A DNA stretch of 64,000 nucleotides from Spongiibacter sp. IMCC21906 (lineage in GTDB: Bacteria > Pseudomonadota > Gammaproteobacteria > Pseudomonadales > Spongiibacteraceae), in NCBI RefSeq assembly GCF_001010805.1, contig NZ_CP011477.1, positions 2,061,001-2,125,000 of the forward strand. The letters run 5' to 3'. Shown here piece after piece: positions 1 to 64,000 of the stretch. Position 1 is the first letter of the stretch. Every line of letters starts with the position of its first letter. The translations under genes and the position numbers were made by a program. A model generated the notes under the pieces. That model was given only the letters and a program-made list of their open reading frames with translations, was not told the origin of the DNA and searched no databases.

Positions 1-460
1 GACTCGATTAATAAAAGCCCAGAGCTGAGTCTTACCCGCGAAAGCGGGTATCCAGTGTTGCGAGCTTTGGCTGTGGTGGGAAGGGCGTTTTTATTGCGGC
101 GACTGGATCCCGGCTCAAAGCCGGGATGACGATTTTCGAGATTGAGGGTGACGATTTCCGAGGCTGATGAGGGCGGTTTTGGAGACCGAGGGTGACGATT
201 TCGCTAACGTCGAGACTCGGTTAATAAAAGCCCTGAGCTGAGTCTTACCCGCGAAAGTGGGTATCCAGTGTTGCGGGCTTTGGCTGTGGTGAGGAGGGCA
301 GTTTTTACTGTGGCGACTGGATCCCGGCTCAAGGCCGGGATGACGATTTTCGAGATTGAGGGTGGCGATTTTGGAGTTGATGGTGGTTGTTTTGGAGCTA
401 AAGGATAGCGGTTTGAAAATCTGAGGATAGCTGTTTGGAGCCTGAGGATGCCGCTCTGTT
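1..460. repeat. Two tandem REP-doublet repeat units, period about 213 bp
   Basis: A unit beginning GACTCGATTAATAAAAGCCC at position 1 recurs at 214. Each copy contains a hairpin ACCCGC-GAAA-GCGGGT followed by TATCCAG, a spacer of about 50 nt, and a second hairpin beginning CTGGATCCCGG and ending ATGACG. The doublets lie at about 28-132 and 241-347. The tail of each copy degrades into short 'gattgagggtgacgattt'-like repeats. Paired inverted hairpins with TCCAG/CTGGA facing inward match the layout of REPINs (REP doublets mobilised in trans by RAYT transposases). No RAYT gene is seen here. Confidence 0.75.
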
Positions 461-620
461 AATCACGTTTTTAGAAAATGCTTCCACTTGGTTATGTGGC
501 CTGTCTAATTTTATGATATGACAAGCTCTATCTCGTTGAGAGGTAATGAAGTGTTACCTATATGGCCGAGCTAGATGGCCGAGCTAGTCTGTAACCCATG
601 TGACCGGTTTGCACTAAACA

Positions 621-724
621 GAGTCTTACCCGCGAAAGCGGGTATCCAGTGTTGCGGGCTTTGGCTGTGGTGAGGGCGTTTTTACTGTGGCGACTGGATC
701 CCGGCTCAAGACCGGGATGACAAT
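621..724. repeat. Third REP-doublet element
   Basis: A single further copy of the doublet at 28-132: hairpin with ACCCGC/GCGGGT, spacer 'gttgcgggctttggctgtgg', then the CTGGATCCCGG hairpin ending near ATGACA. It lies apart from the first two, after about 160 bp of non-repetitive sequence. That sequence includes a direct duplication of ATGGCCGAGCTAG near 563-588. Confidence 0.7.
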
Positions 725-727
725 TTT

Positions 728-778
728 TGAGGCTGAGGCTGAGGCTGAGGCTGAGGCTGAGGCTGAGGCTGAGGCTGA
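728..778. repeat. Hexanucleotide tandem run (TGAGGC)8
   Basis: Eight perfect TGAGGC units followed by TGA. The run directly follows the third REP doublet, and single 'gaggctga' motifs follow the earlier copies, so it looks like slippage expansion of the element's tail. From here to 889 I see no credible gene. The short open frame at 788-997 overlaps the end of the glutaminyl cyclase gene on the other strand and has no family resemblance. Confidence 0.85.
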
Positions 779-889
779 CGAGTTAAAGTGTTATCCCTAT
801 TGTGGTCGTATATGCAAGATGTTGAAGAAGTTCTTGGATGCTCGCTTACAAGGATGACATGTTTAGATCAATGCCATTCGGTCTTGGAG

Positions 890-1729
890 CTACTTTTGGG
901 GGAGGGGAAGCGGGATTTCAAGCCGGTAAATAACAGGCCAGAATTTCCCGGTAACGAGCCAGCTGCCATCACTGCTGTCGTAAGCGATGCCATTTAGTAC
1001 GGCTTGATCAGAACTGACCGCCGGTTTTAGTGCCGCAAGATTGATCCGGGAAACTACATTTCCGCTTTTAGCGTTGATAAAGACGATGTCGTCGCTTTGC
1101 CAGACATTGGCGACCACATAGTCACCAACACATTCTAGTTCATTAAGCTTATCTACGGGCTTGCCGTTTTCCCTTACCTCTACTTTATGGCTGAGCTTCA
1201 TGTTTGTGGGTGATAACCATTGCAGGCTCGCGCTGCCGTTACTCATCACAAATTGGCCTTCGTCACCCAAGCCGGGGTGAAAGCACAATCCCCAGCCTTC
1301 ACCTTGATAGGCAAAGGCGCCGAGCACACTAAAATGATGGGGATCTAGAATAAGCCCTTTTTGCGCCCGCCATGTCAGCAGATACAGCCGGTCACGATAA
1401 ATACTCAAGCCTTCTGCAAAGGCGGTGTCGGGGAGGGCCACGCCTTTAAGGTCGGGATCTTGACTTGCCTTAGGAGGGAAGTGACGGCTGATAACCTTAG
1501 AGCGACCGTACAACCCCGTGCTTTCAAACATTCGGCCTTTATAGAGCTCTAAACCCTGTGTAAATAAAGCGGTGTTATGAGGGTACTGTGTAATAACCCG
1601 GTAACCCCGTTTCTGTGCAGTTTTAGCAGTGGTGTCGGCCGGTGCGCCGCGAACTTGGGCGGTTAACATCGGTATTGAAATCAGGGCGGCAAAAAGCCAG
1701 CTCCTGTAGCGTATAAAAGTGTAAGTCAT
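890..1729 (-). CDS. Glutaminyl-peptide cyclotransferase (glutamine cyclotransferase family)
   Basis: Probably converts N-terminal glutamine of exported peptides to pyroglutamate. The protein matches the plant-type/bacterial five-bladed propeller glutamine cyclotransferase family: YPHNTALFTQGLEL, ESTGLYGRSKV, FAEGLS and the LNELECV and LNGIAYD stretches are typical. I chose the internal ATG at 1729, because the 16 codons before it would precede a clean signal peptide (hydrophobic LFAALISIPMLTA, cleavage near VRGA). The mature protein is therefore likely periplasmic. It is a single gene with no operon partner; the repeat spacer lies downstream. Family assignment is firm, the physiological substrate unknown. 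Confidence 0.88.
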   Translation of the reverse strand: MTYTFIRYRSWLFAALISIPMLTAQVRGAPADTTAKTAQKRGYRVITQYPHNTALFTQGLELYKGRMFESTGLYGRSKVISRHFPPKASQDPDLKGVALPDTAFAEGLSIYRDRLYLLTWRAQKGLILDPHHFSVLGAFAYQGEGWGLCFHPGLGDEGQFVMSNGSASLQWLSPTNMKLSHKVEVRENGKPVDKLNELECVGDYVVANVWQSDDIVFINAKSGNVVSRINLAALKPAVSSDQAVLNGIAYDSSDGSWLVTGKFWPVIYRLEIPLPLPQK

Positions 1730-1932
1730 AACCAAATCATAACAGGGGTAAATGAATATTGGGTAACTCCCTGTCATGGCTACAAATTGTGAAAATTACC
1801 GTTAGGGGAACAACTTTAGGTGTTACTGTGTCAGAGATTACGCTTGGCAAGAAAAGCTAGGTGTAAAAAACATAATGCCACGACTGAAAAAGTGGCGTTC
1901 ATTCTGCGATAGCTCAAGGAGGGCTAAAACAA

Positions 1933-2157
1933 ATGAAGCGCAATTCAGAAAATACCTTGGTTTCAATGGTAAGTCGTTATCTTTTAGTAGCGATTATTGC
2001 GGGGGCAGGCCTGTTTACAATCACTGCTTGTGAGGAAAAAGGCCCTATGGAAGAGGCTGGAGAAAGTATCGATCAAGGAATGGACGATATGGGCGATAGC
2101 ATGGATGAAGGCGCTGAAGAGATCAGTGACGAATACGATGACCATACAACTAATTAA
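1933..2157 (+). CDS. Small acidic lipoprotein
   Basis: A 74-residue protein with a strong Shine-Dalgarno (AAGGAGGG) before the ATG. It has a basic N-terminus, a hydrophobic segment about 17-30 and the lipobox ITAC with Cys33, so it should be a signal-peptidase-II lipoprotein. The mature 41 residues are very acidic (repeated MDDMGDSMDEGAEE-type sequence) with no domain I recognise. It is followed at once by a textbook terminator at 2171-2200, so it is probably monocistronic. Small acidic lipoproteins of this layout are common in marine gammaproteobacteria; function unknown. Confidence 0.8.
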   Translation: MKRNSENTLVSMVSRYLLVAIIAGAGLFTITACEEKGPMEEAGESIDQGMDDMGDSMDEGAEEISDEYDDHTTN

Positions 2158-2170
2158 GTTTAGTTGTGTA

Positions 2171-2200
2171 ACGGGCGCCTAATTGGCGCCCGTTTTTTTT
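2171..2200 (+). terminator. Rho-independent terminator of the small lipoprotein gene
   Basis: Perfect stem ACGGGCGCC / GGCGCCCGT with loop TAATT, followed by eight T residues, 13 bp after the stop codon. Confidence 0.92.
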
Positions 2201-2308
2201 AACTATTGTCACAGGGAAAAGTGTTTTGTGGATTGTTTACACAGGGAGAAATAATCTCGCAAACTAGTGTAGAATCCGCCGTGTTTGTTGTTTAAAAAGG
2301 CCCGAAAA

Positions 2309-3472
2309 ATGTCCCTCACTAGCGCATTCAAATGCCGAGAGCGGCTTGTTCCGGGCACCTTGTTAATTTTAATGTTGATCGCTATAGCCATAGCGATTGT
2401 TGCTGCAAATTCCCCCTATAGCCGTTTATACGATGGCTTGCTCGATGTACGTAAACCCCTCGATTTTCTAAAGCTGCCCACGTCCAGACCGCTTGTTTTT
2501 TGGATTAACGAGACCCTGATGCTTGCTGTGTTTTGTTGGACTGCTTTATTCCTAAAGCAATTTCGACAACGTCATTCAACAGTTACGCGACCCTTGATAG
2601 TTGTGTGGTGCTTGGCTGTAGTGAGCAGCGTGGGGGTGCCTTTCGTCTTGCTAGGCATACAGCAACAACAATTTGATATTGGTCATTTAGCTGCTGTAGC
2701 GGCCGACCCCGCCTTAGTTTGGGTCTGTGGTTTGCTGCTGTGCCGTTTTCTTAATGCGGATTCACGTCTGTTACTGGTGGCATTTGTTGCCAGTCAAAGC
2801 CTCGTTGTATTGGGCGGGGTGTATTTATATCAACTCCCCAACCTGCAATTGGGGCTGGGAGTGTTGGCCGCTTTTTTACTGACGGCGAGTATTTTATTTG
2901 CCAGGTATGGCTTTTTGTTATCGCTGCTCTGCGCTGCAGTTGCATGGTGGGTCTTGTTAAAAATGGGCTTGCCGGGGGGGCTGGCCGGTGTGGCACTGGC
3001 CTATGCGCTACCTATTCCCCAAAACCCGAATCAGCGCCTAATAGTAATAAGCGGCGTTGTGATTTTTCTTATTTGTCCGTTGCTGGTCGCTAATGCCGGT
3101 ATCGGCCTGCGGGGTGTTGATCCAGGTTATGTTTTGCAGCTGCCTGCGTTAAGTTTGCTGTTGACCAGTATGTTACTAAAACCCTTATGGTTGTTTTTAC
3201 TATTGGCGATTGCCATGCACTTTGATTGCTTGCCTGCAGGCTTGAAACAGAAGAGCCCCGTTCTATTTGGGCTGGCTTTACTCAGTGGCGCCAGTCTTTC
3301 GGGCCAATTGTATTTTGGTAGCTTGATTGATCGTGTAGGTAATTATCATTTTGATGTTCGAATGGCTGCGCTGTGTGGTACGGCTCTTGTCTTAGCCGGA
3401 GCATGGTGTTGTTTTCGGTCGGTATCCGGCCTCGCTGCGACTAGCGACGATTTTTCTTCAGGTCTCGAATAA
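2309..3472 (+). CDS. NhaA-family membrane protein, degenerate (catalytic aspartates lost)
   Basis: A 387-residue polytopic protein, the same length as E. coli NhaA (388). The ATG at 2309 is preferred because AAAAAGG sits upstream of it; the in-frame TTG at 2285 only adds MLFKKARK. NhaA landmarks persist: LIAIAIAIVAANSPYSRLYDGLLD at the N-terminus, PLVFWINETLMLAVF, LKPLWLFLLLA with the TM10 lysine, and LPAGLKQKSPVLFGLALLSGASLS near the end. The segment matching ATDIAFALG reads AADPALVWV. The segment matching AIVDDLGAI, which holds the Na+/H+ binding pair D163/D164, reads AFVASQSLVVL with no acidic residue. By family knowledge this should not work as a normal antiporter. Its 3' end overlaps the convergent mnmC gene by 32 bp. 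Confidence 0.75.
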   Translation: MSLTSAFKCRERLVPGTLLILMLIAIAIAIVAANSPYSRLYDGLLDVRKPLDFLKLPTSRPLVFWINETLMLAVFCWTALFLKQFRQRHSTVTRPLIVVWCLAVVSSVGVPFVLLGIQQQQFDIGHLAAVAADPALVWVCGLLLCRFLNADSRLLLVAFVASQSLVVLGGVYLYQLPNLQLGLGVLAAFLLTASILFARYGFLLSLLCAAVAWWVLLKMGLPGGLAGVALAYALPIPQNPNQRLIVISGVVIFLICPLLVANAGIGLRGVDPGYVLQLPALSLLLTSMLLKPLWLFLLLAIAMHFDCLPAGLKQKSPVLFGLALLSGASLSGQLYFGSLIDRVGNYHFDVRMAALCGTALVLAGAWCCFRSVSGLAATSDDFSSGLE

Positions 3473-5528
3473 CAAAACGCGCAGGGGAGAGGTTTTCACA
3501 AAGCGCTCTGTCTAGCGGTGGAAACTCGCCACCAATATAACTTGCGATAAGCTCTGCGCAGATGGGGCTTGAGGTCAAGCCTCGGGAACCGTGGGCAATA
3601 TTAAGGTATAGCCCTGGTTGATAACTGCCCGGACTATCGATGGTCGCTTTGGCATCTTTTCGTAAACGTTTGTAGTCGATATCAAATTTGGCCAAGTCAG
3701 GCACTGGACCCACAATAGGATGATAATCCGGGCTGGTACAGCGTAAGGCGGCGCGGCCGCCGAGAGCTTCTGCATTGCTGTGGAGCAACTCCGGGGAAAG
3801 CTTTCTAAGCTGCTGGATGTTCCAATGATGCTCCATATCGCTGAGTTCGCAATGTTGATCTTTAAGATTGAAGCTTGCACCAATACAAAAATTCTCACCG
3901 GTTGCGGGTGCAAAGTAACCTTCGTGACAAACGACTTTTTTAGGTGAGTAGGCGAGGTCTTTTGGCGATAAATAGCTCAGCTGCCCCCGAATAGCCCGGG
4001 TAGGAAGATAGCCGCAGCATGAGAGCGTTTTTGCCTCATGGCTATTGGCGATAACCAGTATGTCTGTTTCAGCAAGGGTTTTGCCAGCACGATTGCTGAG
4101 TTGCCATTGTGATTCTTGGTAATTTATCTCCCTCACTTCAGTATTATATTTTACGGTAATGGCATCGTGGTTGAGCCAGTATTTACAAAGTGCTGGCGGT
4201 GATAGCCAACCCGCACCGGGGTAGTAAAAGGCCGGGGCATGAAGGGGAATGCCTGCCAGCACGCTCGCTTGTTCTGGCGAAACAAAGGTGAGCCAATCTT
4301 GATGTTTTAATAATGTCTTTAGTTTCTCAAACAGTAACTTATCCGCGTGAGTGCTGGCCATTTGTAGCACACCGCAGAGTTCGCCAATGATATGTTGTTG
4401 CTCTATAAGTGGGCGATAATAGCCCAAGGCGTGCAGAAAGCTTGTCAGCGTAAAGCGGTTGAGACTGCCCAGCTCAGCGGAAAGCTTGGTGTAAAGCACG
4501 CCTTGCGGATTACCTGATGCGCCTTGAGCCGGTTCAGAGCCTCGTTCAATAACCTCGACTTGATATCCACGCGTGGCCAGTGCTCTTGCTGTGCTGGCAC
4601 CCGCCAAGCCTGCACCGATGATTGTCACTTTGTTTGCTAGAGGGTTATTGGAACTGCGGTTAGAACTAGGGCAAGTATAAAAGGGGTTGTGCCATGGGAC
4701 TTTTATATTGCCCCTGTTACTGTTACTGGCCATGCTGATGGCAGAGGTTGCTTGGGTGTTTTTTCGGCCATGCAATATGGCAGGCTTGTGATCAAGGCCG
4801 TTTACTGTTGCTACCGAAAATCCTCTCGTAATTAAACCGCGACAAACAAGCGCGTCTCCAGTGGACGCGGCAAAGCTACTGCCGGGTTTGCTTAACGTGG
4901 TAATCGAGTCAAGCAAGGTTTCTTGCCACATGTCGGGGTTGAGCTGTGGTGCAAAGCCGTCTAAAAACCAGGCATCGGCGGCGAGGCTCGAATGCGAATT
5001 TTTCTGACTTTCGTTATGGGTGCTGGATGACAAAATAAGCTCAGTTAAACCGTCACTTACATCACCAAAAAACAGATCCAAGCAAACTCTCTCACAATTC
5101 AACAATCTACGGTGGCGGCCTGGTACCAGCGGTGGATAGTTGTGCTGTAGTATGCTGGCTAGATGGCATAGTTCGGGCCAAGATTGGTGTGCCTTTTGCA
5201 GATCAATTGTTCTCATTGGATGTTTATCGATTGAGATATAGTGCAGCTGCCAATGTGACGGTGCTGTTTGTTGCCAGAGCTGCCAAGCAATCAGAAAATT
5301 AAGTCCGGTGCCAAAACCGGTTTCGATAATAGTAAACGTGCCCGGAGGTAATGCGTGAAGCTTATGCCACCGTTGGGCCAAATCATTGTGGTGAAGGAAT
5401 ACATGCCGATTTTCTGCAAGACTGCTTTCTTTGGAAAAATACCCATCGCTATAAGCTTTAGCCACGGGGACGCCGTCTTGCCATTCGACATCTGCGGTTT
5501 GAAGATAATAAGGGTTGGCGTTATCCAT
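3441..5528 (-). CDS. mnmC: Bifunctional tRNA mnm5s2U34 biosynthesis protein MnmC
   Basis: Performs the last two steps of mnm5(s2)U synthesis at the wobble position of tRNAs: FAD-dependent removal of the carboxymethyl group, then SAM-dependent methylation. The 695 residues fit the family (about 660-690). The N-terminal methyltransferase half (about 1-270) begins DVEWQDGVPVAKAYSDGYFS and includes FIIETGFGTGLNFL-type SAM-binding sequence and AWFLDGFAPQLNPDMW. The C-terminal oxidoreductase half starts with a Rossmann FAD site (VTIIGAGLAGASTARAL) and has SGNPQGVLYTKL. It is divergent from the opp operon, with 47 bp between start codons. Confidence 0.96.
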   Translation of the reverse strand: MDNANPYYLQTADVEWQDGVPVAKAYSDGYFSKESSLAENRHVFLHHNDLAQRWHKLHALPPGTFTIIETGFGTGLNFLIAWQLWQQTAPSHWQLHYISIDKHPMRTIDLQKAHQSWPELCHLASILQHNYPPLVPGRHRRLLNCERVCLDLFFGDVSDGLTELILSSSTHNESQKNSHSSLAADAWFLDGFAPQLNPDMWQETLLDSITTLSKPGSSFAASTGDALVCRGLITRGFSVATVNGLDHKPAILHGRKNTQATSAISMASNSNRGNIKVPWHNPFYTCPSSNRSSNNPLANKVTIIGAGLAGASTARALATRGYQVEVIERGSEPAQGASGNPQGVLYTKLSAELGSLNRFTLTSFLHALGYYRPLIEQQHIIGELCGVLQMASTHADKLLFEKLKTLLKHQDWLTFVSPEQASVLAGIPLHAPAFYYPGAGWLSPPALCKYWLNHDAITVKYNTEVREINYQESQWQLSNRAGKTLAETDILVIANSHEAKTLSCCGYLPTRAIRGQLSYLSPKDLAYSPKKVVCHEGYFAPATGENFCIGASFNLKDQHCELSDMEHHWNIQQLRKLSPELLHSNAEALGGRAALRCTSPDYHPIVGPVPDLAKFDIDYKRLRKDAKATIDSPGSYQPGLYLNIAHGSRGLTSSPICAELIASYIGGEFPPLDRALCENLSPARFVIRDLKKNRR

Positions 5529-5575
5529 GGTGTTGAAAATGTCAGAGCAGCTATTGGCGGGATCGAATTGTAGCA

Positions 5576-7231
5576 GTGATTAAGTCAAAAAAAGTTTTAA
5601 GAGTTGTTAACCCTTTTCGGGATTGTGCGTTGCCCGCTTTTTTGAACATATTTTTATGCGTGCTACTGACTTTCTCGATTCCCGCTTACAGCCAAGCGGT
5701 TGATAGTGCCAACGCCAAAATTAGTTTGGCATTGGCAACTGAACCCCCTAGTTTAAATAGCGCCCAGGCCACCGATGCCATTGCCAGTTTTGTTCTATCT
5801 CATTTAATGGAAGGCTTATTAGCTTATGGTCCAAAGGGTGAATTGGTCGCGGGTGTTGCAGAGCGCTGGGAGTTAACGGCGGAGGGCGCCCGGTTCTGGT
5901 TGCGTGACGATGCACGCTGGAGTGACGGTCGTAAAGTCACGGCCCATGATTTTGTGTTTGCCTGGCAGTATGCACTTAAGCCCAGTACCGCCTCTCAGTA
6001 TGCGTTTATTTTTTCGCCTATTGCCAATGCTGAGAAAGTGAATCGTGGCGAGTTGCCTCCTGCTGCGCTGGGTGTATCGGCGGTGTCTGACCGAGAACTT
6101 CGAGTAGACTTTGAAACGCCATGTCCCTATTTTCTTAGCCTGACCGCCTTTATGACGTTTATGCCGCTGCGTGAAGACGTGGTGCAAGAATGGGGCGACC
6201 GCTTCGCCGCTGACCGGGATAAGATGGTCTTTAATGGTCCTTTTGTGCTCTCCAAGTGGGTGCACGGCGCGCATTTACGATTTGAGAAAAACCCCCAATA
6301 TTGGAACGCTGAAAGTATCCGTCTCGATGAAATCGATATTCCCTATATCACCAGTGATTTCAGTGCCCAGTTTAATTTATTTCGAGATGGGCAAATTGCC
6401 ATGGCAGGACTCGATACGGGGTTGTTAGATGAGGCGGTAAAGCGCGGTTATGACATCCACGATTTTCATACGGGTTCGTTGTTTTTTTTGGAGTTTAATT
6501 TTAGAGAAGGGCGGGTTACTCGCAACCTGGCTTTTCGGCAAGCGGTGCAGCGGGTGATTGATCCCGCTTTGCTGGTGAATAAAGTGATTGGCTTGCCGGG
6601 AATCGCACCGGCATATTCGCTGTTTCCTAAAACAGTGGAGGGCATGTCCGCTCCGTTTAGAGAAGAGTATCCGGTGGCCAAAGTGCAACCCGATCTGGCG
6701 GCCGCACGGCGGCTGTTAGCGCAGGCTAAGCGAGAATTAGGTATCGACGAATTTCCACCTTTATTACTCCTGTCAGGGGACAGCCCCAGATCTCAACAAG
6801 AAGCTGAGTATTATCAGTATTTGTTCCGTAAGGGGTTAGGTATTGATTTGCGTATCGATCAACAGGTCTTTAAACAGCGATTGGAAAAAATGCGGCGGGG
6901 CGACTTTGATATTGTCGTGGCGGCGTGGGGACCGGATTACGACGATATTATGACCTTTGGCGATTTGTTTGCTTCTTGGAATGATAATAACCGCGGGCGA
7001 TATAATAACCCTCAGTACGATCGCTGGGTGCGAATTGCTCAGCGCAGCAAAGACCCCGAGCAGCGTTTTAAGGCGATGTCACATATTCAGCGCATCGTGG
7101 TAGAGGATGTGCCGATATTGCCTACCTATGAAAACGGCTTGTTGTATGTTCAGCATCCGCGTTTAAAAGGCGTGAGACGGGGTGTGTTTGGCGGCGATCC
7201 CTCTTTTAAATATGCCTGGATAGAGCCTTAG
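5576..7231 (+). CDS. oppA: Oligopeptide ABC transporter substrate-binding protein
   Basis: Periplasmic peptide-binding subunit of the importer formed with the next four genes. The hydrophobic signal region (about residues 20-38, ending AYSQA) precedes an SBP_bac_5-type fold: EPPSLNSAQATDA, LMEGLLAYG, WELTAEGARFWLRDDARWSDGRKVTAHDFVFAWQ and NGPFVLSKWVHG are signature stretches of the OppA/DppA family. The start is GTG at 5576; an upstream TAG rules out longer forms. The ribosome-binding site is weak. No lipobox is visible, so it should be soluble in the periplasm. oppB begins 2 bp after the stop. Confidence 0.93.
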   Translation: MIKSKKVLRVVNPFRDCALPAFLNIFLCVLLTFSIPAYSQAVDSANAKISLALATEPPSLNSAQATDAIASFVLSHLMEGLLAYGPKGELVAGVAERWELTAEGARFWLRDDARWSDGRKVTAHDFVFAWQYALKPSTASQYAFIFSPIANAEKVNRGELPPAALGVSAVSDRELRVDFETPCPYFLSLTAFMTFMPLREDVVQEWGDRFAADRDKMVFNGPFVLSKWVHGAHLRFEKNPQYWNAESIRLDEIDIPYITSDFSAQFNLFRDGQIAMAGLDTGLLDEAVKRGYDIHDFHTGSLFFLEFNFREGRVTRNLAFRQAVQRVIDPALLVNKVIGLPGIAPAYSLFPKTVEGMSAPFREEYPVAKVQPDLAAARRLLAQAKRELGIDEFPPLLLLSGDSPRSQQEAEYYQYLFRKGLGIDLRIDQQVFKQRLEKMRRGDFDIVVAAWGPDYDDIMTFGDLFASWNDNNRGRYNNPQYDRWVRIAQRSKDPEQRFKAMSHIQRIVVEDVPILPTYENGLLYVQHPRLKGVRRGVFGGDPSFKYAWIEP

Positions 7232-7233
7232 TT

Positions 7234-8178
7234 ATGCTGAGCTTTATTGCCAAGCGGTTGCTGTCGGGCGTCATAACCATTTGGTTTATTGCGACTGCCA
7301 CCTTTTTTGCCATGCACGCCGTACCTGGTGACCCATTGGTGCGAGACAAAGCCATGTCGCCACAAGTGCGGGCCGAGCTAGAGGCGCGTTACGGTTTAGA
7401 TAAACCGCTTTTTACTCAATATCAGCTTTTTCTTGGCAATATGATTAAAGGGGATTTTGGTATTTCCTTCACCCAAGAAAACCGCTATGTGAACGATATT
7501 ATTCGCGAGCATTTTCCTATTTCGGCTATCTTGGGTATCACCGCATTATTGATTGCTTTGGTCGGTGGAGTGACCGCGGGCAGTGTGGCGGCCTATTACC
7601 GAAATCGCTGGCCAGATCGATCGGTGATGGTGGCGGTAATTGCGTCGATATCAGTACCGAGCTTTGTTATTGCCGCGCTGGCCCAGCTTATTATTGTGCA
7701 ACTTAATCGCGCTGCTGAACAAACCTTGATTCCTGTCGCGGGCTGGGGCGGCATTGCCAATGTTTGGGTGCCAGCGTTGGTGCTTGGGTTGGGCACAATG
7801 GCCTATCTCAGCCGGTTGATGCGGGCCTCTATGCTAGAAGTTATTACCACCGATTACGTTATGGCGGCTAAAGCAAAAGGCGTGGGGCGCTGGCCCTTGT
7901 TTTGGCGCCATCAATTGCGCAATGCAGTGTTGCCGGTAGTCACAGAACTTGGGCCTACCATTGCGGCCATCACCACGGGTGGCTTTGTAGTGGAGTTGGT
8001 TTTTGCTATTCCCGGTTTAGGGCGTTATTTCGTCCAGGCAGTGCAGCAATTGGACTACACCGTGATTATGGGCACCACGGTATTTTATGGCGCGTTTTTG
8101 GTATTGGTGGTCGTGATTATCGATATCAGTTACGGCTTTATTGACCCCCGTATTCGCTTGTACCGGGGGCGGGGATGA
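7234..8178 (+). CDS. oppB: Oligopeptide ABC transporter permease OppB
   Basis: Inner-membrane permease of the binding-protein-dependent type, 314 residues with about six membrane spans. Family marks: VPGDPLVRDK near residues 30-40, LYSRLMRASMLEV-type region at about 190, the EAA cytoplasmic loop (DYVMAAKAKGVGRWPLFWRH), and the terminal FIDPRIRL motif. The stop overlaps oppC's start by 4 bp, which indicates translational coupling. Confidence 0.95.
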   Translation: MLSFIAKRLLSGVITIWFIATATFFAMHAVPGDPLVRDKAMSPQVRAELEARYGLDKPLFTQYQLFLGNMIKGDFGISFTQENRYVNDIIREHFPISAILGITALLIALVGGVTAGSVAAYYRNRWPDRSVMVAVIASISVPSFVIAALAQLIIVQLNRAAEQTLIPVAGWGGIANVWVPALVLGLGTMAYLSRLMRASMLEVITTDYVMAAKAKGVGRWPLFWRHQLRNAVLPVVTELGPTIAAITTGGFVVELVFAIPGLGRYFVQAVQQLDYTVIMGTTVFYGAFLVLVVVIIDISYGFIDPRIRLYRGRG

Positions 8179-9476
8179 GTATTTCGGTATTTCGTTTTGC
8201 ACCTTGGCGGCCACCAGTATGGCAATCTTCTGAGCTGCCGACAGCGGTGCCGTTGCCGCGTCTGTTCAGCCCGGCTGTCATTATTTCGCTGGCGGTGGTG
8301 GTAGCTATGGTGCTTTTTGTCACCCTGGGACCACTGTTTTGGCAGCAAGACCCTTCTCAACAGTGGCTATCGCAAATTTCTCGGGGACCGACTCCGGCGA
8401 TGTCGGTTAAAGTTATTAAGAATGACGACGCTTGGCATGTCAGTAAGCGGGTTACGCGCTTGACCGTGGTTGAGGCCAATACCGAACGGGTGCGCTTGCA
8501 GTGGCCGAATGTAGACGGCGTAGCGACTTATCGGGTCTACCGCAGCTTGGCATCGGAGTCGGGTATTGGCTTACCAATGAGTGACGTGAATCGTGCTGCG
8601 TTTGAAGATCGTCTTCAGCTGCGTCACAGAATATATCGTTACACCATAACTGACGCAGATACCGGCCTGCTATTGTTCGCCAGAGACGTGCGGCCTCAGC
8701 CCGCCATTTCTCTATTTGAGGCCCAGCTTCAAGGCCTGATTAAGCTGGGGAGCGCCACACCGGAATTTATCGACTTGCCGTCTCACCCCTTGGGAACCGA
8801 TGCCCTGGGTCGGGATATGCTCGCCCGCTTAATGGCCGGGGGGCAAACGTCGTTGTTTGTCGGGGTGGTGGCACCGTTGTTGTTTATTGGGCTGGGTTGT
8901 CTTATCGGCGCTATTGCCGGTTTGCTTGGCGGCTGGGTAGACCAGGTGCTTATGCGGCTGGTGGATTTTGTCATCGCCTTACCGTTTTTGCTGTTTATGA
9001 TTCTGTTCCGGGTTGCCTTTGGTATCGGCCCGGGAGAAAACGGTATTGCGCCGCTAATTTTGGCGATGTTGATGTTGAGTTGGCCAAGCAGCGCCCGGCT
9101 TATTCGCGGCCAGGTATTGGCATTGCGAAGTCAGCCCTTTGTCGAGGCGGCTCGATTGGCTGGGGTTGGCCGCGCGGGATTGATTGCTCGGCATTTGTTT
9201 CCCAATGTGTTGCCGATGATTTTGGTGGCCTTTAGTTTTGCGATTCCGCAAGCAATTTTTACCGAGGCGTTTTTATCGTTTATCGGCATGGGGGTATCAC
9301 CCCCCACCACCTCTTGGGGCGCGCTTTGCAATGATGGTATTAAAACCCTGTTATCCCATCCCCGTCAGCTCTTGCTACCCGCCTTGCTGATTAGTATCTC
9401 GGTACTGGCGTTTAACACCTTGGGCGATGCCCTCCGGGACGCCACCGACAGACGGGCAGGGGCGGTGAAAGCATGA
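8175..9476 (+). CDS. oppC: Oligopeptide ABC transporter permease OppC with inserted FnIII-like domain
   Basis: Second permease, 433 residues against the usual 290-310. TM1 lies at about 34-56. The canonical GTDALGRDMLARL motif does not appear until about residue 197, and the EAA loop (FVEAARLAGVGRAGLIARHLFPN) comes later. The extra 110-130 residues between TM1 and that motif face the periplasm. They contain a fibronectin-III-like stretch at about 91-165: VRLQWPNVDGVATYRVYRS followed by YRYTITDADTG. The remainder is an ordinary OppC. The gene overlaps its neighbours by 4 bp on both sides. The insertion could help dock the binding protein or peptide (inference). Confidence 0.92.
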   Translation: MSISVFRFAPWRPPVWQSSELPTAVPLPRLFSPAVIISLAVVVAMVLFVTLGPLFWQQDPSQQWLSQISRGPTPAMSVKVIKNDDAWHVSKRVTRLTVVEANTERVRLQWPNVDGVATYRVYRSLASESGIGLPMSDVNRAAFEDRLQLRHRIYRYTITDADTGLLLFARDVRPQPAISLFEAQLQGLIKLGSATPEFIDLPSHPLGTDALGRDMLARLMAGGQTSLFVGVVAPLLFIGLGCLIGAIAGLLGGWVDQVLMRLVDFVIALPFLLFMILFRVAFGIGPGENGIAPLILAMLMLSWPSSARLIRGQVLALRSQPFVEAARLAGVGRAGLIARHLFPNVLPMILVAFSFAIPQAIFTEAFLSFIGMGVSPPTTSWGALCNDGIKTLLSHPRQLLLPALLISISVLAFNTLGDALRDATDRRAGAVKA

Positions 9477-10456
9477 GTCTGGTTTTAAATTTACAAAATT
9501 TACAGCTTAGCCTTGGTGACAATCCGGTGCTCAGAGATGTATCTATGACCTTGGAACAGGGCGAGTGTCGCGCTTTGGTGGGGGAGTCTGGCAGCGGTAA
9601 ATCACTCACGGCTATGGCGCTGTTAGGGCTGTTGCCTAATGGCGCTAAGCTGAGCGCAAACGCCTGGACGTTTGCGGGCAAAAAGATGGCTGTGTTGGAT
9701 GCCAAGCAATGGCGGGGGCTGCGGGGCAACGACATTGCGATGATCTTTCAGAATCCCATGTCAGCCTTAAACCCTACCCAAAAAGTGGGTGATCAAATTG
9801 CAGAGCCTCTGCGGATTCACCAAGGGCTTAGCCGAGCCGCAGCAAAGAAAGAAGCAATTAGCTTGTTGGAGCGTTTGGCCATTCCCAACCCCGCCCGCCG
9901 AGCAGAGCAATACCCTTTTGAGTATTCTGGCGGCATGTTACAGCGGGCAATGATTGCCATGGCCAGCGCCTGTAAACCGAAGCTATTGATCGCCGATGAG
10001 CCCACTACGGCATTGGATGTAACCGTTCAGGCTGAAGTGCTAGGTTTGCTAAAAGAACTTCAGCAAGACCGGGGCATGGCCTTGTTGTTTATTACCCACG
10101 ATTTAGGGGTGGTAGCGAATGTCGCGGACTCAGTTTCGGTGATGTATGCGGGACAAACTATTGAGTCCGGCAGTCTTGAGGCGGTCTTTAGCCGAGAGGG
10201 ACATCCTTACACCGCCGCGCTCAAAAAAGCGGTGCCCAGCTTAGAGCATGATCAAGCGTTGTTTGCGATTCCCGGTACGCCGCCAGACCCTCGGGAGCTA
10301 CCCAAGGGTTGCAGCTTTGGTCCGCGTTGCGATCACAGAATGGCAATCTGTGAAGAAGAACCGGCACTGCATCGCTGCAGCGACGGTCATTTGAGCCGCT
10401 GTTGGCGCTGGCACCCCGAGCACCCATTGCGTTGGCGGGAGGGCGATTGCCAATGA
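9473..10456 (+). CDS. oppD: Oligopeptide ABC transporter ATP-binding protein OppD
   Basis: Cytoplasmic ATPase subunit, 327 residues. Walker A GESGSGKS at about 37-44, Q-loop in MIFQNPMSALNP, ABC signature YSGGMLQRA, Walker B LLIADEPTTALD, and H-loop FITHDLGVV. The C-terminal oligopeptide/dipeptide extension is present, with Cys residues in the CSFGPRCDHRMAICEEEP region that in relatives can bind an Fe-S cluster. It starts with ATGA overlapping oppC's stop and ends overlapping oppF. Confidence 0.95.
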   Translation: MSLVLNLQNLQLSLGDNPVLRDVSMTLEQGECRALVGESGSGKSLTAMALLGLLPNGAKLSANAWTFAGKKMAVLDAKQWRGLRGNDIAMIFQNPMSALNPTQKVGDQIAEPLRIHQGLSRAAAKKEAISLLERLAIPNPARRAEQYPFEYSGGMLQRAMIAMASACKPKLLIADEPTTALDVTVQAEVLGLLKELQQDRGMALLFITHDLGVVANVADSVSVMYAGQTIESGSLEAVFSREGHPYTAALKKAVPSLEHDQALFAIPGTPPDPRELPKGCSFGPRCDHRMAICEEEPALHRCSDGHLSRCWRWHPEHPLRWREGDCQ

Positions 10457-11421
10457 GCGTGTCGCCGATACTGACTGTGCGGGATTTACGCTGCCATTTT
10501 GACAGCGGCCAAGGTTTGCTCGCCGCAGTGGACGGCGTTGATTTAAATATCGCCCCTGGCGAAGTGCTGGGCTTAGTCGGCGAGAGCGGCTCGGGTAAGT
10601 CTACACTGGGGCGTATTATTGCGGGCCTGCAACCCCGAACCGGGGGCAGTATGGTTTTGGATGACAGACCGCTGCCGGCGAAATTTAAGAGCCGGGATTT
10701 TCGTTTTACCGCCAACCGGGTACAAATGGTCTTTCAAGACAGCTACGCGAGTTTAAATCCAAGAATGACCATCCTCGATAGTCTGCTTGAGCCGCTTCGA
10801 GTACGAAGAATGCCTGACTCTGCGGCCAAAGCATTGGGGCGGCAATGGTTGGACCGGGTTGGTTTGGCGGCGGGTGCTGCCGAGCGTTACCCGCATGAGT
10901 TATCTGGTGGTCAACGACAGCGAATTGGCATCGCGCGGGCTTTTATCGCAGAACCTAAACTGGTGATTTGCGATGAACCGGTGTCGGCACTGGATGTGTC
11001 TGTGCAGGCCCAAATTATTCAGTTGCTGCGTGACCTACAGCAAGACTTAAATACGGCAATGTTGTTTATTGCCCACGATTTAGCGGTGGTTCGTCACCTC
11101 AGCAGTCGAACGGCGGTCATGTATTTGGGGGAAATTGTTGAGTTGGGGGAGAGTGCTCAGGTGTTTTCTCAACCCTTGCACCCCTATTCTAAAATGCTGA
11201 TATCGGCGCATTTGAGTGCCGACCTTAAGCACAAAAATGTCAGCCATTACCGCAGTGATAAATCCGCGGTGCGATTGCCGCCTCTAGCGGACGATGCGGG
11301 TTGTCGTTTTGCTCCACGCTGCCCTTATGCCGAGGAGGGGTGTGTCGCTCAGCCACCGTGGCTGCAGTCTGGCGACGGTGGCAGTGTGGCGGCTTGTCAT
11401 CGATTGCAATGGTTGGACTAA
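10453..11421 (+). CDS. oppF: Oligopeptide ABC transporter ATP-binding protein OppF
   Basis: Second ATPase of the importer, 322 residues from the ATG at 10453, which overlaps oppD's TGA as ATGA. The in-frame start 51 bp earlier lies well inside oppD and is unlikely. Walker A GESGSGKS at about 43-50, signature LSGGQRQRIGIARA, Walker B LVICDEPVSALD, H-loop FIAHDLAVV, and the Cys-bearing tail (CRFAPRCPYAEEGC). It is the last gene of the oppABCDF operon. Confidence 0.95.
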   Translation: MSVSPILTVRDLRCHFDSGQGLLAAVDGVDLNIAPGEVLGLVGESGSGKSTLGRIIAGLQPRTGGSMVLDDRPLPAKFKSRDFRFTANRVQMVFQDSYASLNPRMTILDSLLEPLRVRRMPDSAAKALGRQWLDRVGLAAGAAERYPHELSGGQRQRIGIARAFIAEPKLVICDEPVSALDVSVQAQIIQLLRDLQQDLNTAMLFIAHDLAVVRHLSSRTAVMYLGEIVELGESAQVFSQPLHPYSKMLISAHLSADLKHKNVSHYRSDKSAVRLPPLADDAGCRFAPRCPYAEEGCVAQPPWLQSGDGGSVAACHRLQWLD

Positions 11422-11423
11422 GT

Positions 11424-11446
11424 ACGTCGCATCGCGACGTTTCATT
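11424..11446 (+). terminator. Probable terminator after the opp operon
   Basis: Perfect 7-bp stem ACGTCGC / GCGACGT with a 3-nt loop begins 3 bp after the oppF stop, followed by TTTCATTC. The T-tract is poor, so termination may be partial. Confidence 0.5.
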
Positions 11447-11507
11447 CAAATAGGGCGGTATCAGACTTTATGGATTTGAGCGTATAGCGTGATTTATATG
11501 CTCAGTG

Positions 11508-11536
11508 TTGACAGTGAACACAAAAGCCGATAGCTT
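11508..11536 (+). promoter_or_regulatory. Candidate sigma-70 promoter for fadD
   Basis: TTGACA at 11508-11513, a 17-nt spacer, and TAGCTT at 11531-11536, about 115 bp before fadD. The -35 is perfect and the -10 is weak. I see no convincing FadR operator. Confidence 0.4.
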
Positions 11537-11651
11537 GCATTATTGTGCTCAAACTGTGCTTGGTTTTATGCCTTGATGCTTGTTTTAGGGTTAAGGTGTC
11601 TTGTGCTGATACGGCAATAACAATAATGGTGAAAAGGTAGGAGGGGTGATT

Positions 11652-13352
11652 TTGTCCGATAAACGTGAGGCCGTTGCAAACGCTATTGAAGCCGGTAGGT
11701 CGCTGGCGGGTGTTCCCAGTAGCGTAGATCTAAGCCAGTTTGCCAATCTTGCTGAAATGTTTCAGCACTGCGTTGACACGGCCAGTAACAATCCCGCCGT
11801 AAGCTGTTTGGGCTACACCCTGAATTACAGTGATCTGGATCGGCTTTCGGCTAATTTTGCGAGCTATCTGCAAAATGAGTTGGGAATGAAAACCGGTGAT
11901 CGCATCGCGATTCAAATGCCCAATATTCTTCAGTATCCGGTGGTGCTTTTTGCTGCCATTCGCGCGGGTTTAGTGGTGGTTAATACCAATCCACTGTACA
12001 GCGAGCGGGAATTAGAACATCAAATTAAAGACTCCGGTGCCAAGGTGATGGTGGTGCTGGCAAATATTGCCGAAGTGGCCGCGGCGGTTGCCCCCATGGC
12101 AGGGATTGAGACCGTCATTGTTACCGAGCTGGCCGACTTACATCCACCGGTAAAAAGACTGTTGATTAACTCGGTGGTTAAGCACGTCAAAAAAATGGTC
12201 CCTAAAGTGTCTTTTCCCAATAGCGTCAGTTTTCGGACTGCCTTGGCAAAGGGTAAATCCGGTCGCTACCAGCCCACGACGGCGGGCAAGGAAGACTTGG
12301 CCTTGTTGCAATATACCGGTGGCACAACCGGTGTCTCTAAGGGGGCAATGATTAGTCATGGCAATTTGATTGCCAACGTTTTGCAAAGCAAAGAACTGTT
12401 TGAAAGCTATGGTCTCAAGCCGGGAGAAGAGACCTTTATGGCGCCTTTGCCGCTCTATCATATTTACTCATTTATGCTGAGTTTTGTGGTCATGCTGCAG
12501 GGGAATCACTCTGTGCTGATTCCCAACCCCCGTGACTTGGATAGCGTCATTAAGGAAATGCGTCGCTGGAAGTGGTCTGGAATGAGCGGCATTAACACCT
12601 TGTTTGTCTCGTTGTGTAACCACCCAGAATTTGCGAGCTTGGATTTCTCTTCGTTAAAAGTCACCTTGTCGGGTGGTATGGCACTAACGGCCGGGGCGGC
12701 TAAAAGCTGGCAGGAAATGACCGGTTCTGAGGTGTTTGAAGGTTACGGCCTGACCGAAACCTCCCCCGTTGTTTCGATCAACCCCGGTGGTAAAAACCAG
12801 GTGGGGACTATTGGTTTGCCCTTGCCGGGTACCGATATTCGCATTATTGCCGAGGGTGGTGAAGAATGCGGTATTGATGAGCGCGGTGAGCTGTGTGTTA
12901 AGGGCCCTCAAGTCATGATGGGGTATTGGCAGCGGCAGGATGAAACCGATAAATCAATGAAAGACGGCTGGTTTCATACCGGCGATGTGGCTGTTGTGCA
13001 GGCTGATGGTTATATGCGGATTGTCGACCGCATGAAGGACATGATTCTGGTGTCTGGATTTAATGTGTATCCCAATGAAATTGAAGACGTATTAAGCAGC
13101 CATCCCAATATTAGGGAGTGTGCGGCGATTGGTGTGCCCGATGAAAAGTCTGGTGAGGCGGTTAAAATTTTTATTGCCACTAAACAGGGAGACATTGATC
13201 AAGACGAATTAAAAGCCTTTTTGCGTGAACGTCTTACGGGCTATAAAATGCCCCGCTATATCGAAGTGCGGGACGAGTTGCCCAAAACCAATGTTGGTAA
13301 GGTGTTGCGGCGCGATTTGCGGGATGAAGAGTTGGCGAAACGAGCCAGCTGA
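11652..13352 (+). CDS. fadD: Long-chain fatty acid--CoA ligase
   Basis: Activates fatty acids to acyl-CoA with ATP for beta-oxidation, probably at the inner membrane. The protein has the AMP-binding P-loop YTGGTTGVSKGA at about 220, the GYGLTETSP motif, GWFHTGDVA and the C-terminal lysine region (LPKTNVGKVLRRDLR). A GTG at 11646 lies inside the AGGAGGGG ribosome-binding site, whereas the TTG at 11652 sits 7 nt after AGGAGG, so TTG is the more likely start (566 residues). The family includes other medium/long-chain acyl-CoA synthetases; chain-length preference cannot be read. It has its own terminator at 13365. Confidence 0.93.
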   Translation: MSDKREAVANAIEAGRSLAGVPSSVDLSQFANLAEMFQHCVDTASNNPAVSCLGYTLNYSDLDRLSANFASYLQNELGMKTGDRIAIQMPNILQYPVVLFAAIRAGLVVVNTNPLYSERELEHQIKDSGAKVMVVLANIAEVAAAVAPMAGIETVIVTELADLHPPVKRLLINSVVKHVKKMVPKVSFPNSVSFRTALAKGKSGRYQPTTAGKEDLALLQYTGGTTGVSKGAMISHGNLIANVLQSKELFESYGLKPGEETFMAPLPLYHIYSFMLSFVVMLQGNHSVLIPNPRDLDSVIKEMRRWKWSGMSGINTLFVSLCNHPEFASLDFSSLKVTLSGGMALTAGAAKSWQEMTGSEVFEGYGLTETSPVVSINPGGKNQVGTIGLPLPGTDIRIIAEGGEECGIDERGELCVKGPQVMMGYWQRQDETDKSMKDGWFHTGDVAVVQADGYMRIVDRMKDMILVSGFNVYPNEIEDVLSSHPNIRECAAIGVPDEKSGEAVKIFIATKQGDIDQDELKAFLRERLTGYKMPRYIEVRDELPKTNVGKVLRRDLRDEELAKRAS

Positions 13353-13364
13353 TTAACACTCCCC

Positions 13365-13391
13365 AAAAGGCGCTTAACGGCGCCTTTTTTA
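13365..13391 (+). terminator. Terminator after fadD
   Basis: Stem AAAGGCGC / GCGCCTTT-type hairpin (AAAAGGCGCTTAACGGCGCC) followed by six T residues, 13 bp after the fadD stop and just before hrpA. Confidence 0.85.
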
Positions 13392-13402
13392 TTGCGAGCC
13401 CT

Positions 13403-16400
13403 ATGCCAGAATCCTCTCTGAACTCCCTGTTTGATGCCTTGAATGAATGCTGTCTTATTGACCAGTTCCCATTGCGCCGGGAGTTACTGCGTTTAAAGAA
13501 AGCCGCCCTTGAGCCTGAACCGCGCCAAAAGGCATTGGCAAAGCTGCAAGCACGCTTGGACCGCTCAGTGGCCAACCGCCTGGCTCGGCTAAACAGCGTA
13601 CCCGTCGTCAGCTACCCTGAAGATTTACCCGTCAGTGGCCGGGTTGACGATATTAAAGCGGCCATCGCCAATAACCAGGTCGTGATTGTTGCCGGGGAAA
13701 CGGGCTCGGGTAAAACGACCCAAATCCCCAAGGTCTGCCTTGAGCTGGGCCGAGGCGTGGCGGGTTTGATTGGTCACACCCAACCCCGGCGCTTGGCCGC
13801 TCGCAGCGTTGCCCAACGTCTTGCCGATGAGTTGGCAACGCCGCTAGGGGAGAGCGTGGGTTTTCAAATTCGCTTTCAGGATGTCAGTAATCCGCGCACC
13901 CACATCAAGGTGATGACCGACGGGGTCTTGCTGGCGGCGATTAATCAGGATCGTTTTCTTAATCAATACGACACCATCATTATTGACGAAGCCCACGAGC
14001 GCAGTCTCAATATCGATTTTTTGCTGGGTTATCTTAAAACCCTGCTGCCTAAGCGCCCTGATTTGAAACTGATCATTACCTCGGCGACCATTGATGTTGA
14101 GCGTTTCTCTGAGCATTTTAATAACGCCCCGGTGATCGAAGTATCAGGTCGGAATTACCCGGTGGAGTATCGTTATCGACCAATGGAGGAGGCGGAATCT
14201 GGCAATGATCTGCCCGCAGCTATCGAAAACGTGCTGAACGAGTTACAGCGCGGGGGCGAGTCTCGCCGGGGGGATGTCCTGGTGTTTCTCAGTGGTGAAC
14301 GGGATATTAGAGAAGTTCACCGACATTTAAAGCGCAGCAGCAATGACAACCTGGAAGTGTTGCCACTGTATGCCCGTTTAAGTAATAAAGAACAACAGCG
14401 CATTTTTGATTTGCGGGGACGGCGGGGTTGGCGCGTCGTGTTGGCGACGAATGTTGCCGAAACCTCCTTGACCGTTCCCGGTATTCATTTTGTGATTGAT
14501 GCCGGTACCGCCCGCATCAGCCGCTACAGTGTGCGCAGTAAAGTGCAGCGGCTGCCAGTAGAAGCGATCTCCCAAGCCAGTGCCAACCAACGGGCGGGGC
14601 GTTGTGGCCGTCTTGCCCCCGGTATTGCTTATCGCCTATACAGCGAAGAAGATTTTCAGCGGCGGCCTGAGTTTACTGAGCCGGAAATTCAGCGCACTAA
14701 TTTGGCGGCGGTTATTTTGCAAATGCTGCAACTGCGTCTGGGCGAGATAGAGAAATTTCCATTTATTAACCCCCCTGACCGCCGCTTGATTAATGATGGT
14801 TATGGCTTGTTGCAGGAACTGGGGGCGGTTGCTGGCAGAAGCCTAACTCCACTGGGTAAGCGCTTGGCACAATTGCCTGCGGATCCTAGAATTGGCCGCA
14901 TGTTGTTGGCAGCCGCTGAGCAGAGCTGCCTGCATGAAATGTTGATTATTGCCAGTGCCTTGAGTATCCAAGACCCTAGAGAACGCCCGGCAGATAAACA
15001 ACAAGCTGCCGATGAGAAGCATCGCCGCTTTTCCCACCCCGAGTCTGATTTTATGGCTTATCTGGCGTTATGGGACTACGCCGAAGAGCAGCGTCAGGAA
15101 TTATCAAGCAATCAGTGGCGCAAGCTTTGCCAGAAAGAGTTTTTTTCGTGGACGCGTATGCGGGAATGGCGAGAAGTTCATCACCAACTGACGTTGCTGT
15201 GTCGGCAAATGAAGCTGGTTAAAAATCAAGAGCCCGCAGATTATCAACGCTTGCATCAAGCTCTGTTGCCAGGGTTTTTGAGTCAGATAGCGTTTAAAAC
15301 GGAAGAGCGGGATTACTTAGGCGCCCGCAACCGCAAGCTGAGAATCTTTCCCGGTTCGGCGTTGTTTAAGAAATCACCTAAGTGGATTGTCGCCGCCGAG
15401 CTGGCCGAAACCAGCCAGCTTTTTGCCCGCTGCGTGGCCAGGATCGAGCCGGAATGGGTACTGGGGGTAAACGACGACCTTCTCAAACGCCGCTATTACG
15501 AACCCCATTTTCAAGCAAAAACCGGGCGCGTTGTGGCCTTTGAGCAAACCCTGCTATTTGGTCTGCAGATTCGCGACAAACTGAAGGTGAATTACGCCCC
15601 CATCAATCCCAAAGAAAGCCGGGAAATTTTTATTCGACAAGGACTGGTCGAAGGACGTTATCGCGGTAAAGCGGCATTTTTTGTCCATAACCGTGCATTG
15701 ATTGACGATATTGTAGGCTTGGAAGATAAAACGCGGCGCCGGGATATCCTCGCCTCTGATGAGGAGCTGTTCCGCTTTTATGATGAGCGACTACCCGAAA
15801 CCGTTGTGTCTGCGCGGCATTTAGAAAGTTGGTTAAAACGCGATGCGCCTAAAAATGCGCTGTATCTAGGGCGTGGCGATGCCATGCGTATCGCTGACAT
15901 CGATGCCGGTGAAGCTCAGTTTCCCGATGTGTTGCATTGGCAGGAAAATCAACTGCCACTGAGATACCATTTTGAACCTGGCCATCCCGCCGATGGCGTA
16001 ACGGTGCTGTTACCCATGGCGCTATTGGATAAAGTCCCCGAGGGGCGTTTGCAATGGCTGGTGCCCGGCTTACTGCGAGAAAAGTCGATTGCCTTAGTTA
16101 AAGCGCTGCCCAAGGCCCAGCGCAAACAACTGGTGCCGGTGCCCGATTACGTTGACCGGGCCTTGGAAACGCTGTCGCCCTCTGACACGTCTTTACTCGA
16201 GGCGCTATCAATTGCGCTAAAACGCATTAGCGGTGTTGAAATTGATTTGCAGAGCTGGTCAGCACAATCGCTAGATGACTACTATCGAATGAATATCCGG
16301 GTATTGGATGATGCCGGCGAAACCCTGGCGGAAAGTCGAAATTTGAATTCGCTGCGAAGCAAACTCAGCCATCGGGTGCAGAGCAGTATCGCCAAAGAAA

Positions 16401-17299
16401 CCGGCAAGGGTTTTGAGTCTAGAGAGGTTGATTGTTGGGATTTTGGTGCGTTGGCGGTAGAGCATCAATTTAAACAAAGCGGTGCGACTTTAACAGCTTA
16501 CCCCTGCTTGCGACTGCGCAAACAGACGGTAGAACTGGCCTTGGCGGAGTCGCTCCAAGAGGCACAGCGGGAAAGCCTTGCAGGCGTGCAGCAATTATTG
16601 TTGCTTCGACTCGGCCAACAAACCAAGGGCTTGCGCAAACAGTTGTTTAGCAATAACGCCCAGCAATTGCAGTTTGCGGCCTGCCAGCAGGACCGGCGCC
16701 AATGGATAGACGATACCTTAATGGCGGCGGCCCGGGAGGCGTTTGGTTTGAGCACAGAGTGTCTTCCCCGCAATGAAGAGGCTTTTGAGTCAATCTGGCA
16801 GCGTGGTCGCAGTGAGTTTGTGCCAGTGGCGGAGCGCTATGATGTTTTGCTGGGCGAAATATTAGGGCTGTATAGCGATATTTGTCGGCGGATGAAATCC
16901 TTGAATAGCTTGGCGTGGATTCAGAGTATTAATGATATTCGCCAGCAACTGAGCAGCCTGTTTAGCAAGGGGTTTATTCGGGATTGCAGTTTACAAGAGC
17001 TGGCGCAGTTTCCGCGCTATCTTAAAGCGGTGCTGCAGCGTATGGACAAGCTCGACGGTAACTTTCAGCGAGACCGTCAATGCACATTGATTATTGAACC
17101 GATGCAGGAAAAAGTCGATCAGGTGTTGCTTAAAGACCCATTGGCAATGACCCTGGCGGATTTTGCCGAGTTTCGTTGGATGCTAGAAGAATTCAGGGTC
17201 TCGCTGTTTGCCCAACAGCTGGGTACCGCAATGCCGGTGTCTGAAAAACGCTTAAAGAATGCTTGGAAGGCGCTGGCACCACTTGTAACAAAAGCTTAG
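13403..17299 (+). CDS. hrpA: ATP-dependent RNA helicase HrpA
   Basis: A DEAH-box RNA helicase of 1298 residues, matching E. coli HrpA (1300), which is implicated in mRNA processing and rescue of stalled or collided ribosomes. Walker A GETGSGKTTQ at about 98, DEAH at about 194 (IIIDEAHERS), SATID motif III, and QRAGRCGR motif VI. The HA2 and OB-fold regions follow, then the long C-terminal DUF3418 region typical of bacterial HrpA. It is monocistronic as far as can be seen; the downstream gene starts after about 125 bp. Confidence 0.96.
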   Translation: MPESSLNSLFDALNECCLIDQFPLRRELLRLKKAALEPEPRQKALAKLQARLDRSVANRLARLNSVPVVSYPEDLPVSGRVDDIKAAIANNQVVIVAGETGSGKTTQIPKVCLELGRGVAGLIGHTQPRRLAARSVAQRLADELATPLGESVGFQIRFQDVSNPRTHIKVMTDGVLLAAINQDRFLNQYDTIIIDEAHERSLNIDFLLGYLKTLLPKRPDLKLIITSATIDVERFSEHFNNAPVIEVSGRNYPVEYRYRPMEEAESGNDLPAAIENVLNELQRGGESRRGDVLVFLSGERDIREVHRHLKRSSNDNLEVLPLYARLSNKEQQRIFDLRGRRGWRVVLATNVAETSLTVPGIHFVIDAGTARISRYSVRSKVQRLPVEAISQASANQRAGRCGRLAPGIAYRLYSEEDFQRRPEFTEPEIQRTNLAAVILQMLQLRLGEIEKFPFINPPDRRLINDGYGLLQELGAVAGRSLTPLGKRLAQLPADPRIGRMLLAAAEQSCLHEMLIIASALSIQDPRERPADKQQAADEKHRRFSHPESDFMAYLALWDYAEEQRQELSSNQWRKLCQKEFFSWTRMREWREVHHQLTLLCRQMKLVKNQEPADYQRLHQALLPGFLSQIAFKTEERDYLGARNRKLRIFPGSALFKKSPKWIVAAELAETSQLFARCVARIEPEWVLGVNDDLLKRRYYEPHFQAKTGRVVAFEQTLLFGLQIRDKLKVNYAPINPKESREIFIRQGLVEGRYRGKAAFFVHNRALIDDIVGLEDKTRRRDILASDEELFRFYDERLPETVVSARHLESWLKRDAPKNALYLGRGDAMRIADIDAGEAQFPDVLHWQENQLPLRYHFEPGHPADGVTVLLPMALLDKVPEGRLQWLVPGLLREKSIALVKALPKAQRKQLVPVPDYVDRALETLSPSDTSLLEALSIALKRISGVEIDLQSWSAQSLDDYYRMNIRVLDDAGETLAESRNLNSLRSKLSHRVQSSIAKETGKGFESREVDCWDFGALAVEHQFKQSGATLTAYPCLRLRKQTVELALAESLQEAQRESLAGVQQLLLLRLGQQTKGLRKQLFSNNAQQLQFAACQQDRRQWIDDTLMAAAREAFGLSTECLPRNEEAFESIWQRGRSEFVPVAERYDVLLGEILGLYSDICRRMKSLNSLAWIQSINDIRQQLSSLFSKGFIRDCSLQELAQFPRYLKAVLQRMDKLDGNFQRDRQCTLIIEPMQEKVDQVLLKDPLAMTLADFAEFRWMLEEFRVSLFAQQLGTAMPVSEKRLKNAWKALAPLVTKA

Positions 17300-17426
17300 G
17301 CTGAGAGTCTGCAGTGAACGGCCGCTGAAACATCGTTCTGCTGATTTGCTGCGTAGAAGCTTGCGGAGCAAACAGGCTTAGTCGTGTATTCAGCCCCTTC
17401 ATTCTCTAAACAGCAAAGTGGAATTA

Positions 17427-18293
17427 ATGGTAAAAAGTGCGCCCAATATGATTTCTGGCAATACTGCGCTGGCGGGCCTTGGCCTGCGACGCGGACTGCT
17501 GGAAGACTTTAAAAATATCGAGCTTGGCGATATTGATTTCTTCGAGGTGGCGCCAGAAAACTGGTTGAATATGGGCGGGCGATTTGGCCGGGCGTTTCGT
17601 GAATGTGCCGAACGTTTTCCTGTTTACCTCCATGGTTTGTCCCTTAATATTGGCGGCTTTGCACCGCTGGATACCCAGTTGATCAATCAAATTCGGGGGT
17701 TTATGGATGAATTTGATTGCACGCTATATTCCGAGCATCTGACTTACTGTGCGGATGAAGGTCACCTCTATGACTTAATGCCTATTCCCTTTACTGAGGA
17801 GGCGGTTAAGCACGTTGCAGCTAGAGTGCGACAAACCCAGGATATATTGGGCCGCCGAATATTATTAGAGAATGCCTCTTATTATGCTGCACCGGGGCAG
17901 CAAATGTCCGAGAGCGAGTTTATTTGCGCCGTGGCCGCCGAGGCTGACTGTGACCTGCTGCTGGACGTGAATAACATTTACGTTAACAGCATTAACCATT
18001 GCTACGATCCCTATGCGTTTTTAGCCGCGTTGCCCGCGCAGCGCATTCGCTATATTCATATTGCCGGACATTATCACGAGGCCGAAGATTTGCGTATCGA
18101 TACCCATGGTGCCGATGTGATTGACCCTGTGTGGTCTTTACTCGATGCTGCCTACGATAAAGCTGGGGCATTGCCGACCTTGTTAGAACGGGATTTTAAT
18201 TTCCCCCCCATGGCTCGACTGCTCGAAGAAGTTGCGCAAATACGTCGTGCCCAAGCTCGGGTACAAGCCGTGCTGACTGAGCAAGGAGGCTGA
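17427..18293 (+). CDS. DUF692 / MNIO-family iron enzyme (BufB-like)
   Basis: A TIM-barrel protein of the DUF692 family, whose studied members (MbnB, TglH, BufB) are multinuclear non-heme iron oxidases that modify cysteines of ribosomal peptides. Candidate metal ligands and family motifs visible in order: [51 protein letters not shown] and [10 protein letters not shown] take the ATG at 17427; GTG at 17418 and ATG at 17448 are alternatives. The DUF2063 partner follows after 1 bp, as in buf operons. No precursor gene (DUF2282 or other small Cys-rich peptide with a signal sequence) is found in the 120 bp before it or the 140 bp after the pair. The family is certain; the substrate is unknown. Confidence 0.9.
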
Positions 18294-18294
18294 T

Positions 18295-19044
18295 ATGCCA
18301 TCCGAATTAGTGCAACTGCAGAAAAAACTTAGCGACTACGTTCGTAACCCTGAGGCAAATCCTGGCCCAGAAAATATTGAAGTCCGCCGTTTACAGATAT
18401 ACCAAGATTTGTTTTTCAATACAGTTGAAGGCTTTGTTTCTACGGCATTTCCGGTTACTCGAACCCTCTATGATGACGCCGCGTGGCGAGGGATTATTCG
18501 GGACTTCATGTGTTGCCATTATTGTAAAAGCCCTTTTTTTGTAAAGCTGGCTGAAGAGTTTATTGATTACCTCAGCAATGAGCGGCAAATGCTGCCCTCT
18601 GACCCTGCTTTTTTAGTAGAGCTGGCTCATTACGAATGGGTTGAGCTTGCCTTGGATATCAGCACCGAGCAGCTGCCGGAGATACCGCCCGTACCAAAAG
18701 AGGTTTTATCGGTAAATTTGCAGATGTCGCCACTGGCGTGGTCATTGGCATATCAATTTCCGGTTCACAAAATCAGTGCGACATTTCAGCCAGAGACTGC
18801 CGACGCCGAACCGACTTTTTTGCTGGTATACCGCAACAGTAAAGACGTGGTTGGCTTCTTGGAAATAAATGCTGCCACCGCGCGGTTATTGGTTTTATTA
18901 GAAGAGCAGGGTGGCAACGTCACCGGGGCTTTAAGCCAATTAGCCGCAGACATGGGTGCCACTGTTGGGGCCTTGAAAGGTTTTGCCACTGAGCTGCTAC
19001 AACAGATGCTGGAATTAGAGATTTTGCTGGTCGCATCTGATTAG
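18295..19044 (+). CDS. DUF2063-domain protein (BufC-like partner of the DUF692 enzyme)
   Basis: A 249-residue protein with the N-terminal DUF2063 signature (RLQIYQDLFFNTVEGFVSTAFPVTRTL, FVELAHYEWVELAL-type sequence at about 100-118). In MbnC, TglI and BufC proteins this domain recognises the leader peptide and supports the adjacent iron enzyme. The start codon lies 1 bp after the DUF692 stop, so the two are almost certainly co-translated. The C-terminal half (winged-helix-like, INAATARLLVLLEEQGG) resembles the second domain of such partners. A Cys-Cys-His-Tyr-Cys motif lies at about residues 74-78. Confidence 0.88.
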   Translation: MPSELVQLQKKLSDYVRNPEANPGPENIEVRRLQIYQDLFFNTVEGFVSTAFPVTRTLYDDAAWRGIIRDFMCCHYCKSPFFVKLAEEFIDYLSNERQMLPSDPAFLVELAHYEWVELALDISTEQLPEIPPVPKEVLSVNLQMSPLAWSLAYQFPVHKISATFQPETADAEPTFLLVYRNSKDVVGFLEINAATARLLVLLEEQGGNVTGALSQLAADMGATVGALKGFATELLQQMLELEILLVASD

Positions 19045-19188
19045 CAACAAACGGGGGTACGAAAGTCTATCAACAGCACGATGCTTTCCCTGTATTATAA
19101 GTGTTCAAGGTATATGGAGGCGCTGAGGACTGGCTAGATATTAGGCTGGCGAGACAGGCGTATTGAATTCAGGCTAAGGATTTCAGCA

Positions 19189-19944
19189 ATGTCAGTATTG
19201 CGAAATGATAAAACAAGATTATTTGGGCTGTCGGGCGGCTTAGCCGTGCTGCTGGCGGCGCTGTTGTCGTCTCCCAGCTTTGCTGATGACGATACGCTTG
19301 ATCCCCGAGACCCTCTGGAGGGCTTAAATCGTAAAATATTTGCCTTCAACGAGGTTGCCGACCGCTATGTGCTTAAGCCGGTCGCCAGGGGATATAAAAC
19401 GGTAACCCCCACTCCGGTTGAAACAAGCATCGGCAACTTCTTCAATAATATTGGTGAAGTGCAGAGTTTTGGCAACGATATTCTGCAGGGCAAACCCAGT
19501 AATGCCATGGTCGATGCCGGACGGTTTATTATCAATACCACGGTGGGCGTTTTAGGCTTGTTTGATGTGGCTACCCATATTGGTTTGAAACGAGAGCCAG
19601 AAGATTTTGGCCAAACCCTTGCCGTTTGGGGGGTAGGCTCTGGTCCGTACCTGATGCTGCCACTGTTTGGCCCCAGCACACTTCGAGATGGGACTGGCAC
19701 CGCGGTAGACAGCTACACTTCTGCAGAGGGCAATATTGACCCCGAGCGAGCCCGCTACTATATGAAGGTCATTGATGTTGTTGATACCCGGGCTTCGTTG
19801 TTGGACTCAGAAGATCTTATCTCTGGAGATCGCTATAGTTTTTTGAAAGATGCTTACTTACAGCGTCGGGAGTATTTGATTAACGATGGCAAAACTGAAG
19901 ACAGTTTTGGTGGCGAGGACTTCGAGTCATTTGAAGAATTTTAG
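19189..19944 (+). CDS. mlaA: MlaA (VacJ) family outer-membrane lipid-asymmetry protein
   Basis: MlaA removes mislocalised phospholipid from the outer leaflet and passes it to the Mla pathway. Family marks: DPLEGLNRKIFAFNEVADRYVLKPVARGY, NFFNNIGEVQSFGNDILQGK, RFIINTTVGVLGLFDVA, EDFGQTLAVWGVGSGPYLMLPLFGPSTLRDG. The signal sequence ends SSPSFA without a lipobox cysteine, so unlike E. coli MlaA it should be released as a non-lipidated periplasmic/outer-membrane protein. The C-terminal tail is acidic (GGEDFESFEEF). The gene starts 145 bp after the DUF2063 gene, so co-transcription is possible but unproven. Confidence 0.94.
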   Translation: MSVLRNDKTRLFGLSGGLAVLLAALLSSPSFADDDTLDPRDPLEGLNRKIFAFNEVADRYVLKPVARGYKTVTPTPVETSIGNFFNNIGEVQSFGNDILQGKPSNAMVDAGRFIINTTVGVLGLFDVATHIGLKREPEDFGQTLAVWGVGSGPYLMLPLFGPSTLRDGTGTAVDSYTSAEGNIDPERARYYMKVIDVVDTRASLLDSEDLISGDRYSFLKDAYLQRREYLINDGKTEDSFGGEDFESFEEF

Positions 19945-20054
19945 TGTCCCGGAGGGCATCGTGTCAGCCGACTTTCTCTCTGTAATGTTCCCGCTGTGAA
20001 TCCTGCACATTTTTGTTGCTTGTGTGCCGATAGGGATACGAGTAAAAAGGCTTG

Positions 20055-21230
20055 ATGAGCATCCCTTTACGGCATCGTTTGCTTTTAGTAGGGCAGGCGA
20101 TTACCAATTATGCAGATTTACGCAGCTCCCTTGAGTCACTGGGGGTTGAAGTGCTGCTTGTCATTCAGCGCGACGAAGGCTTGTTGAGCTTTCGAGAAGA
20201 CGATATTGACATGGCCATGATTGATATCGATGCAGCCGATGGCATCGGCTTATTGTCTGATATGGCCGACGATCCCCGAGAATTACCGCTTATTGCCGTT
20301 TCCCATCGAGAAAGTGCTGAAGACGTAGTTTCGGCATTGCGCCACGGTGCCACCGATTATCTGATGTTGCCGACCAAAAGCACCAATGTGCTTGCCCATG
20401 CCATGGAGCGGGCTATGGAGCGGGCGATTCTCAAGCGCGAGAATCTTGCTTACCGCACCAAACTGGAAAATGCTAACCGCGAGTTACTTGAGAGCCTGAC
20501 CCACCTGCAGCAAGATCAACAGGCGGGTAAGCACGTTCAGCAGTTGTTATTGCCGGATACCCCAAAAGAAATTGGCGGTTACCGGTTTTGCCACTTTATT
20601 CAGCCATCGTTGTATCTCAGTGGTGACTTTGTTGATTATTTCTTAGTCGGCGAAGATCACGCTGTGTTTTTTGTTGCGGATGTGTCTGGGCATGGCGCTA
20701 GCTCTGCGTTTGTGACGGTTTTTCTGAAAAATCTCTTTGCCAGTAAACGTAGTGATTTTTTACATAGAGGCTCAACCGCGATTTTGTCACCTGCAAAAAT
20801 GCTGGCAATTGCCAATCGTGAGTTGATCGACATGGGCATTGGCAAGCATGTCACGATGTGTGTCGGCGCGGTGGATTTGAAATGCCAGCAAATGAGCTAC
20901 TCAGTGGCTGGTCATTTACCGGCACCGGTGATGGCGGTTGATGGGGTGGCGGCATTTTTGCCCGAGCACGACATGCCAGTGGGTTTGTTTAGCGAAGCAG
21001 AATTTAGTGACCATATGATCAGCTTTCCGGAAGGGGCTGTGCTGAGTCTGTTCTCAGATGGTATATTAGAAGTTCTGCAGCAGGAAAATCTGGAGCTGAA
21101 AGAGCAGGCCTTATTGGACTTGCTCAAGTCAGGCCAGCGTTCTTCTACAGAGTTGGCGGAGGCCTTTGATTTATTTACACAAAATGAGCCTCCAGATGAT
21201 ATTGCAATACTCGTCGTCAGCAGGTTATAG
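20055..21230 (+). CDS. Response-regulator-like SpoIIE/PP2C serine phosphatase (HsbR-like)
   Basis: 391 residues from the ATG at 20055. A receiver-like domain occupies about 1-125, a coiled linker 125-165 (RENLAYRTKLENANRELLESL), and a PP2C/SpoIIE phosphatase 175-390. PP2C metal residues are visible in LSGDFVDYF, VADVSGHG, LFSDGILE and PPDDIAIL. The receiver keeps MIDIDAADG at the phospho-acceptor strand, but the acidic pair after strand 1 is missing (LLLVGQAI), so phosphorylation is doubtful. The next gene encodes a STAS protein starting 5 bp later, the likely substrate. P. aeruginosa HsbR/HsbA has this arrangement, but HsbR also has a kinase domain, which is absent here. Confidence 0.88.
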   Translation: MSIPLRHRLLLVGQAITNYADLRSSLESLGVEVLLVIQRDEGLLSFREDDIDMAMIDIDAADGIGLLSDMADDPRELPLIAVSHRESAEDVVSALRHGATDYLMLPTKSTNVLAHAMERAMERAILKRENLAYRTKLENANRELLESLTHLQQDQQAGKHVQQLLLPDTPKEIGGYRFCHFIQPSLYLSGDFVDYFLVGEDHAVFFVADVSGHGASSAFVTVFLKNLFASKRSDFLHRGSTAILSPAKMLAIANRELIDMGIGKHVTMCVGAVDLKCQQMSYSVAGHLPAPVMAVDGVAAFLPEHDMPVGLFSEAEFSDHMISFPEGAVLSLFSDGILEVLQQENLELKEQALLDLLKSGQRSSTELAEAFDLFTQNEPPDDIAILVVSRL

Positions 21231-21234
21231 GCTA

Positions 21235-21723
21235 ATGCAGCCGGGAAAAATTTTAGTCGCCGAGCAGGATGGTGCATTTGTCATCAAACTGGTCGGCGAT
21301 GTTCGTTTAACGCTATGCACAACCATGGATGAGTTCTTTGACGAGATGTTAGCCGTCAAGGGCTTTGCCAGTGTGGTTGTGGATCTTGCAGATGCTGTCA
21401 ATATCGATAGTACCACCTTGGGTTTGCTCGCCAAATTAGCGATTAAAGCAAAACAGCGGTTTCATTATATTCCTCTCGTTCTTTCTACTAACCCTGATAT
21501 TACCCGGGTGCTGGAGAGTATGAGCTTTGACCGGGTGTTTCGTATTCGAGAGGTGCCCTTGATCAGTGACGAAGATCTGGGCGAGTTACCGGTGCTCCCC
21601 GACAGTGAAGAGGGTGTGAAGCGCAGGGTGCTGGAAGCCCATCGAGTGTTGATGGGCATGAGCGAAAGCAATCGCGCCAAGTTTCGGGAATTGGTGACCT
21701 TGCTCGAAGGCCAGTGTTATTGA
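21235..21723 (+). CDS. STAS-domain anti-sigma-factor antagonist (HsbA-like)
   Basis: A 162-residue protein with a STAS fold over about 1-105. The conserved phosphorylatable serine lies in VNIDSTTLGLLAKL. A C-terminal helical extension (about 115-162) is typical of HsbA, which binds the anti-sigma factor FlgM or a diguanylate cyclase in Pseudomonas depending on phosphorylation. I take the ATG at 21235, 5 bp after the phosphatase stop; longer in-frame starts lie inside the phosphatase gene. The pairing implies a serine-phosphorylation switch. The partner kinase is not in this window. Confidence 0.87.
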   Translation: MQPGKILVAEQDGAFVIKLVGDVRLTLCTTMDEFFDEMLAVKGFASVVVDLADAVNIDSTTLGLLAKLAIKAKQRFHYIPLVLSTNPDITRVLESMSFDRVFRIREVPLISDEDLGELPVLPDSEEGVKRRVLEAHRVLMGMSESNRAKFRELVTLLEGQCY

Positions 21724-21742
21724 GTTAATTTGAATGAGCGAA

Positions 21743-21776
21743 TGAGGCATCGCTTAGCATTTAAGCCAATGCCTCA
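21743..21776. terminator. Hairpin between convergent genes, possible bidirectional terminator
   Basis: Stem TGAGGCAT / ATGCCTCA with an inner GCTTA / TAAGC stem, placed between the STAS gene and the end of the TerB-like gene. Neither side has a T-run, so it may act only as an mRNA 3' stabiliser. Confidence 0.45.
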
Positions 21777-21804
21777 CGCTTGTATCGGTAACGGCGCTCG
21801 CTCG

Positions 21805-22257
21805 TTACTCCATATTCTCCAGTTTTTCAGTCGTTATCAATTTAGCCCGAATAAACTCCCGGTGGGGGAGATAAATCAAGTCTGAAATTTTGCGGATTAA
21901 GTGCTCTTCGTATTTATCGATCCGGCCATCCTCTGCGGCCACTTCCCACAGGGATAACACCAGCTGATATTTTTCCTGATTGTCGCAATTGTCGTTGATA
22001 TAACGTGTAAAGGGATACAGTGAGGTACTGTCTTGCGTGGTGTCTTGTGCCTGGGCGACGGCTTTTTCGACCTCGCTTTCAGATACTGAAAAGTGCCGTA
22101 CCAATAAACCGCGAATTTTGTCTACTTCAGCCGGGTCTTGCTCGTAGTCCGATTTACTGACTTCCACTAGCAATGCCGCGGCAGCCATTTCCATGGTCAT
22201 CGACAGGCTGTCGTCTTCTGTATCGGAGGCAAAGAATTTTTTTAAGTGCTCAAACAT
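21805..22257 (-). CDS. TerB-family protein
   Basis: A 150-residue cytoplasmic alpha-helical protein of the TerB family (LSMTMEMAAAALLVEVSKSDYEQDPAE, LWEVAAEDGRIDKYEEHLIRKISDLI), with the acidic DxxxDxxE clusters seen in this fold. Despite the name, isolated TerB-like proteins are not evidence of tellurite resistance. The ATG at 22257 overlaps the tal stop by one base (TAATG), which indicates translational coupling; an extra four upstream residues are possible but unneeded. Confidence 0.85.
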   Translation of the reverse strand: MFEHLKKFFASDTEDDSLSMTMEMAAAALLVEVSKSDYEQDPAEVDKIRGLLVRHFSVSESEVEKAVAQAQDTTQDSTSLYPFTRYINDNCDNQEKYQLVLSLWEVAAEDGRIDKYEEHLIRKISDLIYLPHREFIRAKLITTEKLENME

Positions 22258-23207
22258 TATTTGTCCCAATTTTTTAGCATGGCTTCTAATTTAATTTGAT
22301 CTGCGGCAAAGGCGCGAATGCCCTCTGCTAATTTTTCAGTTGCCATGGCGTCTTCGTTCATTGCCCAGCGAAAGCTGGATTCGCTTAATACCAGTCGCGG
22401 CACGGCTTTAATATCCATTTCTGGAGATAGGCGGCGGGGCAAATCACCGCTGGCGTTCTCAAGCTCTTCCAGTAATGCCGGGCTGATGGTTAAGCGGTCG
22501 CAACCGGCTAGGGCTTGAATTTCGCCAGTGTTGCGAAAGCTGGCACCCATCACAATAGTCTTGTATCCGTGCTGCTTATAATAGCTGTAGATGCTGCTAA
22601 CGGAGATTACACCGGGGTCTTGTTCTGCTGTGTCGGGTGTATTGCCATGGGCAACATGCCAATCCAGAATGCGGCCCACAAAAGGCGATATCAATGAAGC
22701 GCCAGCTTCAGCGCAGGCGGCAGCCTGAGTCAGACTGAAAAGCAGGGTCAGATTACATTCGATCCCTTCATTTTCCAAAATTTCAGCGGCCCGAATACCT
22801 TCCCAGGTCGAGGCAATTTTGATGAACAGCCGAGATTTATCCACGCCTTGCTTCTTATACAGTTCAATCACTTGACGGGCTTCTTCTACCGTTGCGTCGG
22901 TATTAAAAGACAGTCGAGCGTCGACTTCTGTAGAAACCTTACCGGGAACCAACTGGGTAATTTCTTTGCCAATGCGCACGGCAAAGGCCATCACCGCCGA
23001 TTTCAATGCGGCCTCGCTACGGTCTTCACCCAAACTGGCGACAACCTCGTTAATCATGTCTTGATACTGGGGCAGTTGCGCGGCTTTAAGAAGTAATGAG
23101 GGATTGGTGGTGGCGTCTTGAGGGGTAAAACGGCGGATGGCTTCAATGTCACCCGTGTCCGCGACCACGTCAGTCATATTTTTAAGCTGTTCCAGTTTAC
23201 TCGTCAT
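22257..23207 (-). CDS. tal: Transaldolase
   Basis: Transfers a dihydroxyacetone unit between sugar phosphates in the non-oxidative pentose phosphate pathway. The 316 residues match E. coli TalB length and motif order: [12 protein letters not shown] near the N-terminus, [10 protein letters not shown], Schiff-base Lys130 in [22 protein letters not shown], and [12 protein letters not shown]. It sits in a minus-strand run dusA-tal-terB with overlapping ends. Confidence 0.97.
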
Positions 23208-24252
23208 TCGATACCATCCTGTATTCCTGTTGGTCTTCTACGGCTTTGCTCACTATGGCCATGGCTTGGCGCAGTACGTCACTATTCGCGCCGGGTAAGT
23301 GGGCATGTTGACTCAAGTGGCGCCGAAATAATTTAGCGCCAGTCTGGCCGTTAAAGATTCCCAATATGTGTCGGGTAATGTGGTTTAAGCGCACATTGCC
23401 GCTATTTAGTTGCGAGTCGATATAAGGTAGCAGCGCTTCTAATACCGCGAAGCGAGTGGGGGTGGGCGATGTTTCACCGTAAAAACGCTGATCTACCTCG
23501 GTGAGGAGATACGGATTTTGATAGGCACTGCGTCCCATCATGATGCCATCCACATATGACAAATGCGAGGCGCCACTGCTGAGATTGTCAATGCCGCCAT
23601 TAATGATGACCTCTAATTCGGGAAAGTCTCGCTTTAGCTGATACACAAAGTCGTAGTTTAGAGGTGGTATTTCTCGGTTTTCTTTGGGGCTAAGCCCTTG
23701 TAGCCACGCTTTGCGTGCATGCACAATAACCGCGTCGGCTCCCGCGTCGGCAACCGCGCCGACAAAATCGATTAACGGTCCATAGCCTTCTTGCTCGTCG
23801 ATACCAATTCGGTGTTTGACAGTAATCGGGAGTGAGCAGGCATCTTTCATTGCCGAGACACATGCTGCAACCCGCTGGGGCTCGGCCATTAAACAGGCAC
23901 CAAAGGCGCCGTTTTGGACCCGGTCCGAGGGGCAGCCACAGTTGAGATTGACCTCATCGTACTGCCATTGCTCAGCAAGTTTGGCGGAGCGCGCCAAAGC
24001 ATCAGGGTCGCTTCCACCAAGTTGCAAGGCAACAGGGTGCTCAACATCACTAAATTGCAAATGCCGCTCGACATCACCGTGGAGCAGGGCGCCAGTGGTG
24101 ATCATCTCGGTATACAGCACGGCCCGCTTGCTGAGCAGGCGCCAGAACACGCGACAATGCCTATCACTCCAGTCCAACATCGGAGCGACGCAGAAGCGGC
24201 GGTCCAGCCCTTGGATCGGGATGTGTAGAGAATTACTTGGGGTTTTCTGCAT
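23197..24252 (-). CDS. dusA: tRNA-dihydrouridine(20/20a) synthase DusA
   Basis: FMN-dependent reductase making dihydrouridine at positions 20/20a in the tRNA D-loop. Family marks: [70 protein letters not shown] with the catalytic cysteine, [35 protein letters not shown] and [17 protein letters not shown] use the ATG at 24252; the longer form only adds 20 atypical residues. The 3' end overlaps tal by 11 bp. Divergent from gltX. Confidence 0.95.
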
Positions 24253-24360
24253 GAGTAGATGAATCTGCCAACGGGCTACGTATAATACGCGGCTTAATGC
24301 TTGCCGGAGCAATTGCCGGCGCCAAACCCTGTATTCTATTGAAATGGAAGCAAACTCTCC

Positions 24361-25860
24361 ATGACTGTTCGTACTCGCATTGCGCCGTCACCCACCGGCG
24401 ACCCCCACGTAGGCACCGCGTATATCGCGCTTTTTAATTACTGCTTTGCCAAAAGTCAGGGCGGTGAGTTTCTGTTACGGATTGAAGATACCGATCAGCA
24501 GCGCAGTACGGCGGCCTCTGAAAAAGCCATCTTGGATTCTTTGCGGTGGTTGGGTTTAGATTGGGATGAAGGTCCAGATGTCGGCGGACCGTCGGGACCG
24601 TATCGTCAAAGCGAGCGCAGTGACATTTACCAGCAACATTGCCAGCAGCTTATCGATCAAGGCAAAGCCTTTCGCTGCTACCGTACGGCAGAAGAGCTAA
24701 ATACTTTGCGGGAGTCTCGTCGGGAGGCGGGTTTGCATACGGCTTTAAAAGCCAGCGATTTGCGCCTATCTGAAGAAGAGGTGCAGGCTAGGGAAGCAGC
24801 AGGCGCGGCCTATGTTATTCGGATGGTGGTGCCGGAAGAGGATGGCCGTTGTGAAATCGACGACATGTTGCGGGGCAAAATAGAGCTGGAGTGGTCCCAG
24901 GTTGACGCACAGATTTTGTTGAAATCCGATGGTTTGCCTACCTACCACCTGGCCAATGTGGTGGATGATCACCTGATGGGGATCACCCATGTGCTGCGAG
25001 GAGAGGAGTGGATTAACTCTGCGCCCAAGCACAAGTTACTCTATGAATACTTTGGCTGGGAGATGCCTCAACTTTGCCATTTACCGCTGCTGCGGAACCC
25101 GGATAAGAGCAAATTAAGCAAGCGCAAAAATCCCACCAGTATTCTGTACTACCAGCGTATGGGCTTTATGCCGGAAGCCTTGTTGAATTACTTGGGGCGT
25201 ATGGGCTGGTCCATGCCCGACGAAAGCGAAAAATTTAATTTGGCGACCATGCTCGAAAATTTTGACGTATCTCGGGTCAGTTTGGGCGGGCCAATCTTTG
25301 ATGTAGAAAAACTGCGTTGGCTCAATGGGCTCTGGTTACGTGAAGATCTGGATCAAGAGCAGCTGGCTCAGCGCTTGATGGAGTGGGCGCTAAACAAAGA
25401 AACCCTGGCCAAAATTTTGCCCCATGCCCAATCACGGATAGAAGTCTTTAGCGATTTGGCACCTTTGGCTGCTTTCTTTTTGTCAGGCATGCTGCCGATT
25501 TCGCCGGAAAGCTTCAGTGCTTGTAATTTAGATGAAGAAGAGCTGGTGTCGGTGCTGCAAGCGGCGGCATGGCGGCTGGAAGCCGAGCAAGATTGGCAGC
25601 GGGATACGCTTTTTGCAGCGATTAAGTCCTTGGCCGACGGCATGGAAATAAAGCTAAAGGATTTTATGCCGCCGCTATTTATTGCCATTGCCGGTACCAC
25701 CGCGTCCATCTCGGTAGTGGATTCTATGGAGGTGCTGGGCCCAGAAATGAGCCGGGCAAGATTGCGTTATGCCGTAGATGTCTTGGGCGGGCTTGGTAAG
25801 AAACGGCTTAAAAAGTTGGAGAAACGCTACCAACAAGCTTTACAGAATAGTGCTGGTTAA
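24361..25860 (+). CDS. gltX: Glutamyl-tRNA synthetase
   Basis: Class I aminoacyl-tRNA synthetase charging tRNA-Glu. The HIGH-type motif occurs as [12 protein letters not shown] near residue 9, and the KMSKS-type loop as [12 protein letters not shown] at about 247. [11 protein letters not shown] and the alpha-helical anticodon-binding region fill the C-terminal third. The 499 residues match the family. It is followed by the tRNA-Ala gene, which has its own promoter. Confidence 0.97.
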
Positions 25861-25913
25861 CAATCGTCATTTTCGGTTTTTGATTTAAGCTTACTGTTTT
25901 TACAGACAATTTG

Positions 25914-25942
25914 TTGACAAGCTCAGAGGTGATCATTAATAT
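25914..25942 (+). promoter_or_regulatory. Consensus promoter of tRNA-Ala
   Basis: TTGACA at 25914-25919, exactly 17 nt, then TAATAT at 25937-25942. A GC-rich stretch GCGCAGCC follows immediately, as in stringently controlled stable-RNA promoters. The tRNA begins about 16 bp later. Confidence 0.85.
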
Positions 25943-25958
25943 GCGCAGCCTCTGCTTT

Positions 25959-26034
<76 letters not shown>

Positions 26035-26043
26035 AAGTTTTAA

Positions 26044-26072
26044 AAAGCCGCCTATTTTTAGGCGGCTTTTTT
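26044..26072 (+). terminator. Terminator of tRNA-Ala (probably shared with ald)
   Basis: AAAGCCGCC / GGCGGCTTT stem with loop TATTTTTA and a T-run, 10 bp after the tRNA. The mirror-image A-run makes it suitable for the convergent ald transcript as well. Confidence 0.88.
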
Positions 26073-26110
26073 GCGTCTGATCCACCAGAATCTGGTCGCT
26101 GCATTTTCCA

Positions 26111-27223
26111 TCAAAACAAAGCCGCGTTGTTTTCATAGGGTAAGCCGTGTGCATCAGCGACGGCTTGGCAATAAACCTTTCCTTGCGCAATATTTAACCC
26201 ATCTCGAAAGTACTTATCATTCTGTAAGGCTTGCTGCCAACCTTTGTCTGCCAACGTCAGGACGTAGGGCAGTGTGGCGTTGTTAAGGGCGAGTGTGGCA
26301 GTGCGAGCAACAGCGCCGGGAATGTTGGCGACGCAGTAATGAACAATGCCATCAACAATATAACGGGGGGCGTCATGGCTTGTGGGGCGGGATGTTTCAA
26401 AACAGCCGCCTTGATCAATGGCAACATCGACTAACACGGCACCACGTTGCATTTTTTTGACCAGATCGGCGCTGACAAGTTTGGGGGCGGCGGCGCCAGG
26501 AATGAGAACCGCGCCAATGACTAAGTCGGCATGGATGACTTGCTGCTCAATAGCATCGGTTGTGGAGTAAAGGGTTTTCAGGCGACCTTGAAACTGTTCA
26601 TCTAAGATTTTAAGGCGGGATACAGAGCGATCAATTACGGTGACATCTGCCCCAAGTCCCAGCGCCATCGCAGCGGCATTGATGCCGACTACGCCGCCAC
26701 CAATAATGCAGACTTTCGCCGGTAATACACCGGGAACGCCGCCAAGCAGTTGTCCCCGTCCGCCGTTAATCATTTCTAATGATGTTGCGCCAGCTTGCAC
26801 GGCGAGCCGACCCGCCACCTCTGACATCGGGGCCAGCAGGGGTAAGCTGCCGTTGGGGGCAGTGACGGTTTCGTAGGCGATCGCGATGGCGCCGGATTGC
26901 AATAACAGTTCAGTTTGCTGCAGGTCGGGTGCAAGGTGCAGATACGCAAATACAATTTGATCTTTTTGAAGCAGCTTACATTCTTCGGGTTGGGGTTCTT
27001 TGACCTTCACAATCAGTTCGGCATTGCGGTATAGCGTTTCGGTATTGTCGATGATGGTTGCGCCAGCGTCGATATAGGCTTTATCGGCAAAACCAATTGC
27101 GGCACCGGCACCGGTTTCTACGGTGATACTGTGGCCGTGCTTGCTTAACTCGCGAACGGAGGTGGGGCTTAGGCCGACCCGGTATTCTTGCGCTTTAATT
27201 TCTTTTGGGACAGCGATTTTCAT
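26111..27223 (-). CDS. ald: Alanine dehydrogenase
   Basis: NAD-dependent interconversion of L-alanine with pyruvate and ammonia. The 370 residues carry the AlaDH/PNT N-terminal domain (MKIAVPKEIKAQEYRVGLSP; catalytic Lys in VKVKEPQPEE, catalytic His in YLHLAPD), the Rossmann NAD site (CIIGGGVVGINAAAMALGLGADVTVID) and DVAIDQGGCFETSRPTSHDAP with the active-site Asp. Monocistronic. Together with the alanine carrier at 56892 and Alr at 58282 it points to alanine use as carbon/nitrogen source. Confidence 0.96.
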   Translation of the reverse strand: MKIAVPKEIKAQEYRVGLSPTSVRELSKHGHSITVETGAGAAIGFADKAYIDAGATIIDNTETLYRNAELIVKVKEPQPEECKLLQKDQIVFAYLHLAPDLQQTELLLQSGAIAIAYETVTAPNGSLPLLAPMSEVAGRLAVQAGATSLEMINGGRGQLLGGVPGVLPAKVCIIGGGVVGINAAAMALGLGADVTVIDRSVSRLKILDEQFQGRLKTLYSTTDAIEQQVIHADLVIGAVLIPGAAAPKLVSADLVKKMQRGAVLVDVAIDQGGCFETSRPTSHDAPRYIVDGIVHYCVANIPGAVARTATLALNNATLPYVLTLADKGWQQALQNDKYFRDGLNIAQGKVYCQAVADAHGLPYENNAALF

Positions 27224-27419
27224 TCGGCGCTCCTACAATGATTCCAAGACAGCTGTTTTCAAAATAGCTACGGCGTAAAGTCGCAAAGTGGGTGGGACTT
27301 ACATATCAGTCTAGCCGATGCTTTGGTAAACGTTGTTAGTCAATATTCTTAGTCGTCATAGTTCAGCATTGATTCAGTCTTTTCGGCAGATACTTCCATT
27401 AATCTTTGGAGGACATGCT

Positions 27420-28085
27420 ATGAAAAAATCATTAATGGGGCTGGCGGTTGCCGTGGCGGTTATGCCTTTTTATGCCCAGGCTAATGACTATGGTCGCAGT
27501 GCTTATAATGCGACCCCGACCATGTATTTGTTTGGTGGCGTAGGGGCTGCCGATTACGATTTGGCCAGCGAAGATGTGCGCTTTAGTTTTGGCGATGGTT
27601 CTCTTAATCGCATTGAGGAAGACAATCAGTCGGTCAGTTGGCGGTTCGGCGTGGGGTACCGTATTGCCGATGTGTTGTCTTTTGAGTTTGGCTATGTGAA
27701 CTTGGGTGAATTTGCCGCCAGTGCCCAGTCAGACGGCTCTAGGGTGGCCACCAATGGCTACGCGCCGGGGCGAGTGGATATTGATGGCGAAAGCAGTGGG
27801 GTATTTTTAGGTTTAAATGCGCATACCCCAGATGAAGAGCCCGTTGGCTTGTATTTACGCGGTGGAATTTATAGCTGGGAAGTGGATGGCCGAGTAAAAG
27901 ATAGCAGCCGGAGCGGTCGGTTTTTAGTTGACGGTGTCGATCCCTTTATCGGCGGCGGATTGCGTTTTGCTATTGATCGTAATATTCAAATTCAGGTCGG
28001 TTACGACTATTACTTTATTGACGACGATGAGGCACTGGATACCGCAGTAGGCGTGTTAGGGGCTGACTTGGTGTTTTATTTCTAA
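27420..28085 (+). CDS. Outer-membrane beta-barrel protein (OmpA/OmpW-like small barrel)
   Basis: A 221-residue precursor from the ATG at 27420, preceded by TTTGGAGGACA. Signal peptide MKKSLMGLAVAVAVMPFYAQA, then eight or so alternating amphipathic strands: MYLFGGVGAADYD, SVSWRFGVGYRIADVLSFEFGYVNLGEF, GLYLRGGIYSWEVDG, IQIQVGYDYYFID. The C-terminal LVFYF ends in an aromatic residue, as expected for BAM recognition. No OmpA peptidoglycan domain. Function unknown beyond a membrane barrel. Confidence 0.85.
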   Translation: MKKSLMGLAVAVAVMPFYAQANDYGRSAYNATPTMYLFGGVGAADYDLASEDVRFSFGDGSLNRIEEDNQSVSWRFGVGYRIADVLSFEFGYVNLGEFAASAQSDGSRVATNGYAPGRVDIDGESSGVFLGLNAHTPDEEPVGLYLRGGIYSWEVDGRVKDSSRSGRFLVDGVDPFIGGGLRFAIDRNIQIQVGYDYYFIDDDEALDTAVGVLGADLVFYF

Positions 28086-28265
28086 GCTGATCTATCGCAA
28101 GGGTATTCTCAGCCGCTATTGACCGTGAATCGCCCAACATTGTGCACTGATGCCATAGGCTTGTTTAGCGTAATTTAGTGATAATACGGCAGCGAATACG
28201 CCGCCGCCGCAGAATTCTTATTGCCCGGCGAGTATAGTGGGGAATCGGATGAGGCCGGAGGCACA

Positions 28266-28772
28266 ATGAGCAACATAGAAATCACTCTTAATGGCGAAGC
28301 TCGCCAGCTATCGGTAGAGGATGGCACGCCACTGTTGTGGGTGCTGAGGGAACAACTGGCCATGATGGGCACCAAGTTCGGTTGCGGTGTGGGGCTATGC
28401 GGCGCTTGCACTGTACACCTTGATGGCAACCCTGTTCGTAGCTGCAGTTATCCGGCCCAACTTGCCAATGGCCGGAAGGTCACCACCATTGAAGGCCTGG
28501 CGCCCTCTGACGAAGAATTGCATCCCGTGCAGCAAGCCTGGCTTGAAATGAACACGCCCCAGTGCGGTTACTGCCAATCGGGCCAAATTATGTCCGCGGC
28601 GGCATTGTTGGCCAACAACAACTCACCCGATGACAGTGAAATCGATGCGGCCATGTCGGGCAACCTCTGCCGTTGTGGCACTTATCCACGCATTCGTAAA
28701 GCCATACATCGAGCGGCGGCGTTAATCGCTACTGATCAGGCTGATGCTCCTGCCGAGGAGTCCCAAGCATGA
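28266..28772 (+). CDS. Molybdenum hydroxylase small subunit, 2Fe-2S (IorA-like)
   Basis: Electron-transfer subunit of a xanthine-oxidase-family enzyme, 168 residues. The plant-type 2Fe-2S site [15 protein letters not shown] (about 39-53) and the second cluster ([10 protein letters not shown] with CRCGTY) are complete. The ATG at 28266 is used; the frame's earlier codons lack a ribosome-binding site. Its stop overlaps the large-subunit start as ATGA. The two-subunit form without an FAD subunit matches isoquinoline 1-oxidoreductase and membrane-bound aldehyde dehydrogenases; the substrate is not readable. Confidence 0.93.
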
Positions 28773-30931
28773 TGCAGCGCAGACAGTTTTTAAAAACCAC
28801 CGCTCTGCTCGGTGGTGGCGTTGCCATTGGTTTTCACCTCACGGGCTGTGATCAAGCGCCTTATCCAGGCAGCGCCGATGATGTGCGACCCAATGCCTTT
28901 TTGCAGCTAAACAGCACCGGTGAGATTGTGTTGCAGTTGCATAAATCGGAAATGGGACAGGGGGTTTACACGGCCATGGCGACCCTGGCCGCCGAAGAAA
29001 TTGGCATTCATCCCTCCGAGTTAAAAATTGAACACGCCCAGTTCCACCCGGAATTTAGAGACCCGAGTTTTAAAGTGATGATTACCGGTGGTAGTTCATC
29101 GCTATCAACCAGTTTTTTACCTCTGCGAGAAGCCGGTGCGGTGATGGGGGCATTGTTACGGCATGCGGCGTCTTATCAGTTAGGCGTAAAACAAGAGCGG
29201 TTGACGCTTCAAAACGGTATGGCGGTATTTGAAGATAAAAAAGTCAGCTTTGCTGAGCTGTTGCCCGTCGCACGAAAGCTACCCATGCCCAGCGATGTTG
29301 CTCTGCGTTCCGCCAGTGACTTTCGTTATATCGGCAAGTTTGATCAGCGCTTAGACAGCCGTGACAAAGTCACGGGCAAAGCGATGTTTGGTTTAGATAG
29401 TTCTTACCCCGATGCTCTTACGGCGGTGTTAGTACGCTGCCCGCATTCGGGTGGCAGTTTGAAAAAATTTGATGCCAAAGAAGCGAAGGATAAACCAGGT
29501 GTTGAGTCTATTTTTGAGATAGACGGCAAAATTGCGGTGGTTGCCAAAGGCTATTGGCAAGCCAGACAAGCCGCCAATATTATTGATGTGGAATGGAATA
29601 AAGGGCCATTCGAAGGCTTAAGTCAAAGCGATTTGTTAACCCGCCGCAAAGCATTGCTAGACAGTGAAGATCGCCGAAAAGCGGAAGAAATCGGTGATGA
29701 AACCTTGTTTGCCGGTGACGACTATAGCGCCGAATACCAGGCACCGTATTTAGCTCATGCGACGATGGAGCCAATGAATGCGTTGGCTGCTGTTACCCAA
29801 AACGGCTTAGAAATTTGGACCGGTATTCAAGCCATAGACCTGGCACGCAATGCAATTGCCGACGCAACAGGGTTTACACCAGAAGAAATCACTATTCACA
29901 ATACGATGCTGGGCGGTGGTTTTGGCCGCCGTTTAACACCAGATTATATGGTAGAAGCCGCGCAGTTGGCGGTGCATTTGAAAAAACCGGTCAAGTTAAT
30001 TTGGAGTCGCGAGGACGATATGCGGCACGATTTTTATCGTCCCGCAGCGATGGCAAGAATGTCGGCAAAATTGTCTGGCAATAAAGTAAACGGTATTTAT
30101 AGCGAGTTAGTGGCCCCTAGTATTTTTAAAGGCTTTTTGCCCATGGTGACCAATACGCTGTTGCCAAATTGGGTGCCAGATAAAGCCCATCGTTATCTCG
30201 GTGATATGGCATCGGGATACGACCCTTCAGCAACAGAGGGGGTAATTAAATCTCCCTATCAGTTTCCCTATGCGCGTACGGACTACATAGAAGAACCGTC
30301 GCCTGTTCAAGTAGGTTATTGGCGCTCGGTGGGGCACTCTCAAAACGCATTTTTTATGGAAAGTTTTGTTGACGAGCTGGCCCACCAGGCTGAGCAAGAT
30401 CCGCTGGATTTTCGGCTGCGGTTGCTACCACCCGATAGTCCCTACCGGGCGGTGTTAAAACTGGCAGCAGAGAAGGCGGGGTGGGGCAATCCTCAAGAGG
30501 GCCGCTATCAGGGCTTAGCCTTTCACGAATCTTTTGGCACACCTGTGGCGCAGGTGGTGGATGTCTCCATTGAGCATGGCCAAATTCGCGTTCATAAGGT
30601 CGTTTGCGTACTGGATTGTGGTTTGGCGGTGAACCCGGATATCGTCAAAATGCAGATGGAAAGCGGCATTGTATTTGGTTTGACGGCGGCGCTTAAAGGC
30701 GAAATCAGTTTTCAAGATGGCGCGGTACAGCAGAGTAACTTTCATAATTATGAGTTGCTGCGCTTGTTTGAAACTCCAGAAATTGAGGTCTATCGCATTG
30801 ATAGCCAGGCGTCCCCCAGCGGTGTTGGCGAACCCGGTGTGCCGCCCATTGCGGCAGCCGTGGCCAATGCAGTCTTTGTGGCAACCGGACAGCGTTTGCG
30901 CAGCTTGCCGCTCCGTTTGGCTGCGTCGTAA
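28769..30931 (+). CDS. Molybdenum hydroxylase large subunit, exported (IorB-like)
   Basis: Molybdopterin-binding catalytic subunit, 720 residues. The N-terminus has a twin-arginine signal (RRQFLK at 4-9) followed by LTGC with Cys27, so it may be a Tat-exported lipoprotein acting in the periplasm with its Fe-S partner carried along. Family marks: [28 protein letters not shown], the middle cofactor motif GGGFGRRL, and the catalytic glutamate in [13 protein letters not shown] near the end. Molybdopterin synthesis genes moaCDE lie at 48.2 kb. Confidence 0.93.
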
Positions 30932-30957
30932 GACATAATCAAGGCTTGGATGGTGTA

Positions 30958-32043
30958 ATGAACGATATTTCTTACCCCCATGACACACCCCCGCAAAAGG
31001 GCGAATGGCTCAAGGTTGCCGAGGGTGTGTACTGGTTGCAGATGACGTTACCAATGTCGTTGGACCATATCAACTTGTACGTTTTAGAAGACGATGCAGG
31101 TTGGTGGATTGTGGATACCGGAATGAAAACCGGTGATACCCAAGAGCGATGGCAACTGTTGTTTGACGGTCCGATGGCGGCTAAGCCGGTCATTGGCGTG
31201 ATTTGCACCCATATGCATCCAGACCATGTCGGCAAGGCGGGATGGTTATGTGATTACTGGCGCGCGCCACTATATATGAGCTTTGGTGAATACCTGGCGG
31301 CCAGGGCGTTTGCCTCGATAAAGGGCGGGGCGCTCAGCTGGAGCACTGAGCAATTTTATGTTCGCACTGGCGTAAACCCTGAACACTTAGCGGCAGCCGG
31401 GAAAAAATTCCGAGGGTTTGGCAATATTGTTGAGCCTATCCCCATGAGCTTTCAGCGTTTAAGCGAAGGGACGTGTCTTAAGATTGGCGGCCGTGAGTGG
31501 CGTGTGATGTTGGGCAGTGGCCATTCGCCAGAACATGCCTGTTTATATGCGGCGGAAGATAAGCTGCTGTTATCTGGTGATCAAATCATTCCTCGTATTA
31601 CCTCCAATGTCAGTGTTATGCCCACCGAGCCAGACGCTAACCCCTTGGCCGAATGGTTTGTGGCACTGAATAAATTTAACAATGAAATCGATCCAGATAC
31701 CTTGGTATTGCCTGCCCATAATGCGCCGTTTTACGGGGTTCGTCCGAGGCTAGAATATTTAATTGCTCATCACGAAGGTCATCTTGCCGAAATTGAAAAA
31801 GCCTGCAAAACCGAAAAGTGTGCGCTGGATTTACTGGGGGTGTTATTCAAGCGCCGTCTTGAAGTATCGCAAATGACTTTGGCCATAGGTGAAGCTGTTG
31901 CGCACTTAAATTTTCTAGTTCAAGAAGGGCGTTTGCAGCGTCGCTTAGATGAGCAAGGCATTTACCGCTATCGCAGTTTGTTTCCCGATGCACCTTGCTA
32001 CTTTAGCCGGGTGGAGTCAGATTCTCCCTTGATGGAAGTCTGA
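30958..32043 (+). CDS. MBL-fold metallo-hydrolase
   Basis: 361 residues from the ATG at 30958, 26 bp after the molybdenum hydroxylase. The zinc-binding signature THMHPDHVG is at about 83-91, [11 protein letters not shown] supplies the next His, [10 protein letters not shown] the bridging Asp and LPAHNAP the last His. A C-terminal helical domain ([16 protein letters not shown]...) resembles that of LACTB2-like hydrolases. Spacing suggests co-transcription with the hydroxylase; substrate unknown. Longer TTG start at 30946 is possible. Confidence 0.88.
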
Positions 32044-32060
32044 TTTCTAGCTGTGTCAGA

Positions 32061-32090
32061 AAGGGAGGTCATAGACCTCCCTTCGTTGTT
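32061..32090 (+). terminator. Terminator after the MBL-fold gene
   Basis: Stem GGGAGGTC / GACCTCCC with a 3-nt ATA loop, then TTCGTTGTTTT. It lies between two convergent genes and may serve both. Confidence 0.75.
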
Positions 32091-32117
32091 TTGGTGAGCT
32101 AAATAAGCGTTGAAAAT

Positions 32118-33944
32118 CTACTTAGTGGGCTCCGCCGCGTCTTCAATTTTTGCATCTGCAGCTTTGCTTTTTTCCTCGGGGGGAACAAAGCTAATCACCA
32201 CATCGCCTTCTTGATATTTACGTCCGGTCTGACTGAGCCACTGTAATTTATTCCCCTCAGGAATCACCGCTAAGCGCACTGCACCTTCCGGAAGGTTTTC
32301 TAAAAAGGTTTTTTCAGTATAGGTGTCGGTAATCGTGGTTTTGCGAATATGCCAACCGCGAATGAGTCGGGTCCATAGCTCAGCAAAGGCAATTTTTTCA
32401 CTGAAGGCGGTAATACCTCGACGGGTTTCTGATACCACCCGACTATTGCGCTCATCGCCGCTATCGTAAGGTTGAAACACACGGTGACGGCCTAAGTGTG
32501 GAGCATAATGATTGCAAACCATAGAGTTGTAATGGTTGTTGCCGGTGGCCGCCAATACGGTATAAACGCTATCCAGGGCCATTGCCTCGTCTGCCATGTC
32601 AGACAAGACTTCGCCAAACCAGGTCTCTACCCCTTGTTGACGAGCATTTTGCAATCGTCCCCATTCACTGTCGGCAATGACCACCTCTTGATTCACTTTT
32701 TTAAGCGCAATGGCCAATTCCACCGACCAAGGTGAGGCGCCCACAATTAATACCCGACCTTTACCGGGCGGTCTTAATTTTAGCAGTTTGGTCAGCGGCC
32801 CTAATGAAAAGCCATGGGCGATAACCGTGGTAAAAATAATCATAAAAATGGCCGGCACCAAATACCGGGCATCTTCAAAACCCGCTTCAATTAACGCCGG
32901 AGCAAAGGCCCCTGCAGAGGCGGCTGCAACAATGCCGCGCGGCGCAATCCAACTGATTAACAAACGGTCACGCCAGTCGCAATCGGTCGCAATGGTGGAT
33001 AAAAATACCGCCAATGGCCTAACCACAAAGAGGAACACCAGTACCATGAATACCAGCGGCATATGAATAGTGCGCAGATCTTCAATGGTGAGTGAGGCGG
33101 TGAGCACAACAAATAAGAAAGAGACCAAAATAAGCGTGATGTACTCTTTAAAGCGGCGCATCTCGTCAAGACTCCGCAGCCGCATATTGCCCATCACAAT
33201 GCCCATTAGCGTGGTCGCGAGTAGGCCTGATTCGTGCTGCACCATATCTGACAGGGCGTAAACGGCGAGTACCGAAGCAATAATGGAGGGCGCTTTTAAG
33301 TATTCGGGTATCCAGCCTCGGCGGAATAGAATTCCGAGCGTCCAAGCGATGCCGCCACCCAGCGCAAGCGATACCCCAAAAGCGAGCCCTAAGCTTATGA
33401 GGATATGACCAACGGCGGTGCCTTCGCCGGAATAGAGCAGATACTGATAAACCAAAACCGCGAGCAATACACCGAGGGGGTCATTAATAATCCCTTCCCA
33501 TTTGAGATAAGACGCGGTGCGACGATTTAACTTGGCGTGCTTAAGCAAGGGCATAATCACCGTTGGGCCGGTAACGACCAGAATGGCACCCAGCAGCGCG
33601 GCGATGCCCCATTCCAGTCCGCCAACATAGTGGGCGGCGACTGAGCCAATCCCCCAGGCCAGAATCACCCCGATGGAGGTTAAGCGCCGCGTGACCTGGG
33701 CGGTTTCTCTTAACTCGTGGAACTGGAGGTTTAAGCCGCCTTCAAACAAAATAATGGCGACAAATAAAGAAGTGACCGCGCTCAGGCCCTCACCAAAATC
33801 TTGGGCGGGCTGAATCCAACCCGACACCGGACCCAGTATCAAGCCGGCCGCTGCCAGCAGTACGATAGCAGGAAGTCGGAAGCGCCACGCCAGCCACTGA
33901 CAAAATATTCCGCTGACTAAAATTCCCACCAACGATATGGTCAT
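32118..33944 (-). CDS. CPA1-family cation/proton antiporter with cytoplasmic TrkA-like domain
   Basis: 608 residues. The first about 390 form 12-13 membrane spans of the NhaP-type exchanger: LFVAIILFEGGLNLQF, LLGAILVVTGPTVIMPLL and the ion-binding ND pair in WEGIINDPLGVLLAV. The remainder is a Rossmann RCK/TrkA-N-like module (RVLIVGASPWSVELAIALKKVNQEVVIADSEW) that may gate transport by nucleotide binding, followed by a TrkA-C-like end. Exchanges Na+ or K+ for H+; the ion cannot be read from sequence. Confidence 0.92.
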   Translation of the reverse strand: MTISLVGILVSGIFCQWLAWRFRLPAIVLLAAAGLILGPVSGWIQPAQDFGEGLSAVTSLFVAIILFEGGLNLQFHELRETAQVTRRLTSIGVILAWGIGSVAAHYVGGLEWGIAALLGAILVVTGPTVIMPLLKHAKLNRRTASYLKWEGIINDPLGVLLAVLVYQYLLYSGEGTAVGHILISLGLAFGVSLALGGGIAWTLGILFRRGWIPEYLKAPSIIASVLAVYALSDMVQHESGLLATTLMGIVMGNMRLRSLDEMRRFKEYITLILVSFLFVVLTASLTIEDLRTIHMPLVFMVLVFLFVVRPLAVFLSTIATDCDWRDRLLISWIAPRGIVAAASAGAFAPALIEAGFEDARYLVPAIFMIIFTTVIAHGFSLGPLTKLLKLRPPGKGRVLIVGASPWSVELAIALKKVNQEVVIADSEWGRLQNARQQGVETWFGEVLSDMADEAMALDSVYTVLAATGNNHYNSMVCNHYAPHLGRHRVFQPYDSGDERNSRVVSETRRGITAFSEKIAFAELWTRLIRGWHIRKTTITDTYTEKTFLENLPEGAVRLAVIPEGNKLQWLSQTGRKYQEGDVVISFVPPEEKSKAADAKIEDAAEPTK

Positions 33945-34102
33945 ATACTGATTTATCCTTAAATTATCGATTTTTTTGCCAAAACCAAGCCATGCTTGCC
34001 CAAAGTTGGGACCTTGGTCAAGCTGTACGACGATAAGATCCTTTAGGATGCGTTTCTCGTTGATGTGTTAGTGTGTATTTAAATTGATAAAGGGAGAAGG
34101 CT

Positions 34103-35713
34103 ATGCGGGCGCTGTGCCGATGGATGACGGTGGCGGTGTTGTTAAGCCTTGCGGCTTGTGCAAGCCAAGATAGTGAAAGGGAGTTTCGTCTCGAATCTGG
34201 GGAAGCGGTACGCTTTCTTGGCAATGTCGATGATGAGCGTTTTATTGATGGCCGGGCTGCCTACCTTTCCAGCAACAGCAAAACGGTTTTTGATGGCCGT
34301 TTTGACGACAAGGGCTACCCCCATTCGGGACATCTTGCCCAAACGCTGCTGGGAGAAGGTAGCGAGCTCTACAGTTTGCAACTTATCGGCGAATTCACTT
34401 TTGACCAACAAAACCTGCTTATTGATTTTCTCGGTGACTTTACGTTAGTCGACAGTCAAGGTCGCGTTGTGGCTGAGGGCAAAAACAGCCGTTGGCAAGC
34501 ACCTTATAACAAAGCTCACCCATACCTATCGCCTGGTAATTTTGGCCTGGATGGCAAAAATCAATACCGTCAATATCGTCGCCACATTCCGCTAGCGGCT
34601 GAAAAAGGCCGCTTGATCGAGATTCATCGCCCACTTGCGGGGCCATTCCTGGTCGACAGTTACTTTTGGGAAGGTCAGCCTCAGGGGCGGGTCAATATCA
34701 CGGCCGAAAATGTTGGTGGCAAATCCTATGTTGTAGAACGCCAGTATCACTCTGGTGGTGATGACAGCAAACAATATTTTTACTATGAACCTGGAAGCTT
34801 TAGCGAAATAGAATTGATGGGGGCTTGCAACTCCATGCCCACATTAACCGTGCCTCAAAATATTCTAAAAGCCTTTGCCTACGACTGTGAGAAAACGAAG
34901 TTTCTGGCGGTAAGCCCCTTATTTAAAGCAGCAAGAGTGGAGATACACCTCTCCGACCTCGATAACAGCGGCAGTGTACGACGTCTTGTTGTTAAACAAA
35001 AAGACAGCAATGCTGAAATGAATATTGACCCCGAAGCCCTGTACGAAGGTGAGTTGATTCCAGAAGGGGCGGTTTTAAAAACCCGTGCTGACAAGCTTAT
35101 TTCCTATAGCCATTTTTATCGGGGCCACGCTGTGGGTATAGGCATTGATGGCAATGCTGAATCGCCACATTATCTTCAGTCCAAATGGCCAGAAGCTGAC
35201 CAAGATATGCCGCCTAAAAGCTTGCTCGATGGTTTAAAAACTCAATATGCGGCACAGCAAAAGATATTGGATAACCTCGACGTGTCGAAGGCCAGTGCGT
35301 CTAAAGATAAAAATGAACCGCTAAAAAAGCAGTTATTAAGCGCCTATTCGGAAGATGTCAGCAAAGAAGATGACGATATTTCTGGCCTGCAAGCCAGTTA
35401 TCAACGCTGGCAACACGACGGCACTGCCAAAATTCTCGGTTGGTGGCACGGCGCGGATGGCAGTCTGCCGGGTTTAAAACAACTGAAAAAAGATCTGCAA
35501 AAAGATTTAGAAAAGTGGTGGCAGCAAAGTCAAAACTTGATACACAAACAAGCTGCATTATCCTGCGCGGTTAAGGGCTTAAGCTTGAACGACGCAGATT
35601 GGCAGTGTCATCTTAAGCCGAGTAAAAAAGCCGAAAACATTTGTCATCAGTACTATGGCAAATCCACTTGCAACAAAATGCTAAAATCCCTGACCAGAAA
35701 AATTACTCGTTAG
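34103..35713 (+). CDS. Putative lipoprotein of unknown function
   Basis: 536 residues with a signal peptide and lipobox LAAC (Cys19). Residues about 35-130 contain strand-turn repeats resembling degenerate MORN motifs (FDGRFDDKGYPHSGHL, LIGEFTFDQQNLLIDFLGDF). The centre (about 180-330) is beta-rich, and the last 160 residues are charged and helical (QQKILDNLDVSKASASKDK..., LKQLKKDLQKDLEKWWQQ) ending in a Cys-containing region. I do not recognise a named family. A clear AAAGGGAGAAGG ribosome-binding site precedes the ATG. Its end overlaps the convergent small gene by 11 bp. Confidence 0.75.
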   Translation: MRALCRWMTVAVLLSLAACASQDSEREFRLESGEAVRFLGNVDDERFIDGRAAYLSSNSKTVFDGRFDDKGYPHSGHLAQTLLGEGSELYSLQLIGEFTFDQQNLLIDFLGDFTLVDSQGRVVAEGKNSRWQAPYNKAHPYLSPGNFGLDGKNQYRQYRRHIPLAAEKGRLIEIHRPLAGPFLVDSYFWEGQPQGRVNITAENVGGKSYVVERQYHSGGDDSKQYFYYEPGSFSEIELMGACNSMPTLTVPQNILKAFAYDCEKTKFLAVSPLFKAARVEIHLSDLDNSGSVRRLVVKQKDSNAEMNIDPEALYEGELIPEGAVLKTRADKLISYSHFYRGHAVGIGIDGNAESPHYLQSKWPEADQDMPPKSLLDGLKTQYAAQQKILDNLDVSKASASKDKNEPLKKQLLSAYSEDVSKEDDDISGLQASYQRWQHDGTAKILGWWHGADGSLPGLKQLKKDLQKDLEKWWQQSQNLIHKQAALSCAVKGLSLNDADWQCHLKPSKKAENICHQYYGKSTCNKMLKSLTRKITR

Positions 35714-35939
35714 GGTCTGTTACCATTTTGGTCAGACCCGCAAAGCGGGACAGAATGCTTTGAAATTCTCCCTTGCTGATATCCACTAATTCCAATACCC
35801 GGCCATAGAGCATAATGGTTGGCACATTGCGGCCGCCCAATTCTTGTTGGGTTTGCTGCAGGCAATAAAGAATCGCCCGCTCTTTTTTATTCAAGCCATC
35901 TCTTACATCGGGTAAGTTGTCAAAATTATCCTGATCCAT
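35703..35939 (-). CDS. Small conserved-looking hypothetical protein (78 aa)
   Basis: MDQDNFDNLPDVRDGLNKK followed by helical sequence (ERAILYCLQQTQQELGG, PTIMLYGRVLELVDISKGEFQSILSRFAGL). The layout resembles a compact winged-helix or helical adaptor, but no family is recognised. It is 60 bp downstream of czcA on the same strand with a hairpin between, so it may be a weakly coupled end of the metal operon. Confidence 0.7.
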   Translation of the reverse strand: MDQDNFDNLPDVRDGLNKKERAILYCLQQTQQELGGRNVPTIMLYGRVLELVDISKGEFQSILSRFAGLTKMVTDPNE

Positions 35940-35955
35940 TTGTCTCTCGTTTAAT

Positions 35956-35988
35956 GCCCCACCTGAGCTGAATAGGCTCGCGTGGGGC
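35956..35988 (-). other. Hairpin between czcA and the 78-aa gene
   Basis: GCCCCAC / GTGGGGC, a 7-bp perfect stem with an internal loop of about 19 nt. No T-run follows, so it is more likely a processing or attenuation site than a strong terminator. Confidence 0.35.
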
Positions 35989-35999
35989 GAGGGTATGGG

Positions 36000-39140
<3,141 letters not shown>

Positions 39141-39147
39141 TCACTCC

Positions 39148-40437
39148 TTAGTGTTGGTGAGAGGCGCCAGATTTTAAAATGTCGGCCTTGATCAAATAGC
39201 TGTTTTCCACCACATAAAGATCGCCAGGTTTTATGCCTGACAACACCTCGGTGTACTTGCCGTCGCTACGGCCCAGTTTTAATGGCTGCGCTTGATAGCT
39301 GTTGTCAGCGTGAATAAACACCACCGGTCCACCGCCAAAACTCTGTAAGCCTTTATTGTTGACCGCGATATTCACCGGCACTTTTTCAGCATCAATTTGC
39401 GCTTTTACCATGTCACCCGGTGCCATATCGCCGTCGTCATTGCTCAATATCACCCGGGCCAGCACAAACGGACGACCCATCGCGGCGGGGGTAATGCTTT
39501 CTATGGTGCTCTCGTGCAGATGGCCGTTATGGGTGACATGCACACCTTGACCGACTTGCACTTCAAAACGTTGACTGGGAAATATTTTTAACTCCGCCCA
39601 AAGCTGTTGGCTATTCAGCAAGGTGAACAGCGGCGCATCGCCGGTGATTTCTCCCGCGTTGCCGTGACGGTTTTGGACGATTGCCTCCATCGGTGAACGC
39701 AGCTGATAAGTTTGCAAACTTTGATTGGATTCAACCACAGCGAGTACATCGCCGTTAGCAACCCGATCACCTGTGCTGGCATTCATGCGTCGAATAATGC
39801 CGGGAAAGCGCGCCCGAATATGCGACTGCTGATCGGGCGGTGTGACCAAATTGCCATAAACCTGAATATGCCTCTCAATAATGGCCGGAGCCACAGCGGT
39901 TGTTTTAATGCCTACCTTGTCGGCAATGGCTGCCGGAATGCTCACCCGGCCTTCGTAATTAGACCATTGCCAGTGGTAGTGCTTGTCGTCAATGCGCAGG
40001 TCTGCGCTGATATCAAAGGAGTGGGGTTCGTCGACGCCATTTTTTGCGCGCCAATAATCGTCTTGTTTACGGAAGTGATAAGCGGTTTTGGCGCCATTTA
40101 AACCTGTGGTTTGTAGGCTGAGTTGTGCCTGCTGCACAACGTTGCCGTTACGCAGTATCCACGCGTGCAACTCTGCAGGTTCAGTATTTTCGGCAATGCT
40201 GACTTCCAGACTGATCTCACCCTCGGTAAACAGGCGACCGCCATGGGGGCCTGTTGTTGGTTGCTCGGTATGACCGTGTTCATCGCTGTCATCGGCTGCA
40301 TCATGGTGGTGTTGTTCATTTGCGGCTACAGGCTTAGCCCAAAGTATTGCAAGAAATAAGACCAGCCCTCCAAACAGGGCTATGAGTGGTGGTCGTGTTA
40401 ATCGGGAATAAAAAGGGGCTTTCATTAATATGTTCAT
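39148..40437 (-). CDS. czcB: RND efflux periplasmic adaptor CzcB
   Basis: Membrane-fusion protein linking the pump to the outer-membrane channel, 429 residues. One N-terminal membrane anchor (about 17-36) is followed by a His/Asp-rich segment (NEQHHHDAADDSDEHGH) likely to bind metal. The CzcB-specific N-terminal domain comes next, then the hairpin/lipoyl halves (HIRARFPGIIRRMNASTGDRV...). The start overlaps the czcC stop by 4 bp. Confidence 0.92.
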   Translation of the reverse strand: MNILMKAPFYSRLTRPPLIALFGGLVLFLAILWAKPVAANEQHHHDAADDSDEHGHTEQPTTGPHGGRLFTEGEISLEVSIAENTEPAELHAWILRNGNVVQQAQLSLQTTGLNGAKTAYHFRKQDDYWRAKNGVDEPHSFDISADLRIDDKHYHWQWSNYEGRVSIPAAIADKVGIKTTAVAPAIIERHIQVYGNLVTPPDQQSHIRARFPGIIRRMNASTGDRVANGDVLAVVESNQSLQTYQLRSPMEAIVQNRHGNAGEITGDAPLFTLLNSQQLWAELKIFPSQRFEVQVGQGVHVTHNGHLHESTIESITPAAMGRPFVLARVILSNDDGDMAPGDMVKAQIDAEKVPVNIAVNNKGLQSFGGGPVVFIHADNSYQAQPLKLGRSDGKYTEVLSGIKPGDLYVVENSYLIKADILKSGASHQH

Positions 40438-41762
40438 TTGGAATCCTGGGCGGTTGCCGGTTTTGTTGCGGCGCTAGCTGTCGTTGCTGCCGACGCCAGT
40501 GGCTCTGCTGTCAGTTGTTCAATCAAGGCTTGATTGAGCAGGGCAGTGCTGGCGGCATCGATGCTGGCAAGGCGGGCATCGAGTAATTCGCGGCGCACAC
40601 TTAGCCAATCCAAATAACTGTAACGACCTTGATCGTAGGCTTGGCGGGTTTGTTTTAAAGCTGTCTGCAAAGCGGGAATAACCTCATTGCGTATTTGCCT
40701 GGCAGCAGCGGCACTTTGCTGATGGGTTTGCCAAGCTTCAAAAAGCCGTGCCCTGAGGGCCAGCAGGGCGCTGTTTTTTTCGGCATTGAGTCTTTCCCGT
40801 TTTGCCCTGGCAGATTGCACATCACCTTGACTGCGGCTGCCGGTAAACAAGGGTACTGAGATACCGGCCACCATGGCCGATTCGCCGCTGTCCTCAAAAT
40901 GCCGTATGCCCACACTCCAGCGCACATTGCTTGATGATTGACTGCGGGCCAGCTCGATCTCAGCATCACGTAGTCGAGCCTGGCTGGCATACACTTGTAT
41001 AGCCGGACTGGCAGTCGCCCGCTGATACAGCTCTGCAAAATCTGCTGGCGTTTGAAACTGAAATAACTCACCGCTGAGACGACTGAAGTTGGCCGATGTC
41101 GCCCCCCATAAAATAGCGAGTGTGAGTTTTCGGCTTTCCAATTCGGCTTGCATTGCGGTTAACCGCAAATTGGCTTGGCTCAACGTGGCCTTGGCCCTCA
41201 GCCGTTCGGCTTCAGGGGAGGCACCCCGATCAACCCGATGGCTGACCAATTTGACGGTGGTTTTTGCCAAATCACGTGCCTCTTTCATCACGTTGAGCTT
41301 TTCTTGCACGGCTAAGGTGGCAATGTAGCGTTGAGTGACCTGGCCTAAAATATCCAGGCCAGCGGCTTTATGTTGTGCTTCCATTAAGGCGTAACGAGAG
41401 TTAGCGGTAGAAACTCTCGCATTGCGCTTATCACCGAGTTCGATAACCGAGGCGATGGAGACGGTGATGTCGGCCCTGTCTGTCGCCGAAAAGGGTCCCG
41501 TCCCCAACATATTTTCGGCTTCAATACCCAGCTCATAGCCGGGCGACAACGCGGCACGTTGCCGGTGGCCCTCAAGCGCTTTGAATCGCCATTGAAAAAT
41601 ATCGAGGTCGGGGTTGTTTAATCTGGTGCGCTCACTTGCTTCGGCAAGGCTAAGTGTCGCTTCTGTAGCGTTTGCGACAGAGGCGATACACAGCCACACC
41701 GTCGGCAGCAACCATATTAGCAAGCGGGGCAATACCTGCCCGCACGGCTTTTTTATAAGCAT
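40434..41762 (-). CDS. czcC: Outer-membrane efflux channel CzcC (TolC family)
   Basis: 442 residues with a signal peptide (LLIWLLPTVWLCIASVANA). The TolC/OEP alternating-helix pattern is clear (LSLAEASERTRLNNPDLDIFQWRFKALEGHRQRAALSP, and the second repeat beginning at about residue 220). Ala-rich C-terminal tail. First structural gene of czcCBA and 55 bp downstream of the broken Cys/His-rich gene. Confidence 0.92.
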   Translation of the reverse strand: MLIKKPCGQVLPRLLIWLLPTVWLCIASVANATEATLSLAEASERTRLNNPDLDIFQWRFKALEGHRQRAALSPGYELGIEAENMLGTGPFSATDRADITVSIASVIELGDKRNARVSTANSRYALMEAQHKAAGLDILGQVTQRYIATLAVQEKLNVMKEARDLAKTTVKLVSHRVDRGASPEAERLRAKATLSQANLRLTAMQAELESRKLTLAILWGATSANFSRLSGELFQFQTPADFAELYQRATASPAIQVYASQARLRDAEIELARSQSSSNVRWSVGIRHFEDSGESAMVAGISVPLFTGSRSQGDVQSARAKRERLNAEKNSALLALRARLFEAWQTHQQSAAAARQIRNEVIPALQTALKQTRQAYDQGRYSYLDWLSVRRELLDARLASIDAASTALLNQALIEQLTAEPLASAATTASAATKPATAQDSK

Positions 41763-41816
41763 GGGTAAGAATCCTGCTTTTCCTAAAAAGAGAGTTTTAA
41801 CGGGAAATGGACAGGA

Positions 41817-42221
41817 TCAGGCGATTGGAGGGCGGTCTATGGAAGTAGGCTGTGAGATAGGTAAATCAAAATAGCGGTCAAGAACAAAGCTGGTTGGCAG
41901 CACAGCACTCATGGCGATGACTCTACCGGGCAGAGCAATATGGGAGCCGTGGCCGTGGCAATGACAACAGTTGTCGCAGTCGTCGACATCGGCGGGACTG
42001 ATATTGAGGTCTTGTTGATCGCTGGCGATGTCGCTGTCAGCCAAACATTCAATGCCGAGGCAGTCGTCGTCGCTTAAGCCTTGGTGGTGAGGGTCTTGGC
42101 TGGCAGGAAGATGGTTGTCGGCGCTAACTTCAATGGCAAAAAGCAAGGACTAACAAAACATCAGCGCCAGCATAAGCCGGGCGATGGTCTGTATATTCCT
42201 GCGTATTGCATTAAAGTCCAT
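41817..42221 (-). pseudogene. Cys/His-rich exported small protein interrupted by an in-frame amber codon
   Basis: Translating from the ATG at 42221 gives MDFNAIRRNIQTIARLMLAL-MFC, then TAG at 42150-42152, then SLLFAIEVSADN in the same frame and 98 further residues. The two parts together make a normal signal peptide (hydrophobic LMLALMFC[stop]SLLFAIEVSA). One base change from TGG (Trp) to TAG explains the break. The mature part holds DDCLGIEC and DDCDNCCHCHGHGSH, a likely metal site, and ends RPPIA. Similar small proteins precede czc operons in related bacteria. A downstream TTG (42146) could restart translation, but without a full signal peptide. Alternatives are amber suppression or a sequencing error. 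Confidence 0.75.
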
Positions 42222-42329
42222 AAACAACAATTCGTTAAATCTAAATTCAGCCAGCAGACTACCATAGCTAATTAACGTCGAACAGGCAGCTGCGTCCGAT
42301 TCATCATTGGAATACAAACTGGATTGGAA

Positions 42330-42359
42330 TTGAGTTTTTCCAGCCTCAAAGCGTATGCT
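42330..42359 (+). promoter_or_regulatory. Candidate promoter of czcD
   Basis: TTGAGT at 42330-42335, an 18-nt spacer and TATGCT at 42354-42359, 22 bp before the czcD start. No MerR-type dyad is obvious in the spacer. Confidence 0.4.
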
Positions 42360-42381
42360 TTAAAAAGACATAGGAGTGGGC

Positions 42382-43305
42382 ATGGACTCAAACAGCAAGC
42401 CACATCATCACGGTCATCATCATAGCCATGACTATGGCAGCGACAAACGAATTGCCTGGGCTTTTTTTCTGAATGCGAGCTTCGCGATTATCGAGTTTGT
42501 TGGCGGCTTTTTGACCAATAGCACCGCGATTATGGCCGACGCCGTTCATGATCTAGGCGATAGCCTGTCTATAGGCTTAGCCTGGTTGCTCAATAGATTG
42601 GGGCACCGCAACCCCAACGATGACTTTACCTATGGCTTTCGGCGTTTTTCATTATTGGGCGCGCTCATTAATGGTCTCATTCTTATTGCAGGTTCAGTCT
42701 GGGTGCTTTACACCGCTATCCCTCGACTGTGGGACCCAGTGATGCCTGTCGCCGAAGGCATGTTGGGTCTAGCCATTTTAGGTGTGGTGGTAAATGGCTT
42801 TGCCGCTTACCGCTTGAGTGAGGGCAAAAGTCTGAACGAGCGCATGCTGAACTGGCATCTGATGGAAGATGTGCTGGGGTGGTTGGCGGTGCTGGTGGTG
42901 TCGGTGGTGCTCATGTTTGTCGAGCTGCCAATTTTAGATCCCTTACTATCGGTGGCGTTTACGATCTTTATTCTGATTAATGTCGCCAGAACCGTTTATG
43001 AAACCCTGCGCTTATTTGTCCAGGCCGTACCTGATCGAGCGATGAGTCAACGAATAAAGCAGCAGCTGACAGCCATGCCCGAGATTACCGATGCCCACCA
43101 TTTGCATATGTGGTCGCTGGATGGCGAACACCACGTGCTTACTGTGCATCTGGTATTACAAGCTGCACTGGATATGAACCAGCAAGCCTGTCTTAAAGCG
43201 GCTATTGCCAAGGAGCTTGCCGAGTTTGAACTTGCCCATACCACCATCGAGCTAGAGCTGCCCGATGAAGCTTGTCGAGACCAAAAGCCACACGATAAGC
43301 AGTAA
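42382..43305 (+). CDS. czcD: Cation diffusion facilitator, zinc-type (CzcD-like)
   Basis: Inner-membrane metal/proton antiporter, 307 residues. His-rich cytoplasmic N-terminus (HHHGHHHSH), six membrane spans, and the zinc-site motifs HDLGD in TM2 and HLMED in TM5 (HxxxD form favours Zn/Cd). The C-terminal cytoplasmic domain has ITDAHHLHMWSLDGEHHVLTVHL. The ATG at 42382 lies 5 nt after AGGAG; the GTG at 42376 overlaps that site. Divergent from czcCBA. Confidence 0.93.
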   Translation: MDSNSKPHHHGHHHSHDYGSDKRIAWAFFLNASFAIIEFVGGFLTNSTAIMADAVHDLGDSLSIGLAWLLNRLGHRNPNDDFTYGFRRFSLLGALINGLILIAGSVWVLYTAIPRLWDPVMPVAEGMLGLAILGVVVNGFAAYRLSEGKSLNERMLNWHLMEDVLGWLAVLVVSVVLMFVELPILDPLLSVAFTIFILINVARTVYETLRLFVQAVPDRAMSQRIKQQLTAMPEITDAHHLHMWSLDGEHHVLTVHLVLQAALDMNQQACLKAAIAKELAEFELAHTTIELELPDEACRDQKPHDKQ

Positions 43306-43378
43306 ACATTTGGCTCCGGTTAGCAGCTATAAAAAAGCCCGCCGTCAAGGCTGATATGCGAGCGCAATAAAGTCTAGA

Positions 43379-43418
43379 ATGCTGCGCGTCACCATTTTAC
43401 TGTGCAGCATCGTTTTTA
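43379..43418 (+). terminator. Possible terminator after czcD
   Basis: Stem ATGCTGC / GCAGCAT with a loop of about 17 nt, then CGTTTTT, placed 74 bp after the czcD stop. The same bases start a 37-codon open frame (43379-43492) that I do not accept as a gene. Confidence 0.45.
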
Positions 43419-43481
43419 TGGCTAACACCCTTAGAGCCAACGCCGGTCTGCCGCGTCATACCAAAAACAGGATAGCAATAC

Positions 43482-44399
43482 ATGTGGTTTAAAAATCTAC
43501 TGGTCTACCGTTTTACACGCCCCTTTGAACTCAGCCACGAGCAAGTAAACGAAAAACTCATCGAACGGGAGTTTTCACCCTGCGGTAGCCAAGATATGCA
43601 AAGCCTGGGCTGGGTTAGGCCTTTAGGACAGCAGGGCACGGAACTGGTCCACAGCACCAATGGTTGCATCATGATCTGTAGCCAGCGCCAAGAAAAAGTT
43701 CTTCCGGCAGCGGTTATCAAAGAAGCGCTAGAAGAAAAAGTGCTCGAACTGCGGGAAACCGAAGACCGCAACCCCGGCCGCAAAGAACGTATTGATATGA
43801 AGGAAGAACTGGTCTTTGAAATGCTGCCCAGAGCCTTCGCCAAGTCTCGAAAACAATACGCATATATCGATCCGGTCAACGGCTGGTTGATCGTCGATAG
43901 CGCCAGCCATAAGCGCGCAGAAGAACTAATGGTACTGCTCAGAGAATGCCTAGGCAGCTTGCCCGTGATTCCCGTTACCGCCAAAAATACCGTCCACCAC
44001 AGCATGACCGACTGGCTGAAAGCCAGCGCACCAGAAGGTTTTGAACTCGGTGGCGAGTGCGAACTGATCGACGCCTCTGATGAGAGCGCGGTCATTCGTT
44101 GCAAAAACCAAAACCTCGGCTCCAAAGAAATTCTCAGTCATATTGATAGCGGTATGTTTGTCAGCAAACTTGCCTTGAGTTGGGCAGGCGGTTTGGAGTT
44201 TATGGTAGACGATCAACTCACCATTAAACGCCTGCGCTTCAGTGACATGATTATGGAAAAAGCCGACGACATTCACACCGACTCCGCCGCTGAGCAATTT
44301 GACGTCGACTTCTCGATAATGAGTGCGGAGCTGGCTCGTTTCATTCCCGCATTGCTGGGCGCCTTTGGCGGAGAAGATACCTCGAATATCGATGGCTAA
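43482..44399 (+). CDS. rdgC: Recombination-associated protein RdgC
   Basis: A ring-shaped DNA-binding protein that limits RecA activity. The start MWFKNLLVYRFTRPFELS and FSPCGSQDMQSLGWVRPLG are diagnostic. The 305 residues fit the family (about 303). It is preceded by no close neighbour and followed by a large repeat array. Confidence 0.96.
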   Translation: MWFKNLLVYRFTRPFELSHEQVNEKLIEREFSPCGSQDMQSLGWVRPLGQQGTELVHSTNGCIMICSQRQEKVLPAAVIKEALEEKVLELRETEDRNPGRKERIDMKEELVFEMLPRAFAKSRKQYAYIDPVNGWLIVDSASHKRAEELMVLLRECLGSLPVIPVTAKNTVHHSMTDWLKASAPEGFELGGECELIDASDESAVIRCKNQNLGSKEILSHIDSGMFVSKLALSWAGGLEFMVDDQLTIKRLRFSDMIMEKADDIHTDSAAEQFDVDFSIMSAELARFIPALLGAFGGEDTSNIDG

Positions 44400-44528
44400 A
44401 GCGGTTGTTTAACTTTGCCATGCCGAATATTACAGGTGATTCTCAAACATCAGCACCACATATACGTCACCAGCGCACACTTGTTGAATACTGCAGACGA
44501 TTCTCAATCATCAATATCACATAGACAT

Positions 44529-44644
44529 CGTCATCCCGGACGCCATCAGGCGATCCGGGATCCAGCTTCGGAGCAAGGTATTTACTAAGGCAGAGGTGTA
44601 TTGCACTGAGGCTGACTGGATACCGGCTTAAAGCCGGTATGACG
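44529..44644. repeat. REPIN copy 1
   Basis: Begins CGTCATCCCGG and ends CCGGTATGACG, a terminal inverted repeat. Inside are hairpin TCCCGGACGCC / GGCGATCCGGGA and hairpin ACCGGCTTAAAGCCGGT, separated by about 50 nt and joined by inward-facing ATCCAG / CTGGAT. Confidence 0.85.
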
Positions 44645-44795
44645 ATGTGGTGAAGGGGTGTTGAGTATAGGCATTACCAACGCACACTTGTGGAATACGG
44701 AGGCGATTCTCAATCGTCGACATTACATATACATCACCAGCGCGCACTTGCGGAATACAGCTGCGATTCGTCAATACCAGAAGCACATAGTTTCT

Positions 44796-44911
44796 CGTCA
44801 TCCCGGACGCCAACAGGCGATCCGGGATCCAGCTTCGGAGTTAGGTATGTACTAAGGCAGAGGTGTATTGCACCGAGGTTGACTGGATACCGGCTTAAAG
44901 CCGGTATGACG
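44796..44911. repeat. REPIN copy 2
   Basis: 116 bp, same orientation as copy 1. The first hairpin loop reads CAACAGG in place of CATCAGG. Confidence 0.85.
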
Positions 44912-45062
44912 AGATGGTGGAGGAATGTTGATATAGGCATTACCACCGCACACTTGCGGAATACAGCTGCCATTCGTAACTACCAGACGCACATATAGGT
45001 CACCAACGCGCACTTGTGGAAGACAGCAGGCGATTCGTCAATACCAGACGTACATAGTTTCT

Positions 45063-45178
45063 CGTCATCCCGGACGCCATCAGCCGATCCGGGATCCAGC
45101 TTCGGAGCAAGGTATGTACTAAGGCAAAGGTGTCTTGCACCGAGGTTAACTGGATACCGGCTTAAAGCCGGTATGACG
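45063..45178. repeat. REPIN copy 3
   Basis: 116 bp. The first hairpin carries CATCAGCCG in place of CATCAGGCG, which opens one pair of the inner stem. Confidence 0.85.
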
Positions 45179-45328
45179 AGGTGGTGGAGGGGTGCTGAGT
45201 ATAGGCATTCCCAACGCGCACTTGCGGAATACAGCTGCCATTCGTAACTACCAGACGCACATATAGGTCACCAACGCGCACTTGTGGAATACAGTGGCGA
45301 CTCTCAATCATCAACTTCGCATATACAC

Positions 45329-45444
45329 CGTCATCCCGGACGCCATCAGGCGATCCGGGATCCAGCTTCGGAGTAAGGGATTTACTAAGGCAGAGGTGTA
45401 TTACACCGAGGTTGACTGGATACCGGCTTAAAGCCGGTATGACG
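45329..45444. repeat. REPIN copy 4
   Basis: 116 bp with both hairpins intact. Confidence 0.85.
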
Positions 45445-45593
45445 AGATGGTGGAGGAATGTTGATATAGGCATTACCACCGCACACTTGTGGAATACAGC
45501 TGCCATTCGTAATTACCAGACGCACATATAGGTCACCAACGCGCACTTGTGGAATACAGTGGCGACTCTCAATCATCAACTTCGCATATACAC

Positions 45594-45709
45594 CGTCATC
45601 CCGGACGCCGTCAGGCGATCCGGGATCCAGCTTCGGAGCAAGGTATTTACTAAGGCAGAGGTGTATTGCACCGAGGTTGACTGGATACCGGCTTAAAGCC
45701 GGTATGACG
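45594..45709. repeat. REPIN copy 5
   Basis: 116 bp with both hairpins intact; the loop reads CGTCAGG. Last copy before the tRNA-Ser terminator. Confidence 0.85.
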
Positions 45710-45778
45710 AGGTGGTAGAGGGAGATGAGTGCCATGAGGTAGAGCCTGTTATCGCATGGCTAGGATCGCGGAATAAAT

Positions 45779-45813
45779 AAAAAAGCCCCGGTCTGGCGAC
45801 CGAGGCTTTTTGT
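45779..45813 (-). terminator. Terminator of tRNA-Ser
   Basis: AAAAGCC-C-CGGT / ACCG-A-GGCTTTT stem with one internal mismatch and a T-run on the tRNA-sense strand. It lies 5 bp past the encoded CCA. Confidence 0.8.
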
Positions 45814-45817
45814 TTAA

Positions 45818-45907
45818 TGGCGGTGAGGGAGGGATTCGAACCCTCGAACAGTTTGACCCGTTACACACTTTCCAGGCGTGCTCCTTCAGCCACTCGGACA
45901 CCTCACC
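45818..45907 (-). tRNA. tRNA-Ser (anticodon GGA)
   Basis: A 90-nt class II tRNA with encoded CCA. Acceptor GGTGAGG / CCTCACC, D-arm with GAGTGGCTGAAGGAG, anticodon loop CTGGAAA giving GGA, a long variable arm and T-arm GTTCGAATC. The body is very close to the E. coli serine GGA tRNA. Upstream (higher coordinates) lies an array that repeats this gene's first 13-14 nt. Confidence 0.97.
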
Positions 45908-46579
45908 AAACACATTGTCGTCGCCAGTGGCGTGTTGGGAGTTACCCCACCTGCGAGTGCTGCGCACTCGTTCCTTCAGCCATTGACTCGCTCCTGTCGG
46001 AGCTCGGGGCTGCGCCCCGTTGTCGCGAAGCGCCAACGCCCAAACCCGCTGCGCGTGTTTGTCGGACACCTCACCAAACACATTGTCGTCGCCAGTGGCG
46101 CGTTGGGAGTTACCCCACCCTGCGAGCGCTGCGCACTCGTTCCTTCAACCATTGACTCGCTCCTGTCGGAGCTCGGGGCTGCGCCCCGTTGTCGCGAAGC
46201 GCCAACGTCTAAACTTGCTGTGCAAGTTTGCCGGACACCTCACCAAACACATTGTCGTCGCCAGTGGCGTGTTGGGAGTTACCCCACCTGCGAGTGCTGC
46301 GCACTCGTTCCTTCAGCCATTGACTCGCTCCTGTCGGAGCTCGGGGCTGCGCCCCGTTGTCGCGAAGCGCCAACGTCTAAACTTGCTGTGCAAGTTTGCC
46401 GGACACCTCACCAAACTCATTGTCATCGCCAGTGGCGTGTTGGGAGCTACCCCACCTGCGAGCGCTGCGCACTCGTTCCTTCAGCCATTGACTCGCTCCT
46501 ACCGGAGCTCGGGGCTGCGCCCCGTTGTCGCGAAGCGCCAACGTCTAAACTTGCTGTGCAAGTTTGTCGGAACCTCACC
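45908..46579 (-). repeat. Four 168-bp tandem repeats carrying the tRNA-Ser 5' end
   Basis: Units are 45908-46075, 46076-46244, 46245-46412 and 46413-46579 (168, 169, 168, 167 bp). Each unit's high-coordinate end is GGTGAGGTGTCCG in tRNA sense (GGTGAGGTTCCG in the last), the first bases of the adjacent tRNA. Each also contains GAGTC-AATGGCTGAAGGA, a near copy of the tRNA D-arm. Between and after these lie hairpins: AAACTTG/CAAGTTT, GGGGCGCAGCCCC, GCTCC/GGAGC and CGAGTG/CACTCG. Base changes between copies tend to keep the stems paired. Because 168 is a multiple of three, a long periodic open frame (45878-46645, plus strand) results; it is not a gene. Confidence 0.9.
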
Positions 46580-46690
46580 AAAACCTGTATTTTGTCGTTC
46601 GCTAAAATGTTGGTTTTGCTCCAACAGCAAGTGTTATGCACTTGATTATTTAGCCAATGACGCGCTCCTGTGGGAGCCTTGCTAAACCGT
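46580..46690 (-). repeat. Degenerate fifth repeat unit upstream of the tRNA-Ser array
   Basis: Sequence has diverged, but the order of structures is the same in tRNA sense: GCTCC-CACA-GGAGC, then GTCATTGGCT (D-arm remnant), then CAAGTG/CACTTG at 46628-46644, then GTTGG/CCAAC, then CGACAAAATACAGG just before GGTGAGG. The last replaces CGACGACAATGTG of the other units and could hold a promoter -10 region (inference). Confidence 0.6.
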
Positions 46691-47088
46691 TGGCGGCACA
46701 ATTTTGCTTAGCGGTGCGCCCCGATTTAAGGGCGGCTACTCTATAGCTTTTTGATATGGAAGGCAATTGCCGGTGGTTAAAAATCGTTTTGCTAGATCTT
46801 CCTCCAAAAGGCGGTGTCGCAAAGTATCTAACGATTAGGGCTATATTGGTGCGATGGCGGTTTAATTGGTGCGAGCCGTGTCGTAGTTGAGAAGACATTG
46901 TGGTTGGCTATGGCAACAATTGCCTTAGTCAAAGCTATTTCGGCGTGGTTTTTACCGTGATGACGTTGGTTTGTGCATGTTAACTCATATACATTGAGCC
47001 TTGCTTTGTCTGGAACAGTTTTTGCTCCACACTGAGTTGAATATATAAGGTGGTATTGTTTGTGCGACTCTCGCTTGAAGGAATGTAT
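46691..47088. other. Spacer with no supported gene
   Basis: About 400 bp of mixed composition. A minus-strand open frame (46650-46898) runs into the degenerate repeat and shows no family features, signal or ribosome-binding site. I see no clear promoter or RNA gene. Confidence 0.5.
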
Positions 47089-47499
47089 ATGGCTTACTCC
47101 CCGGAAATGGTGTCGCTGCTGCAGCAGTTGCGATCTCGTATTTTCGCTGAGTTCGGAATGAAAATACGTCTGGTTGATCCTGATTTATTGCAGACGTTGG
47201 GTAGTTTGGGAAAAAAATCCCGAGCCCCCTTCACACGGAAGACGGTCGTTAAAATAATGGAACTTGGCGATATTAATTACGATATCGACGATACCGAAAC
47301 TCAAAAAAATAAAGCGGCGTTGGCGGCTAAACCCGAGCCACTGCTTGAAAACTCAAACTCTGGCCAGGACTTTTCTACCGTGACCTATCGAGGAAATAAG
47401 GTTTCACGTAAAAAAGTTGAAACCCCGGTGCCCGCTAAGACCTTTGAAAATCTCAAGCCAAGCAAACGAATGTACCGCGGTCAGGTGGTTTACGAATAA
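47089..47499 (+). CDS. Hypothetical protein (136 aa)
   Basis: The ATG at 47089 is chosen because GAAGGA ends 6 nt before it. MAYSPEMVSLLQQLRSRIFAEFG is helical, the centre (TRKTVVKIMELGDINYDI) is compact and the C-terminal half is polar and probably disordered, ending MYRGQVVYE. TYRGNKVSRKK and MYRGQVVYE are similar short motifs (xYRGxxV), perhaps an internal repeat. No family recognised. It is isolated between the tRNA-Ser repeat region and the YcbL-like gene. Confidence 0.65.
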   Translation: MAYSPEMVSLLQQLRSRIFAEFGMKIRLVDPDLLQTLGSLGKKSRAPFTRKTVVKIMELGDINYDIDDTETQKNKAALAAKPEPLLENSNSGQDFSTVTYRGNKVSRKKVETPVPAKTFENLKPSKRMYRGQVVYE

Positions 47500-47593
47500 A
47501 CCTTTTGTCCATCCTTCAGCGGGGGCGACCCCGATTCCCATTTTGTCCATGATATGATGCGCCGATAGATATCAGCAGAAATCGAGCATTTTT

Positions 47594-48244
47594 ATGACCA
47601 TTAAGTGTGCCATTGTGCCGGTTACCCCATACCAGCAAAATTGTTCTATTGTCGTGTGTGAAGAAACAGGACTCGCTGCCGTGGTGGACCCGGGCGGTGA
47701 TATTGAACAAATCGAAGCAGGCCTTGAACAACTGGGCGGCAAGTTAGAAAAAATTCTGCTTACCCACGGCCATATGGACCATTGCGCCGCAGCGGATGTG
47801 ATGCGCCAAAAATACAATATTCCCATTATTGGCCCCCACAAAGACGATGCTTTTTGGATAGAAAAGCTGCCCGAGTGGTGCAGCATGACGGGCTTTCCCC
47901 ATGCCGATGCATTTACCCCAGATGAGTGGTTGGACGATGGTGACACTGTTACCGTGGGCAAGCAGACCTTTGATGTAAAGCATTGCCCAGGCCACACGCC
48001 GGGGCATGTGATTTTCTTTCATCAACAAAAGAAACTCGCGATGGTGGGAGATGTGCTGTTTCAGGGTTCGATTGGTCGCACTGATTTTCCCAGAGGAGAT
48101 CACGACACCCTGATACAGTCGATTCAGGAAAAGCTCTGGCCCTTGGGTGATGACGTCACGTTTATTCCTGGTCATGGCCCAACCTCGACATTTGGTCACG
48201 AAAGACAGACCAATCCCTTTGTTTCAGATACCCGGTTCGGTTGA
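47594..48244 (+). CDS. MBL-fold hydrolase, YcbL/glyoxalase-II-like
   Basis: 216 residues of the small single-domain glyoxalase II-type family (YcbL). Metal-binding residues: [36 protein letters not shown] and IPGHGP. Likely a thioester hydrolase acting on glutathione adducts in the cytoplasm. It ends 7 bp before moaC, so the moa genes may be transcribed with it. Confidence 0.92.
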
Positions 48245-48251
48245 GGTGAGT

Positions 48252-48740
48252 ATGGCGGATTTCACTCACTTTGACGGCAAGGGCAATGCCCAAATGGTGG
48301 ACGTTACTGACAAGGCCGTTAGTCAACGTCAAGCGATAGCGACGGGCATGGTGACCATGCAAGCTGACACTTTGCGAATGATTGCCGAGGGCAGTCATAA
48401 AAAAGGCGATGTGTTGGCTATTGCTCGTATTGCGGGCATTCAGGCCGCGAAAAAAACAGCTGATCTTATCCCCTTGTGTCACCCGCTGATGCTGTCTTCT
48501 GTAAAGGTCGACTTTGAATTGAACCATGCCAACAACACGGTGGAAATTCGCGCCATGTGTAAACTGGCTGGCCAGACCGGAGTAGAAATGGAGGCATTAA
48601 GCGCCGTGTCTGTTGCCGCATTGACCATTTACGATATGTGTAAAGCCGTCGATAAGGGCATGCGTATTAGCGATATTCAACTAGAAGAAAAACAGGGCGG
48701 TCGTTCGGGACATTGGCAGCGGGAGCAGACAGATGATTAA
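48252..48740 (+). CDS. moaC: Cyclic pyranopterin monophosphate synthase MoaC
   Basis: Converts 3',8-cyclo-7,8-dihydro-GTP to cyclic pyranopterin monophosphate in molybdenum cofactor synthesis. Family marks: [60 protein letters not shown] at 48252 follows GAGGTGAG. The stop overlaps moaD by 8 bp. No moaA is in the window. Confidence 0.96.
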
Positions 48741-48981
48741 AGTGTTGTTTTTTGCCAAGCTGAGAGAAGCCTTAGATTGCGAGGAATGCAGTATTCCCGT
48801 CGAGCACACCACGGTGGGTGAACTACGCAAGGGGCTGATAGAAGAGGGCGGTGAAGCGTGGCGGCACGCCTTGGGCGGTAGCAATATTCTGTGTGCGGTA
48901 AATCAACAGCTGGCGAAAGAAGATCAAACCGTAAACAGCGGCGATGAAGTCGCTTTTTATCCTCCGGTAACGGGGGGATAA
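48733..48981 (+). CDS. moaD: Molybdopterin synthase sulfur carrier MoaD
   Basis: An 82-residue ubiquitin-fold protein ending in the required Gly-Gly (PPVTGG), which is thiocarboxylated and donates sulfur to the pterin. [12 protein letters not shown] is the usual C-terminus. It overlaps moaC and is followed after 1 bp by moaE. Confidence 0.95.
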
Positions 48982-48982
48982 C

Positions 48983-49444
48983 ATGCAGATCTTCGTTAGC
49001 GTTCAAAAAGAAGATTTTGATGTGGCTGTGCTATCAAGAGCCTTGCGGGCCAGCTCAAATGAAGTCGGTGCGTTGGCGACGTTTGTTGGATGTATGCGGG
49101 GTAGCAGTAAGGGGCAGCCTTTAACTGAAATGTTTCTTGAGCATTATCCCGGTATGACCGAGCGCAGTATCCGCAACATTGTGGAAGAAGCCTGTCAACG
49201 ATGGCCACTATTTGCCTGCAGTGTGGTGCATCGCATCGGTCATTTAAGCCCCGGTGATCATATTGTCTTTGTGGGGGTTGCTAGCGCCCATCGAGGCGAT
49301 GCCTTTCAAGCCTGCGAATATATTATGGATTTTCTAAAGTCTAAAGCGCCATTCTGGAAAAAAGAAATTAGCCATGATGGCAGTAGCCACTGGGTGGATG
49401 CCCGTGTCAGCGATGACGAAGCACTGCAGCGTTGGATGGGGTAG
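48983..49444 (+). CDS. moaE: Molybdopterin synthase catalytic subunit MoaE
   Basis: 153 residues. GALATFVGCMRGSS, LEHYPGMTERSI, HRIGHLSPGDHIVFVGVASAHRGDAFQACEYIMDFLKSKAPFWKKE are all family signatures, including the lysine cluster that accepts the MoaD tail. Forms the heterotetrameric synthase with MoaD. Supplies cofactor for enzymes such as the molybdenum hydroxylase at 28.3 kb. Confidence 0.96.
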   Translation: MQIFVSVQKEDFDVAVLSRALRASSNEVGALATFVGCMRGSSKGQPLTEMFLEHYPGMTERSIRNIVEEACQRWPLFACSVVHRIGHLSPGDHIVFVGVASAHRGDAFQACEYIMDFLKSKAPFWKKEISHDGSSHWVDARVSDDEALQRWMG

Positions 49445-49609
49445 TTCGACACACTTCGACGAATTTTTCATTTCTCTAGTATTTTCCAAATCAATGCTTG
49501 CCCCTATGTGTGCACTGGCTAGCCAGCAGTGCAGGTGTATAATGCTGCGTTGGTTTGGCGCCCGACGAGATTGGCGTTAAACATAGTGGTAAATGACGAA
49601 GGGGAAGTT

Positions 49610-50086
49610 ATGAGTCTTGATCAGCGCCTGTTACGCGATAGTTTAGGGCAGTTTGCCACTGGGGTTTGTGTGGTAACGGCAAGCGCGCCAGGCTTTGCCC
49701 CTTTTGGCATGACCGTCAATTCTTTTGCTTCAGTCTCACTTGAGCCACCGCTGGTACTTTGGAGTCTGCGTAATGACTCTGAGTGTTTTGACGCTTTTTT
49801 GGCGGCAAAACACTACACCGTCAATGTTCTCAGCCAAGATCAAATAGGCCAGTCTAATAAGTTTGCAGGCAAAGATGACCATGCCTTGGCCCAGACCGAA
49901 TACCGAACCGGCACCAGTGGCAGTCCGGTGCTTCGCAATGCACTTTGCAGCATGGAGTGCGAAACATGGCGTCGTTATGATGGTGGTGACCATCTTATTT
50001 TAGTCGGTCGTGTTATTGCGGTAGATAAACGGCCAACAGGAAAACCGCTTGTTTTCCACGGTGGAATGTACCGAGAACTACGTTGA
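49610..50086 (+). CDS. Flavin reductase family protein
   Basis: 158 residues from the ATG at 49610 (GAAGGGGAAG upstream). RDSLGQFATGVCVVTA, FGMTVNSFASVSLEPPLVLWSL, YTVNVLS, HLILVGRV and GKPLVFHGGMYREL are typical of the small FMN-binding flavin:NADH reductases that supply reduced flavin to two-component monooxygenases. No monooxygenase is adjacent, so its partner is unknown. Confidence 0.92.
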   Translation: MSLDQRLLRDSLGQFATGVCVVTASAPGFAPFGMTVNSFASVSLEPPLVLWSLRNDSECFDAFLAAKHYTVNVLSQDQIGQSNKFAGKDDHALAQTEYRTGTSGSPVLRNALCSMECETWRRYDGGDHLILVGRVIAVDKRPTGKPLVFHGGMYRELR

Positions 50087-50124
50087 AACCTTGCGTTGAG
50101 CGCGTGTGTGGTGGGAGCTAGGCA

Positions 50125-50685
50125 ATGAAATATTGTAGCGAATGTGCTGCAGAATTAAGCGAAATAGTGCCCGAAGGGGACAATCGTCCTCGGTATGTCT
50201 GCACGGCCTGCGACAGCATTCACTATCAAAACCCCAAGGTGGTTACCGGTTGTCTTGTTAGCCATAAACAGCAAGTGCTTTTGTGTCGTCGAGCCATAGA
50301 GCCGCGCAAAGGTTTTTGGACTATTCCTGCAGGTTTCATGGAAAATGGTGAAACCATGTGCGAAGGCGCATTACGGGAAACGGTAGAAGAGGCTGCTGCA
50401 AACGTTAAAAACGAGTGTTTGTATCGCCTGTTTGATATTCCTCATATTCACCAAGTTTATGTTTTCTTTCGCGGCGAGCTAGATGGCGATTATGGCGTTG
50501 GACCAGAGAGCTTGGAATCAGCGCTGTTTAATGAAGAAGATATTCCTTGGTCTGAACTGGCTTTCCCTATTGTGACCGATGTCTTGGTAGATTATTTTGC
50601 TGATCGCAAACAAGGGCATTATCCGGTTCGGGTCAGTCGTCCCAGCCCACTTTGGGCGCAGCAGACGCAACACAACAAGCCCTGA
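50125..50685 (+). CDS. Nudix hydrolase with N-terminal zinc ribbon
   Basis: 186 residues. A zinc ribbon (CSEC...CTAC, about 4-30) is followed by a Nudix domain. The Nudix box runs GFMENGETMCEGALRETVEE; the glycine that normally follows (EExG) is alanine (EEAA). Relatives hydrolyse ADP-ribose, NADH or similar dinucleotides. C-terminal tail is basic and variable. The 245 bp to the next gene hold no feature I can support. Confidence 0.88.
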   Translation: MKYCSECAAELSEIVPEGDNRPRYVCTACDSIHYQNPKVVTGCLVSHKQQVLLCRRAIEPRKGFWTIPAGFMENGETMCEGALRETVEEAAANVKNECLYRLFDIPHIHQVYVFFRGELDGDYGVGPESLESALFNEEDIPWSELAFPIVTDVLVDYFADRKQGHYPVRVSRPSPLWAQQTQHNKP

Positions 50686-50931
50686 TTTCAGCCTCGTTTT
50701 GGGGCAAATAATAAGGCAGGGCAGTTTAGCCTCAAACAATTGGTCTCACCCCCTTCCATCGCTAGCGTCGGTGCTTTCTTTGTCCTTTTATAAAGGGGCG
50801 GTAACAGCTGGCATAGACATTGTCCGCAGTCTTATCTACATTAATAGCAAGGCTGCGGCGGTTTATTTTCTGCAATAACATAACCGCGCCAACCAAAGGC
50901 CCCTATTCAATAATAAAGAGAGTTTGCGAAT

Positions 50932-51837
50932 ATGCAGCATTATAAAATTGTTGATGTCTTTACCCACCAAGCTTTTAGTGGCGCCCAGATTACGGTATTT
51001 CCCGACGCCGGCAGCCTGAACGATGAGCAAATGCAAAGTATCGCGAAGGAAATCAATCACTCTGAATCTGTATTTGTACTGCCTGGTCAGGCTAATGCAA
51101 CACCGGAGTTAAAGATTTTCTCTCCAACGGGGCCCCGGCCCGCAGGCAGCCATAGTTGTGTGGCGGCAGCCTATGTTTTGGCTGAAGGGGGGCACTTCGA
51201 GTTTACAGAGAACAACTGTCATACTCAGTTAACTCACGGTGGCGCCGCATTAGATATCAGTTTGCACAGAGATGGTGAAAAACTGCATACCCAATTGTCT
51301 CGTCAGCTACAGCCCCAAATAGACCGTTATGTTCCCGACAATAAAGAACTGCAAGGCATTCTGGGATTGGGTGATCATGATATTGAACAGTTAAAATCCC
51401 GTAGCTTGTTTGTGAGTTGTGATACCCCGTATTTGATTGTGCCGTTAAGAAGCATGGACGCGGTGTATCGGGCAAGATTTAATGCCGAGGCTTGGGCGCA
51501 GAGCAGTGCCTCATCAATTCCCTTGAGCGAAATCCTGTTGTATTGCCGGGAAGCGGAACACCCCATGGCCGATTTTCATTTGCGCTTATTAGGTCCGCAA
51601 ATTTCCCCTCAAGAAGATCCCCCGGTTGGCGCATCGGTACCCGCTTTTGCAGCCTTTCTGCGAGAAGTTCAGCAGCTGGGCGAGGGTAGCCATAACTTTT
51701 GGGTGGAGCGGGGCAAGCAAAGTGCTAGACAGAGCTTGTTAAAAGTAGAAATGCTATACAAAGCCTCGGCGCCGTTAACCGTTAAGGTAGGCGGTGATGC
51801 GGTGTTGGTGGGCGAGGGGAAGCTGTTCGCCATCTAG
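50932..51837 (+). CDS. PhzF-family isomerase
   Basis: 301 residues, a duplicated diaminopimelate-epimerase fold. KIVDVFTHQAFSGAQITVFPDA and the NHSESVFVL segment with the catalytic glutamate are present. The usual ELPFCGHAT stretch is altered to RPAGSHSCVAAAYVL, so it belongs to a divergent branch. No phenazine genes are near; the substrate is unknown. Confidence 0.85.
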   Translation: MQHYKIVDVFTHQAFSGAQITVFPDAGSLNDEQMQSIAKEINHSESVFVLPGQANATPELKIFSPTGPRPAGSHSCVAAAYVLAEGGHFEFTENNCHTQLTHGGAALDISLHRDGEKLHTQLSRQLQPQIDRYVPDNKELQGILGLGDHDIEQLKSRSLFVSCDTPYLIVPLRSMDAVYRARFNAEAWAQSSASSIPLSEILLYCREAEHPMADFHLRLLGPQISPQEDPPVGASVPAFAAFLREVQQLGEGSHNFWVERGKQSARQSLLKVEMLYKASAPLTVKVGGDAVLVGEGKLFAI

Positions 51838-51896
51838 TAGGCTATGCCGTTATAATCCTCGCGTTTTTTAACCCAATTAACTTTCTGCGAGTGTAG

Positions 51897-53354
51897 ATGG
51901 CATCTTCTCAAGTAATATTGTTGTTAGTGTGTTTGGGCGGCTTGGCTTGCGGTGCGGTACTGGCATGGCTAAGTTGCTCGCGCCTGGCACGAAGCAAAGC
52001 GCAAGCAGTTCAGCAGCGCCTGGACCAACTTAATGAAGATCAGCTTACTCTCAAGCATAGTCTGCATACGCTTCAGCAAGAACTTGATTCCAGCCGCAGT
52101 AGTCAGCAGCAAGCGTTGCGAGATGTGGCGGTGCTTAATGCAAGAGATGAATCCAATGCTGCGCAAATCCAGGAGTTGCGTGAGCAACTGCAACAAGCCC
52201 AAGACAAACTAGCTACCGCCAACACCCGCCTTGCCCAACGCGAAACCGAATATCAGCATCTTAAAACCAGCAGCGATGAAAAAATCGCCTTGCTGAATGA
52301 TGCTAAAAAACAGCTTACCGAGCAGTTTGAGCAGTTGGCCAATCGAATTTTTGACGAGAAAACCCAGCGCTTTCAACGCAGCAACCAAGACAGCCTAGAA
52401 ACTTCCTTAAAACCCTTTAGAGAGCAGCTTAAAGATTTTCGCAGTCGGGTCGACCATATCTACGACAACGAAAATCGTGAGCGAGGCGAGTTGCGCGAGC
52501 AACTAAAAAGTTTGCAAGAAATGAATCGCAGTATTAGTAAAGAGGCACAAAATTTAACCAAAGCCTTAAAAGGGGATAACAAAGCACAGGGTAACTGGGG
52601 CGAGGTCATTCTTGAAAAAGTGCTTGAAGAGTCAGGCTTGCGTAAAGGCCATGAGTACGAAACCCAGGCCAGTTTCACCGATGAGTCGGGACGCCGACGC
52701 CAGCCCGATGTCATTGTTCGGCTACCCGATGAAAAAGACATTATTATCGATGCCAAAGTGTCCTTGCTTTCCTACGAGCGTTATTGCAGTGCGGAAGATG
52801 ACAATGAGCGCAATGCCTTTCTAAGAGAACATATTCAATCTGTTCGCCAGCACATTGCCGGCTTGTCCACCAAGGCTTATCAACATATTGAAGGTCTTCG
52901 CACACTGGATTTTGTGTTTATTTTTATCCCTGTTGAAGCCGCCTTTATGGCCGCCTTTGAGCACGACCCTGAACTGTTTAGAAATGCCTACGAAAAAAAT
53001 ATTATTGTTGTGGGGCCAACAACATTGTTAGCCACTTTACGTACAGTACAAAGCATCTGGCGTTACGAGCGTCAAAACCGCAATGCCGAAAAAATTGCCA
53101 GCGAAGCCGGTGCACTTCACGATCAATTTGCCCTGGTTGTCGAGTCTCTGGAAGACATTGGCAAACATCTGGATCGTGGCCAAACCGCGTATGAGAAAAC
53201 CATAAAACGCATGACCGATGGTCGAGGCAATCTGGTAGGAAGAGTTGCTCGCCTTGAAGCATTGGGCGCTAAGGTGAAAAAGACCTTGCCCTCTGCGCTG
53301 ATGGATAGGGCCGATGTTCAACGCGACGATATACAAGAAGATGACAACAGCTAA
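51897..53354 (+). CDS. rmuC: DNA recombination protein RmuC
   Basis: 485 residues. One N-terminal membrane span (about 5-24), a long coiled coil (about 30-220), then the RmuC nuclease-like domain (NWGEVILEKVLEESGLRKGHEYETQ, PDVIVRLPDEKDIIIDAKVSLLSYERY with PD-(D/E)xK-type residues, FVFIFIPVEAAFMAAFEHD). It limits inversion at short repeats in E. coli. Confidence 0.95.
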   Translation: MASSQVILLLVCLGGLACGAVLAWLSCSRLARSKAQAVQQRLDQLNEDQLTLKHSLHTLQQELDSSRSSQQQALRDVAVLNARDESNAAQIQELREQLQQAQDKLATANTRLAQRETEYQHLKTSSDEKIALLNDAKKQLTEQFEQLANRIFDEKTQRFQRSNQDSLETSLKPFREQLKDFRSRVDHIYDNENRERGELREQLKSLQEMNRSISKEAQNLTKALKGDNKAQGNWGEVILEKVLEESGLRKGHEYETQASFTDESGRRRQPDVIVRLPDEKDIIIDAKVSLLSYERYCSAEDDNERNAFLREHIQSVRQHIAGLSTKAYQHIEGLRTLDFVFIFIPVEAAFMAAFEHDPELFRNAYEKNIIVVGPTTLLATLRTVQSIWRYERQNRNAEKIASEAGALHDQFALVVESLEDIGKHLDRGQTAYEKTIKRMTDGRGNLVGRVARLEALGAKVKKTLPSALMDRADVQRDDIQEDDNS

Positions 53355-53380
53355 ATAGACACAAGGAGCAGGAGAAACAC

Positions 53381-53875
53381 GTGGCACATCCCAAAATTGG
53401 CAATATGGCACCCGCGTTTAGTCTAAAAGATCAAAATGGCGACACGGTCAGTTTGAAGGACTTTAAGGGCAAAAAGAACGTATTACTGTATTTTTACCCC
53501 AAGGCAAAAACGCCAGGCTGCACGGTGCAGGCTTTGGGTATTCGGAACAGTCACAAAGACTTCGCCAAGCTCGATACTGTGGTATTGGCCGTCAGTCCTG
53601 ACCCCGTTGCGAAATTGAAAAAATTTGAAGAGAACCCCCAAAAAGAACAAGCGCCGCTGAATTTCACATTGCTGTCAGATGAGGATCACGCCATTGCTGA
53701 CAAATATGGTGCCTGGGGACCGAAAAAATTTATGGGCAGGGAGTTTGACGGTATTCTGCGCAGCAGTTTTGTGATTGGCAAAGATGGTCGCCTGAAATAC
53801 ATCATGGATAAAGTCAAAACCAAAACCCATGATCAAGATATTTTAGATGTGATCAAATCATTGGATTTGGATTAA
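53381..53875 (+). CDS. bcp: Thioredoxin-dependent peroxiredoxin (Bcp/PrxQ family), one-cysteine variant
   Basis: 164 residues starting with GTG after AAGGAGCAGGAG. The peroxidatic cysteine is in TPGCTVQALGIR. In E. coli Bcp the resolving cysteine lies five residues on (TPGCTVQACG); here that position is leucine. No other cysteine is in the protein, so it should need an external thiol. SDEDHAIADKYGAWG and RSSFVIGKDGRL are family marks. Confidence 0.92.
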   Translation: MAHPKIGNMAPAFSLKDQNGDTVSLKDFKGKKNVLLYFYPKAKTPGCTVQALGIRNSHKDFAKLDTVVLAVSPDPVAKLKKFEENPQKEQAPLNFTLLSDEDHAIADKYGAWGPKKFMGREFDGILRSSFVIGKDGRLKYIMDKVKTKTHDQDILDVIKSLDLD

Positions 53876-53890
53876 TCGCTCAATAGCGAT
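53875..53890. terminator. Short hairpin between convergent bcp and DUF1232 genes
   Basis: ATCGCT / AGCGAT with loop CAAT in a 17-bp gap between stop codons. Weak stem and no T-run. Confidence 0.3.
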
Positions 53891-53892
53891 AA

Positions 53893-54390
53893 TTAGCGCG
53901 GTTTGTCTTCTGGGCTTCGGTCGCGTTTTGTGCCCAGATCTTCTTGCGGGGTGACAAAATCTTCCTGTACAGCTGCGGCGTCTTGCAGTTCTTGCTGGGC
54001 GCCATTATTACTGCGAAACAAGCGATATTGGTCCAAGTCTTTTACCACCAAATCTAAACATAGTTTGAGAACGACCGCGTCGTCTAAAAAACCGGCAACA
54101 GGAAGAAAGTCGGGGATAGCATCCAAGGGCGTCAAAATATACAGCAGAGCTGTGGCAATAGAGCCAATAGACCACCAAGGCACTTCTCGGTAATTACCTT
54201 TTGCGTAGTCTTGAAGCATATTGAACAGTAATTTTACTTGGTCAATATACGGCGCCAGTGTTGCGGTGCCGAGCACGCGGTCAATAATCCGCTGGCGCTT
54301 GCTCAGGGTTTCTTGCAGTTTGCTTTCATCCTTTTTAGCAGCGCCATCGTCTAAAATCTGTTTTGCGCGTTTTCTAGAAAATAACAACAT
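53893..54390 (-). CDS. YkvA-family DUF1232 membrane protein
   Basis: 165 residues. The DUF1232 core VPWWSIGSIATALLYILTPLDAIPDFLPVAGFLDDAVVL (about 75-113) is unmistakable: a hydrophobic hairpin with a conserved DxIPDxxPxxGxxDD motif. The N-terminus is charged and helical and the C-terminus polar. Function unknown; divergent from the exonuclease gene. Confidence 0.9.
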   Translation of the reverse strand: MLLFSRKRAKQILDDGAAKKDESKLQETLSKRQRIIDRVLGTATLAPYIDQVKLLFNMLQDYAKGNYREVPWWSIGSIATALLYILTPLDAIPDFLPVAGFLDDAVVLKLCLDLVVKDLDQYRLFRSNNGAQQELQDAAAVQEDFVTPQEDLGTKRDRSPEDKPR

Positions 54391-54541
54391 GGTTGTTCTC
54401 CCAGTGGATGAATCTTCTCCATTCTACGGACTGCGGCTTGCGGGGTAAATTCACTAGGGCGAAAGGTCTTGGTTAAGAAAAGGCGTAATCGCAGCCTTTT
54501 TGCTAAGCTAGCTCCCTTTTTTGACGGTTCAGGAGTAAGGC

Positions 54542-55312
54542 ATGCGGATCATCACCGCCAACACCAATGGCATTCGCGCGGCGGCTCGCAAGGGCTTTTT
54601 TGACTGGTTTGCGAAACAAGATGCCGATGTGGTGTGCATTCAAGAGACTAAGGCCCAGCAAGACCAGCTGGAAGATGCCTTGTTTCATCCCGAGGGCTAT
54701 CAAGTGGTATTTAGTGACGCAGTCAAAAAAGGCTATAGCGGCACGGCTATGTATCTACGTAAACCTTGCGACGCCATTACGACTTCATTGGGTTGGGACC
54801 CCGCTGATAGTGAAGGTCGCTATATTCGTGCCGATTATGACAAGTTGAGTGTGATTTCGCTGTATATGCCGTCCGGCAGCAGCAGTGAGGCAGCACAGGC
54901 AAAGAAAGATGCTTTTTTAATTAAAATTTATGAGCATTTTGTCGAGTTGAAAAACAGCGGCCGGGAGCTGATTATTTGCGCCGACTGGAATATTTGCCAC
55001 AAAGAAATTGACTTGAAAAACTGGAAGCCAAATCAAAAGAATTCCGGGTTTTTACCCCACGAGCGAGCCTGGTTGGATAAACTCTATGACGAGGCGGGGT
55101 TTGTGGATGCGTTCAGGCAAATTAACAATGAGGCCGTTTATACATGGTGGTCTAACCGTGGCCAAGCTTGGGCTAATAATGTGGGATGGCGATTAGATTA
55201 TCACGTGGTGACGCCAGGCTTGGTGCCGACGATTAAAGACGCCAGCGTTTACACCGATGAGCGATTTTCTGATCACGCCCCGTTCACCATGGATTACGAC
55301 TACTCGCTTTGA
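54542..55312 (+). CDS. xth: Exodeoxyribonuclease III family (Crc-like branch)
   Basis: 256 residues of the exonuclease III/AP-endonuclease family. Catalytic residues are present: Asn in NTNGIR, Glu in QETKA, Asp and Asn in ADWNICH, and SDHAPF at the end. Overall it resembles Pseudomonas Crc (start MRIITANTNGIRAAA, IDLKNWK, FLPHERAWLDKLYDEAGFVDA, GWRLDYHVVTPGL). Crc itself has lost nuclease activity, while this protein keeps the nuclease residues. Confidence 0.92.
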   Translation: MRIITANTNGIRAAARKGFFDWFAKQDADVVCIQETKAQQDQLEDALFHPEGYQVVFSDAVKKGYSGTAMYLRKPCDAITTSLGWDPADSEGRYIRADYDKLSVISLYMPSGSSSEAAQAKKDAFLIKIYEHFVELKNSGRELIICADWNICHKEIDLKNWKPNQKNSGFLPHERAWLDKLYDEAGFVDAFRQINNEAVYTWWSNRGQAWANNVGWRLDYHVVTPGLVPTIKDASVYTDERFSDHAPFTMDYDYSL

Positions 55313-55413
55313 TTCAGGCGCTTGTGTAATATGCAGGCTGATTTTTATTAGGGTTGCCGGTAAGCAATGCATGGCAGCTCAGCGCTAATTATTTATCTCT
55401 AGAAGGAAGTCCA

Positions 55414-55749
55414 ATGAGCTTTTTTATCTCCCAAGCCCATGCCCAGGGCACCGCTGGTGCACCACCTGCTGGTGGTGATTTGTTCCAGATTGGTTTTCTG
55501 GTACTGATGTTTGCCTTATTTTACTTTATTGCTATTCGTCCTCAGCGCAAGCGTCAAAAAGAACATGCAGCGATGATTTCGGCCCTTGGTAAGGGTGACG
55601 AAGTGGTCACCAGCAGCGGCATTCTCGGTAAGATCAACAAACTTGACGATGATTATGTCGTACTGGCCGTTAATGAAAATGTTGAACTGAAATTTCAACG
55701 CTCGGCGGTTCATGCGGTGCTGCCTAAAGGTACGCTAAAAGCGATTTAA
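55414..55749 (+). CDS. yajC: Sec translocase accessory subunit YajC
   Basis: 111 residues with one membrane span (IGFLVLMFALFYFIAIRPQRKRQKEH) and the YajC domain (GDEVVTSSGILGKI). ATG at 55414 follows AGAAGGAAG. Usually it lies between tgt and secD; here neither is present, so it is separated from secDF. A terminator follows directly. Confidence 0.95.
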   Translation: MSFFISQAHAQGTAGAPPAGGDLFQIGFLVLMFALFYFIAIRPQRKRQKEHAAMISALGKGDEVVTSSGILGKINKLDDDYVVLAVNENVELKFQRSAVHAVLPKGTLKAI

Positions 55750-55760
55750 TCAATTCACCC

Positions 55761-55785
55761 AGCGCCCCATGATTGGGGCGCTTTT
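55761..55785 (+). terminator. Terminator after yajC
   Basis: AGCGCCCCA / TGGGGCGCT-type stem with short loop and CTTTT, 12 bp after the stop. Confidence 0.82.
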
Positions 55786-55803
55786 GCAATGACGGTTTGT
55801 TCT

Positions 55804-56826
55804 ATGGCATCCGACTCTGCACTTCCTGCTGACTACCATCCTCCACGGCTCAAGCTGGCCCAACTGCCGACGCCGCTGCAATTTTTGCCTCGGCTAAGTG
55901 AAAAACTTGGCGGACCACGAATATGGGTTAAGCGCGACGACCTGACCGGCAGCGTGTTGTCGGGCAATAAACTCCGCAAGCTGGAATTCACCCTCGCTCA
56001 GGCTCAACAAGAAGGTTGCGACACCGTGATTACTTGTGGTGGCTTGCAGTCTAACCACTGTCGGGCAACGGCCTTGTTGTGCGCGCAGCTCGGGTTAACA
56101 TGTCATTTACTGTTGCGAGGCGATCCGACAGGGGAAGCCGACGGCAATTATCTTTTGGATAAACTTGCCGGTGCGACGATTAATACCTACGTGGCCAAAG
56201 ATTATCAGGGTGCAATTTCTGATTTGCTACGCCAGTGGCAGCAGCATTATCAAGACTTGGGCCGCAAAGCCTTTATTATTCCCACCGGCGCGTCAGATGG
56301 CATTGGCGTTTGGGGATATTTTGAAGCCTGCCGCGAGTTACAGCAGGATTTTGCCGCGGCTAATATCACGCCTCAACATATTATTTGTGCTACAGGTTCT
56401 GGTGGCACCCAGGCGGGTTTAACCGCCGGGGCTCAAGCCTTCAACCTCAATGCCCAAGTCTGGGGCGTTAACGTCTGCGATGATGCGGCGTGGTTTATGA
56501 ATAAGGTCCAAGCGGATTTGCAAGACTGGCAGCAGCGTTACCAATTGCAGTTTGATGTGGCAAACCAGTCGATTAATGTGATTGATGGCTATGTTGGTCC
56601 GGGCTATGCATTGGCTACTGCAGAAATTTATCAATGCATAGCCGAGTTGGCGTCACAAGAAGGCATCGTCTTAGACCCGGTTTACACTGGCAAGGCTTTT
56701 TACGCCATGCTGCAAGAACACCAACAAGGTCGATTTGGCAGCGATGGCGATATTGTTTTTGTGCATACCGGTGGTGTCTTTGGGCTGTTTCCGCAGCGAC
56801 AACATTTTGCTTTCTTGGATAATTAA
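55804..56826 (+). CDS. PLP-dependent D-cysteine desulfhydrase / ACC deaminase family enzyme
   Basis: 340 residues from the ATG at 55804 (a start at 55789 adds five). Fold-type II PLP enzyme: the Schiff-base lysine lies in SGNKLRKLEF, with TCGGLQSNHCRATA and ATGSGGTQAGLTAG binding the phosphate. It could degrade D-cysteine to pyruvate, sulfide and ammonia, or act on ACC; sequence does not decide. Confidence 0.9.
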   Translation: MASDSALPADYHPPRLKLAQLPTPLQFLPRLSEKLGGPRIWVKRDDLTGSVLSGNKLRKLEFTLAQAQQEGCDTVITCGGLQSNHCRATALLCAQLGLTCHLLLRGDPTGEADGNYLLDKLAGATINTYVAKDYQGAISDLLRQWQQHYQDLGRKAFIIPTGASDGIGVWGYFEACRELQQDFAAANITPQHIICATGSGGTQAGLTAGAQAFNLNAQVWGVNVCDDAAWFMNKVQADLQDWQQRYQLQFDVANQSINVIDGYVGPGYALATAEIYQCIAELASQEGIVLDPVYTGKAFYAMLQEHQQGRFGSDGDIVFVHTGGVFGLFPQRQHFAFLDN

Positions 56827-56891
56827 AGAACGGATGAAGGCATTTAAATAAATCACTGAACTCACCCCGGCTGCCCGGATAAGGATTAACC

Positions 56892-58253
56892 ATGGAAACC
56901 CTCAGCAACTGGATCGCCGCCGTTAACAGCATTGTCTGGGGACCGTTAATGCTGGTGTTGATATTAGGCACAGGGGCGTGGTTGATGGCCGGGCTGCGCT
57001 TAATGCCGCTGCGGGGTATTGCTACGGCGTTCTCACTAATGTGGAAGGGCCGCAAGGGGAATGGCGAAGGGGAAATCAGCCCTTTTCAGGCGCTAGCAAC
57101 ATCGCTGTCAGCCACCATCGGCACCGGCAATATTGCCGGGGTGGCGACGGCCATTGCTCTCGGTGGTCCGGGTGCATTGTTCTGGATGTGGTGCACGGCC
57201 TTGGTCGGTATGGCCACCAAATATGCTGAAGCCGTATTGGCCGTTAAGTATCGTGAACAGGCTGACGATGGCAGTTACAGCGGCGGGCCGATGTATTACA
57301 TCAAAAACGGTCTGGGTAAAAAATGGCAATGGCTGGCGAGTTTGTTTGCTTTTTTTGGTGCTTTTGCCGGTTTTGGTATCGGTAATACGGTGCAATCAAA
57401 CTCGGTGGCAGATGCCTTGTTCACCACCTTTAATATCCCTTTTTGGCTTACCGGGGCTGTCTTGTTTGTCGCCGTGGCGCTGGTGGTATTAGGTGGGGTT
57501 AAACGCATTGCTACGGTAGCGGGCTATCTTGTGCCCATTATGGCGGTCAGTTATCTGGCGGTGGGCTTGTTGGTCGTGGCGATGAACCTGTCAGAGCTGC
57601 CCGCCGTCATCGTGTTGGTTTTTGATTCGGCCTTTAACGGCACCGCAGCAGTAGGGGGTTTTGCCGGTGCAGGTATTGCCGCTGCGATTCGTTTTGGTGT
57701 TGCCCGAGGGGTGTTTTCTAACGAAGCTGGGCTAGGTAGCGCACCGATTGCCCATGCGGCGGCCCAGACTAATCATCCTGTCAGGCAGGGGATGGTAGCC
57801 ATGCTGGGCACCTTCATTGACACCTTGTTGGTCTGCTCGGTCACTGGCTTTGTCATATTAATTTCGGGGCAGTGGCAAACCGGCGAGTCTGGAGCGGCGC
57901 TATCGGCCAATGCCTTTGAGTCGCTGTTACAGGGTGGCCACTATATTGTCGCGATTGGTTTAGCGGTGTTTGCATTCACCACTATGCTTGGCTGGGCTTA
58001 TTACAGTGAGCGTTGTGTGGTGTATTTTTACGGTGCCAAAGCGGTGCCCATCTTTCGGGTGGCGTGGGTGCTGGCCATTCCCTTGGGAGCAGTGGCCAAG
58101 CTCAGTTTTGTTTGGCTGCTAGCCGATACCTTGAATGCCTTGATGGCGATTCCTAATTTGATTGCACTACTGTTGTTGAGTCCGGTTGTGTTTCAGGTCA
58201 GCCGGGGCGCGTTGCAAAAATTAAAGCGGGGAGAGATGCAGGGCGATGCCTGA
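56892..58253 (+). CDS. Sodium:alanine symporter (AGCS family)
   Basis: 453 residues, about 10-11 membrane spans. SATIGTGNIAGVATAIALGGPGALFWMW is the family signature, with GGPMYYIKNGLG and RGVFSNEAGLGSAPIAHAAA following. Imports alanine or glycine with Na+. Alr lies next to it on the opposite strand, convergent with a 28-bp gap. Confidence 0.94.
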   Translation: METLSNWIAAVNSIVWGPLMLVLILGTGAWLMAGLRLMPLRGIATAFSLMWKGRKGNGEGEISPFQALATSLSATIGTGNIAGVATAIALGGPGALFWMWCTALVGMATKYAEAVLAVKYREQADDGSYSGGPMYYIKNGLGKKWQWLASLFAFFGAFAGFGIGNTVQSNSVADALFTTFNIPFWLTGAVLFVAVALVVLGGVKRIATVAGYLVPIMAVSYLAVGLLVVAMNLSELPAVIVLVFDSAFNGTAAVGGFAGAGIAAAIRFGVARGVFSNEAGLGSAPIAHAAAQTNHPVRQGMVAMLGTFIDTLLVCSVTGFVILISGQWQTGESGAALSANAFESLLQGGHYIVAIGLAVFAFTTMLGWAYYSERCVVYFYGAKAVPIFRVAWVLAIPLGAVAKLSFVWLLADTLNALMAIPNLIALLLLSPVVFQVSRGALQKLKRGEMQGDA

Positions 58254-58281
58254 GATAAATCGCTGTAAAATTAACCGCCTG

Positions 58282-59367
58282 TTAGTCGTAAATCCGCGCT
58301 ACCCGGTCCGTAATCCGGGTAAATAACTCGTAGCTGATTGTTCCGCAGTGTTGTCCTACTTCGGCAGCAGATAAGCCTTCTCCCCACAGCGTCACTTCAT
58401 CGCCTATTGCCGCCTCCGGTATATGGCTCACATCAATTGTGCTTAGATCCATAGATACCCGGCCCGCAATGGGCGCGCGTTTCCCTCTGATTAAAACCGG
58501 GGTGCCATCGGGAGCGTGACGAGGGTAGCCATCGGCATAACCCACGGCAAGGGTGGCAATTCTGCTGGGAACCGTTGTCCGCCAGCGGCGGTTGTACCCG
58601 ACTCCCTCACCGGCGGCCAATTCATGAATATCCAGGATGCGGGTTTTAAATCGCATGACTGGTGCCAACGCGGTATCGGCTAGGTTGCCAGTGGGGTCGT
58701 CACCATAGAGCATAATACCGGGGCGCACCCATTGGGCATGGCTGTTTGGGTGGGCAATAATGGCTGCTGAATTGGCCATACTTTTAGGGTGCTCTCCCAA
58801 GCTCTTACTGAGGCTTGTGAGCCGGGAAATCTGTTGGGCGGTGACTTCACTGTTGACATCGTCGGCCTCGCTGAAATGGCTCATATGATGGAGACTAGAG
58901 ACCTGTTCACAATTGGCGAGCAGTTTGTGGGCAGCAATAAAATCCTCCCGGTTCATGCCTAATCGGTTCATGCCTACATTGTGTTTTAACCAGATTACCA
59001 GCGGCGCTGGCAGCGACGCTTTGCTAATCAGTGTGGCGCTAGCCAGATTATGTACCACTAAATCTAGCTGCAAGTTGGCGCACTGCTCAAGGAGGGGCAG
59101 GTCTACCAAGGTGCCTAACAAGAGTAGCCGTCCGCTAGGGTAGTGTTCGCGTAGGCGTTGGGCTTCATTCAGACGCGCTACTGCAACGCCCTGACAAAAG
59201 GGGCGCTGGCATTGCATAAGGGTCTGGGTGACCCAATTTGCACCGTGGCCGTAGCCATTGCCTTTGACCATCGCTAAGATGGCCGCCTCGGGAGCCAAAC
59301 GTCTTACGGTGGTAATATTGTGGCGAAGTGCCTCGGCAGAAAATTCTACCCATGTGGTGTTATGCAT
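58282..59367 (-). CDS. alr: Alanine racemase
   Basis: 361 residues, PLP-dependent; supplies D-alanine for peptidoglycan. The Schiff-base Lys35 lies in LAMVKGNGYGHG and the catalytic tyrosine in EGVGYNRRW. RVSMDLSTIDVS and LWGEGLSAAEVG are C-terminal marks. Its start codon shares ATGCAT with the divergent protease start, so neither gene has a separate intergenic promoter. Confidence 0.96.
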   Translation of the reverse strand: MHNTTWVEFSAEALRHNITTVRRLAPEAAILAMVKGNGYGHGANWVTQTLMQCQRPFCQGVAVARLNEAQRLREHYPSGRLLLLGTLVDLPLLEQCANLQLDLVVHNLASATLISKASLPAPLVIWLKHNVGMNRLGMNREDFIAAHKLLANCEQVSSLHHMSHFSEADDVNSEVTAQQISRLTSLSKSLGEHPKSMANSAAIIAHPNSHAQWVRPGIMLYGDDPTGNLADTALAPVMRFKTRILDIHELAAGEGVGYNRRWRTTVPSRIATLAVGYADGYPRHAPDGTPVLIRGKRAPIAGRVSMDLSTIDVSHIPEAAIGDEVTLWGEGLSAAEVGQHCGTISYELFTRITDRVARIYD

Positions 59368-60819
59368 AAACAGCTGCTCAACTTTTTCGGCAATTTTAGC
59401 CAGCTTGGCGCATTGATGATAGCGCTGATATTTAGTCCCTTTGCCAGTGCAGAGGGCTGCCCCTATGAGTTTTTTCCTCCTGTAGCAGATACCCAGTTAT
59501 TAATGCCCGCCGATCGCTTACCCAACTTGCTGCAGTTTGAGTCGAAGACAGAGGATTGTCCTGAGCTCTTGGCTGATTTTGCCCAATTATATTTTTGGGG
59601 TATTGCTGGGCTGTCGCCAGATATGCAACGCTCTGCACACTATTTGGTCCAGTTACGAGCCATTGCTCCCGTCCATTCGGTATTGCGACTCTTAGAACCG
59701 GCTATGGTGCTGCTGGGTGAAAGCCATCGCTACAGCTTACACGAGGCCTTACGCCGTTATCAGCGAGAAATAAATAGCGGCCAGCCGCTACGCCGGGATA
59801 AGGCTTTAGCCGTAATCAATCAACTTGCCGCAGTGGGACAAAGGGTTGATGTCAGTGATCAAAAGCTGTTTTTGGACCCGCAGCATACGACTCCGGCAGC
59901 GTTTAACGGCAACCGGGCGGTGGTACTTAATGCCGAAGCAGGTTTATTGTTTGCTTATGGTCACAGTGGTGGGCTGGAATTGCTATGGGCCAAGCCATTG
60001 GCTAGCGGTAAAGCTGCATTTAAACATGTGAACGAATATCTCTCTTTTTTTGCCGCCGGTAACGATAGTGGTTTAGATCATCGACGCCAGCAGTGGCGAA
60101 TGCCTGTTCAGCAATTACACAGCGGTATTATCCGCAGTCGTTTTATGACTCAGCGTGGCCAGCGGGATATTCATTGTACGGCTACCGTCATTGCGTCCCA
60201 GTGGCTGCTGACCGCGGCCCATTGTTTGTCGCCGCCGCAAGATGCGGCCAATGGCCAACTGAGCGAATTATTTTTTGAATGGCAGGGAGAAAAACGTGTC
60301 GTCAGCGAAATATGGCGGCACCGAAAACACCGCGCCGCTGCTGAAGGCGCAGGGGAGGTGCTAGCGTATAGTGGCTCGGATCTGGCACTGATAAAGCTTC
60401 AGGTGGGAGTGAATGTGGCTGAGTTCCCCCAGCTGAATTCGCCTGCAGCCACGCCACTGCAAATAATCAGTTACGGCTACCCCCAGGACAAAACCCCCGG
60501 CAGTTTATGGGCGAGTAAGTGTCAGGCAAAACCGTATTTACGCGCAGAAAATGGCTATGGTGATGTTTATCGCCTAAATTGCAGTAACAGTGTTGGTCAG
60601 AGCGGTGCTGCGATATTAAACAGTGCCCACCCCCAACAGATTTTCGGTGTGTTATCGGCGCGAGTGCGGCAGGGCACAGACGATTACAATGTGTTTGCCG
60701 CGTTTGCCCCCGACCTGGTGAAGGACGTACGGGGACTGGTATTTGGCGCAAAGGACGAGTCCCGCTATTTTGAACGGCTCCAATTTAATGATCGGCATTG
60801 GGCCAGAAACGTTCATTAG
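59362..60819 (+). CDS. Exported trypsin-like serine protease with helical N-terminal domain
   Basis: 485 residues from the ATG at 59362. Signal peptide ends PFASA. Residues about 30-170 resemble a helical (Sel1-like) region; the protease domain occupies 245-450 with His287 (LLTAAHC), Asp340 (YSGSDLALIKL) and Ser414 (NSVGQSGAAIL). The oxyanion motif is GQSG, not GDSG. The start codon overlaps alr's start on the other strand, and the stop codon's final G is the first base of the palindromic element. Substrate unknown. Confidence 0.85.
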   Translation: MHKQLLNFFGNFSQLGALMIALIFSPFASAEGCPYEFFPPVADTQLLMPADRLPNLLQFESKTEDCPELLADFAQLYFWGIAGLSPDMQRSAHYLVQLRAIAPVHSVLRLLEPAMVLLGESHRYSLHEALRRYQREINSGQPLRRDKALAVINQLAAVGQRVDVSDQKLFLDPQHTTPAAFNGNRAVVLNAEAGLLFAYGHSGGLELLWAKPLASGKAAFKHVNEYLSFFAAGNDSGLDHRRQQWRMPVQQLHSGIIRSRFMTQRGQRDIHCTATVIASQWLLTAAHCLSPPQDAANGQLSELFFEWQGEKRVVSEIWRHRKHRAAAEGAGEVLAYSGSDLALIKLQVGVNVAEFPQLNSPAATPLQIISYGYPQDKTPGSLWASKCQAKPYLRAENGYGDVYRLNCSNSVGQSGAAILNSAHPQQIFGVLSARVRQGTDDYNVFAAFAPDLVKDVRGLVFGAKDESRYFERLQFNDRHWARNVH

Positions 60820-61084
60820 GGCCTGTTAACACTAAGTGGATTGTCACTGTTGAGGCTAAAAAAGGGCCAATCTCGGCGCGAGGAGAGTGGTTTGGTCATT
60901 CCAAATATACGACGAGCAACACAGAGTGGTGCTTTTTTAGCCTCAACCCGTAGGGCTGGGGCCATTTTTGCCCCCAGCGTTGTTGCCAGCCACTTGTTTA
61001 GAATGACTAAACGGCGTGTCTGTCGCCTAGCTGGAGGCAAAAATGACCGCCAGCAGTAATAATCCACTTAGTGTTAACAGGCCC
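60819..61084. mobile_element. Palindromic MITE-like element, 266 bp
   Basis: The ends are a perfect 23-bp inverted repeat, beginning GGGCCTGTTAACACTAAG. Inside are further nested palindromes: a 16-bp perfect pair GTTGAGGCTAAAAAAG / CTTTTTTAGCCTCAAC (about 60851-60954), GCTGGGGCC-ATTTTT-GCCCCCAGC, a related GCTGGAGGCAAAAATG copy further on, and two small loops (TTTGGTCATTCCAAA and GTTTAGAATGACTAAAC). No coding capacity and no obvious target duplication. The whole could fold as a multi-arm cruciform. Confidence 0.75.
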
Positions 61085-61143
61085 TTGTTGCCTGCGTCAG
61101 TGCATCTTGTATAGTGACTTTATGGTTAGCAGCAGGCTGTCTT

Positions 61144-62067
61144 ATGCCCAAAGGTTTTGAAAATAAATTAGTGGTCGCGATATCGTCTCGGGCACTGTTC
61201 AATCTGGATGAAAGTCATCAGGTCTTTGAAAAATCAGGCCTAGAGGCGTATCAGCAATACCAGATTGATCACGAAGATCAGATCCTGGAACCCGGCGAGG
61301 CCTTTGGCATTGTCGAGCGCTTACTCAGTCTTAATCAATATTTGGATGATTCTCGGGTTGAGGTGATTTTGCTGTCCCGCAACTCTGCCGATACCGGCCT
61401 GCGGGTCTTTAATTCTATAGAGCATTACGGCCTCAATATCAGTCGGGCCGCCTTCAGTGGTGGCGAAAGCCCGTATCGCTATGTCTCAGCTTTTGGCTGC
61501 CATCTGTTTTTATCTACCAATGCCGAGGATGTGTCTCGGGCCTTGGAGCATGGCGTAGCTGCGGCGACGCTGATGCCTCGTGGCAAAAAAAGCGACACCC
61601 AAAAAGCTAAAAAAGAACTGCGCTTTGCCTTTGATGGCGATGCCGTACTGTTTTCTGACGAAGCCGAACGGGTCTTTAAAAGCCAGGGCTTAGAAGCCTT
61701 TACCGCCAGTGAAGTCGCTGCGGCAAATCGGCCTCTTAGTGGTGGCCCCTTTAAACCTTTTTTGTCGGCCTTGAATAAGCTTCAGTCCGAATTTCCCGCC
61801 GATAATCCACCTATCCGCACTGCGCTGGTTACAGCGCGTTCGGCTCCCGCTCATAAGCGGGTGATTAATACCCTGCGAGAATGGAATATTCGTATCGACG
61901 AATCACTGTTTTTGGGCGGGTTGGAAAAAGGCGAATTTTTACGGGCCTATGGCGCCGACGTATTTTTTGACGACCAGCCCGGTCACTGTGAAAGTGCCAG
62001 CGAACATGTATCCACTGGTCATGTACCCCACGGTATTGCCAATATAAAAAGTGAGTCTGAAGGCTAA
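61144..62067 (+). CDS. 5'-nucleotidase (cytosolic 5'-nucleotidase 1 family)
   Basis: 307 residues from the ATG at 61144. LVVAISSRALFNLDESHQVFEKSGLEAYQQYQ and RFAFDGDAVLFSDEAERVFKSQGLEAF are typical of the PF06189 group, HAD-like enzymes that dephosphorylate nucleoside monophosphates. LFLGGLEKGEFLRAYGADVFFDDQPGHCESA is the C-terminal signature. The upstream region is the palindromic element, so its promoter may lie within or beyond it. Confidence 0.9.
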   Translation: MPKGFENKLVVAISSRALFNLDESHQVFEKSGLEAYQQYQIDHEDQILEPGEAFGIVERLLSLNQYLDDSRVEVILLSRNSADTGLRVFNSIEHYGLNISRAAFSGGESPYRYVSAFGCHLFLSTNAEDVSRALEHGVAAATLMPRGKKSDTQKAKKELRFAFDGDAVLFSDEAERVFKSQGLEAFTASEVAAANRPLSGGPFKPFLSALNKLQSEFPADNPPIRTALVTARSAPAHKRVINTLREWNIRIDESLFLGGLEKGEFLRAYGADVFFDDQPGHCESASEHVSTGHVPHGIANIKSESEG

Positions 62068-62074
62068 TCTTTGA

Positions 62075-63094
<1,020 letters not shown>

Positions 63095-63254
63095 CAAAGA
63101 ATAGTGCTTATTTCTCAACGCATATCTGCGGCAAACTCGTTATTCTGCTGATCAGCGCAGTCGTATCGCTAAAAGTGAGCTCAACTCCCCAATTGCTTTC
63201 TTAGCGGCAAGCCGGTAGATTGAGCGCCGTTTTTTCATTCTGAGGAGAATACCC

Positions 63255-63872
63255 GTGGAAATCGCCTGTCTTGACCTGGAAGGTGTGCTAATTCCTGAAA
63301 TTTGGATTGATTTTGCCGAGCGCACTGGCATTGAGGCCTTGAAGGCAACCACCCGAGATATTCCCGACTACGACGTGTTGATGCAGCAACGTCTGCGATT
63401 GCTCCATGAAAATGGCTTGGGCTTACCAGATATTCAGGCAGTGATTGCCGATATGAAGCCAATGGACGGCGCCAAAGAGTTTTTGGACTGGCTGCGGGCG
63501 CGTTTTCAGGTGGTGATTCTGTCTGACACTTTTTATGAATTTGCTGCACCGCTGATGGCACAGCTGGGCTGGCCAACACTGTTGTGCCATCGCCTTGAAA
63601 CCGACAACTTGGGTAAAGTGGTGGACTATAAAATCCGTCAGGTTAATCCCAAACGGCAGGCCGTTTTAGCATTGAAAACCCTGTATTACCGCATTATTGC
63701 TGCGGGTGATTCCTATAACGATACGACTATGCTTGCTGAAGCTGACGCCGGAATTTTGTTTAAGGCCCCGGATAACGTTATTAGCGAATTTCCCCAGTTT
63801 CCCGCCGTCCACGATTACGAAGCATTGAAGCTGGAGTTTTTAAAGGCTTCTGATCGCAAGCTCAGCCTATAA
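63255..63872 (+). CDS. thrH: Phosphoserine phosphatase / homoserine phosphotransferase ThrH
   Basis: 205 residues, HAD superfamily. MEIACLDLEGVLIPEIW carries the nucleophile Asp in the DLEG variant typical of ThrH; VILSDTFYEF and AAGDSYNDTTML are motifs II and IV. Can dephosphorylate phosphoserine and phosphorylate homoserine. Its end overlaps the convergent chorismate-enzyme gene by 6 bp. Confidence 0.95.
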   Translation: MEIACLDLEGVLIPEIWIDFAERTGIEALKATTRDIPDYDVLMQQRLRLLHENGLGLPDIQAVIADMKPMDGAKEFLDWLRARFQVVILSDTFYEFAAPLMAQLGWPTLLCHRLETDNLGKVVDYKIRQVNPKRQAVLALKTLYYRIIAAGDSYNDTTMLAEADAGILFKAPDNVISEFPQFPAVHDYEALKLEFLKASDRKLSL

Positions 63873-64000
63873 AACGGATTGCGCTGCAAGCGCGTCTAAA
63901 AGGCGGTTGATTTTGGTGTTGGTTTCATCAAATTCTTCCGCCATGTTTGAATCAGCTACAATTCCACCCCCTGCAAAACCTTTAATCTCACCGTTTTCGC
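63867..64000 (-). CDS. Chorismate-binding enzyme, C-terminal end (PabB-like), partial
   Basis: The last 43 codons only; the gene continues beyond the right edge. AGGGIVADSNMAEEFDETNTKINRLLDAL is the conserved end of the anthranilate/aminodeoxychorismate/isochorismate synthase component I family. AGGGIVADS with the acidic 'EEFDET' is nearest to aminodeoxychorismate synthase PabB, but the fragment cannot separate the three. Confidence 0.82.
   Translation of the reverse strand, partial: ENGEIKGFAGGGIVADSNMAEEFDETNTKINRLLDALAAQSVL

Follow-up and report, generated by a model that had tools for sequence, protein, structure and literature searches.

Hairpin units with copies of the tRNA 5' end in the putative leader of tRNA-Ser(GGA) of Spongiibacter sp. 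IMCC21906: a possible 5' counterpart of RtT

Why should a tRNA gene be preceded by several copies of its own beginning? The question is raised by a locus in a 64,000-nucleotide stretch of Spongiibacter sp. IMCC21906 DNA (contig NZ_CP011477.1, positions 2,061,001 to 2,125,000; hereafter the window), in which the minus-strand gene for tRNA-Ser(GGA) at 45818-45907 (ARAGORN; Rfam RF00005, 53.3 bits) is abutted on its 5' side by a tandem array at 45908-46579. The four units of about 168 bp described in the original prediction were confirmed by TRF (168-bp period, score 1236, 45894-46582) and by alignment of the units, which are 167-169 bp long, show pairwise identities of 92.2-98.2%, and are likewise read on the minus strand: u1 (168 bp) at 45908-46075, u2 (169 bp) at 46076-46244, u3 (168 bp) at 46245-46412 and u4 (167 bp) at 46413-46579. 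Each opens, in the tRNA sense, with a copy of the first nucleotides of the tRNA, 14 nt long in u1 (46062-46075), 13 nt in u2 (46232-46244) and u3 (46400-46412) and one base short in u4 (46567-46579), and also contains the D-arm-like AATGGYTGAAGGA. Both of these copies had been correctly recognised beforehand, but the distance between them, earlier put at about 100 bp, is about 78 bp in alignment columns. What had been taken for a diverged fifth unit is, by unit alignment, a 3' half-unit only, lying on the minus strand at about 46580-46680 and lacking the tRNA 5' copy; it shares 48-52% identity with the units over the aligned length and merges into the leader and putative promoter. A single unit used as query against the whole genome returned no copies beyond u1-u4 at E <= 0.001, and an Rfam search over the units found nothing except tRNAs at gathering score, with no credible match up to E 5. 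In a distant search of a plasmid collection, none of 94 records spanned 80% of the query, and 20 of the 94, those listed, matched the tRNA part only. Other repeats lie in the same window: a second tandem array at 44457-45721, beyond the tRNA terminator, has a 267-bp period in 4.7 copies and contains GTCATCCCGGA...TCCGGGATCC inverted repeats, no tRNA copy being seen in it by eye; degenerate repeats of 22-bp period occupy 127-449; and 728-778 is a perfect run of TGAGGC x 8.5.

Does the array belong to the tRNA transcript? A search with a -10 pattern picked out a putative minus-strand promoter at 46738-46766, TTGCCT-17 nt-TAGAGT followed by the GC-rich AGCCGCCC, and a computed scan placed an intrinsic-terminator-like hairpin 3' of the tRNA, at 45780-45811 on the same strand. 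The -10 part is present upstream in all 16 Ser(GGA) loci examined (15 from the genus, including this one, and one from G018, which belongs to another genus of the same family), as judged with a search pattern built from these same Ser loci; a general consensus promoter scan scored no promoter at 46738-46766. The -10 part stands 45-97 bp from the tRNA in five loci that lack units, 210 bp from it in G006, where no unit was recognised, and 177-836 bp from it in ten loci with units, the window having the figure of 836. Because the promoter-like motif sits upstream of the array, the array is probably transcribed together with tRNA-Ser(GGA), as a leader of approximately 825 nt.

Of 18 genomes of the genus, that of IMCC21906 included, 17 yielded the Ser(GGA) locus, which was not found in G003. 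Nine of the 17 have 5' units (G000, G001, G005, G008, G009, G010, G011, G015 and G017), and none were seen at the Ser loci of the other eight (G002, G004, G006, G007, G012, G013, G014 and G016). The original prediction had looked to close relatives to keep the array, and this expectation failed, there being no 5' unit beside a normal tRNA-Ser in those eight genomes; one of them, G014, stands nearest to the window's genome (97/99) in a tree made from one gene and leaving out G004. Because no 5' unit was seen in eight of the 17, the unit must be regarded as dispensable. In the same one-gene tree G002 and G011 are sisters (support 100/100), and they differ at this locus by exactly one whole unit. 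The units are of two related kinds. Type B, that of the window, occurs in G000, G001, G005 and G009; type A, of 125-129 bp and opening with as many as 22 nt from the tRNA start, occurs in G005, G008, G010, G011, G015, G017 and G018. One and the same tRNA-Ser carries differing unit types in different species. Identity among type B units is 92.2-98.2% within a genome and 66.3-80.9% between genomes; for type A the corresponding ranges, 95.3-99.2% and 60.2-97.6%, overlap.

If the leader is made as RNA, its hairpins may be expected to leave a trace in the way the units change. The base changes singled out earlier were all verified: CGAGTG/CACTCG becomes CGAGTG/CGCTCG in u2 and u4 and takes the form CAAGTG/CACTTG in the remnant, and AAACTTG/CAAGTTT becomes AAACACG/CGGGTTT in u1. 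The accompanying claim that the stems persist despite base changes is borne out across species. In type B (seven units, which represent only four species) 96.0% of cells are paired, and 10 of 50 pairs, in a structure predicted on the same alignment, have changed on both sides, against a shuffled mean of 3.8 that reached this figure in 0 of 500 trials and against 0-4 in slid versions. In type A (11 units, seven species) 97.6% are paired, likewise in a structure predicted on its own alignment, and eight cells have changed on both sides, against 2.0 when shuffled (0/500); the number of both-side-changed pairs in type A, three, was matched by 68 of 500 shuffles. A measure of further pair types gave no excess over shuffles in type B (244/500) or type A (475/500). 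The 5' units of tRNA-Cys, of which 12 of 13 were taken for alignment A4, are 95.7% paired, with four both-side-changed pairs against 1.0 in shuffles (1/500), again for structures predicted on the alignment itself; alignment A1 took one or two units per locus. Type A units keep both sequence and pairing across two genera.

Inside the Ser units the tRNA-end copy is itself paired, in a helix rich in G-U, and its partner strand is kept in types A and B. Since the first structure had come from the tRNA strand, helices were also predicted without G-U; at these, G-U types outnumber A-C types by 4-5 to 1 in type B and by 3 to 0 in type A, 7-8 to 1 in total, an excess to which the C-to-T bias of transcribed strands could add. 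Among the 18 Ser units, all but one, from G001, have a sense fold more stable than the antisense fold, as have all 13 Cys units, in some by a small margin. The predicted leader hairpins, then, covary across species and fold better in the tRNA sense. The selection for an RNA of tRNA orientation that had originally been suggested is in keeping with the covariation, with the sense fold, with the excess of G-U over A-C types and with the promoter-like motif, but the covariation draws on few lineages.

The rtT repeats of E. coli had been put forward as the closest known analogue, and the choice is apt: the hairpin core seems to be shared, and RtT-like 3' elements are found elsewhere in the same genome. 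The passages of PMC4986893 that deal with RtT cite it as a by-product of the E. coli tyrT operon, reported in 1991, that may take part in the stringent response; the release of RtT RNAs from many tRNA operons is already stated there, as are two Actinobacillus RtT RNAs upstream of tRNA-Asn and tRNA-Lys that were seen on northern blots. Among the open-licence papers listed, none dealt with repeats bearing tRNA 5' ends by its title or the start of its abstract. Like RtT, the present units stand in tandem beside a tRNA gene and are of about 170-180 bp (167-169 bp in the window, 178 bp in E. coli), and, as in the E. coli tyrT-tyrV repeat (rttR), every unit is made up of a copy of a tRNA end and a chain of hairpins. 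The difference is that RtT has the 3' end of the tRNA and lies downstream, whereas the units in the window have its 5' end and lie upstream; the RF00391 model, for which the cut-off is 45 bits, gave no match at 45700-46900 up to E 5. The array is best read as a 5'-end variant of the RtT kind that falls outside RF00391 by that family's own test.

Elements with the orthodox polarity are not far away. The E. coli tyrT repeat and the 3' units encountered here are built to one plan: a stem that closes on the copied tRNA 3' end is combined with a palindrome of the T-arm and a series of hairpins, and the junction comes directly after TTCGA or TTCG. The annotated E. coli rttR RNA terminates at the CCA with which its first copy of the tRNA end closes. 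With the Rfam RtT model the 3' units of tRNA-Ser in G021 scored 52.1, 50.0 and 49.4 bits, over the cut-off, and those in G006 and G004 were matched under it. The model matches 22 of 145 relatives at E 0.01, nine of them over the cut-off and the genome of IMCC21906 not among them, and of 14 controls E. coli only. Thirty RtT loci were fetched, some of them from one array: 19 adjoin a gene for tRNA-Ser, Lys, Tyr, Arg, Gln or Pro and repeat 12-19 nt of its 3' part, five have a tRNA without an exact 12-nt copy, and six have no tRNA in the locus. In 10 of 13 3' units, which were hand-picked and include several from the same kind of tRNA, the stem strand shows a strictly better fit to its own tRNA than to the others, and the observed sum was reached in 0 of 20000 permutations.

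Nor is tRNA-Ser alone in having such copies. An exact-copy scan of the flanks of the 37 tRNA genes of the IMCC21906 genome found end copies at three, on the 5' side of Ser and Cys and on the 3' side of Gln; the tRNA-Cys array comprises 3 x 117 bp, and that of tRNA-Gln has, besides its 3 x 175 bp, a fourth unit that is damaged. Cys 5' units occur also in several other genomes of the genus and in G018. The same scan, in which near-identical tandem tRNA-Met genes were counted as tRNAs and not as end copies, revealed end copies at 3 of the 35 tRNA genes of G006, at 4 of 37 in G018 (a count that includes a Lys copy of 13 nt and a Cys copy starting from tRNA nt 8) and at 1 of 61 in G120. It misses decayed elements, among them one at the tRNA-Met of IMCC21906 that was later caught by the core model described below. 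In G001 and G007 the T-stem of tRNA-Gln is one base pair off that of IMCC21906, and both the copied strand and the strand that pairs with it follow the change.

What the 5' units and 3' elements have in common was sought with a model made from 12 cores of 3' elements only and run over the window and 20 loci. Each unit of the array was matched on the minus strand, u1 at 46003-46061 (12.0 bits, E 0.19) and u2, u3 and u4 at 46172-46230, 46340-46398 and 46508-46566 (13.8 bits and E 0.06 each). These are the top four matches in the window, the next having 7.3 bits; singly they are weak, and they are copies of one another. Among other 5' units, those of G001, G005 and G009 gave E values of 9e-4, 0.24 and 0.36. 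In a search of the IMCC21906 genome, in which 150 of 1092 first-look candidates were scored, seven matches came under E 1e-4 (one at Met, two by 5S genes and four in the Gln array), and the Ser units had E values of 1.7-5.5. On this comparison a core seems to be common to the 5' units and the 3' elements. Its hosts extend to 5S RNA: the genome has two 5S genes, each with an RtT-like core downstream (L254, about 947381; L255, about 2715283), both cores coming after CCATGTGA, and then follow 17 nt of the 5S 3' end in one and 9 in the other. All 18 genus genomes have core matches at E 0.01, 94 in total. Of the 31 examined, several of which come from one array, 24 have a tRNA or 5S gene on the same strand within 350 bp upstream and seven do not, one of the seven (L267) having been read at a wrong offset. 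In G019 and G020, from another genus of the family, four core-like stretches (L153-L156) lie in loci without a tRNA and are flanked, by eye, by inverted repeats of the CCCTCACCC/GGGTGAGGG type; therefore the core would seem to move or to be reused, and the hairpins may come with a mobile repeat. The core at L268 in G004 runs into a Ser-type 3' end and has no tRNA within 1.5 kb of it; about 17 kb away there is a weak tRNA-Ser-like match, as if an island stood between.

It might be supposed that the units serve to leave the tRNA undisturbed by its long leader. Static folding lends this idea no support: in seven of ten loci an acceptor stem as good as the native one, or better, was obtained with over half of the shuffled leaders, most of all in G017 (38/40) and G018 (39/40). 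The result is due in part to a near-degenerate swap among identical 5' copies, and so carries little weight. A long stretch exactly antisense to the host tRNA was dismissed as a general rule, significance being confined to the Cys unit (17 nt, 0/200 shuffles) and Tyr (10 nt, 1/200) and lacking in Ser A (18/200), Ser B (126/200) and Gln (108/200). The Cys unit tested (L105, from the IMCC21906 genome) is exactly antisense over 17 nt to nt 41-57 of tRNA-Cys, and the last 12 nt are invariant across the 12 aligned Cys units.

A more active role would be that of a cis regulator of tRNA-Ser maturation, in which the 5' copy of a unit competes for the 3' strand of the acceptor stem and a two-state fold meters or delays RNase P. 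The predicted fold does join a unit 5' copy to the tRNA 3' strand in G011, G015, G017 and G018, the true 5' strand being then predicted, in G011, G015 and G018, to occupy the unit's own partner strand; and both unit types, as noted, retain the G-U-rich strand with which the 5' copy pairs. With identical 5' copies, however, the two states are bound to come out near-equal in energy. The probability of the normal acceptor stem is 0.96 in G001, 0.56 in G005 and 0.49 in G010, neither of the two predicted states is formed by the window's own leader, and static folding takes no account of folding during transcription. We consider such regulation unlikely.

The same observations might be met without any work for the RNA to do. 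On a neutral or selfish explanation, a palindromic mobile core would have been amplified by slippage between the tRNA-end repeats, its pairing a by-product of palindromes and gene conversion and its RNA idle. The greater likeness of units within than between genomes, clear in type B and overlapping in type A, is of the kind expected, as are the single whole unit that separates G002 from G011, the absence of units from 8 of 17 genus genomes and the dispersed core-like copies of G019 and G020. Such neutrality accords poorly with the keeping of type A sequence and pairing between two genera, and with both-side pair changes in excess of shuffles and G-U types in excess of A-C types; we regard it as a possible, though on present evidence doubtful, account of the array. 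There is a resemblance to BIME/REP elements, both being hairpin-rich repeats and core-like copies occurring in the tRNA-free loci of G019 and G020; members of a repeated (BIME) cluster are said to resemble rtT in a passage of PMC2965389. The units in the window differ in holding a matched copy of the end of the adjoining tRNA, and dispersed copies were not found in the IMCC21906 genome, where the unit search returned the four units alone and the core matches under E 1e-4 (150 of 1092 candidates scored) are the seven by Met, Gln and 5S. That the array was left by a site-specific integrase with tRNA ends as attachment sites is very improbable. The joining of tRNA-end copies at the D-loop or T-loop, the gain or loss of a whole unit between G002 and G011, and the G004 core with a Ser-type 3' end some 17 kb from a weak tRNA-Ser-like match might all be put down to such an enzyme, but attachment sites are not usually formed by tRNA 5' ends, an integrase gene would not fit into units of 117-187 bp, and a Pfam search of ten proteins chosen from among the ORFs at 42-52 kb (one of them without any match) found no integrase or transposase family. 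Loop junctions are also shared with circularly permuted tRNA genes, for which PMC3978253 gives half-gene junctions in the D-loop (20/21) and the TPsiC-loop (59/60) among others; here, in distinction, the tRNA gene is intact and the end copies are additional to it.

The reading that we favour, and hold to be moderately probable, is that tandem amplification of a leader element of tRNA-Ser(GGA) produced the array, which would be a 5' counterpart of RtT and is most likely co-transcribed with the tRNA. Its leader position, its fold in the tRNA sense and its kinship with the 3' elements are supported by the comparisons above; what had been observed at the outset is partly confirmed, and the interpretation then placed on it partly supported. 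Three parts would make up each unit: the copied tRNA 5' end, a multi-hairpin core and what remains of the leader. A mobile core may have entered a tRNA-end copy behind a GA dinucleotide of the D-arm or T-loop; the first repeat could have come from a duplication of which one breakpoint fell within the tRNA gene; and unequal exchange would keep the unit copies alike. With less assurance, RNase P would cut off the folded leader at the true 5' end and perhaps also at the copied ends, to yield RtT-like RNAs.

It is tempting to go further and to envisage a Gammaproteobacterial class of small, mobile, RNA-forming elements, in which a core inserted after a GA dinucleotide uses a matched copy of the host's 5' or 3' end, from a tRNA or 5S RNA, as a processing site, and is released by the host's maturation enzymes; the array in the window would then be the 5' form, freed unit by unit by RNase P. 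This wider proposal is tentative, and we think it somewhat unlikely as it stands. G011 and G002, a natural pair of sisters that stand one element apart before the same tRNA, would allow the effect of a unit to be tested. If the proposal were true, the 5' mirror form, and the presence of the core at many tRNAs and at 5S RNA, would recast RtT as just one form taken by a broader element that makes use of the ends of stable RNAs.
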